From: a virus
Reading direction: 5' to 3' (one strand)
DNA: 37,726 nt
Virus record (IMG/VR): IMGVR_UViG_3300031673_000219
Span: 1 to 37,726 of that record
The notes beneath the pieces are model-generated. The model made no database searches, was not told the DNA's origin, and was given only the letters and a program-made list of their open reading frames with translations. Below, piece by piece: positions 1-37,726 of the stretch. How positions within the stretch are numbered: the stretch's first letter is position 1; every line of letters starts with the position of its first letter. The position numbers and the translations under genes were made by a program.

Positions 1-2
1 CC

Positions 3-3000
3 TTTGCGTGCGCGCACACGCACCCGAAGGAACTTGCGATGGTCGCGCCCGAGCATTACGAGTGGATGCGCGAGAACGTGCTGCATGAGTTGCGCCCGTT
101 GGCCGAAATGCTGGCGACACCGGACGAAGAGTTGCGCTGGTGGAACGCTGCGCCCGTCACGCCCGTGTCGAAGCTGCTGCATCGTGCGAGGCACGAATCA
201 CCTGCATCTACAGCGGGCCAATACTACAGCGACAAAGATCAGTTCTACACAATGACCGTCAACGGTCGCACGGTGATGATGCGTGTTGGGCCTGCCAGCA
301 AGGACGAAGAGGCTGGCTGGGACCGCATGCCCGCGACGATCGACCCAGTGACGCAGTTGCCTCGTTACGAGGGCAGCCTCTTCAATAAGTTTCGATCGCG
401 CGAGTACATGAAGGAAATCTACGACGAAAAAGGCAACCTGCTGGACTCCGATCAGGCGACTCTGTTTCTCGGACAGGGCGACGCGAAGATCGAGAAGTTC
501 GTCGCGGAGTTGGGCGACGATCCGATTGCTGCGTACACGAAGCTGTACGACAAAAAAGGCAAACTCTGGGAGGGCGGAAAAACGAACCTTGGGCGCAAGA
601 TTTTCAATGCGCTAGGCGGCAATCTCGGCAACGCGACTGATGAGCAAATGGCTGCTGGCTTGCACCTCACGCCGGAAGGGCGCGCGAAGATACCAGGCAC
701 GTTAGAGTTTGAGCGCAGACGCGTGGCGAAGCTGCACGCGAAGGGCGAGGATGCGATCCAAGAGCGCCACGAATGGACGCCTGTCGAAATTTCGCCCGAA
801 GAGTTTATGGCGAAGTCGGGCACGTTCAAATTCAACGGTATCCGACTAGCGCCGCCTGAACGACAGACGATGCAGGCGCGCGAGACTGTCGACGGCAAGA
901 GCATGGCGCAGACGTTCTATGATCCGGTCACGGGGAAGCATGAGCCCGTGCTGACGGCGAAGTTGTACGAGCAACGCAACCCTGATGGAACGTGGACCAA
1001 AATTTGGGTGAACGCGTCGAACGCGTTTGCGACTGGCGACAAAATTAAGTTGCCGGATGGCAACGGCAACTGGCGTTGGACCGTGTTGACGGAGGATATG
1101 CCGACTGACCCGCACAAGTTGGCGAAGCAGATCGGCGGCTGCACTGGCGCGTCGATCCTTGCCGAGAACCATCGCTACGGGCGTGGGCAGATCATGGACC
1201 CTGTGTTGGCGTCGCTGCTGAATCCAGGCGGGCGCGTAGACATTCAAAACGCAGGCGACTTGATTGACCTGATGCGCAAGGCGGCAGAAGCCACTGAGCC
1301 CCGCCGCACATGGGTGTCTATTTCAGGCAAGGCAGAGCAAGGCGCGGAACGCGGTCTGGCGCATATCGAAGTCGAGTGGGACGGCAAGGGACCGCCGAAA
1401 GTCGTTGGCGACTACTGGGCAAGGCAACTGGGCAAGTCCAGTATCCGCATTGACGAACTGCTCGACGCGAATAACGAGATCCGTTTGCCGCGTGTGATCG
1501 ATCGTCGCGGCGAAGCAAAAAAGAAAGTGCCGATCAAACCCGGTGTGATCGGGTGGATTCTTTACCCCGGCAGCGACAAGCGGATACTTGCTCGCGTGAT
1601 CAAGCGAGCGAAGGACGGTTGGACTGTGATGCCCGAAGCAGGGCAAGGCGCGGGCATCAAACAAGTGCTGCTGCGCGTTGACGCAGTGACGCCGCGCGAA
1701 GCTGGCATCATTCCGGCGACTGGCAAAAAGGACGTGCGGCGTAGGTTTGTGGAGCCGTTGCAGAGCCACGTACTTCTGTACGCAGACGAAGTGGTCACAG
1801 GGTCGGCTATCGAGGAAGGGTCGGGCGTAATCAGGATCAAGCTGCCTAAAGACGGATCTATGACGCGTGACCGCATCCTCCAAATGGAGGGCGTGTACGA
1901 GCCCGCGCTCGATCCTGATCAGGACGCAGACGACGCGCCGATCGGGATCAACATATCCGACCTACCGGCACTGCGAAAAGCACTTGGCGGATTTATGATG
2001 GAGGATCGCGTGCGGGCGATGCTCGATATCGCGATGGTCGCTGAACGCAGTGTGTCCGAGCAAGTCGGGCGCAAGAACATCGCGAAGACGGAGGACTTCA
2101 TCCAGCCTAACGGCAACATCAACCCAGACGGGCTGCTGCGCGGCATGCGCGCAGACGACGACGGGTTCCAGCCGGGCGAGCACCGGATAACAGCCTTGCA
2201 GAAACTGGCAAACAACGGCGGGCGCATGATGGCTGCGCACTTCATGGGTACAGGCAAGACGGGTCTTGCGATCATGGCGTCCGCAATGATGCGCAACTTG
2301 GTGGACGGCAACGGAGCACCGCACCCCAACCGCACGTCGAAGAAAACGATCATTGTAGTGCCGCTGAACACTGCCGAGAACTGGTTTCAAGAATTCAAGC
2401 AACGGGCCGGATACGTTCCTACGCTTGCAGGCGCAGCGACGCTTGCAGGCGCACAGCAGCTACCCAAGCTGCCGCCGCGCGGTGCAAAGGACACTGACGA
2501 GGCGTTCCGCAAGAAAGTGATTCAGCATTGGAAGGATCAAATAGAGAAGCGTCCTGGTATGTGGGATCCGTTCAACGACACAAACAACGAACTGGTTTGC
2601 CCGTACGAGTATTTCAGAGATCACTCTGAAGCGTTGCTCGCGACGGGTCTGTTCGACGGCATGGTGGTTGACGAAGCGCACAAGATCGCCAACGACAACG
2701 AAGTATCTAAAGCTGTCGAGCGGTGGAACCCGCACATGAAGCTGTTCCTGGCTATGACAGGCACGCCGGTCAATAACACGCTGCACACGGTGCCTCGCTT
2801 GCTGCGTCTGATCACGGCGGGCGCTGTTGATCTCGGCACCGAAGATCAGTTTGAAAACGAGTATCTGGTCGCGAGTGCAACGCAGCGTGCGTTGGGCGTG
2901 AAGAATCCGCGCAAGTTGGATTTGAATCCGATGCGTGCGGGCAAGCTGGCACGCTATCTGTTTCAATACTTCGACGTGAAAAACACCACGGACGTCAAAG

Positions 3001-5840
3001 GCCAGAACATGCCAGCGGTGTTGCTGGACGAAAACCAGCCCGCGCACATGACCGGCATGCAGGCGGTGATGTACCGCGCTGCGATGGCGCAAATGTCAGA
3101 CGAGGATCGCACCTCGCTTGAATCGAGCGCGAGCCTTGGGTTGGATGAAACAGAGCTACTGAGCGAAGAGGCGAAGGCGTCTGTTGCACGCGCGCGTGGC
3201 ATCGCGAACTGCGCGGCGTACAAAGCCCCAGACGCAAGCGAGGAATTGCAATACGACGCGTCCGTTGCGCTCACGAATAAGCGCGGTGAGGTGACGATCA
3301 CCACAGTGCCGCGCACATTCAAGTTGCCCAGCTATGAAGAAATCATGGACAAGAAAACTGGGTGGAACGGCAAGTGGCCGTCTATTCAGGACGTGGCTGA
3401 CGAGAAAATCCACGGCGGATATTTTGAGGCGCTGCAAAAATACTCTGAGCGTTTGTTTGGCGTAGACTACTCGACACTTGCAGGCACGAAGATCGACCCA
3501 ACGATTCTGAAGCAGATCAAGGAGCGCACGTACACCACAGTGACTGGGCAGAAGTGGACGGATAAGGTTCTGAATCAGGACTACGGTCCCGAGGGCATGA
3601 TCGCGCGCGGCACGCAGGCGGAAACTGGCGGCGTGATCGAACCGATCCCATACAAGTTCACAGACGAGCATGGGCACGAACACATTGGCGTTGTTCCCAA
3701 CGGCACGCTGTTCGTGCGCGACTCGACAGCCAAAGCCAAGGGCATGTTCTATGCGTCGTCTGACTGGGATCACACCGGGCGCATGGACACGTCTGGCGAA
3801 GAGGGCGAAGACGTTGGCGACAGCGACGACAAGAAAACAGTCAAGCAATTGAAGGCTGCCGGTTGGACTGAGCACCCGGAAGACAACGACAGGATTTGGA
3901 ACCCGGATACTGGCGAGGAACGCAAGAAGCCTAAGCTGTGGGATGAGGGCAAGGGCGTTCGTAATCAAGCACCCAAGGTCGGTCACGAAAAGCACACGAT
4001 CCAACGTGGTCTTGAGCGTAGGCACGAGCGAGCGCAGTACGACGCAGTGGTCACGCATAACAACGCGAAGACGGATGCGTTGGAAGGTTGGATCAAGAAC
4101 AACTTGGCGAAGCACACGGGCGCTGGCGGCAACGACACGCAGTTCATTCTGTTCGGCAACCGCATTGGTTCATCCATGCGCACGATGGAAGCCAAGCTGC
4201 GGCAAATGGGTTTCCAAGACGTCAACGAAGCGCTGGGCAACGCGGACGTATCCGGCGAAGGCGACCGCAAGCAAACGCCGAAAAAATACTTTGTGACGTA
4301 CATGGGCAAGGGCGCGACGCTGGGTGAGCGCAACCTGAACAGCGAAATCTTCCGGCACAAGCAGGACAAGTTCGGCAAGGACACTGGCGTGAGCATGTTC
4401 GTGCACCGCACGCTGTACGGCACCACCGGCAAGCCGCCTGGACTTGGTGTCATTGCCGAGGGGTGGGGCCGCAGCGAACGCAAGAACATTGCGGCAGCGT
4501 TCCGCACGGACGTTGTGTTGGATCTCAAGCACGACAAGGCGAAGGGTAAAAAAGAGTCGTTTGAGTTGGAGGTGCCCATGCGTGTTATGGGCGTTGCTGG
4601 CCCGAAGGGTACTGTGGTGCCCAACTACGTTTACGAAAGCGCGTTGGATGCGAAGACTAGCAAACGTGTGAAGGACTTGGAGCGCCTTATCCGCACCTCT
4701 AGCGGCACGACGATGAAAGGCCATGAATCGGAACTGCGCGGTCTGCTGAAGCCGTATTGGGTGGCTACTGTGCCGCTGTCGGATAAACAGCAGTACGTGT
4801 TCAACAACACGCAATTCATGTGCGCGTCGGATGCAGCGAACGTAGGTTTGAATTGGCCCGCTGCGCACTTGGCGATGTACGACTCTCTTTTCTCGCCGCT
4901 AGATGAGTGGCAGCGCATCACGCGCGCCGCGCGCATGTTGCCCGCTGCGACGTCGCGTGAAGCCAAGCCGATCGTAGACAAGATCGACGCAATCATTCGC
5001 GCCAACGAAGAGAAAAAAGGCGCGTCGATCAAGGACTACGATCACACGACGGCGCTTGCCGCGATCAACGATGCACTCGACACGTTGGACCCAGGCGACC
5101 GCAAGAAGTTAGATGAACTTGGCGAAGGCGCACCGGACCAACTGATCGAGGCGTACTTTGCGAAGCGCTCACTTGAGCGGATACAGGGTCTGCAAGAGTC
5201 GACGCTTGCTGATCTGAAAGCGCACGGCTACTGGGGCGACCCGGAAGAGCGCGAACGCTTGAAAGCGATTGCTGCGGCGGGCGATGGTGCCACTAGGAAT
5301 CGCATCCTTCAGCAACTCAAACGCATGTATATCCCACCTGAAGCGGTGCAACAGAGCGACGTGGTGAACACTATCATTCAGCAGCACCTCTCGCCGTTTG
5401 AGCGAAAGATGATGCAGGACCGCCGCTTCTTGGTTGAAGTGAAGCGCTTCACTACCTCAGTCGATATCCCCATTACAGAAGAGATCACGATCCCGGTGGC
5501 AGGCAAAAAGAAGGGCAAGAAAGTGACCGTGCAGACGGGCGAGTACAGTATGGAATCGCCGTGCAATGCAGAGCGTTCGCAACTGATGCAGAGCCGTGCG
5601 AAAATGACTGCCGTCGAAGCGTTCCTGAACATCGCGCAGAACGCGCAGCCCGAGACAACGGATTATGACTTCGTGGCTGCGAGCGTTGCCAGCGCACGCA
5701 CAACGTCCACGCTGAATAAAAACGATGATCCGCTTGCGGATCGCATGCTGGATGAATCGGTGCACTACGCGCAAGAACTGGTTGCCAAGTCGGCGCGATA
5801 CGCGAGGCGGTTCGTGGTTCACGTTGGAGGGATGCGATGA
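3..5840 (+). CDS. Giant SF2/SNF2-type helicase protein, 5' partial (polyvalent/DarB-like)
   Basis: At least 1,933 residues. Numbering from the ATG at 39: Walker A GTGKT near residue 737, DEAH box (VVDEAH) near 878, TGTP motif III near 907, and a motif V/VI region (SDAANVGLNWP then QRITRAAR) near 1600-1630. These are the ordered motifs of a superfamily II, SNF2-like ATP-dependent DNA translocase. About 700 residues separate motif III from motif VI, far more than usual, so a large insertion or extra domain lies between them. The frame is open to the left edge with no stop. The codons before ATG 39 encode FACAHTHPKEL leading into MVAPEHYEWM, which resembles the C-terminal end of phage metallopeptidase domains (FA...P......YE.M), so I treat the gene as 5' truncated. 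An AAGGA seven bases before ATG 39 leaves an internal or true start possible. The size and the position beside the head genes suggest an injected polyvalent or DarB-like antirestriction protein; this is inference. The helicase call is firm, the biological role is not. Confidence 0.8.
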   Translation, partial: FACAHTHPKELAMVAPEHYEWMRENVLHELRPLAEMLATPDEELRWWNAAPVTPVSKLLHRARHESPASTAGQYYSDKDQFYTMTVNGRTVMMRVGPASKDEEAGWDRMPATIDPVTQLPRYEGSLFNKFRSREYMKEIYDEKGNLLDSDQATLFLGQGDAKIEKFVAELGDDPIAAYTKLYDKKGKLWEGGKTNLGRKIFNALGGNLGNATDEQMAAGLHLTPEGRAKIPGTLEFERRRVAKLHAKGEDAIQERHEWTPVEISPEEFMAKSGTFKFNGIRLAPPERQTMQARETVDGKSMAQTFYDPVTGKHEPVLTAKLYEQRNPDGTWTKIWVNASNAFATGDKIKLPDGNGNWRWTVLTEDMPTDPHKLAKQIGGCTGASILAENHRYGRGQIMDPVLASLLNPGGRVDIQNAGDLIDLMRKAAEATEPRRTWVSISGKAEQGAERGLAHIEVEWDGKGPPKVVGDYWARQLGKSSIRIDELLDANNEIRLPRVIDRRGEAKKKVPIKPGVIGWILYPGSDKRILARVIKRAKDGWTVMPEAGQGAGIKQVLLRVDAVTPREAGIIPATGKKDVRRRFVEPLQSHVLLYADEVVTGSAIEEGSGVIRIKLPKDGSMTRDRILQMEGVYEPALDPDQDADDAPIGINISDLPALRKALGGFMMEDRVRAMLDIAMVAERSVSEQVGRKNIAKTEDFIQPNGNINPDGLLRGMRADDDGFQPGEHRITALQKLANNGGRMMAAHFMGTGKTGLAIMASAMMRNLVDGNGAPHPNRTSKKTIIVVPLNTAENWFQEFKQRAGYVPTLAGAATLAGAQQLPKLPPRGAKDTDEAFRKKVIQHWKDQIEKRPGMWDPFNDTNNELVCPYEYFRDHSEALLATGLFDGMVVDEAHKIANDNEVSKAVERWNPHMKLFLAMTGTPVNNTLHTVPRLLRLITAGAVDLGTEDQFENEYLVASATQRALGVKNPRKLDLNPMRAGKLARYLFQYFDVKNTTDVKGQNMPAVLLDENQPAHMTGMQAVMYRAAMAQMSDEDRTSLESSASLGLDETELLSEEAKASVARARGIANCAAYKAPDASEELQYDASVALTNKRGEVTITTVPRTFKLPSYEEIMDKKTGWNGKWPSIQDVADEKIHGGYFEALQKYSERLFGVDYSTLAGTKIDPTILKQIKERTYTTVTGQKWTDKVLNQDYGPEGMIARGTQAETGGVIEPIPYKFTDEHGHEHIGVVPNGTLFVRDSTAKAKGMFYASSDWDHTGRMDTSGEEGEDVGDSDDKKTVKQLKAAGWTEHPEDNDRIWNPDTGEERKKPKLWDEGKGVRNQAPKVGHEKHTIQRGLERRHERAQYDAVVTHNNAKTDALEGWIKNNLAKHTGAGGNDTQFILFGNRIGSSMRTMEAKLRQMGFQDVNEALGNADVSGEGDRKQTPKKYFVTYMGKGATLGERNLNSEIFRHKQDKFGKDTGVSMFVHRTLYGTTGKPPGLGVIAEGWGRSERKNIAAAFRTDVVLDLKHDKAKGKKESFELEVPMRVMGVAGPKGTVVPNYVYESALDAKTSKRVKDLERLIRTSSGTTMKGHESELRGLLKPYWVATVPLSDKQQYVFNNTQFMCASDAANVGLNWPAAHLAMYDSLFSPLDEWQRITRAARMLPAATSREAKPIVDKIDAIIRANEEKKGASIKDYDHTTALAAINDALDTLDPGDRKKLDELGEGAPDQLIEAYFAKRSLERIQGLQESTLADLKAHGYWGDPEERERLKAIAAAGDGATRNRILQQLKRMYIPPEAVQQSDVVNTIIQQHLSPFERKMMQDRRFLVEVKRFTTSVDIPITEEITIPVAGKKKGKKVTVQTGEYSMESPCNAERSQLMQSRAKMTAVEAFLNIAQNAQPETTDYDFVAASVASARTTSTLNKNDDPLADRMLDESVHYAQELVAKSARYARRFVVHVGGMR

Positions 5841-6130
5841 GCAGGACGACGGATGTTTTGGACGCGCTGGGCACGAACTACATGGAGCCCGGCACGAAGC
5901 TGGACGTCGGATATTTCTGCGATCAGCCCAACGCGCACGTTGCGCGCAAGGCGTTGGAGTTTCTGACTGACGGCGTGAATCAGATCGAACTGGTTAAGAA
6001 GCACAGCCAAGCAGAGATCAAGCGCATGTGGCTGTGCACGATACGCGCGTGCATCACGCACGACGTGCCCATGCCGCACGACGTGATGCACTACGGGCAA
6101 GTGCTGGGTGTCGTGTTGCCTGAAGTCTGA
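5837..6130 (+). CDS. Hypothetical protein, 97 aa
   Basis: Starts with an ATG that overlaps the stop of the giant helicase gene (ATGA), so it is probably translationally coupled to it. A GGAGG lies about five bases upstream of the ATG. The product is soluble-looking and mixed-charge, with no signal peptide, membrane segment or recognised motif. It contains helical-looking stretches (for example HVARKALEFLTDG and QAEIKRMWLC). I do not recognise the family. Its place between the giant helicase gene and a zinc-ribbon gene gives no clear functional hint beyond membership of the same transcript. Confidence 0.75.
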   Translation: MSRTTDVLDALGTNYMEPGTKLDVGYFCDQPNAHVARKALEFLTDGVNQIELVKKHSQAEIKRMWLCTIRACITHDVPMPHDVMHYGQVLGVVLPEV

Positions 6131-6132
6131 GC

Positions 6133-6348
6133 ATGCCAACGTGCCCACACTGCCAAGCGTCGATTGGCCACGTCGTTGCCAACTCGGATAAGGTCAAGCT
6201 CGCAACGCGCATTGTGGTGTTGCACAAGGGCGGCGACGTGGAGATCAACTGTGCGCGCTGCAAGCGCGGCGTGATCATCGGCAGCATGACTGCCACTGCG
6301 CTTCGCAAGGCCGCGCCGCCGCGTTTGGTCATTCGTGAGCGGACGTAG
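6133..6348 (+). CDS. Com-like zinc-ribbon protein, 71 aa
   Basis: Two CxxC knuckles are visible, C4-P-H-C7 and C40-A-R-C43, the second followed by KRG and a hydrophobic run. The spacing and the 'VEINCARCKRG' stretch resemble Mu Com (pattern IEIRCPRCKRH), a small zinc finger protein that binds an RNA stem-loop and activates translation of the DNA-modification gene mom. Whether this protein also binds RNA is inference from that resemblance. The gene begins two bases after the stop of the previous gene. It is followed by the only substantial non-coding gap in the window, which itself contains a strong RNA hairpin. Alternatives are a generic zinc ribbon of unknown role or a small transcription regulator. 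Confidence 0.75.
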   Translation: MPTCPHCQASIGHVVANSDKVKLATRIVVLHKGGDVEINCARCKRGVIIGSMTATALRKAAPPRLVIRERT

Positions 6349-6372
6349 CCGCGACTCTCGCCTATTGCGATA

Positions 6373-6409
6373 CGCGCACTTGACAGTGCGCGGTTCGCCG
6401 TTCCATTAT
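6373..6409 (+). promoter_or_regulatory. Candidate sigma70-like promoter inside an inverted repeat
   Basis: A perfect consensus -35 box, TTGACA (6380-6385), is followed after 18 bases by CATTAT (6404-6409), which matches the -10 consensus at four of six positions. The -35 box is the loop of a perfect 7-bp inverted repeat, CGCGCAC (6373-6379) and GTGCGCG (6386-6392), which could be an operator. Transcription would start near 6416. This lies in the only gap over 100 bases in the window, just before the head genes. The elements are seen directly; promoter activity is inferred, and phage late genes often use non-sigma70 signals. Confidence 0.45.
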
Positions 6410-6415
6410 GGCGTT

Positions 6416-6488
6416 GCTGGTCCGTTCTGCGTTGCAGAGAGAGGGACATGCTTGCACCGCTAGTGCAGGCGTGTCCCTTTTTGATTTT
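6416..6488 (+). ncRNA. Candidate short leader or small RNA (promoter to terminator)
   Basis: If the promoter at 6380-6409 is used and the intrinsic terminator at 6442-6488 works, the product is an RNA of about 70 bases. It would hold a small hairpin (TCTGC-GTT-GCAGA, about 6426-6438) followed by the long terminator hairpin. It could be a free small RNA or an attenuated leader for the prohead protease. No known RNA family is recognised. The existence of the transcript is inference. Confidence 0.25.
6442..6488 (+). terminator. Strong intrinsic terminator abutting the protease start codon
   Basis: A 16-bp stem pairs 6442-6457 with 6463-6478 around a 5-base loop (CGCTA). All positions pair in RNA, with two G-U wobbles (6449 with 6471, 6452 with 6468). 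It is followed directly by TTTTTTGATTTT. The U-tract ends exactly at the ATG at 6489. On the opposite strand the hairpin is not followed by a T-run, so it should act on rightward transcription only. It separates the small-gene segment from the head operon. Confidence 0.75.
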
Positions 6489-7226
6489 ATGCCCAACTTC
6501 GCTTTCGAGATTGAGTGTGACGCGCTGTCGAAGTCCAAGATCGATGGACGGTCTGGCCGTTTCATCGGCGGATACGTTTCGACCGATCACATGGATCGCC
6601 AAGGCGAGACACTGATCCAAAAGGGTTTGGACTTCAGTCACTTTCTCGCAAAGGGTTGGTTCAACGACAATCACTCTGGCGATTCTGACTCGCTTGTCGG
6701 GTATCCGACTGCGGCGCGACTCGACACACTCGCGGACGGGCACGCGGGCTGGTACGTAGAGGGCGAGCTACTGCCGGAAGGTAGCAACCCACGGGCCGAC
6801 AAGCTGTGGGGCATTGCAGAGGGTCTGGCGAAGGGCGGCAGTGGGCGTCGACTCGGCTTCTCGGTAGAGGGCGGCATTATCGAGCGTGACCCACGCGACC
6901 CGAGCAAGGTTCGCAAGGCAGTGGTCCGCGAAGTCGCAATCACGCGTTGCCCGGTCAACACGCAGACGTCGCTGGACGTGCTGGCGAAGAGCCTGTCGGT
7001 AGGCACGCCCAGTGGCGAGGCAGGCAGCGCAGCGGCGCTGGAGCCAGAGGCGCTGGAGGGCATTGCGAACGCTGGGCCGCGCATGCCCAAGAAGCGCAAG
7101 CAGCGCAAAATGCGCAAGAGCGCAGCCGTGCATTTTCTCCGCATGGTCCACCCGAAACTTTCCGTACGACTCGCAGAACGCGTGGTCGGATATGCAGCGA
7201 AACATTACCCCGCGACTGAACTGTAG
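6489..7226 (+). CDS. Prohead protease (HK97/herpesvirus-fold serine protease type)
   Basis: The 245-residue product shows the signature layout of phage head-maturation proteases: an N-terminal 'GGYVSTDHMDRQGE' strand region, a candidate catalytic His at about residue 62 (FNDNHSG) and a candidate catalytic Ser at about residue 125 in LGFSVEG. The C-terminal part (from about residue 170) is Lys/Arg-rich and probably a scaffold-binding or self-cleaved tail. It would cleave scaffold and capsid termini inside the prohead. Position directly before a scaffold-like gene and the major capsid gene supports this. I chose ATG 6489 because the alternative ATG at 6408 lies inside the candidate -10 box and would translate the terminator hairpin as protein. 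Neither start has a Shine-Dalgarno sequence, which is odd; the hairpin immediately upstream may limit expression. Confidence 0.85.
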   Translation: MPNFAFEIECDALSKSKIDGRSGRFIGGYVSTDHMDRQGETLIQKGLDFSHFLAKGWFNDNHSGDSDSLVGYPTAARLDTLADGHAGWYVEGELLPEGSNPRADKLWGIAEGLAKGGSGRRLGFSVEGGIIERDPRDPSKVRKAVVREVAITRCPVNTQTSLDVLAKSLSVGTPSGEAGSAAALEPEALEGIANAGPRMPKKRKQRKMRKSAAVHFLRMVHPKLSVRLAERVVGYAAKHYPATEL

Positions 7227-7239
7227 AAAGGTAAACCTG

Positions 7240-8175
7240 ATGAACAACGACGTGACCGTGGACGGTTTGAACTCTGCGCTTGAGGATCTGATCAAGGCTG
7301 CTGACGCAGTGGACTTGATCAAGGGCGACAGCAACGGCGTGGAGCACTCTGGTACGACTGATGAAGACGGCAAGAAGGGCGGCGGTCGCGGCTCGTATCC
7401 GGGTGACGTTGCTCTGGATCGCCTGATGATCGGCAAGCTCGCTGATCTCGGATTCAGCGCGAGTCAGATCAGTGCCATGAATGACGGCCTGCTGGGCTTC
7501 GCGGATCACGAAGAGCCTGACGGCGACGAAGAGGGCGAAGACGACGACAACGACGGCGACGGCGAAATGTCGGGCGGCATGCGTGGTCGCATGCGCGGCA
7601 AGGCCAAGAAGTCCGCGTCGGAGCGCACGCTGCGCAAGTCGATGGACGAGTACCGATCGGACTCCGACTTGGCGGATACCATCGACGTCAGCGCATACCT
7701 TGAATCGTTCACCGCGCGCACTGCGGATCAGATCGACAAGGTGAACGGTTCGTTGCGCAAGGGCTTCGGCTCGCAGGCGACGGTCAACCGCGCACTCGCA
7801 GGCGCGTTGCACCAAATGGGCAGTCTGCTGAAGAGCAACGCTGCTGTGGTGCAGGCGCTTGGGACGCGTCTGAACCTTGTGGAGCGCACCCCCAACGCGC
7901 CGCGCGGCGTGACCGGCGCAGCAGCGCTGCACAAGTCGATGCCCGGCGAAGCCGGTCGCGGTGGTGGTGCCAAACTCAGCAAGTCTGAGATCCTCTCCAC
8001 CATGTCCTACATGAATCTCGAAAAGGGGATTCGGCATATCGAAGGTCAACGCACCGTCGAAGCCATCGGCTTGCTGGAGGGCGGCAACGTATGCGCGCCC
8101 GCCGTGCTGCAAGCCGTCGAAGACTTCCACGCCAAGAACCCAAGCGAGAGCGCTGTTGCTCGCGCCTACCACTGA
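7240..8175 (+). CDS. Putative head scaffolding protein, 311 aa
   Basis: Starts at ATG 7240, with GAAAGG eight bases upstream; the reading frame is open further left, but that part overlaps the protease gene and is a shadow. The protein has a helical N-terminus (about residues 5-25), a very acidic linker (about residues 91-108, D/E/G-rich), then a basic GRMRGKAKK patch and predicted helices including a possible coiled coil (about 150-220). The sharply charged, helix-rich make-up and the location between prohead protease and major capsid protein fit a scaffolding or core protein that directs capsid assembly and is later degraded. No catalytic motif is seen. The function is inferred mainly from position and composition. 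Confidence 0.6.
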   Translation: MNNDVTVDGLNSALEDLIKAADAVDLIKGDSNGVEHSGTTDEDGKKGGGRGSYPGDVALDRLMIGKLADLGFSASQISAMNDGLLGFADHEEPDGDEEGEDDDNDGDGEMSGGMRGRMRGKAKKSASERTLRKSMDEYRSDSDLADTIDVSAYLESFTARTADQIDKVNGSLRKGFGSQATVNRALAGALHQMGSLLKSNAAVVQALGTRLNLVERTPNAPRGVTGAAALHKSMPGEAGRGGGAKLSKSEILSTMSYMNLEKGIRHIEGQRTVEAIGLLEGGNVCAPAVLQAVEDFHAKNPSESAVARAYH

Positions 8176-8216
8176 GCCGCGACAACCCACTCACACGATC
8201 GAAATAGGAGATCCCA

Positions 8217-9626
8217 ATGCTAGGCAACTTTGTTTCTGCCCAAGACTACCGAGACTACAGCGGATACGGAACCGCGAACCCTGACGACGTTGCGGAACTG
8301 CGCAAGGCGCTTGTCGCCGGATCGGACGTCAACGATCCCGGCGTCGCCGCTGGCGTTGGATTTCCTTTGCGAACGGAATCACTTGAAAGTCAGATGAAGA
8401 ATCTGACTTTCGAGATGGACGAGATCAAGCTCTTCAAGAGCATCGCCAAGGTTCCTGCAACGAACACCGTCGAAGAATTTAATCGCTTGATCTCGTACGG
8501 CAAGGGCGGCACGCGGCGCTTCAATCTCGGCTTCGTTGGAGAGGGAGACCTTCCAGAAGAAGAGGACTCGACCTATCAACGCGTGACGATGTTAATAAAA
8601 TATCTCGGCGTAACCGGGCGAGTTACGATGCAGGCGAACACTATCCGATCGAGCGCGGGATCTGTCATTGCGCTTGAGACGATGAACAAGACGATGGAGC
8701 TTCTGAAGAACTGCGAGAACGCGCTGTTCTTCGGTGACAGCACCATGATCCCCGAGCAGTTCGACGGGCTCTTCAAGCTGATCAGCGACGGCGCACCCGC
8801 CAACGTGGTCGACTTGCGCGGCGCATCGCTGAACGAAGATCGCCTGAACGACATGCTGCTCCGTATCCGCGACAACTTCGGCATGGCGACGGACGCGTAC
8901 TTCTCGACCGGCGCGTTCTCGGATCTGAGCAAGCAAGTGTACGACCGGCAGCGCTTCCAGATTGCTCCCGCACCAGGCGTGCTTGGCGCGACCGTCACGG
9001 CGTTTCAAGGCCAACACGGCAAGATCAACTTGCACGATCACGTTTTCATCCAAGAAGGACCAGACGTGCCCGCGACCGGCGTCGGCAAGACCGATCGCCG
9101 CCCCAACGCACCGTCGATCATCGTCGCACCGGCTGCTGGCGCGAACCCTGCCTCGCAGTTCATCGCGGGTGACGCAGGCACGTACATCTATCAGGTGGTC
9201 GCGGGCAACCGCTTCGGTCTGAGCGCGCCGGTCGTATCTGCTGGTGTTGCGTTGGTCGCTGGCGACGGCGTGACATTCACGATTCAGGACAACGGGCAGG
9301 CTCCCACGTTCTACGAAATCTACCGCAGCACCCCAGGCGGCGCGGCTGGTACGGCGCGCATGATGGTTCGCATCGCGCGCACGGGCGCAACGCAGGTTGT
9401 CACCGACCTGAACGCGGATATCCCCGGCACGTCGCAGGGATTCGTGCTGATGCAGAATCAGCGCAGCTTCTCATGGGCGCAGCTTCTGCCCATGACTCGC
9501 ATCCCGCTGGCTGCGATCGACACGTCGATTCGTTGGAGTCAGATCCTCATGGGAGGCGTGAAAATGTATACGCCCGCCAAGAACCTCGTGATCAAAAACA
9601 TCGGTCGCGCGGCTGGTTCGCTGTAA
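8217..9626 (+). CDS. Major capsid protein with Ig/FN3-like insertion, 469 aa
   Basis: A TAGGAG Shine-Dalgarno sits six bases before ATG 8217. Residues 1-290 and 405-469 look like an HK97-fold major capsid protein: a helical N-arm, a spine-helix region with GMATDAYFSTGAFSDLSKQ, and the C-terminal segment 'GGVKMYTPAKN'. Between about residues 295 and 405 is a domain rich in beta-strands and Gly/Pro (YIYQVVAGNRFGLS, YEIYRSTPGG, TDLNADIPG) that resembles a fibronectin type III or Ig-like fold; such insertions decorate capsids of several phages. The product forms the icosahedral shell. It directly follows the protease and scaffold genes and is followed by a terminator-like hairpin, as expected for the most highly expressed structural gene. 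Confidence 0.88.
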   Translation: MLGNFVSAQDYRDYSGYGTANPDDVAELRKALVAGSDVNDPGVAAGVGFPLRTESLESQMKNLTFEMDEIKLFKSIAKVPATNTVEEFNRLISYGKGGTRRFNLGFVGEGDLPEEEDSTYQRVTMLIKYLGVTGRVTMQANTIRSSAGSVIALETMNKTMELLKNCENALFFGDSTMIPEQFDGLFKLISDGAPANVVDLRGASLNEDRLNDMLLRIRDNFGMATDAYFSTGAFSDLSKQVYDRQRFQIAPAPGVLGATVTAFQGQHGKINLHDHVFIQEGPDVPATGVGKTDRRPNAPSIIVAPAAGANPASQFIAGDAGTYIYQVVAGNRFGLSAPVVSAGVALVAGDGVTFTIQDNGQAPTFYEIYRSTPGGAAGTARMMVRIARTGATQVVTDLNADIPGTSQGFVLMQNQRSFSWAQLLPMTRIPLAAIDTSIRWSQILMGGVKMYTPAKNLVIKNIGRAAGSL

Positions 9627-9645
9627 CCACTGCTTGTGGTGTAGA

Positions 9646-9686
9646 GTTGGGGCGACGGGCGGCAAGCTCGCCGCCCCAACTTGTTT
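9646..9686 (+). terminator. Hairpin after the capsid gene, probable (partial) terminator
   Basis: A perfect 9-bp stem, GTTGGGGCG (9646-9654) with CGCCCCAAC (9672-9680), encloses a GC-rich loop and is followed by TTGTTT. A smaller hairpin, ACCAC-TGCTT-GTGGT, lies just before it at 9626-9640. The U-tract is short and broken, so termination is probably incomplete. It would allow much capsid mRNA and less of the downstream connector genes. It lies in the 73-base gap between the capsid gene and the next gene. Confidence 0.6.
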
Positions 9687-9699
9687 GTGAGGTTTGATC

Positions 9700-10080
9700 A
9701 TGCGCGTTCAGAATCGAGTTTACGCGGGTACAGCAATATCCGTACGTACTGCCAGTTACGACGGTGACGCAGACGGCGTGTTCGACATGGCCGATGAACA
9801 CGCGGCGATGGTGCTCACGATGCAGGGGTGGGCGAAGCCGTCCACCAAGTCGGCCAAGCCGATCGTCGCTGCTGCGCCGGTCGCTGTGGAAGCGGAGCCT
9901 GCTGCTGAAGAAGCGGTGGAAGGGCCAGACCTGCAAGCGATCGTCACCAAGGCTGAAATGCTTCGCGTCGCAGCGCAGCACAACGTCGAACTTTCAAGCG
10001 CGCAACGCAGGTTGTCGGTCGATGAACTGCGACCGATCGTGGATGCTGCGATCTACGGCGCAGTCGAGGTGGTGTCGTGA
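9700..10080 (+). CDS. Small head/connector-region protein, 126 aa
   Basis: ATG 9700 has GAGG seven bases upstream. A TTG two codons earlier is less well placed. The N-terminal 45 residues look like a compact beta-rich segment (VYAGTAISVRTASYDGD). A long Ala/Glu-rich linker follows (AAAPVAVEAEPAAEEAVEG, about residues 63-82), then a helical C-terminal segment resembling a small three-helix or HeH-like fold (VTKAEMLRVAAQHNVELS). It may be a capsid-associated or head-completion protein because it lies between the major capsid gene and the connector genes. The family is not recognised. Confidence 0.65.
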   Translation: MRVQNRVYAGTAISVRTASYDGDADGVFDMADEHAAMVLTMQGWAKPSTKSAKPIVAAAPVAVEAEPAAEEAVEGPDLQAIVTKAEMLRVAAQHNVELSSAQRRLSVDELRPIVDAAIYGAVEVVS

Positions 10081-10463
10081 GCGCGCACGCAGACGACCTA
10101 CGGCATTACTACGCAGAGCACATTGGCCCGAGCGTCGTACTGGCTGCTGTCGGGTCTGGTGTGGCTGTGGCGTTGCCCGCGAAGCTGGTGCCGGGCAGGT
10201 ACATGATCACGACGCAGACTATCGCAGGGGCTGCTCTGCTGTGGATCCGGCAAGGCGCTTTCGGCGTGTTGCCAGCGGCGGTTGCTGCTGCGCCGTGCAC
10301 GCCTGTCGACTTGGCAGAGGTGCCGCGTCAGAAGCTGACATTCATGGTGCGGCCTGATGCGACGGGCAATCGCGGCGGGCAAAGCATCGCGACGGATGGC
10401 CTTAGCCTCATCACGAACGCTGGTACTGTGACCGTAGTGATCACACGGATCTCGCATCCGTAA
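10077..10463 (+). CDS. Putative small virion protein, 128 aa
   Basis: Starts at GTG 10077, overlapping the TGA of the previous gene (GTGA), with GAGG upstream. The sequence is mostly beta-strand-like with alternating hydrophobics and ends in 'TVTVVITRISHP', typical of small phage structural proteins. No catalytic residues, signal peptide or clear membrane helix are seen; the stretch near residues 20-40 is hydrophobic but broken by Pro and charged residues. Position between capsid and neck genes suggests a minor head or head-decoration protein. The family is not recognised. Confidence 0.65.
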   Translation: MSAHADDLRHYYAEHIGPSVVLAAVGSGVAVALPAKLVPGRYMITTQTIAGAALLWIRQGAFGVLPAAVAAAPCTPVDLAEVPRQKLTFMVRPDATGNRGGQSIATDGLSLITNAGTVTVVITRISHP

Positions 10464-10476
10464 ACCGGAGGTGCTG

Positions 10477-10977
10477 GTGTCGGCGCACGAATCATATCCG
10501 CCTGACAGCCCCGCCAAGCGGCGGGCTGTCAACGTCGATAGCACCGGGGTTAGTTTGTCCTGGTCTACCGCGTGGAAGGCGTTGACGGCTGTTGTGTCGA
10601 TCGTGATCGCTGCGCTGGTATATGCTACGTCGCTGGCGACCAAAACGGATATGGCCGCGCATGACGAGCACCAACTGTCGCATGCCTCGTATCGCGCCGA
10701 CACGTCGAAGTTGATCACAGCGTCTTCGGCATCCGTTGAACGCAAGGTCGACGCTGTTGGGGCGTCACTCGCTGTATCCGATGCCACGATTAGGGCTGTG
10801 CAGGATGGCTTTCACGATCAACGCGCAGAGGATTTAGCGTACCGCGCAATCGACAAGTTGCCTCGCAATACGACGCAGCGACAGCGCATCGAAAAGTTTC
10901 AATCTGTTAAGAGCGGCGTGAAGCGCAACCTGCAATTGGGGTTGGATCCGCGCAACGGATTGGCGGAAGTGCCGTGA
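10477..10977 (+). CDS. Small membrane-anchored protein, 166 aa
   Basis: GTG 10477 is preferred because CCGGAG lies six bases upstream; GTG 10471 in the same frame abuts that site. The protein has a short polar N-terminus, one clear transmembrane helix (about residues 27-48, TAVVSIVIAALVYATSL), then a long soluble part with Ala/Ser-rich helices that could form a coiled coil and a basic C-terminus. This N-anchored, helical layout recalls inner-membrane spanins (Rz-like) or small virion membrane proteins, but no lysis genes are visible nearby, so the role is unknown. It overlaps the next gene (GTGA). Confidence 0.65.
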   Translation: MSAHESYPPDSPAKRRAVNVDSTGVSLSWSTAWKALTAVVSIVIAALVYATSLATKTDMAAHDEHQLSHASYRADTSKLITASSASVERKVDAVGASLAVSDATIRAVQDGFHDQRAEDLAYRAIDKLPRNTTQRQRIEKFQSVKSGVKRNLQLGLDPRNGLAEVP

Positions 10978-12065
10978 GCAATCAACTGCAAGTGTCGCTT
11001 GCGGAAGGCGCAAACCCGAGCATCAATGCCGAGCGTTTCGGCACGGTGATCAGACTCACGACCACTGACGACAACGTGGCGCAAGTCATTCGTGCCGGAT
11101 ACACGCACTTGATCGTGGAGCGGTCTACAGACGGCGGCATCGCGTACGTCGAAGTCACTTCGCCAAGCGAGCGGGTACGACTTGAGGCGAGCAAGCCGAG
11201 CATGGAGTATTTCGATCGGCGTGGCGATCCGTCGTACTTCTATCGCTTCCGTTACATGGGCGTGATCGGTGGGCAGTGCGAACTTACGCAACCGAGCGTG
11301 GAGATTGAGGGCACGGGGCTAGCGATCCGCGACTTGCTCACTGTCGCGCAACTGAAAGCCCGCTACCTTTTCGGAGTCAACACGCGAGACGATCGTGGGA
11401 ATGAACTTTCGGACGCGACGTTCGCGCACTACATCCTGACCGCAATTCGGTGGCTAGAACACGAACTGGATATACCTATCCTGCCTACCGTGTTTGTCGA
11501 AAACCACGACTACTACCGCGCCGATTTTGGCGCGTACGCGTTTCTGAAACTCGACAACGCGCCGGTACTTAGCGTGGAAGAGTTTCGCGTGCAGTATCCG
11601 TCTGGCCAGAACGTGATCGTGTGGCCTAACGAATGGCTGCGAGTGAACGCAGCAGAGGGGCACATACAAGTTGTGCCCACGGCGGGCACACTGAGCGAGG
11701 TGTTGATCGGTACGGGCGGCGGTTTCTTGCCAGCGTTGTACGGCGGTCTGCCGTATCTGCCGCAGCTTTTCCAAGTGTCGTACACCGCTGGGTTTGCGTT
11801 GGGTAAAGTGCCTCGCAATATCGTGGACGTGATCGGCATGTTCGCATCCTTTGGCCCGTTCAACATTTTCGGTGACTTGATCGCTGGCGCTGGTATCGCA
11901 ACTCTCAGCCTATCGCTTGACGGGCTGTCGCAGTCCATAGGCACGACGTCGAGTGCCACAAACTCAGGTTACGGGGCGCGCGTCTTGCAGTACCTCAAAC
12001 AGATCAAGCTGCAAATTCCGGTGTTGCGTAGGTACTATAAAGGGCAGCGCATGGTGGTGGGGTGA
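10974..12065 (+). CDS. Putative head-tail connector or neck protein, 363 aa
   Basis: GTG start overlaps the previous stop. The N-terminal about 120 residues are strand-rich and repetitive-looking. The middle, from about residue 125 (LLTVAQLKARYLFG), and the helical segment ATFAHYILTAIRWLEHELDI resemble the helical core of head-tail adaptor proteins. The C-terminal pattern (VSYTAGFALGKVPRNIVDVIG..., DGLSQSIGTTSS, then a basic tail) is typical of gp6-like phage connector families. I infer that it forms part of the ring joining portal and tail. Alternatives are a minor tail or head protein. Confidence 0.6.
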   Translation: MSNQLQVSLAEGANPSINAERFGTVIRLTTTDDNVAQVIRAGYTHLIVERSTDGGIAYVEVTSPSERVRLEASKPSMEYFDRRGDPSYFYRFRYMGVIGGQCELTQPSVEIEGTGLAIRDLLTVAQLKARYLFGVNTRDDRGNELSDATFAHYILTAIRWLEHELDIPILPTVFVENHDYYRADFGAYAFLKLDNAPVLSVEEFRVQYPSGQNVIVWPNEWLRVNAAEGHIQVVPTAGTLSEVLIGTGGGFLPALYGGLPYLPQLFQVSYTAGFALGKVPRNIVDVIGMFASFGPFNIFGDLIAGAGIATLSLSLDGLSQSIGTTSSATNSGYGARVLQYLKQIKLQIPVLRRYYKGQRMVVG

Positions 12066-12973
12066 CAGAGCCCGTCAACAAACTTGGTGCCGGATACAGA
12101 CCGCCGCCGCCTAACGTGGCCGCGCGTACTGCTGATCCAAACGTGCCTCGCCAACCGCAGCGTATTACCCGCAATCAGATCGACGGCACCGCTGGTGACG
12201 TTGACCCTCTAGCGGATTACAACGAATCGCTTGGGGCTGGACGCCTGCGTACAAACTTTCGGACAGTCGAGTTTGACCGACTCTTGCTGGCGCACGGTAA
12301 GCGTGTGGTGTGGCGCAAGGCGATGCTCTGCCCGTGTCAGCAAGAGTCAACAGATCAAGCGAACCCAGCGTGCGCGGCATGTGATGGATCCGGTTACTTT
12401 TACACGGACCCTCTGGAGATCCAGGCGCACATGGCCGCGTTCTCAAAATCCACGCGGCTGTACGAGAAATTCGGTTTGTGGACTAGCGGCGAAGTCGCTG
12501 TCACCACGCAGCAGGCATATCGTCTCGCGTGGCGGGACAGCATCGAAATGGTAGACGACCTGATGAACTTCAACGAACTGTTGAAGAAGGGCAATCGTCG
12601 CGGTCGGCGGGCCGCGCTGCCTGCCATGACTGATTCAGCGCGCTACCGGATAGCGAAGCTAACCAAGGCTCTGTACCTTGATCCAACCGGCCAAGTGTTG
12701 CCGTTGGAGGTTGGCTATCACATGACCCTGAACGCACAAGGGCACATTGTGTGGCTTGCTGCTGGCGAACGATTGGTGTGCGACGGGCAGTTGGTATCCG
12801 TCCATTATGACTTTCATCCAGCCTGGGTTGTGACTTCGCACCCGCACGCGCAGCGCTCTGATTTAGTAGCCGCTGACACGGTGGACGCGGTAGGACTACC
12901 GTTGCAGTGTTCGGCGCAGTTGGACTTCCTTGCGCAGACTGAACGTATCTTGCCTGTGACGGGTGCGGTGTAA
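12062..12973 (+). CDS. Neck-region structural protein with four-cysteine zinc-binding motif, 303 aa
   Basis: GTG start overlaps the previous TGA. A compact Cys cluster is visible at C90-P-C92 and C104-A-A-C107 followed by DGSG, resembling a DnaJ-type or zinc-ribbon knuckle (CxC...CxxCxGxG). Downstream segments alternate strands and loops without catalytic motifs. Position between connector-like genes upstream and an HK97 gp10-like gene downstream suggests a head-closure or adaptor protein stabilised by a structural zinc. Function is inferred from context; metal binding is inferred from the Cys spacing. Confidence 0.6.
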   Translation: MTEPVNKLGAGYRPPPPNVAARTADPNVPRQPQRITRNQIDGTAGDVDPLADYNESLGAGRLRTNFRTVEFDRLLLAHGKRVVWRKAMLCPCQQESTDQANPACAACDGSGYFYTDPLEIQAHMAAFSKSTRLYEKFGLWTSGEVAVTTQQAYRLAWRDSIEMVDDLMNFNELLKKGNRRGRRAALPAMTDSARYRIAKLTKALYLDPTGQVLPLEVGYHMTLNAQGHIVWLAAGERLVCDGQLVSVHYDFHPAWVVTSHPHAQRSDLVAADTVDAVGLPLQCSAQLDFLAQTERILPVTGAV

Positions 12974-13758
12974 TGCCACGCGCGACTACATTCATCACGA
13001 AGCCAAACCTTCCGCGTGCGGCGGCAGAGTTGCTTGCTTCGTTACCACCAGCAGGTATCGGCAAGAACATCCTGAAGGGGCTGGCCGCAAGCGCAATGGG
13101 TTACTGGAAGTCGCAAGCGAAAAAGGAATTGCGTTCGACGGCACGCGACTACATCGACAAGCTGTCGATGGAAGAGGGTCTTGGCGTTGTGCGGATCCAT
13201 CTTGACGGCGTGCTGCCAAACCTTATCGAACAGGGTTTCAAGGGCGGCAACATGCGTGGGTGGATGTTGAATGGCCCGAAGGCGAAGCAGGGCAAGAATG
13301 GGAAGTATCTGATCGTTCCGTTTCGCCACGGCACGCCCGGCACGGGTGGTGAAAACGTAGGCAACACAATGCCCACGGATATTTACTCGGCTGCCAAGAA
13401 GCTCGCGCCTACGCTGTCGCGCCCCGCGCGTGCTGCGCGCACTGGCGCAACGACGCGGTGGGGCGAGCGCTTGACCGCGAACAGCCCGCACGCGAATGCG
13501 TCTGCGCGCACAGAGTTGCAAACGCTAAAGAAGCCGTGGCACGCCACAAGCATCTACACGGGGATGATCCGAAAACAGAAGACGTACAAAAAAGCTACGC
13601 AGTCTTCGTATTCGACGTTCCGCGTGATCACTGAGCACACCAAACATCCCGAGCACTGGTTTCATCCGGGGATCAAGCGGCATGACTTTGCAGGCGCGAC
13701 GCGCAAGCACGTCAAGAAGATCGCGGGGTTCATTCTCAAGAGCACGGTGGAGTCCTAG
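12973..13758 (+). CDS. HK97 gp10-like neck or tail-completion protein, 261 aa
   Basis: ATG 12973 directly follows (and overlaps by one base) the previous stop. The protein is basic. It begins with a helical region (KNILKGLAASAMGYWKSQAKKEL) and ends with 'HPEHWFHPGIKRHDF', which resembles the '.HP..rPg' signature of HK97 gp10-like or virion-morphogenesis proteins, followed by a C-terminal helix. Such proteins connect the head-closure ring to the tail tube terminator. The family call is tentative; the location in the neck block supports it. Confidence 0.55.
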   Translation: MPRATTFITKPNLPRAAAELLASLPPAGIGKNILKGLAASAMGYWKSQAKKELRSTARDYIDKLSMEEGLGVVRIHLDGVLPNLIEQGFKGGNMRGWMLNGPKAKQGKNGKYLIVPFRHGTPGTGGENVGNTMPTDIYSAAKKLAPTLSRPARAARTGATTRWGERLTANSPHANASARTELQTLKKPWHATSIYTGMIRKQKTYKKATQSSYSTFRVITEHTKHPEHWFHPGIKRHDFAGATRKHVKKIAGFILKSTVES

Positions 13759-14549
13759 TGACAGCGAACCGCAAGTCACCGGCAAACTTTGGGACCATCG
13801 TAAGCGAGGCGCTGCAACCGCCTGGCTCACCCGATCGCACGTACACGACTGCGCCCGGTCGCTACAGCGTAGTGATGCCGGAACGTGTGTTGATCTCGCT
13901 GCTGCGCACAGAGGTGGACCGTCTCGCCGCGCCAGAAAACGTGCGCCTGCTGCGAGGATTCTTTTCGCACTTTTTCGATCCTATGGTGGGCGAAGCAGAA
14001 CGCGAGAGCTACGTCACGTCGTTTCAGCGTTCACCACCATCCACGAAACTCGGATACGCTAGGTCGAGCAGCGACTTCCCATGCTACGCCGTCGTGCTGG
14101 AGTCGGATAAGCAGAGCGACGATGCGCTTGCGGACTACTTGGGCGAAACGACGCCGCATGAGCCAGACGCTGTTGCGAAGGAATACGTAGGCAGCATGTT
14201 TGAGCAGACGATCGGCATTTACGTGTTCGCGGAACACCCGGACGTGTGCCTGTATATGTATCAACTAGCCAAGGCGATTTTGATTGGTTCGTTGCACACG
14301 CTGACGGAGTACGGGATCCTCGATCCGCGTTACGACGGATCCGATCTGAACCCGCAAGAAACGTATCTGCCTGAGACGATGTTCACGCGGCGTTTGGGTG
14401 TAACGCTGAAGTCGCTCATGTCTGTACCGAATGTCCTGGCTGTGGATCCGGCACGCGTCCGCATCGGCGGTCTTTTCGCAGAAGACATTGCGGTGGGTGG
14501 TGTTCGTGGGGCACTGCGTGGTAGGATCTTCAACGCGGAGGACGAATGA
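13758..14549 (+). CDS. Putative tail terminator or neck protein, 263 aa
   Basis: Starts at GTG 13758, overlapping the previous TAG by one base. It contains alternating strands and helices, including FPCYAVVLESDKQSDD, IGIYVFAEHPDVCLYMYQLAKAIL and a C-terminal strand with AVGGVRGALRGRIF. Length, the central 'I.I.V.A.h' strand pattern and the position just before the tail sheath gene fit a tail-terminator protein of contractile phages (a T4 gp15 analogue in role). No specific motif proves this. Alternatives are another connector or neck component. Confidence 0.5.
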   Translation: MTANRKSPANFGTIVSEALQPPGSPDRTYTTAPGRYSVVMPERVLISLLRTEVDRLAAPENVRLLRGFFSHFFDPMVGEAERESYVTSFQRSPPSTKLGYARSSSDFPCYAVVLESDKQSDDALADYLGETTPHEPDAVAKEYVGSMFEQTIGIYVFAEHPDVCLYMYQLAKAILIGSLHTLTEYGILDPRYDGSDLNPQETYLPETMFTRRLGVTLKSLMSVPNVLAVDPARVRIGGLFAEDIAVGGVRGALRGRIFNAEDE

Positions 14550-14827
14550 TGGCTGACACACGAACACGCAGCACTACGCCAAGCACAGACCGTGCTGTCG
14601 ACGTAGAGGCATTGACGCCCGTCACGGCAGCAGCCGTGGTCGCGGATATGGCAGAGACGCCTGTGCGGCAAGAGTCCCTTGTCACGATCGGGCAATGGGG
14701 GCGTGGGCGTGTTGCTAACCCTATCGTGCGGGCGTTCGTCGCCGGGCACAGTGCAGGGCGTGTCAAAAAGTTGTCCGTGAGTGCGTGGGACGAATTGTAC
14801 CGTGTGTGGTTTGCGTTACCGAGGTAA
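14549..14827 (+). CDS. Hypothetical protein, 92 aa
   Basis: The sequence reads ATGATGG; ATG 14549 has GGAGG seven bases upstream, while ATG 14546 overlaps the previous stop but is only four bases from it. The N-terminal half is polar, Thr/Ala-rich and probably disordered. The C-terminal half has SVSAWDELYRVWFALPR, which looks like an amphipathic helix. It lies immediately before the tail sheath gene and may help tail or neck assembly. I do not recognise it. Confidence 0.6.
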   Translation: MADTRTRSTTPSTDRAVDVEALTPVTAAAVVADMAETPVRQESLVTIGQWGRGRVANPIVRAFVAGHSAGRVKKLSVSAWDELYRVWFALPR

Positions 14828-14830
14828 TCA

Positions 14831-17113
14831 ATGGCTACAGCAATTTTCTTCAATGGGCGTCGACTCAACATCCCGCAAGCGGTCAGTAAGATCGACGCGA
14901 GCGCGCTTGCATCGGTGAGCCCGGCTGCGGCTGGCATCGTGGCCTATCTGGGCACCGCAGAGGGCGGTGCACCGCTGACTGTGGACGAATCGCTGGCAGA
15001 CGCGACACGCCCCGGCGTGGTGTCGAACAGATACCGATCTGGCAACTTGCGCACGGCGGGGCTGTTCGGTTTTGAACCCACGTCGGATCAGGCAATCCCT
15101 GGCGGCGCGCAGACGGAGATACTGGTCAAGGTCAACCCTGCCACGCAGGCGGGCGTGTCGTTGGCTGACGACAACGTGCTGGACGCGCTCGACGTCACCA
15201 GCCGCGACTGGGGGCTGTTCACGAATCAGATCAGCATCGAAGTCGCGGCGGGCAGCAATGTCGGCAAGAAGTACACGGTGGTGTTTGAAGATAATGTCGA
15301 GGTGTTTGACGACGTGGGCGGCGTGTCCGTGATGGATCTCATCTACGCGCCGGGAGCGGCGGGCTACGGCACGGCTCTGGCGTCCGTATCCGCCACGGCG
15401 CTGACTGTCGCAGCTACCAAGGCTGCGACAGGCTTGGTGGCGCAGCGCACGGCAGCGATGCCCGCACCCGGCGTGGTGCAAGTGGCCAGCAGCAACGCAG
15501 GCGACACGACGCAGACGTTGACGGTCTACGGGCTGACGGCGGGCAACGCGTACGTGTCTGAGGTGCTGTCTCTGAACGGCGTAGTTGTAGTCGTTGGCGC
15601 TGTGGTGTTCGCCAAGGTGCTTGCTGCGCGCTTGTCGGCGGTGGCCGTCGGCACGGTGACTGCCAGCGACAATCCGGTCACGGTGTCGCTGTTCGTGCTC
15701 ACGCCCGGCCAGCTTACGCGTGGCTTGCTCGACACCACGAACACGCCCGCATCGGGTGTGGCTACCGTTAGCGTAGACGTAAACTCTGCGACACACTTCG
15801 TCGCGCTTGGCACTAACGCGGCGGGCACTGCGGTGTCGCAAGTGATCGACCTTGCTGCGGCTGCAATCCCTGTTGTGGGCGCAACGCAGTTCGGCGCACT
15901 GACTACACTGTTGCTTGGCGACGTGCCTGGTGCGCGTACGGTGACGGTGGCGATCAACGCTGTCGTCACGCTCCACGCAGAGTTCTCGACAGTGCAGCGT
16001 GCGGTTGACCGTCTGAACGCGCTTGCGGGCTTCACTTCAAACGGCAACGTGAGCAACCCGACCACGTTCCTGATGGTCGATCTGGACTATCACCAGGCGG
16101 CTGCGCGCCCAGCAGTATCCGTACTGTCGGTTGTGGCGGATCTGTACGCGGACCTGATGGCACCTGTGTTGAACAGCGTCAGTCTGTACGTCCAGTTCGC
16201 GCGTGCGACTGGTGGCAAGTTGCCGCCTGCCAACACCGTAGCGCCTGTGTACTTGACGGGCGGTAGCGAGGGCGTGACGACGATCAACGAATGGGCTGCT
16301 GCGCTGGCTCTGCTAGAGAAGCGCCGGTACAACATCATCGTGCCGTTGACCGAAGACCCTGCGGTGCACAACCTCGTGCTCACGCACTTGATCGCAAAAA
16401 ACGGTCGCCTGAAGTCTGAAGCGTTCGGCATCGTGGGCATTGGCACTGCGCTTGGTCGCGGCGAAACTCGCGCGAACATTCAGACTCAGATACAGGCTCT
16501 GAACAGCCGCCACGTTTGCGCTGTGTCGCAAGAGATTCAGAAGTTCTCGCCAGCCGAAGGCGTTGCAACTTGGTATCCGCCGTTCATGCTGGCTGCGATG
16601 GCGGCGGGCATGAAGGCTGGCGCGCAGATTGCGGAGCCTCTGACGCGCAAGACGATCTTGGTGAGCGACATTCGGCAAGACGCTTCATGGACGATCGAAA
16701 ACGACGCCAGCGCGTTGATCGATCGCGGTCTAATGATGCTGGAAAAGGTCGACGGCGTTGGTGTGCGGTGGGTGCGATCCATCACGACACACCTTGCAGA
16801 CGACAACTTGGTGTTCACTGAAATGTCGTCTAACGAATCACTCATCACGTTCGTGTATCGGTTCCGCACGGCGTTGGAACTGAAGATCGGACAGCGCGGC
16901 TTGGGCAAGTCGGCGGGTGCGATCAAGTCGTTGGCGCTTGGTGTGGCAGAGGCGATGGTCGCAGAAGAGATCATCGTTGCCTTCCGGGCGTTGACCGTTG
17001 ACCAGATAGGCGACGTGTTCCCCGTCTCGATCGAGGTTGCCACGGTGAACCCGATCAACTTCATCCCGATCACAGTCCACCTTGCGCCGTTGACCACTTC
17101 ATCGGCAGCGTAA
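14831..17113 (+). CDS. Contractile tail sheath protein, 760 aa
   Basis: ATG 14831 follows the previous stop by three bases. The N-terminus (about 30-130) and the C-terminal third (about 560-760) carry tail sheath features: 'YLTGGSEG...INEWAAALALLEKRRYNIIVPL' near residue 475, a conserved sheath-type core, and a C-terminal domain ending VEVATVNP-like (here SIEVATVNPINFIPITVHL). The middle (about 170-385) is Val/Ala/Thr-rich, strand-like and repetitive, and looks like inserted surface domains exposed on the tail. The protein assembles around the tube and contracts during infection, so the phage has a myovirus tail. The tube gene follows directly. Confidence 0.88.
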   Translation: MATAIFFNGRRLNIPQAVSKIDASALASVSPAAAGIVAYLGTAEGGAPLTVDESLADATRPGVVSNRYRSGNLRTAGLFGFEPTSDQAIPGGAQTEILVKVNPATQAGVSLADDNVLDALDVTSRDWGLFTNQISIEVAAGSNVGKKYTVVFEDNVEVFDDVGGVSVMDLIYAPGAAGYGTALASVSATALTVAATKAATGLVAQRTAAMPAPGVVQVASSNAGDTTQTLTVYGLTAGNAYVSEVLSLNGVVVVVGAVVFAKVLAARLSAVAVGTVTASDNPVTVSLFVLTPGQLTRGLLDTTNTPASGVATVSVDVNSATHFVALGTNAAGTAVSQVIDLAAAAIPVVGATQFGALTTLLLGDVPGARTVTVAINAVVTLHAEFSTVQRAVDRLNALAGFTSNGNVSNPTTFLMVDLDYHQAAARPAVSVLSVVADLYADLMAPVLNSVSLYVQFARATGGKLPPANTVAPVYLTGGSEGVTTINEWAAALALLEKRRYNIIVPLTEDPAVHNLVLTHLIAKNGRLKSEAFGIVGIGTALGRGETRANIQTQIQALNSRHVCAVSQEIQKFSPAEGVATWYPPFMLAAMAAGMKAGAQIAEPLTRKTILVSDIRQDASWTIENDASALIDRGLMMLEKVDGVGVRWVRSITTHLADDNLVFTEMSSNESLITFVYRFRTALELKIGQRGLGKSAGAIKSLALGVAEAMVAEEIIVAFRALTVDQIGDVFPVSIEVATVNPINFIPITVHLAPLTTSSAA

Positions 17114-17138
17114 CCGAAGCGGATATTGGAGAACTGAC

Positions 17139-17582
17139 ATGGGCGCAATTCCAGGCGGCAAACTCGGCAACGTAGTCTCAGGCGCACGCGTAAAGCTGCT
17201 GTTTGAGGGCAAGACATTCGCGTACTGTACCAGCGTCTCTTTTTCGGAAGAGATCACGCAGGATCCTGTGGAGGTTCTTGACCAGTTGGAAGTCGCGGAA
17301 CACGTCGCTACGGCGTATCGCGTGACGTTCACTGCACAGCATGTGCGCGTGCTGAATCAGTCGATCAAGAAACGCGACGGCATCCTGATCTTCCCACAGC
17401 TTAAGAGCATCCTGAATGCGCCTGAGTTGTCGGCGTCGGTCGAAGACACGACCGGCCTTGTGATCGCTACGTTGGTGCGCGTGAAGGCGCAGCGGTACAC
17501 GGTGCAAATCGGCGCACGCGGTATCGTGCTTGTGGACTGCGACTTCGTGGCGATCAAGATCACTGACGAATCCGAAGCCTGA
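17139..17582 (+). CDS. Tail tube protein, 147 aa
   Basis: ATG 17139, with TTGGAGA upstream. The protein is strand-rich and typical in length for contractile-tail tube proteins (about 140-170 residues), with 'GARVKLLFEGKTFAYCTSVSF' at the start, a long alpha-helix-breaking loop (EVLDQLEVAEHVATAYR) and a final strand pair ending in 'VLVDCDFVAIKI'. It stacks in hexameric rings to form the inner tube through which DNA passes. Its place directly after the sheath gene and before the chaperone genes is canonical. Confidence 0.82.
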   Translation: MGAIPGGKLGNVVSGARVKLLFEGKTFAYCTSVSFSEEITQDPVEVLDQLEVAEHVATAYRVTFTAQHVRVLNQSIKKRDGILIFPQLKSILNAPELSASVEDTTGLVIATLVRVKAQRYTVQIGARGIVLVDCDFVAIKITDESEA

Positions 17583-17635
17583 TTCGTATCCGTCATGGCG
17601 ACGGTGCGTTAGCACTCGTGGAATAGGAGTTGGTT

Positions 17636-18175
17636 ATGGATCCAGTATCGCCCCGCAAGGGGGCAGCCGCAGTGACGCGCGTAGTCGCGAAGCCCGCTGC
17701 TGAAATATCACTCAGCCCGAAGACGACGCTTGTGCTCGATGTTACCGCTGTCAGCGGTAAGAAGTACGAAGGGAAGTTTCAATTCAAGGTGCCCAGCATG
17801 GGCGACCGCATTGACATTGCGGCGCTGCGCTCACGGTATCTGCAAGAGTTGGAACACGTCGACAGCACGGGCACGAACATCGCGGACGCTCTGGCGTACC
17901 TGTCGATCACGATCGACGGCGCGTCCGCACCGGCATGGTGGCGTGAATCGAACAACGGCATTGACCTGTTCCATTACGAACCTTTGTTCAAATTGTACGC
18001 ATTGGGGAGGGCGTACGAGAGTACCTTTCTCGGATACACTCCAGACGATTCCGCAACTGATGGAGCGAATGAAAACGGACCCGCTTCTGATGCTGACGGG
18101 GGCGTGGATGGCGACGTTCAACCTGCCGTCGAACGATCCGAGGTTCTTGCAGAGTTCACCGCGCGATCTAGCTGA
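17636..18175 (+). CDS. Tail assembly chaperone, short form (G-like), 179 aa
   Basis: ATG 17636 has TAGGAG six bases upstream. The region to about residue 131 looks like a phage tail chaperone: a beta-rich N-terminal part (KTTLVLDVTAVSGKKYEGKF), then 'GDRIDIAALRSRYLQEL' and 'GIDLFHYEPLFKLYALGRAYE'. Beyond residue 131 the frame becomes acidic and low in G/C at third positions, while another frame takes over (see the next entry). The gene sits between tube and tape measure genes, where lambda-type G and GT chaperones lie; those bind the tape measure during tail assembly. The last 48 residues in this frame may be the short form's own tail. Confidence 0.7.
   Translation: MDPVSPRKGAAAVTRVVAKPAAEISLSPKTTLVLDVTAVSGKKYEGKFQFKVPSMGDRIDIAALRSRYLQELEHVDSTGTNIADALAYLSITIDGASAPAWWRESNNGIDLFHYEPLFKLYALGRAYESTFLGYTPDDSATDGANENGPASDADGGVDGDVQPAVERSEVLAEFTARSS
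18023..18031 (+). other. Candidate +1 ribosomal frameshift site ACC UUU CUC
   Basis: Upstream reading is in the frame of 17636; downstream coding lies one base forward. At ACC-TTT-CTC (TTT at 18026-18028) a Phe tRNA can slip from UUU to UUC (+1), after which the frame reads SDTLQTIPQLMERM. G/C at third positions changes from the upstream frame to the +1 frame right here (about 8 of 10 before in the first frame; about 16 of 23 after in the second frame). The CC-UUU-C context resembles the known +1 site of influenza PA-X. A sequencing indel would look the same. Confidence 0.45.
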
Positions 18176-18419
18176 ACAGGTTCTGCTGTTCCAGGCGACT
18201 CGCGCCAGCCAAGCGGAAATGCAACGCGCGTTTGTGGCGGCGGCTGCTAGTGAAAAGCGAACGGGCGCGGGCGGTGTGTTGGACCGCAGTGCGGAAGCGG
18301 CTGCGAACGCGGATACGCCGTTGCTGACTGGCGACCCTGAATGGGACGCCGTAGAGCTTGCGGCCACAGACGAATCAAGCGAACCTTTTGACGCGAGCTT
18401 TCTCGCCGGGATCGTCTGA
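18030..18419 (+). CDS. Tail assembly chaperone, frameshift extension (T-like domain)
   Basis: From about 18030 the coding frame is shifted +1 from the upstream chaperone frame. It reads SDTLQTIPQLMERM and on to LLMLTGAW, then a helical stretch (RASQAEMQRAFVAAAASEKR), and ends 'DASFLAGIV'. By analogy with lambda GT it is the T domain of a fusion made by frameshifting, giving a chaperone of about 260 residues. An independent start at ATG 18060 would overlap a TGA in the third frame but has no Shine-Dalgarno. The stop overlaps the tape measure start (TGATG). Exact start is uncertain; the coding status is well supported by codon use. Confidence 0.65.
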   Translation, partial: SDTLQTIPQLMERMKTDPLLMLTGAWMATFNLPSNDPRFLQSSPRDLAEQVLLFQATRASQAEMQRAFVAAAASEKRTGAGGVLDRSAEAAANADTPLLTGDPEWDAVELAATDESSEPFDASFLAGIV

Positions 18420-20365
18420 TGACTGACAAGAACCGCACTACCCTTGAGATCGCTGTTGACGACCGCGCGCTCAAAGGGCTGCGTGCGACGTTCGACCGCG
18501 CCTTTGCCCCAGCGTCCGTGCGTGCGCAATTGGTGGCACAGGAAAAGCTGCTGAAGACGACCACGCGCCTTCGCATGGAACTGGAGAGGATCGCCAAGCT
18601 GCAAGGGCGCACTGGCGGCGCAGCGCCCGCTGGCGGCGGTGGGGGCGACGGTGGGGGCGGTGGAGGCACAGCGCCCGCTGGCGGGGGCGGTACAGCGCCT
18701 GGTGGCGGCGGGGGCGGTACAGCGCCTGGTGGCGGCGGGGGCGGCGGGGGCGGCGGGTTTGGGCGGCGGGTAGACCGCGCTATGGATCGCGTGCACGGGC
18801 GTAAGCAGGAGAAGGAACCAAGTTTCCTGAACCGCACGGGCGCGACCGCGCTTGGTACGTTCGTTGGCCAACGGGCTGCGCACGCGGGCACTGCCGCCGC
18901 GTCGGGCAGTGGGCTGGTGTCTGGGCTCGCGCGCGGGCTGATCCCGTTTGTGGGGGAGGCGCTTGGCGCGGCGATCGATCACGCGGCTTCGCTGGCAGAA
19001 AAAGCAGCAGCCATTGACGCAGCACGCGCGGGCGTGTTCGCACAAACCGGAATGACCGGCGGGCAATATCCGGGCATGGCCAGGCTTGGTATCGGCCCAA
19101 GCGAAGCCGTTGGCATGGCCGCATCCGTCGCGCGCGAATCCGGCATGCGTGGCGACGATGCGCGGTTGCCGGATCAGATCATGCGATCGACGTTGCTTGA
19201 GCGAGCCACCGGGATCAAGTCCGCGCCGCTGTTCGGCGCAATGGAAACCGCAGGCGGCAGCGCTGCCCTATCCGAAAACGTGCTGACTACCGCGATCACG
19301 GTGGCGCTCGACACCGGCATGCGGAAGTCGAAGTTGCCCGACTTGGTGGATCGCATAGCGAGCGGCATCACGGAGCTTCGCACGAAGGGCATGCAGATCG
19401 ACCCTGAAGGCATGTCTAATGCGATGCGCATAATGGGCGCTGTAACTGGCATGCAGGGCGAGCCAGTCGAGCACATGGCGAAGACGGCGATGGACACGCT
19501 GCGCGGTGTTGGCGGGCAGCAAGGCTTCATGGCGGCACTGGCGATGAACACAGCGATGAAGAGCGGCAAGTCGCCGTACGAAGCAGCGATGGACCTGCAA
19601 GAGAATCCCGAGAAGTACCTTGGGGAAATTATGAAGGAGGTAAACGCGCGCGGCGGCACCGCCGAAGGTCGCGCGATGGCATTCAAACAATGGATGCCTG
19701 ACTTGTCGGATCGTGAAGCGCTGTCGATGGCGCAAGGCACTGTGCCTGATAAGTTGAAGCCCGATTCTGAAGCCGGATACGATTACGTTGGCGGCGAGCT
19801 TAATAAGTACAAGCCTGGTTGGGCTTCGACCAAAGCGGGCATAGAACAGAAGGAGGTTAGTGCGGGCTACAAAGTAGCCGGTGATATGTTTGCCGTGAAG
19901 GAAACAGAAACTGCACTCGGCATCAAAGCTGCGAAGTACGCAGCGCCTATCGCAGACGCGGGCGCAAAGAAAGTGAACGAGTACGGCGACGCCTTCACAA
20001 AGGGGCCGGAAGCGGTTCTCACTTTGATCGGGTCGGACATAAAGTCGATGTTTAGTGGGCTACTTAACATCGGAGCGGATGTTGCGAAGGCGGTTAGCGA
20101 AGCACTGTCTGGCATAGAATGGGGTCCGGTATTCAAGCTAATGGGTGAAGACTTTAAGGCAATGCTGGACAAGGTAATGACAGTTTTCAACTTCAGAGGC
20201 GCAGCAACAGGACCAGCCGTTCCAGGCGGAACCCCCGGCACAGGCGGTGGGCCTTTGTCCGTCCCTGATCCTACCTACGGCGGCGTGGGCGCGTTCAACG
20301 GTGTCATGCGCCTACCTGAACGCGGTGGCACGCGTCCTCTGTACGAACTTGGGGTCGGGGCGTGA
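18419..20365 (+). CDS. Tape measure protein, 648 aa
   Basis: ATG overlaps the stop of the chaperone frame. The sequence is largely helical with Ala/Gly-rich segments, an N-terminal coiled region (about 20-60), a Gly-rich linker (about 67-118), a hydrophobic stretch (GTFVGQRAAHAGTAAASG and GLARGLIPFVGEALGAA, about 140-185), and long helical repeats to about residue 590. This, and the position after the chaperones and before the hub, identifies the ruler protein threaded through the tube. At about 0.15 nm per residue it predicts a tail near 100 nm long. No lysozyme or peptidase motif is evident. Confidence 0.78.
   Translation: MTDKNRTTLEIAVDDRALKGLRATFDRAFAPASVRAQLVAQEKLLKTTTRLRMELERIAKLQGRTGGAAPAGGGGGDGGGGGGTAPAGGGGTAPGGGGGGTAPGGGGGGGGGGFGRRVDRAMDRVHGRKQEKEPSFLNRTGATALGTFVGQRAAHAGTAAASGSGLVSGLARGLIPFVGEALGAAIDHAASLAEKAAAIDAARAGVFAQTGMTGGQYPGMARLGIGPSEAVGMAASVARESGMRGDDARLPDQIMRSTLLERATGIKSAPLFGAMETAGGSAALSENVLTTAITVALDTGMRKSKLPDLVDRIASGITELRTKGMQIDPEGMSNAMRIMGAVTGMQGEPVEHMAKTAMDTLRGVGGQQGFMAALAMNTAMKSGKSPYEAAMDLQENPEKYLGEIMKEVNARGGTAEGRAMAFKQWMPDLSDREALSMAQGTVPDKLKPDSEAGYDYVGGELNKYKPGWASTKAGIEQKEVSAGYKVAGDMFAVKETETALGIKAAKYAAPIADAGAKKVNEYGDAFTKGPEAVLTLIGSDIKSMFSGLLNIGADVAKAVSEALSGIEWGPVFKLMGEDFKAMLDKVMTVFNFRGAATGPAVPGGTPGTGGGPLSVPDPTYGGVGAFNGVMRLPERGGTRPLYELGVGA
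18619..18772 (+). repeat. Gly-rich tandem repeats in the tape measure gene
   Basis: Units of 24-27 bases encode variations of TAPGGGGGG; two near-perfect copies have a 27-base period (for example TACAGCGCCT at 18691 and 18718), with a degenerate copy 24 bases earlier. Such a run of G-rich repeats is a hot spot for slippage and length variation, and is translated as a flexible linker of about 50 residues. Confidence 0.8.
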
Positions 20366-22299
20366 GCCTCGCGTCGCTTGTAGGTGGCGCACTGAGCGTT
20401 ATCTCCGGTGGCATCTTCGATTCAGGTACGCGCGACGGCGAAGCCAGCTTCACGCACACTCGTGTGTTCGCATCGTTTCACTCCGATCAAGGGTTTGACG
20501 GCGCTGTATCCGACACGCCAAACACTGCCGAGAAGAGCCCGTTTCGGATCGTTGGTTTTCAGACGTCGACTTCGTTCGGGGCGGGAGGGCAATGGACGCT
20601 GACCGTCAAGCCGTCCATTGTCGGTACGGACTTGCTTGAAACGCTTTGGGAGCAGCCTGAAGACGTTTGGGTGCGCATCGTCACGCTCACAGGCGGCAAG
20701 CCAACAGACGTGCTGTTCGGGTTGATCGACACGTTCACTGAGGATCTTAAGCGCGACAACCTTGGTGCGCGCAGCGTCACGTACACGATCACTGGGCGAG
20801 ACTTCCAGAAAGTGTTTACGGATACGCAGTTCTACATCAACATTTACGAGGGCAACGGCGCGGTGCCCCTAACTGCCATGTACGATGTTTTGAGCGCCGC
20901 GCAGAAGATGAACAAAGGCGTTGGGCTAACGGCAGACGTTGTGGTGCGGACGCTGATCAATGCGTGGCTTGGCAATGGCGGCTTATCAGAGACGCAGTGG
21001 ATGTTGCCAAAAAGTTTGGGTGCGCGATCGTTCCACTCGCTTCTGTATCTTGAGTTTGACGCGCCTACGCGCGGGCAGATCAACGACCCTGCGATCTACA
21101 GTCCCGATCAGTTCATGTTCCGCGACCTCTGGGGCATCTTGGAGGAATATAACAACGGCGTGCTGAACGAAATGTTTTGCTCGCTCGCAGACGATCAAGA
21201 CATACCGTTCTCTTTAGAGGATCCGCCACGCGCCACGCTCACGCTGCGCGAACGTCCATTCCCAAGCACTGACAAAGGCAAGCGAAGTTGGGAGCAGATA
21301 CGAACGCACAACATCAAACCCGGAGACGTGTTTTCGCGCACCATGAGTCTCGGTGCGCCTGAATCCACGTTCAACTATTGGCTGCTGGAATCAGCGGGCA
21401 ACACAGGCATGGGCTTGGACGTGCTGTCTATGATTCAACAGGGCGCGGCACGCTCACAAGGCGTGCCGGGCGGCGTACCGATTTACGACGTAGCGTCGAT
21501 GAAGAAACATGGTTTTCGTCGCTTCTCGCAGAGCACTCGGTACTTCTCGTTGCTGGACGATCAGAATTGGATCGTGCATGTGTCGCGGTGGCTAGAGCTT
21601 CTGTATGACTGGTACGCGGTGGTGCCGTTTGAATTGTCAGGCACGCTCACGACGTCTCGCCTGCTGCCGAAGATCCGCATCGGGCATAAGCTGCACGAAG
21701 CGCGCAAGAACGGCAAAGGCGTGACCTACTACGTCGAAGGCGTTACGCATGCGTGGCAGTATCCGGGTGCGGGCAAGACGACGTTGAATCTCACGCGTGG
21801 TGAGTACGACGGGCGCGACTTGCTTGACCAAGTGAATCAGGCAAGCGCAACCGCGAAGCTGGCATTCGTGAAGAAACAACTACTGGAGGATCTGTTCAAA
21901 ACTCCGCTGGCGCTCACGTCGATCCCACACGGATCCGGCGTGCGACTCGACAAGCAAGTTGGGCAGGAGGAAACACCGGAGCAAATGTATCTGCGTCGCA
22001 TGGGCGTGATCGGTCCCGATCCGCGTGCGCGTCGCGAAGGCGAGTTGGACGATACGAGTGCAGACAGACTCGCAGTCACTAGCCCCGGCAGCTTGCCCGA
22101 TCAACAAGTGGGCGATGCAGCAGAGCAGGCTGTTGGCCAGCGCCTTGCGCCTGCACGAACGCAGGGCAGCAGCACACTGAGCGAGCGTGATCTTGAAGCG
22201 GGCGTGCCATTGCCAACGCAGGACAATATCGCTAACCCAGAATCAAACGCGCTTGACGCGGACGCGCGTGAACTGCGAGATCGAAAGCGGAGACGCTAA
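20362..22299 (+). CDS. Baseplate hub protein (gpD/gp27-like), 645 aa
   Basis: GTG start overlaps the tape measure stop (GTGA). Residues about 75-150 (WVRIVTLTGGKPTDVLFGLIDTF... YTITGRDFQKVF) form the beta-domain typical of phage hub and late-control D-like proteins, where substrate strands wrap a central axis. The remainder is mixed, with a Gln/Asp-rich, probably disordered C-terminus (about 560-645). It would sit at the tail tip, binding the spike encoded next. The order hub then spike is as in many myophages. Confidence 0.7.
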   Translation: MSLASLVGGALSVISGGIFDSGTRDGEASFTHTRVFASFHSDQGFDGAVSDTPNTAEKSPFRIVGFQTSTSFGAGGQWTLTVKPSIVGTDLLETLWEQPEDVWVRIVTLTGGKPTDVLFGLIDTFTEDLKRDNLGARSVTYTITGRDFQKVFTDTQFYINIYEGNGAVPLTAMYDVLSAAQKMNKGVGLTADVVVRTLINAWLGNGGLSETQWMLPKSLGARSFHSLLYLEFDAPTRGQINDPAIYSPDQFMFRDLWGILEEYNNGVLNEMFCSLADDQDIPFSLEDPPRATLTLRERPFPSTDKGKRSWEQIRTHNIKPGDVFSRTMSLGAPESTFNYWLLESAGNTGMGLDVLSMIQQGAARSQGVPGGVPIYDVASMKKHGFRRFSQSTRYFSLLDDQNWIVHVSRWLELLYDWYAVVPFELSGTLTTSRLLPKIRIGHKLHEARKNGKGVTYYVEGVTHAWQYPGAGKTTLNLTRGEYDGRDLLDQVNQASATAKLAFVKKQLLEDLFKTPLALTSIPHGSGVRLDKQVGQEETPEQMYLRRMGVIGPDPRARREGELDDTSADRLAVTSPGSLPDQQVGDAAEQAVGQRLAPARTQGSSTLSERDLEAGVPLPTQDNIANPESNALDADARELRDRKRRR

Positions 22300-23339
22300 T
22301 GGCACCACGTCGCACGGTTGTAGATCCGCGCACAGGGCGCACGCTTCGTTCTGGCTTGGGCATGACCCCGGTAAAGCCGCACGCGAAGAATTCTGCGATG
22401 CCGAAAAGCACGATATATCGTGCGGTGGTGCTGCACACGTACGCGACGGACGATCCTATCCGCACGCCGACCGGACGCAAAGGCACTACGCGGTTGCAGT
22501 CTGTCGAGTGCGATATCGTGTTGACGCGATCGATGGTGCACTACGCTCGCGTGCCAGTGATGCAGCAGCGGCACGGCGTCAACGACGCGGACTTGTGGAT
22601 CCCGCGTCCGACAACGCGCGTTGTCGGCAATCAGTTTCAGTCGCCTACGCTCGCTCGCGTATCTACGCGTGGCACGGTGTTACCAGTGCCGCCAAACTTG
22701 GCCGACTTGGACGGCGATCATGTGTTGGTTTCGTTTATCGAAGGCGACCCCGAGTCACCGATCATTGTCGGTTCAATCTCGCACGCGAAAACACAACGGC
22801 GCGTTGTGCGAGGCGGTGGATGGTCGGATACGGATTTCGGCACTACGCGCGGCAAGCCACAGCTAAAAGAACGGTACATGCACTACCGTGGTGTCGAGGT
22901 TCGGATCAACGACAAGGGTGACGTGCTGCTGGACGCGTCTGGGGCAACGGGCGATGCGCCATCGCCCAACTTCGCCCCGGATATCGAAGTTGCGAATCCG
23001 CTGACGGGCGGGCTGGTGAAGATCATCCTGAAGCCGTCGCAGAAACTGAAAGTCGAGTTTGAGGGAGGCTTGCCGGGCATCACGCTGTCTGGGCCGATTG
23101 GAAACGTGCCGCCGCTGCCGCAGGTAGCCATGCTTAGTGCCACAGAGCCCTTCGTGAAGGGGTTGGCTTTGCAGGCAGCCTTGATAAAATTTGCGACTAC
23201 CATTGGCGCCGCGTTCGGCGCGCAGACGTTTCTACCGGCAGGCGGTGCCACGCCTGCCGTCACGGCTATGTCGAACGCCGTGACGGATCTTACGGCAGAA
23301 CTGGTACTCGCCATGTCGCTGACGATCAAAGGCGAGTAG
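22299..23339 (+). CDS. Baseplate central spike protein (gpV/gp5 OB-fold type), 346 aa
   Basis: The stop of the hub gene overlaps this ATG (TAATG). The N-terminal about 60 residues are basic and polar. Residues about 60-170 hold an OB-fold-like domain with the signature 'GDHVLVSFIEGDPESPIIVGSISHAKT', shared by Mu gp45, P2 gpV and T4 gp5 spikes. The following region has strand repeats (VRINDKGDVLLDASG, KIILKPSQKLKVEFEGG), suggesting the trimeric beta-helix spike. It pierces the host envelope on contraction. Confidence 0.78.
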   Translation: MAPRRTVVDPRTGRTLRSGLGMTPVKPHAKNSAMPKSTIYRAVVLHTYATDDPIRTPTGRKGTTRLQSVECDIVLTRSMVHYARVPVMQQRHGVNDADLWIPRPTTRVVGNQFQSPTLARVSTRGTVLPVPPNLADLDGDHVLVSFIEGDPESPIIVGSISHAKTQRRVVRGGGWSDTDFGTTRGKPQLKERYMHYRGVEVRINDKGDVLLDASGATGDAPSPNFAPDIEVANPLTGGLVKIILKPSQKLKVEFEGGLPGITLSGPIGNVPPLPQVAMLSATEPFVKGLALQAALIKFATTIGAAFGAQTFLPAGGATPAVTAMSNAVTDLTAELVLAMSLTIKGE

Positions 23340-23375
23340 TCGCGTGCTTCGCGCGCATCGTGTAGGCTGTTCGGT

Positions 23376-25145
23376 ATGGCTCTGCTTGGTGGCGTAGCGA
23401 CAACTTTGAATGCAGCCGTGCCCGGTCTGCCGCTTGGCGATATTCTGCTGGGGCTGATCAGCCAATTCAAAAAGGGCTACGTGTTTCAGATTGTCGATCT
23501 GAGCGATCCGCTGTTGCCGATTGCGACGAAGAGCCTGGTGCTGAATCCGCGCAAGTACACTTTGAGCGAACCGTTTTCGGTGACGCTCACGCCCACCGAA
23601 GACAATACCGTGGTCGCTGAAGAGTCTGGGCAGATCATTCGTGAGATTGTGATCGAAGGCACGACCGGATACAAAAAGCGTGTCGAAGACGCGTTCGGTG
23701 CGGGCGGGCTGGAGCAGTCTGGGCCAGACCACTTCCACGACTTGCGGAACTTCTTCCGGCAGTACAGCACGTTGAAGCAGTTGGACGCGGATAACGCAGC
23801 CAACATCCAAATGCATTTCCACAACGTGAAGGAAGACGATCACTTCGTTGTGGTGCCGCGTTCGTTTGAGACGCCACGCGATGCTGCGACTGGGCGCATG
23901 CACTTCCACTACAAAATATCGCTTGCTGCGATACAGCCGTTGCCGCCGCCGAAGTTGCCCGGTGATCTGTTCGGTATCTTCGGGCCTGACGTAGCCAACG
24001 TCCTGCATATCATCGCCATTGCGGTGTACCAGTCGAGGGCTCTGCTGGTAGAGCTACTAAGCCTAGTCGAGAACTTCCGCGAACGTGTCCGCGACCCAAG
24101 CGCATTTTTCACGCAGGTGGCGCTGTCGATCAATGCCGCGAATCAGCTTGTCGACGGCGTGGTCGATTCAATCATCCTCTCGAAAGAGATTTACAAGTCG
24201 GTTTCTGCGCTTGGCGAAGAGATCCAAGAGATGATGGAAAACGACATTGACCGCGACCCGTATCCGTACGAGTTAGCGACTGCGCGATCCACTGCGGCGC
24301 TCACGCAGGCGATAAACGAGATCGCGGCGCAGCCATCGAAATTTGAACCACCGTTGGCGGGCGACGTCGGCAACATTTTCGCTGGGCCAAAGAATTTCAC
24401 AGAGTCGGATCTAAAACGAAACGAAGCCGGTGCGACCATTGGATCGCGCACGCGTCTGGTGTTCGGCAACGACGCACAGGCTGGTTTGAATTTAGGATCG
24501 TTCGGCGGGTCGAAGGGTGTCTTGATCGGCGCAGGCGATTCGATCGACACGATCGCAAACAAGTACCGCGTACCGCGCGAAGCGGTGATCGCGCTGAACC
24601 GGCTGGTGTTCCCATACATCGTGCGCGGCGGTGGTCCCGGCACGTTGCAGCCGGGCGATACTCTGTTGATCCCGCTACGCAACGCACGGCAGCGATCCGG
24701 TGCCGCGCCGACCGCGCCGTACATGACCCCTGACGAAATTGTGTACGGCAACGACATGGCGCTCGACATGCGTCTAGCCGAAGAGGGCGTGTTCGATATT
24801 CTGGTCGACACTGCGCACGGGTCGATGGACGCGTCGCTGGTGCGCGGCAAAGCCAACGTGGTGCAAGGCGTGCAGATACTTCTTGGCACTGAGCTTGGGT
24901 CTACAAGCGTGATCCCTGATCTCGGCATTAGACGCACGCCGGGCACGAAGGGCACCATCAACAACATGCTATCCGCTACCGTCGCGCTGCGAGAGGGCAT
25001 CTTAGGCGACTCGCGCGTGCGTAGTATCCGAAGCATGCGCGTGGTGCTGCGCGGCGATGTTTTGACGCAAGAGATCACGCCCGTGCTGATCAATGAGCGA
25101 GACGGTGTGGTAATCTCTGTGCCGTTCGGGAAAGCGAGTCGGTAG
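23376..25145 (+). CDS. Baseplate protein: N-terminal structural domain, LysM, and gp25-like wedge domain fused, 589 aa
   Basis: Three regions are visible. Residues about 35-110 (PRKYTLSEPFSVTLTPTED...EIVIEGTTG) resemble baseplate tube or hub-associated domains. Residues about 383-436 form a LysM domain (GDSIDTIANKYRVPREAVIALN ... LQPGDTLLIP). Residues about 473-589 match gp25-like wedge proteins (LLGTELGS near 505, SDPRV-like GDSRVRSI near 550, ending ISVPFG). In T4 the LysM-like gp53 and gp25 are separate wedge proteins; here they appear fused. No clear Shine-Dalgarno precedes ATG 23376. The gene is followed at once by the baseplate J-like gene, as in P2-like clusters. Confidence 0.75.
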   Translation: MALLGGVATTLNAAVPGLPLGDILLGLISQFKKGYVFQIVDLSDPLLPIATKSLVLNPRKYTLSEPFSVTLTPTEDNTVVAEESGQIIREIVIEGTTGYKKRVEDAFGAGGLEQSGPDHFHDLRNFFRQYSTLKQLDADNAANIQMHFHNVKEDDHFVVVPRSFETPRDAATGRMHFHYKISLAAIQPLPPPKLPGDLFGIFGPDVANVLHIIAIAVYQSRALLVELLSLVENFRERVRDPSAFFTQVALSINAANQLVDGVVDSIILSKEIYKSVSALGEEIQEMMENDIDRDPYPYELATARSTAALTQAINEIAAQPSKFEPPLAGDVGNIFAGPKNFTESDLKRNEAGATIGSRTRLVFGNDAQAGLNLGSFGGSKGVLIGAGDSIDTIANKYRVPREAVIALNRLVFPYIVRGGGPGTLQPGDTLLIPLRNARQRSGAAPTAPYMTPDEIVYGNDMALDMRLAEEGVFDILVDTAHGSMDASLVRGKANVVQGVQILLGTELGSTSVIPDLGIRRTPGTKGTINNMLSATVALREGILGDSRVRSIRSMRVVLRGDVLTQEITPVLINERDGVVISVPFGKASR

Positions 25146-26531
25146 ATGCCTCTGTTTCAGCCACGCAACCGCGTTGAAATTCTGCGCACGATGATCGCGC
25201 GCATCGTCGCGCGCTCGGCACTTGTCGGACTTGAGCGCAACAGCGTGATCTACCACCTGCTCGCAGCAGCGGCAGACGAAGACGCGATGCAGTATTTTCA
25301 ACTCGCAAATTTGCGAGCGCTGTTTTCGATCGACAAGGCGACTGGCAGTGACTTGGATGAACGCGCATCGGAGATTCAACCGGCGACCATCACTCGGATA
25401 CTGAGCACGTTCGGCAGCGGCGACGTAACATTTACGCGCAACGGCACCGTGGGCGCGCTGCTGATCCCGGCAGGCACGTTGATCGCGGCGGAAGACTCGC
25501 TTGGGCAGATCAAGTTCCGCACTACAGTCAACGCCACGATCCCCAATGCGTCGGACACGATCACGGGCGTGCCTGTAATCGCGTTGGAAGCGGGCGTGCG
25601 TGGCAACGCGTCTGGTGGCACCGCTGTGCAGTTGGTCACGCGGATAACGTCCGTAATCGCTGTGACAAACCCAATTGCGTTTGCGGGCGGGTTTGATCGC
25701 GAAGACGACGAACACTTCCGCGCGCGGCTGAAGCTGTACGTGCAGGCACTGTCGCGGGGCACGCCGATCGCGATTCGCAGCTTTGCGCTGAACGTGAAGC
25801 TGATCTCTGGGCAGCGTGTGCAGTTCGCACGCGTCGTGGAGCCTGTACTGCCTACCGGATCGTTCATCGTGCGCATTGACGACGGCACCGGCACCACAGA
25901 TCAGTTTGACTCCACTTTCGTCGCAGTCGACGACGTGCTTCTGAATCCGGCGATCGGCGGCGAGACGTCGGTGTTCACGACGAACAAACCGATTCGTGAC
26001 GACGGTTCATTCCAGTTCTACGTCAACGCTGTGCTGCAAATACGCAACGTCGATTACGTATTGAACACTGCCAGTGGGCAGATCGAACTTACGGTGGCGT
26101 TGCTTGCTGGCGACGTGGCGGCGGCGCGCTACAGGTTCTACACGGGCCTGGTGCAAGAAACGCAACGCGTGATAGACGGCGATCCCCTCGCGCCGCTGAC
26201 GTATCCGGGTGTGCGCGCGGCAGGCACGCAGGCAATCGTGTTGCCCGCGTTCGCTGTGTTTCAATCCATTACAGCGAACGCGTCCGTGCTGGGCGACTAC
26301 GTTGCTTCGCTTGTGATCGCCAACGTAGTGACTGCGATCACGATCTACATCAACGGGCTCGACGTTGGGCAACCTGTGATCGTATCCGAGATCATACAGC
26401 GCTGTATGGACGTAGACGGCATGTATAATTTTCAGATCACCGATCTGTCTGGGACATTCCCAGCAACCGATCAACTCATGTTGCCTGATCAAGTAGCGCG
26501 CATAGCGGGCGGCAGCATCACTGTGACGTGA
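25146..26531 (+). CDS. Baseplate J-like protein (wedge), 461 aa
   Basis: ATG follows the previous TAG directly. The layout matches gpJ, Mu gp47 and T4 gp6 wedge proteins: an N-terminal helical part with SDLDERASE near residue 62, a strand-rich core (FTRNGTVGALLIPAGTLI near 95-110), 'AGVRGNASGG' near 150, and 'GGFDREDDEHFRARLK' near 190, the hallmark acidic-basic loop of the J family. It connects hub and outer baseplate. The order spike, wedge, J-like is a conserved contractile baseplate order. Confidence 0.85.
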   Translation: MPLFQPRNRVEILRTMIARIVARSALVGLERNSVIYHLLAAAADEDAMQYFQLANLRALFSIDKATGSDLDERASEIQPATITRILSTFGSGDVTFTRNGTVGALLIPAGTLIAAEDSLGQIKFRTTVNATIPNASDTITGVPVIALEAGVRGNASGGTAVQLVTRITSVIAVTNPIAFAGGFDREDDEHFRARLKLYVQALSRGTPIAIRSFALNVKLISGQRVQFARVVEPVLPTGSFIVRIDDGTGTTDQFDSTFVAVDDVLLNPAIGGETSVFTTNKPIRDDGSFQFYVNAVLQIRNVDYVLNTASGQIELTVALLAGDVAAARYRFYTGLVQETQRVIDGDPLAPLTYPGVRAAGTQAIVLPAFAVFQSITANASVLGDYVASLVIANVVTAITIYINGLDVGQPVIVSEIIQRCMDVDGMYNFQITDLSGTFPATDQLMLPDQVARIAGGSITVT

Positions 26532-26538
26532 GGTAATT

Positions 26539-27339
26539 ATGACTGCGCAAATAGTCACGAACAGCGGCGGCGGTCCTGTAGTCGGGACGATCACGTTGGA
26601 TGGACTGGACGTAAACACACCAGTCACTTGCACGAACCTAGACGATACGGGCGTGCTTGGCTGGCAGTGGGAATTGATCGACGTCCCGGCACCAAGTCCT
26701 ACGTTGAATCCGATCCCACCGCCCACGTATCTAAACGTGCGCGTAGTTGTGCCAGACGTTGCCGGGCACACAATTCTGGTGCGGCTCACGACGTACACGG
26801 ACGTTGCGCGCACGATCGTAGACGACGTGGATCAGGTTGCGATCCGCGTTAAGTTTTTGCAAACGGGCAACAACCCTCCGTTGGAGTGGGTGATCCCCGC
26901 TGCGCAAGAGACGTCGGAGTCGGATATGGCCCGTGGCTGGGCTACTGAAATGAATGCGGTGCTGCGCGACATTCGCGCATTGCTCAACGCTGCTACACGG
27001 TTCAACGAAGTTGTCCAAACCACAGACGCCACGCCCAACCCTTTCGCCACGTACACCACGACCGTCGATTCTCGCGTTATCGGCATGTCGTTCGTTGTGC
27101 TCGCTTACGATGTTGCGAACGATCTCTCTGCGCGGTTTGTCGTAGAGGTAACAGCCAAGCGAGACAGCTTTGGCGTGGTGTCGATCTTGGATGAGTACGT
27201 GACCGTCGTCTATCGCGACAACGCGCTCTGGGACGTGAACGTGTTCGCCGTGACACCGTATGTGCATATCGAGGTGACTGGCGACGTGGGCAACACGGTG
27301 GAGTGGCGGCTCGTAGGCGAGGTGCATGAGCATGGCTAA
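26539..27339 (+). CDS. Baseplate or tail structural protein, 266 aa
   Basis: GAGGT lies five to six bases before ATG 26539. The N-terminal half is strand-rich with an IgG-like look (VVGTITLDGLDVNTPVTC). The second half contains helical (GWATEMNAVLRDIRALL) and strand segments typical of baseplate periphery proteins. The ATG of the next gene lies within the last codons (27332 is upstream of the stop at 27339). Placement after J suggests a baseplate wedge or fibre-connector role; the family is not recognised. Confidence 0.55.
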   Translation: MTAQIVTNSGGGPVVGTITLDGLDVNTPVTCTNLDDTGVLGWQWELIDVPAPSPTLNPIPPPTYLNVRVVVPDVAGHTILVRLTTYTDVARTIVDDVDQVAIRVKFLQTGNNPPLEWVIPAAQETSESDMARGWATEMNAVLRDIRALLNAATRFNEVVQTTDATPNPFATYTTTVDSRVIGMSFVVLAYDVANDLSARFVVEVTAKRDSFGVVSILDEYVTVVYRDNALWDVNVFAVTPYVHIEVTGDVGNTVEWRLVGEVHEHG

Positions 27340-27820
27340 ACGATACGGCGCAGCAGAAATTTCGTCGCCTATCGCGCAGCGCATCGAGTTCGATTGCTCG
27401 GGACGACAGAACCTTGCAGGCGTTGCCAACCGTCTGATGCACCTGGCAGGCGGCGCACCCGCAGAGGTGCGTGACATTCGCGCCAATCACAATTACTTCG
27501 CCTACTGCACATTCGGAGTGTCTCAAGATAATCCAGGCGCTTTGGTGACGTGGAATCAAGGCATCCACGTAAGCGGCGGATACTGGAACGGTACGGCGTG
27601 GGCTCCGGTGCTGGGAGGATTCTTGGGCTGGCAAGGCGGCCCAAACGTGGGCGCGAACGCGCAAGCAAGCTACGTTTTGGACGGGGCAGACGGAGTGATT
27701 CAGATTAGGCAATCAACACACGCGAACGGCCAATACTTGTATGCGTGGGCCAGGGTGCTGATCATCGGAGCGCCGTACGACGTAGCAAACTTCCCCACTG
27801 GGACGCCCCACTTGCCATAA
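27332..27820 (+). CDS. Tail adhesin-region protein A, 162 aa
   Basis: ATG 27332 is preferred over 27326 because the product then begins MAKRYGAA, matching the start MPKRYGAA of the next gene, and GAGG lies nine bases upstream. The body is strand-rich with aromatic and Gly residues (VSGGYWNGTAWAPV, FLGWQGGPNVG), as in carbohydrate-binding or jellyroll-like fibre domains. It overlaps the previous gene by eight bases. It may be part of a duplicated adhesin family (see findings). Confidence 0.6.
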   Translation: MAKRYGAAEISSPIAQRIEFDCSGRQNLAGVANRLMHLAGGAPAEVRDIRANHNYFAYCTFGVSQDNPGALVTWNQGIHVSGGYWNGTAWAPVLGGFLGWQGGPNVGANAQASYVLDGADGVIQIRQSTHANGQYLYAWARVLIIGAPYDVANFPTGTPHLP

Positions 27821-27831
27821 GTTGATCGATC

Positions 27832-28194
27832 ATGCCTAAGCGATACGGAGCAGCAGTTACACAGCCGATTGAGGTGCCCTACGCGGCGTCACTGTCGCTT
27901 GACGTGTCACTACTCAGCAGCAAGGACTTTGAGATCGGGCTGCTCACCGGCAACTGCGATATCGCTTTGACTGGCGGATACGACGGCGCGGAAGGGCTGA
28001 TCAACGTCAGTCAAGACGGCACGGGGGGCTACGCGGTCACGATCGCTGCGGCTGGCCGCACGGAGATCAAGAGCGCGTCACTCGCATCGTTGACAGCAGC
28101 CCCGGAGCCAGGTGCTCATACGGTGTACTGGTATCGGTTCTACACGGTGAACGCTGTGGGTTACTTGCAAGTGTCAATGGATTACTTGGCGTAG
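27832..28194 (+). CDS. Tail adhesin-region protein B, related to A at its N-terminus, 120 aa
   Basis: Starts MPKRYGAAVTQPIE, strikingly like the previous gene's start. The rest is beta-rich (LSLDVSLLSSKDFEIGLLTG, YWYRFYTVNAVGYLQVSM). No Shine-Dalgarno is evident before ATG 27832. Probably a tail or fibre component; small size suggests a cap or adaptor. It ends 10 bases before the next ATG, whose Shine-Dalgarno (GGAGAG) starts in its stop codon region. Confidence 0.6.
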   Translation: MPKRYGAAVTQPIEVPYAASLSLDVSLLSSKDFEIGLLTGNCDIALTGGYDGAEGLINVSQDGTGGYAVTIAAAGRTEIKSASLASLTAAPEPGAHTVYWYRFYTVNAVGYLQVSMDYLA

Positions 28195-28204
28195 GAGAGT
28201 CAGC

Positions 28205-29284
28205 ATGACCAAGATTTTTAGTGATCCCTTCGCCACATACGGTGCAATCGCAGACCTCACCGCGAGTGGGTGGAGCGCAACGAACTGCACGTACAATGCC
28301 TCTGGAGGGCGCTTTGCTGGTCACGGATCGGTGGTAGCGCAAACGAGTGCATTGCTGACTAAGGGATTCGCAGCCATCAACGCGGGCGATAGTGTGTTTC
28401 TACAGTTTGCAATCAAATGGCTAGCAGGGACACGCAGCTTGACGTGTGTACTCGCACGATTCGGGAACAATAGCGGCGTCGATATCTGCGCGACAATCCG
28501 CCGCGCTCCTAATGACGCGATCCAAGTCTACGACGCTAACACGATGCTTGCTGGCGCTTCGGCGGGAGGGGTGTTGATCTCGGACGTTTGGCATGTGATC
28601 TGCGTGAAGGCGAAGATAGGCGATGGTGCTACCGGAACTTGCGATGTGTACGTGAATGATATGGCGACGCCGCTTCTCGCGCTGACGGGTTTGGACCTAA
28701 ACGGGCCGGGCGCTGCAAACGGGTGTGACTTCGTTGGTATCGAATCGACTGTGGTAGGCGTCAACAATGTTGTCGGGCATCTATGGAACATGAGCGAGCC
28801 GTTTATTTGGTCGTCTACGGGCGGCGGCGTATGGGGATCGCCCATTGGTGACAAGAAGCACATATCGCTCTTGCCAACGAGTGATAGCGCGGCCGCATGG
28901 ACGGAGAACGGCGGTGGTCCCGCTGGACGCTTTGAGAAAGTGAACGATACGCTCGGCGCTCTGCATGACGCTGACGGCACCTACAACTCTACAGCCTTGG
29001 CCGCAGTCGTTGACGAGTTTGGGCTTGAAAATACGCCCGCCGGAGCGTCTGGGATCATCGGCGTACTCAGCATGATTTCACATAAGAAATCAGACGGAGG
29101 TGCGCCGCCGGGAACGCTCAATCACAGGATCTATTCAAACGCGACTGCTGCTTTGATTCCGTGCGCGGTCCCGACAGTTATCTACGCCAACGACTTCGCG
29201 CAGTTTGACCTCGACCCGAATGGTAATATCGCCTGGACACCAGGAGCCGTTGATGCGCTAAAGGCAGGGTACTCAAACCCATGA
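28205..29284 (+). CDS. Tail fibre/adhesin protein with jellyroll-like domain, 359 aa
   Basis: ATG 28205 follows GGAGAG by about seven bases. The sequence resembles concanavalin/laminin-G-type jellyrolls used by phage receptor-binding proteins: SDPFATYGAIADLTASGW at the start, 'FLQFAIKWLAG', 'VYVNDMATPLLALTGLDLNG', and a C-terminal 'WTPGAVDALKAGYSNP' typical of phage tail proteins ending 'WT...in.L.aG'. It probably binds host surface sugars. The stop overlaps the next ATG (ATGA). Confidence 0.6.
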   Translation: MTKIFSDPFATYGAIADLTASGWSATNCTYNASGGRFAGHGSVVAQTSALLTKGFAAINAGDSVFLQFAIKWLAGTRSLTCVLARFGNNSGVDICATIRRAPNDAIQVYDANTMLAGASAGGVLISDVWHVICVKAKIGDGATGTCDVYVNDMATPLLALTGLDLNGPGAANGCDFVGIESTVVGVNNVVGHLWNMSEPFIWSSTGGGVWGSPIGDKKHISLLPTSDSAAAWTENGGGPAGRFEKVNDTLGALHDADGTYNSTALAAVVDEFGLENTPAGASGIIGVLSMISHKKSDGGAPPGTLNHRIYSNATAALIPCAVPTVIYANDFAQFDLDPNGNIAWTPGAVDALKAGYSNP

Positions 29285-29481
29285 CCGATACTCGCGTCAC
29301 AGCAGACGTTATATCCGCGATCGGTGAGGGCGCGGTTTCGACTCGCGTCACTGCTGACGTTATATCCGCGATTGGCGAGGGCGCTGTCGAGACTCGCGTC
29401 ACTGCTTACGCAGTGTTCGCCATTGCCGATGCGTACTCACCGCGCATGTTTTACCGTGGCATGATGTTGCTGGGCGCATGA
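29281..29481 (+). CDS. Short repeat protein with 17-residue repeats, 66 aa
   Basis: ATG overlaps the previous TGA. The product is little more than two full and one decayed copy of TRVTADVISAIGEGAVx (17 residues), followed by a short hydrophobic end (RMFYRGMMLLGA). The repeat is similar in style to 'aRVTq.v.Ev' repeats seen in phage tail or baseplate proteins. It may be an assembly or attachment peptide for the adjacent adhesins. The stop overlaps the next ATG. Confidence 0.6.
   Translation: MTDTRVTADVISAIGEGAVSTRVTADVISAIGEGAVETRVTAYAVFAIADAYSPRMFYRGMMLLGA
29290..29432 (+). repeat. 51-base tandem direct repeat, about 2.8 copies
   Basis: Units start ACTCGCGTCAC at 29290, 29341 and 29392, so the period is exactly 51 bases (17 codons). 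The first two units are very similar; the third is diverged in its second half. It makes up most of the small repeat protein. Confidence 0.85.
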
Positions 29482-29972
29482 CTAATCCAAACTGCAAACC
29501 ACCGATCGTGTTGCGCGGCCCGCCTGGCGTGGGCACCCAAGGCCCGCCCGGCAAGCAAGGCCCGCCCGGCAAGTCGGGGGCAGCCGGTGCGCGGGGCTGT
29601 AGCGGCAAGGACGGTGCTCCAGGCGACCGTGGTCCACGCGGCGCGAATGGCACTGGTGGCAGCACGCAGTCGATCACAAACAAGGGCATGCCCGCCGTCG
29701 TGACGACAGCGGATAGCGATCTGGCTTGCGCGATTGCCGTGCAGCAGCAGCCTGCGGCGGGTAGTTGGGTCGGCGTCGCGGTAAACGGCATTGTGTGCGA
29801 AGTCGGCAACGCGACAAAAATTGGGTGCGAGTGCTTTTTTTCTGGGAATGGTGGCGTTACTCCACGCCCGCAAGGTAGTGTGCAACTCGGTGACTTGCTC
29901 TATTGGGTAGGCACCACAGCGTTTTATCAACTAGATACCGTTGACGAGATCGACTTCATTTACGAGGTGTAG
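29478..29972 (+). CDS. Collagen-like tail protein with shared C-terminal domain, 164 aa
   Basis: ATG overlaps the previous stop. Residues about 13-60 are Gly-X-Y collagen-like repeats (GPPGKQGPPGKSG, GKDGAPGDRGPRGANG), a trimerising fibre stalk used by phage tail fibres. After a short linker the C-terminal about 90 residues form a compact domain (GIVCEVGN, CECFFSGNGG, LYWVGTTAFYQLDTVDEIDFIYEV) that is related to the end of the next gene's product. It is likely a small fibre with a trimeric tip domain. Confidence 0.7.
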   Translation: MTNPNCKPPIVLRGPPGVGTQGPPGKQGPPGKSGAAGARGCSGKDGAPGDRGPRGANGTGGSTQSITNKGMPAVVTTADSDLACAIAVQQQPAAGSWVGVAVNGIVCEVGNATKIGCECFFSGNGGVTPRPQGSVQLGDLLYWVGTTAFYQLDTVDEIDFIYEV

Positions 29973-29975
29973 ACA

Positions 29976-30770
29976 ATGGCCCAGCGCACGCGTGGAAAAC
30001 AGATCACCGGCATCCTTCGACCGGACGTGGCTATCCCTTGGACAGTCAACCAGGATGCAGGATCGCAGAAACTCGCCAACCTTGGCGCACCCACGGTCGG
30101 CACCGATGCTGCGCGTTTGCAGGACGTGCAGTCGATCCCGTGGAAGCAAGTTTGCAAGACTTCCACGACCGCAAACATCGCGCTGACCGGCGAACAGACG
30201 CTCGACGGAATCCTCACAAGCACGAGTCGCGTGCTTGTGCGGGTACAGACTGCGACAGAAGAGAACGGTATCTATGTGTCAGCGGCGGGCGCGTGGACGC
30301 GTGCTGCGGACAACGACAGCGCAGCCGAAATGAACGGCGCTGTCGTATCTGTAGCTGAAGGCACGCTCAACGCAGACAAGCGATTCGCGCAGACCGAAGA
30401 GGTAGCCACGCTCGGCGTCGATCCGGTGACGTGGGTCGATATCGGAACTGGCGGCGCTGCTGCATATCCGACTGCCAGCAACAAGGCCATGACAGCATCG
30501 GTCACGGCGGCTGACTTTCAGATTGCGACTGCGACTACGCTGGCGACGACTCCGACTGGCGACGGCATGGTGCAAGTCGTGATCAACGGGCTCACCGCAG
30601 AACTTGGGCAGGGCGTCAAAACGAAGGACTGTTACTTCAGTGTTGACGGCGGCACGACGGCTCGCGCTATCGCAGCAATCGCGGCGGGCGATTCGTTGTA
30701 TTGGGTCGGTTCGGTAGCCGGATACGAGCTTGACGCAACGGATCGGATCGACTTCATCTACACGGTGTAA
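29976..30770 (+). CDS. Tail fibre protein sharing a C-terminal domain with its neighbour, 264 aa
   Basis: ATG 29976 lies three bases after the previous stop, with GAGG nine bases upstream. Residues about 60-155 match a common phage fibre module (ALTGEQTLDGILTSTSRVLVR, ENGIYVSAAGAWTRAADNDS, VDPVTWVDIGTGG). The C-terminal about 90 residues match the adjacent collagen-like protein's end (LYWVGSVAGYELDATDRIDFIYTV). It is probably part of the side tail fibre or its adhesin tip. Confidence 0.65.
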   Translation: MAQRTRGKQITGILRPDVAIPWTVNQDAGSQKLANLGAPTVGTDAARLQDVQSIPWKQVCKTSTTANIALTGEQTLDGILTSTSRVLVRVQTATEENGIYVSAAGAWTRAADNDSAAEMNGAVVSVAEGTLNADKRFAQTEEVATLGVDPVTWVDIGTGGAAAYPTASNKAMTASVTAADFQIATATTLATTPTGDGMVQVVINGLTAELGQGVKTKDCYFSVDGGTTARAIAAIAAGDSLYWVGSVAGYELDATDRIDFIYTV

Positions 30771-30772
30771 TA

Positions 30773-31519
30773 GTGGTCGCTCGCTTCCGACCAAAGCAAG
30801 TTGCTGGCAGCGTCCAAGCGTTTTCAACGCATGGTGCGGACGTTGCCAGCGCAGCCACGATCGATCTCAGCGCAGCCACCGGGAATCTGGTGGACGTAAC
30901 CGGCACCACCACCGTCACAGCGATCACGTTAGCTGACGGGCACGAAAGCGTGGTGCGGTTCACCGGGGCGCTGGTGCTCACGCACGGCGCGTCGCTGGTC
31001 CTTCCCGGCGCTGCGAACGTCACAACGGTCGCTGGTGACTTCGCGGTGTTTCGCGGGTACGCAGCGGGCGTGGTGCGGTGCATGTACTACGTGCGCTCTG
31101 CCCGGACACCGGATGCGGCGCTACTGCGCGACGGATCGCTTGCGATGCTCGGCGCGCTGGCGATGGCCGATTTCAACATCACCGCAGCTAAGACGGTGAC
31201 ATTCGGCGCTGCGCCGGATGCGCAGACAACGGGCGGCGCGGTGACTATCGACTGGTCTGCTGGTCAGAAGCACACGCTCACCCTGAGTAGTAACGCCACC
31301 AGCGTTGCGTTCACAGCCCCTCCGGGTATCGGCAACTTCATGTTGGTGATCAAGCAAAGCGGTGCGGCCAACTTCACAGTGGCGGGTTGGGCTGCGAGCG
31401 TGAAGTGGCCTGGTGGAACTGCTCCGGTGATCACGACGGGCTCGGGCAAGGTGGACGTGCTTTCGTTCTACTGGGACGGCACCGACTATTGGGGCCAGTA
31501 CGCTCAGAACTTCCTGTGA
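30773..31519 (+). CDS. Tail fibre/adhesin protein, 248 aa
   Basis: GTG 30773 is two bases after the previous stop, with no clear Shine-Dalgarno, so coupling is likely. The sequence is entirely strand-rich, with short hydrophobic repeats (TIDLSAATGNLVDVTGTTTVT; HTLTLSSNATSVAFTAPPG; YWDGTDYWGQYAQNFL at the end), typical of phage fibre shaft and tip domains. A specific receptor cannot be assigned. Confidence 0.6.
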   Translation: MVARFRPKQVAGSVQAFSTHGADVASAATIDLSAATGNLVDVTGTTTVTAITLADGHESVVRFTGALVLTHGASLVLPGAANVTTVAGDFAVFRGYAAGVVRCMYYVRSARTPDAALLRDGSLAMLGALAMADFNITAAKTVTFGAAPDAQTTGGAVTIDWSAGQKHTLTLSSNATSVAFTAPPGIGNFMLVIKQSGAANFTVAGWAASVKWPGGTAPVITTGSGKVDVLSFYWDGTDYWGQYAQNFL

Positions 31520-31526
31520 GTTTTGC

Positions 31527-32204
31527 ATGAAGCCGATCAGTGTACGTACGCGCGGGGCATGGACGGTGGCGGGCGGTGTATCCGCCCTTGCCGCGCTGCA
31601 AGACGAAGACGACGCAACGGGCGGTGTGCTCAATCCCGCGACTGTTGGCGATGGCTTCATTTGCCGCATGGCGGCAAGCGGATACCCCGTAGTAGGCGAT
31701 CTGACGTTGACGGTGCGTGGCCGTCGTGTCGGTGCATCTATGTCCGTGGAGTTCGGCGTTGTCACTGGAGATCCCGGCGACGGCGGTGCGCTCAAGACGC
31801 TGCTGAAGGACACAGTGGTTGTGCCCAACTCCATCACAACGCTGACGAGAGTTTGGCCTGCCACCAAGCAACACCAACTCCGCGATGCGGATAACGTGTG
31901 GTTTGGTTTGCGTGTGACAGCGGCGGGCGGCACGTCGCAGCTTCAGATTGCAACGCTGGACCTTTCGTTCTCGGCAGTTGATCCAGTGGGTGCATGGAAC
32001 GCAGACCTGGACGCACAGCCGGATAGCACTTTGACGTGGTTACGGATGGGCGATGGCCGCGCTCGGCAAGGGATGCGAATCAACGGCGAGTGGTACGCGC
32101 CTGACGGAGTGACGCCGATTGAACGTGATCGCTCTGGCCTGCCTGAAGACGTTGACGGCAAGCGCGAGGCGTCGCGTTGGGTTGACGGCTGGGGGCCGGT
32201 CTAA
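31527..32204 (+). CDS. Tail/fibre-region protein, 225 aa
   Basis: ATG 31527 lies seven bases after the previous stop, with weak ribosome binding. The sequence mixes strands (SVRTRGAWTVAGGVSALAAL, LTLTVRGRRVGASMSVEFGV) with a C-terminal basic, Trp-containing tail (WLRMGDGRARQGMRING). It may be an adhesin or a chaperone for the next large gene; not recognised. Its stop overlaps the next ATG (TAATG). Confidence 0.55.
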   Translation: MKPISVRTRGAWTVAGGVSALAALQDEDDATGGVLNPATVGDGFICRMAASGYPVVGDLTLTVRGRRVGASMSVEFGVVTGDPGDGGALKTLLKDTVVVPNSITTLTRVWPATKQHQLRDADNVWFGLRVTAAGGTSQLQIATLDLSFSAVDPVGAWNADLDAQPDSTLTWLRMGDGRARQGMRINGEWYAPDGVTPIERDRSGLPEDVDGKREASRWVDGWGPV

Positions 32205-34102
32205 TGGCAATCCCCACAGTAGAAGGCGCAGCAAGCGCACAGACGAACAGCGGCACGACCGTCACGGTGGACATATCGACCATCGACGGCGGCGCTGCGC
32301 CTTCAGTTGGCGACTTGCTGTTGGCGGTTTGCACGATTGACGGCTCGCTTGGAACCGTCAATGAGCATATCCGAATCACAAGCAGCGAAGGCAAGTGGCA
32401 TCGCGTCAACAACTGTCACAACTTTTCCCGCTCGGGGATGTTCTATAAGTTCCGTGAGAGCGGCGACGACAACACCGTAGACTTCGTGTCGCTGATCGGC
32501 TCAAGCGAACAGATCATTGCGGGCATTATCTGTGTGCGCGGCGTAGACACGGCGCAGCCGATCGCTAGGTACTCGCAGAACCTAATCACTGACGACGTTC
32601 CGGTTTGTCTCGCAGAGACAACGCCAGTCGCAGATTGCTTGGCGCTCGCCTGGTACACCGTTGACGATGATATTTGGGGAACGGAAACTCCACCGGCAGG
32701 GTGGACCGAGCACATAGATACGATCACTAACGATAGCGGCATGTATGCGTTCTCCCAAGGCTTCGCGTCGGCGTCCACGAGCACGGGCACGGCGGCGCTG
32801 TCAGATCAAGGCGCTGGAACTGACGGCATCGTTGGTCGGATGATTGTCCTACAGCCGCCGCAGCCGATCAACGCCAAGGACGTTCGCACTAAGGCTGGCT
32901 CATTCCTATCGGCTACCGCGACCGGTAATCAGGACATTACGGGTTTTGGTTTCGACGTGAAGGCGCTCATCCTGTGGACCACCGCAGCCGATGCCGGTCC
33001 TAACGCGAACGCCACATACTCGCACGGCATCGGCGCTGACGATGGTGTGACCGGCGTGCAGCAACGGTACGTCGGCGCGTGGCACACAAGCGGTGGAGTG
33101 AACGAGGCGGGATACAGCGGCATCGGTGAAATCCTCAAGGTCTACCAGAGCGCCAACAGCACGCTCGCGTCGCCCAACTCGTCGGCGGTCTACAGCAAGA
33201 TCACGGATGGGTTCAGGCTCAATTGGGCAACGGCTGAAGGGACAGCGAGGCGCGTTCACTACATCGCGTTCGGCGGTGCCGACTTCCGCGCCACCGTGAT
33301 CTCGGAAGCAGGCAACACGTCACCAGTGACCGGCTTGCCGTGGCGTCCACATGCGGCTCACGTTGTCAGTCAATGCCTCAACTCCAACGCCGACCAAATC
33401 CGCACCACGGCTGGGCTAGTGTCGTTGGGGTGGATCGACTTCCAGTCAGGCGGCTCGTGGTGCGTGGCAATGAACACGAACGACGGTAACCAACCGCAGT
33501 TCACATTCCGCGACAGTGCATTCATGGGGCAGGTCGATGCCGGGGCGCTGACGTATGAACTGATCTACAGACAGACCACCTCTGACGGCTGGACGTGGAC
33601 CAACAGCAACGCCGACTTCTTCTTCGCGCTGTGCATGAACTTCGATGCGGCTGGTACTGGCACCACCTTCCCGTTCGACGTGTCGTTCGATGAGTCTGAC
33701 GCGAGCGGCACGAACGGCGCTGATCAAACGCTGCCAGTATTCAACGCTGGCAAGACGATCCAGGCTCGCCACGTCGCAATGACGCAGAACGGTACAGACA
33801 TAGACTCCGCAGCAGCCAGCTATTCGCTGGGCTGGGTCAACAGCGACTTGACTCAATACGTCGTGGGCGTCGGCAAGACTGGCAACGTCAGCGAGAAAGA
33901 ATGGATCGCTGATCACGCCTTGGTATCCGGCACGGCTGGCAACCTGGACACAACGGCGAAGCAAGGCTCATTCACCAGCAAAGACATGATCGACTGGTCG
34001 ATCAATAACAGCACCTACTACATGCTAGGTCTGTTCACGATGGGGCAAGGGTTAGATCCCAACGCGCAGCAGAAGCCAATCTTTTTCGGGTGTAACTTTT
34101 AG
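32204..34102 (+). CDS. Large tail fibre-like protein, 632 aa
   Basis: ATG overlaps the previous stop. The protein consists of beta-rich segments throughout, with repeated small motifs such as 'GTGTAALSDQGAG', 'FGFDVKALILWTTAADAGP' and a C-terminal 'SINNSTYYMLGLFTMGQG'-type domain. No collagen-like or catalytic motif is visible. Its length and position in the fibre block suggest a receptor-binding fibre; enzymatic (lyase) activity is not supported. Confidence 0.55.
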   Translation: MAIPTVEGAASAQTNSGTTVTVDISTIDGGAAPSVGDLLLAVCTIDGSLGTVNEHIRITSSEGKWHRVNNCHNFSRSGMFYKFRESGDDNTVDFVSLIGSSEQIIAGIICVRGVDTAQPIARYSQNLITDDVPVCLAETTPVADCLALAWYTVDDDIWGTETPPAGWTEHIDTITNDSGMYAFSQGFASASTSTGTAALSDQGAGTDGIVGRMIVLQPPQPINAKDVRTKAGSFLSATATGNQDITGFGFDVKALILWTTAADAGPNANATYSHGIGADDGVTGVQQRYVGAWHTSGGVNEAGYSGIGEILKVYQSANSTLASPNSSAVYSKITDGFRLNWATAEGTARRVHYIAFGGADFRATVISEAGNTSPVTGLPWRPHAAHVVSQCLNSNADQIRTTAGLVSLGWIDFQSGGSWCVAMNTNDGNQPQFTFRDSAFMGQVDAGALTYELIYRQTTSDGWTWTNSNADFFFALCMNFDAAGTGTTFPFDVSFDESDASGTNGADQTLPVFNAGKTIQARHVAMTQNGTDIDSAAASYSLGWVNSDLTQYVVGVGKTGNVSEKEWIADHALVSGTAGNLDTTAKQGSFTSKDMIDWSINNSTYYMLGLFTMGQGLDPNAQQKPIFFGCNF

Positions 34103-34118
34103 CGAGCAAGGTGTTGTC

Positions 34119-34550
34119 ATGGCAGGTTGGGGCATACAGCCGTGGGGCTTGGGACCGTGGGGCGGCGGCGCACCGCCAGTCGATACACTGTTTTTGGTTA
34201 CGAACGCGGACGGCGGGCCTGCGATCCTCGACGTGAAGGGGGGCACTGTGATCATCGTTCACGGCGTATCTTTCGCGGACCCGATCGTGTTTGAGCTTTT
34301 GGACGGCGGCAATAACGTAGTCGGCTTGACGTACTATCCGTTCGCCAACTTAGACCTACGCCCCGCGAAAGCCGTGGTCGGCACGCCTGCGTTGCCCGCT
34401 GGCGATTACACGCTGCGCGTGCAGGGTTCACCACCGGAATCTAGTACGCTACAGGTGAGCTACGTTCGGTACGCAGAGGAAATGAAAGTCCAGCGCGTGC
34501 GCGGGCGCTTCGCGCCGTTTTGGGCAACGGGCGAACGGATATTGCAATGA
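34119..34550 (+). CDS. Small protein with GWG-PWG N-terminus, 143 aa
   Basis: AAGG lies seven bases before ATG 34119. The N-terminus has Gly/Trp/Pro repeats (GWGIQPWGLGPWGGG), a motif seen at the start of some phage tail or fibre proteins. The rest is a strand-rich Ig-like module (VIIVHGVSFADPIVFELLDGG, AGDYTLRVQGSPPES). Its stop overlaps the next ATG (ATGA), so it is probably coupled to it. Likely an adaptor for fibre or baseplate. Confidence 0.6.
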   Translation: MAGWGIQPWGLGPWGGGAPPVDTLFLVTNADGGPAILDVKGGTVIIVHGVSFADPIVFELLDGGNNVVGLTYYPFANLDLRPAKAVVGTPALPAGDYTLRVQGSPPESSTLQVSYVRYAEEMKVQRVRGRFAPFWATGERILQ

Positions 34551-35587
34551 CAGCACGCGTAGGTAGTGGGCTATTCAGAGCGTTGCTCGACGCCATCCAC
34601 GGGTCTGACAATCAGATCGGCGGCAGCGCGTTGACGCGTTTGCGATTGCCACTGTTGGCTGGCGACGCGATCATCGCTGTCGACGCCACGTTCACGTTTG
34701 GCGAAATGGTAGACGGCGCTGGCGACGGACGCGTTGTGATCGGCGGCGAGATCATCGGCTTCACCGGGCGCACCGTAGACACGTTCACCGGATTGACGCG
34801 CGGCTTAGAAAGTTCAGCCATCACCGATCAGTATCCGCCTCATACGGTGGTGTTTGACTGGGCGGCAAACTCAAGTGCGCTCGACTTGGTGCGGCGTGGG
34901 ATCTCGGTCAACTACGCGATCGGCGTCGACTTGGACGTGATCGCGCGGAACCTTGGCTTGCGTAAATGTTTTCCGTTCACGGATGCGCAATGGCGCGCGT
35001 ACATCAAAGCCGTCGCGTACCTCCCGAAGCAAACGCTTGACGCGTTTCGCATTGCGCTGGAGGCAATTTACGGCGTTGGTAATTTCGCCGTTTATGAACG
35101 CTTGGTATCCGACCCGTACATCGTATGTGTCGAAGTCGAAGGGACTGCGCCTGTCGATGCGTTGGCAGGTAAATTCGTTTTGAACAGCGGCGAGCTTCAT
35201 GTGACGACCGGCGCTGGGCTGACCGTCACTACCGATCACGCGATCGTGACGTCGCCTGTTGACCCGGCAGGAACGCTTGGCGTGTTCGGCGTGTGGCTAG
35301 ATACGCCGCTTGCGCGCATGGGCGTGCGCGATGGTGCGACCAACCTCTTCACTGGCGGCAGTTACCTTGGCAGCGTGATCACGTTGGGCGTGAATCCGGG
35401 TATAGGCATCGCGGTGATCGTGGATTACAATGGGCACCCGGCGCACTACCTTGCACCCAACGACGCATTTCGTAACGACGGCACTGATTTTCCACCGTAT
35501 CTATCAGACGATGGTGGCGCAGCACATTGCGCCCTCGATCAGATCAGGGCTGCTGGTGTTGGCCTGAAAGTGAGTATCCGACCATGA
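34547..35587 (+). CDS. Baseplate or tail-tip protein, 346 aa
   Basis: ATG 34547 overlaps the previous TGA. The frame is open upstream to 34520, but that part overlaps the previous gene and lacks a better start. A central helical segment (VDLDVIARNLGLRKCFPF, WRAYIKAVAYLPKQTLDAFRIALEAIYG; about 120-175) resembles baseplate proteins of the tail-protein-I/DUF2612 style. Around it are strand-rich parts (VVIGGEIIGFTGRTVDTFTGLTRG). It may link fibres to the wedge. Family call is tentative. Confidence 0.55.
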   Translation: MTARVGSGLFRALLDAIHGSDNQIGGSALTRLRLPLLAGDAIIAVDATFTFGEMVDGAGDGRVVIGGEIIGFTGRTVDTFTGLTRGLESSAITDQYPPHTVVFDWAANSSALDLVRRGISVNYAIGVDLDVIARNLGLRKCFPFTDAQWRAYIKAVAYLPKQTLDAFRIALEAIYGVGNFAVYERLVSDPYIVCVEVEGTAPVDALAGKFVLNSGELHVTTGAGLTVTTDHAIVTSPVDPAGTLGVFGVWLDTPLARMGVRDGATNLFTGGSYLGSVITLGVNPGIGIAVIVDYNGHPAHYLAPNDAFRNDGTDFPPYLSDDGGAAHCALDQIRAAGVGLKVSIRP

Positions 35588-37726
35588 CTCGCGCAGTAAA
35601 CCTAGTCGCACAGCAACGCGTCGATCAACCGGACGCGATGGCGTGGTCTGCATTCGGCACAATGGATCTGCGACGCGTGATGCGGCAAGTCATGCTCGGA
35701 TCTAGTGACGTGCTCGCCAGCATTAGCCGCGTGGTGCGCGGCTTCGCAGTGGAGCCCGAAGTGCCCGGCGCACAAGCGACGGGGTACATTCAGTTGCCTA
35801 TTGTAGTGGGCGACATTCTCGATGCAGAGACGTTCACTCTGAATGATGGCGTGAACGCGCCTGTCGTTTTTCATTTCACCACAGTCGGCGCTGGCCCGGT
35901 ACAGACGCCGACTCTGCGCGTGATGGTGCTGCCTACAGTCCAGGCGTTGACGCGTGAGGCGTTCGTGGTGGCTGTGATCAACGCGATCAACGGCGCACCA
36001 ACACTTGATCTGGTGGCTACGCGCAGCGTGACTGCCGGTCGCGTTGCGATCGAAAACACGCGTACGCGCACGCTTGGCAATCAAGCGATTACGGATACTG
36101 TCGTCAGCGCGAACTTCATCACGAACGGCATGGCTGGCGGCAGCAACGGCAACACGCGCGTGCTTGTGCGCATGAGCCTTGGCGGGAGTGGTTACGGCGC
36201 GGCGCTTGGCGCTGTCGATCAAGGCGGTGTGCTCGACTGGGGCCAGCTTGCGGGCGACCGTGACGGCGCTGGCAATCTTGAGGGCAGCGCGCAGAACGTG
36301 ATCGACTTCGCGGGGCAACCTGCTGCTACCTACGCCGTCAAAATGCGCATGGCCTTTGCGGAAGGCGTTGTCGACAATCGCGCGTTTTGGAATCCGACAG
36401 CGAACGCGGAGTACATCAAAGCCACGCCCACGCGCGTGCTTCCACAGTGGCAGATCGCGCTAAACCCTGCTGGCCTGGAGTGGATGCCGCTTGGGTCCGT
36501 CGTGTGGAACGGCGCAGACATAACGAGCACTGAGGTATCCGACACAAGGATGCGCCCGATCGAAGGCGCACCGGATCCGGCTGCTGGCGACGCAGTGCAG
36601 CGTTGGAGTGCGGCAGCGCAAGAGACAGCGGCGTTCGGGGTTGGCGACTTCGATCGATCGACAGACCGTGGCGATGCTCCCGGTGTATCCGGCGTATGGG
36701 AGATCCTGCGAGCGCTTGGAAGGCAAGTGCAGGATCTGAAGGGTGCGCGTGAAGGCGACGGGCGCTTCGATTGGTTCTCGCGCCCCGCCGCACCGCCCGG
36801 ATTTTACGACGCGGACCCGACAACGAAGAAGTCGAAGTCGCTGCGCACGCTCGACACGGTGTCATTCACAATCTCTGACGGCGAGTCTGATCAAGGCGAC
36901 TTCAACGGCGTGACTGCGTTTGACGACTGCATGCAGTTCATCGAAGCGAATCAAGACAGCCTGCCGTACCGGATTGAAATCGTATTCAAGGACCGCCGAC
37001 CTAATCCTGTGTATGCGGGCTACGCGCCCCCAACATGGGTGCCTGCAATAAACCGCGAAGCGGGGCACACGCTTGCGGATACGGTCGACGTGCCTCGATG
37101 GAAGTGGATCACGCCCGTGCTGATCTACAACAAGGACATCCGCATATCACAAGCAGCAGGCAACGCGTTGCCCGGCAATCAGCAGGATCTCGCTGCGTGG
37201 AAGCTGCAAAGCCCGGTCGACACGCTTGCTGTGACATTCAAGCCGCTGCGTGGCATGGGTTCTGTCGATCTAAGCACAGTGGCCTTGGGCACCACAACGC
37301 CGATGCTCCGTCTGTACGGCGAATCGAAGCTGACTGTTGCTGACGTTGAATTCGCAGACTTTGCAGAGCCTGCCACAATGAGCCTCTTCGACTGTGGCGT
37401 CGAAACGCAAGTATGCATGCGGAACGTCGCGTGCCGCCCTACGCCACTCGGATATGCAGGCGCTTCGCCGTCTGGTGTTGCGGCCACAGGGTTCTCGCTT
37501 CGCGCGTCGCATCAAGGGCTGCTGCTGGATCGCTGTGAGTTCGGCGGGAACTGTTGGCTTGGCGGCGCGATGGTCGATGCCACGCTTGCAGCAGCCAACC
37601 CGTCGCTCCCGGCAGCTAACTACTACGGCGAGGTTATCAACGGTATTGGGGGGCTGGTTCAGTACACGTCCTTTTTCACGCATGTTCGCATGCGATACAC
37701 GAACACGTTTGGCGTGGGCGAAGCGC
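35584..37726 (+). CDS. Large tail fibre or baseplate protein, 3' partial (at least 714 aa)
   Basis: ATG 35584 overlaps the previous TGA (ATGA). I translated the frame to the right edge and found no stop, so the gene is truncated by the window. It is strand-rich: residues about 1-140 include VEPEVPGAQATGYIQLP and a 'VVFHFTTVG'-like strand; about 450-640 have spaced short strands and loops (VSFTISDGESDQGDF, RIEIVFKDRRP, FRLRASHQ-like) suggestive of a beta-helix or fibre trunk. Cys residues occur late (SLFDCGVETQVCMRN). It is probably the main tail fibre or a large baseplate arm. Confidence 0.7.
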   Translation, partial: MTRAVNLVAQQRVDQPDAMAWSAFGTMDLRRVMRQVMLGSSDVLASISRVVRGFAVEPEVPGAQATGYIQLPIVVGDILDAETFTLNDGVNAPVVFHFTTVGAGPVQTPTLRVMVLPTVQALTREAFVVAVINAINGAPTLDLVATRSVTAGRVAIENTRTRTLGNQAITDTVVSANFITNGMAGGSNGNTRVLVRMSLGGSGYGAALGAVDQGGVLDWGQLAGDRDGAGNLEGSAQNVIDFAGQPAATYAVKMRMAFAEGVVDNRAFWNPTANAEYIKATPTRVLPQWQIALNPAGLEWMPLGSVVWNGADITSTEVSDTRMRPIEGAPDPAAGDAVQRWSAAAQETAAFGVGDFDRSTDRGDAPGVSGVWEILRALGRQVQDLKGAREGDGRFDWFSRPAAPPGFYDADPTTKKSKSLRTLDTVSFTISDGESDQGDFNGVTAFDDCMQFIEANQDSLPYRIEIVFKDRRPNPVYAGYAPPTWVPAINREAGHTLADTVDVPRWKWITPVLIYNKDIRISQAAGNALPGNQQDLAAWKLQSPVDTLAVTFKPLRGMGSVDLSTVALGTTTPMLRLYGESKLTVADVEFADFAEPATMSLFDCGVETQVCMRNVACRPTPLGYAGASPSGVAATGFSLRASHQGLLLDRCEFGGNCWLGGAMVDATLAAANPSLPAANYYGEVINGIGGLVQYTSFFTHVRMRYTNTFGVGEA

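Follow-up and report, generated by a model that had tools for sequence, protein, structure and literature searches.

The window analysed here is the whole 37,726-nt stretch of the IMG/VR virus record IMGVR_UViG_3300031673_000219. Its tail region harbors a short gene, ORF A, overlapped by a second frame displaced by +1 (Table 1). The pair is flanked upstream by a tail tube gene, whose matches to PF09393 (E 0.16), phrog_985 and phrog_365 are all weak, and downstream by a long gene of the tape-measure type. ORF calling gives the +1 frame an open stretch of 17685-18419, and its TGA overlaps the ATG of the tape-measure-type gene at 18419 (TGATG). The in-frame codons at the candidate slip site are ACC (18023), TTT (18026) and CTC (18029), and the predicted fusion comprises residues 1-131 of ORF A followed by 129 residues of the +1 frame, 260 residues in total. 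The tape-measure-type protein includes a long Gly-rich repeat (GGGG/TAPGGGG, 18604-18770), with a similar run in the related locus L050. At the start of the window (39-5840), a 1933-residue protein with SNF2/helicase domains is encoded, large for a phage structural neighbourhood.

Table 1. Coordinates of the features at the chaperone locus, in positions of the window.
Feature	Position	Strand	Remarks
Tail tube gene, upstream	17139..17582	+	Weak tail-protein matches; position kept in relatives
Shine-Dalgarno AGGAG for ORF A	17625..17629	+	
ORF A, tail assembly chaperone (probable), short 0-frame product, 179 aa	17636..18175	+	ATG 17636, TGA 18175
SD-like GGGGAGGG	18004..18011	+	GGAGG 18006-18010, ending 15 nt before UUU
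Putative +1 slip site UUU-C in ACC-UUU-CUC	18026..18029	+	tRNA-Phe would re-pair from UUU to UUC
+1-frame C-terminal part (C-part), 129 aa	18030..18419	+	Homology in relatives, codon score, substitution phase
Tape-measure-type gene, downstream	18419..20365	+	Position and length; no family match

Codon log-odds scoring, with 13 long ORFs of the window as the training set, favors frame A as far as 18028 (+10 to +21 per ~100 bases) and the +1 frame after 18030 (+3, +14, +2, +14 and +18), while the score of frame A drops to -29 and -37 past its stop. The transfer of the coding signal near 18026-18030, first perceived in a sequence-only reading of the locus, is thus recovered by the score, which changes frame at 18028/18030. 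The same reading saw no obvious start or Shine-Dalgarno (SD) sequence for the second part, and in the window no ATG, GTG or TTG preceded by an SD was found for it, the ATG at 18060 included.

ORF A matches PHROG tail assembly chaperones, and its family profile aligns with the SPO1/Herelleviridae chaperone profile with an hhalign probability of 98% (E 5e-15). Its AlphaFold model (pLDDT 83) matches predicted phage structures, among them that of the Bacillus phage JL tail assembly chaperone (Foldseek E 1.6e-4). These profile matches and the predicted fold uphold the chaperone identity proposed at the outset and support the assignment of ORF A as a probable SPO1/Herelleviridae-type tail assembly chaperone. 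The C-part is collinear with that of SPO1, with an LPxxDxRF..L motif in common, and its hhalign match is marginal (E 0.0007-0.003, probability 11-26%). The order tube, chaperone, tape measure is found in the window and is the same in its relatives. The only Herelleviridae-type similarities seen in this virus are those of the chaperone, the MCP (phrog_752, E 1.5e-87) and the sheath. A Pfam search with ORF A and the C-part returned no credible family, a PDB fold search returned no match, and the SPO1 protein as query gave no hit in the viral contig collection.

Relatives were found by sheath-based scans of IMG/VR and of bacterial genome contigs (sheath identity 31-65%), and 25 loci, window included, were examined, 22 of them distinct. 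In all 25, the tube gene is followed by an overlapping pair whose two frames stand in this same relation. A single uninterrupted frame, which in the sequence-only reading would have spoken against recoding, occurs in none of the 24 related loci. In some relatives, extra ORFs or ~0.6-1.5 kb are inserted between sheath and tube or between tube and chaperone (L029 6289-7764, L032 6874-8818, L052 7953-8534).

At the position homologous to the slip codon, an in-frame TTT is present in 25/25 loci, the window and its 24 relatives alike. The next base is C in 23 of them, window included, and T in two (L040 and L043), so that the +1 codon is always TTY. Among the Phe codons that these loci use in their sheath, tape-measure and N-part genes, ~22% are TTT (261 vs 919); in L031, L032 and L037 the slip-site TTT is the sole TTT in the counted genes, and five conserved Phe columns of the sheath show TTT in just 2-7 of 20-23 loci. 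From the slip codon on, the C-part has homology with the +1 ORF in every relative, and the residues that would follow the slip align from the first one, a Phe (FSDTLQTIPQL in the window, FTEGMRTIPKL in L013, FTASVRTPLQM in L019/L033). Between related pairs, the substitution maximum falls on codon position three of frame A ahead of the site; once frame A has ended, it falls on phase 1, which is codon position three in the +1 frame. Within the overlap this signal is weak. Re-pairing of a P-site tRNA-Phe in the +1 direction would require UUU-Y, and its invariance therefore supports slippage; P-site slippage on UUU_C is the established model for the influenza PA-X site (PMC3498833). Neither a -2 shift nor an internal start would demand a UUU-Y at every site, which speaks against both. 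The +1 device is not universal: L003, remotely related in the N-part, lacks TTT-C and begins its second gene at a distinct ATG just after the stop. This distant relative (4010-4874) has an AWWRESNNG motif in common with the window.

The slip codon recurs outside this clade. Twenty Herelleviridae-type loci were sampled from Spounavirinae, Twortvirinae, Brockvirinae, Jasinkavirinae and Bastillevirinae and from Lactobacillus, Brochothrix and Aerococcus phages, including two IMG/VR records related to Goe8 (L059 and L060). A single in-frame TTT-C lies at the equivalent place in 20/20, with CGN as the next codon in 18. The annotation of SPO1 gp11.1 names it a +1 slippage product, and that of the Adastra protein a +1 frameshift product; LfeInf and Quidividi carry joined products in their annotation, and the paper on phage Moonbeam mentions an "unusual +1 frameshift" in the chaperone (PMC4299906). 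SPO1 (gp10.2/gp10.2-gp11.1), Adastra and Moonbeam resemble the window in gene order (sheath, tube, chaperone, tape measure), in their homologous N-part and in the +1 direction, and the UUU-C of SPO1 (UCC-UUU-CGU) and of Goe26 (ACC-UUU-CGA) is found at the same place. In contrast, the window is GC-rich and remote from Herelleviridae in sequence, with a strongly diverged C-part, and its 0-frame A-site codon is CUC instead of the CGN of most Herelleviridae. As this codon is also CTG in LfeInf and CAA in L060, an A-site CGN is common, not defining. The +1 shift at UUU-C proposed from the window alone is therefore corroborated by both sets of loci and by the two records annotated as +1 products. 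The view that +1 shifts are rare does not hold for this chaperone lineage, in which +1 is the rule. A literature search of partial coverage found no phage paper naming UUU-C slippage in tail genes. In RefSeq Herelleviridae, the +1-frame C-part is found as a separate "RNA polymerase beta subunit" gene (L007 830-1366, L062 1391-1966, L067 1433-1900, L068 1400-1858), a label that looks like a misannotation.

An SD-like element is present upstream of the site in the window's clade, whereas no conserved GGAGG was seen at Herelleviridae sites. GGAGG precedes UUU in 16 of the 21 distinct loci, for 0.05 expected per locus from its rate in the sheath and tape-measure genes, at a distance of 20-21 nt in 15 of these 16 and of 15 nt in the window. 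Where this amino-acid context is encoded, GGAGG is chosen in 13/15 cases here and in 23/173 elsewhere (Fisher P 5e-9, the loci being related and not independent trials). Known SD-stimulated shifts have spacings of 10-14 nt for -1 and of 3 nt for the +1 shift of prfB, and 20 nt is longer than these. In the GC-rich clade, where an Arg codon directly precedes UUU, it is CGA or AGG in 10/11, for a background of 24% for CGA, AGG and AGA together. No downstream stimulatory RNA structure stands out in the window, where z is +0.9 to +1.3, nor is one common to the sites, 2 of 13 reaching a z of about -2.2 to -2.7. The heptamer CGGATAC, a copy of which covers 18031-18037, is over-represented in the window as the sequence-only reading had noticed (49 copies for 2.9 expected, evenly spread on both strands); its supposed part in the signal had to be abandoned, the motif being missing at the site in relatives. 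It is dense in L019/L033 (8-9 per 10 kb), occurs about once per 10 kb in most other relatives, has no conserved flanks and is possibly a host-linked signature motif.

The SD-like element might instead serve a separate gene starting within ORF A, from the ACG at 18015 behind GGGGAGGG, or the second part might start at the ATG at 18060 or 18069. GGAGG, so strongly over-represented in relatives, mostly lies 8-10 nt before a +1-frame AUG or ACG, and L003 does use a separate start. However, an AUG stands behind the element in just 5 of the 21 distinct loci, about as often as TAT/CAT codon usage predicts (210/986), and a standing internal start is therefore not favored; the other loci almost always display ACG, a very poor start. 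The ATG at 18060, which the sequence-only reading had put forward as the rival start, was rejected, having no SD and no conservation in relatives. As neither candidate accounts for the invariant TTT, an internal start is improbable.

Slippage in the other direction has a precedent among tail chaperones. The chaperone pairs of lambda (gpG/gpGT) and Mu resemble that of the window, with a short and a longer frameshifted product encoded before the tape-measure gene; they differ in direction, the shift being -1 in lambda and -2 in Mu (Xu, Hendrix and Duda 2004, as cited in PMC5009743; for Mu, also PMC3498833) and +1 in the window. A Mu-like -2 shift would land in the same frame as a +1 shift, for example on GGG-GGC (18098-18103) at the G-run starting at 18098. 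This GGGGGC is missing in relatives, so that no conserved -2 slip site is found and a Mu-type chaperone was discarded. Homology and codon score place the switch at 18026-18030, 70 nt upstream of the G-run, and a -2 shift at UUU itself would not call for UUU-Y, all of which makes this explanation very improbable.

A frame break in a metagenome contig may always stem from faulty sequencing or from a one-base indel in a decayed gene; here such an error, which had been kept in view from the start, is practically excluded because an independent assembly (L002) matches the window over 8131 bases at 99.99%, differing by a single mismatch and crossing the site ungapped, and because the 24 related contigs have this layout in common. 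Phage tail operons often use translational coupling, but reinitiation at the ORF A stop (18175) has next to no likelihood, as the conserved +1-frame sequence starts ~145 nt before this stop with no conserved start nearby.

The +1 slip has a counterpart in the influenza A PA-X site, UCC-UUU-CGU (PMC3498833), which has the P-site UUU-C and the +1 direction in common with the window and is identical to the SPO1 site in all nine letters. PA-X is, however, an unrelated gene read by a eukaryotic ribosome, and the motif is convergent, with no kinship. The Listeria phages PSA, A118 and A500 also use +1 frameshifts in structural genes (PMC5009743), but in the major tail or capsid protein and at CCC-U, not in a chaperone.

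We consider the locus, with a probability of about 90%, to encode a G/GT-type chaperone pair, the fusion arising from a +1 slip of the P-site tRNA-Phe at UUU-C. Most ribosomes would read ORF A to 18175 and yield the 179-residue chaperone G. In a minority of them, A-site decoding of CUC would be delayed while tRNA-Phe occupies UUU (18026) in the P site, allowing the tRNA to slip one base forward and to re-pair with UUC (18027). The slipped ribosomes would then read the +1 frame to 18419 and produce a 260-residue G-T fusion, expected to connect the tape-measure protein with subunits of the tail tube while the tail is being built. Very probably, then, the phage makes a longer chaperone by a +1 skip at TTT-C, although an A-site CUC instead of CGN, the lack of downstream structure (z +0.9 in the window), the weak phase signal in the overlap, the separate ATG of L003 and the marginal C-part match (hhalign E 0.003, probability 11%) count against it.

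A wider proposal, more doubtful than likely, is that the UUU-Y slip may be an old module that became fixed in chaperones of the SPO1 type, both in phages of Firmicutes and in those of uncultured GC-rich hosts. In the GC-rich clade it would act together with two undescribed stimulators, rare Arg codons (CGA/AGG) in the E site and GGAGG ~20 nt upstream, the latter at a spacing outside that of known SD-stimulated shifts.

The +1 chaperone shift itself was already known from the SPO1 annotation and the Moonbeam paper. The new elements are the invariant UUU-Y kept against codon bias in GC-rich phages, the rare Arg codons before the slip and the upstream SD-like GGAGG. A slip codon so maintained gives good comparative support to the P-site UUU-Y model, and the SD-like element and the E-site codon can now be tested in ordinary reporters. 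For annotation, a fusion may be recognized by a single in-frame UUU-Y close to where the conserved N-part ends, a simple rule as many records miss fusions. The +1 recoding, so far described for individual SPO1-like phages in annotations or reports, now extends to a remote, GC-rich and uncultured clade.
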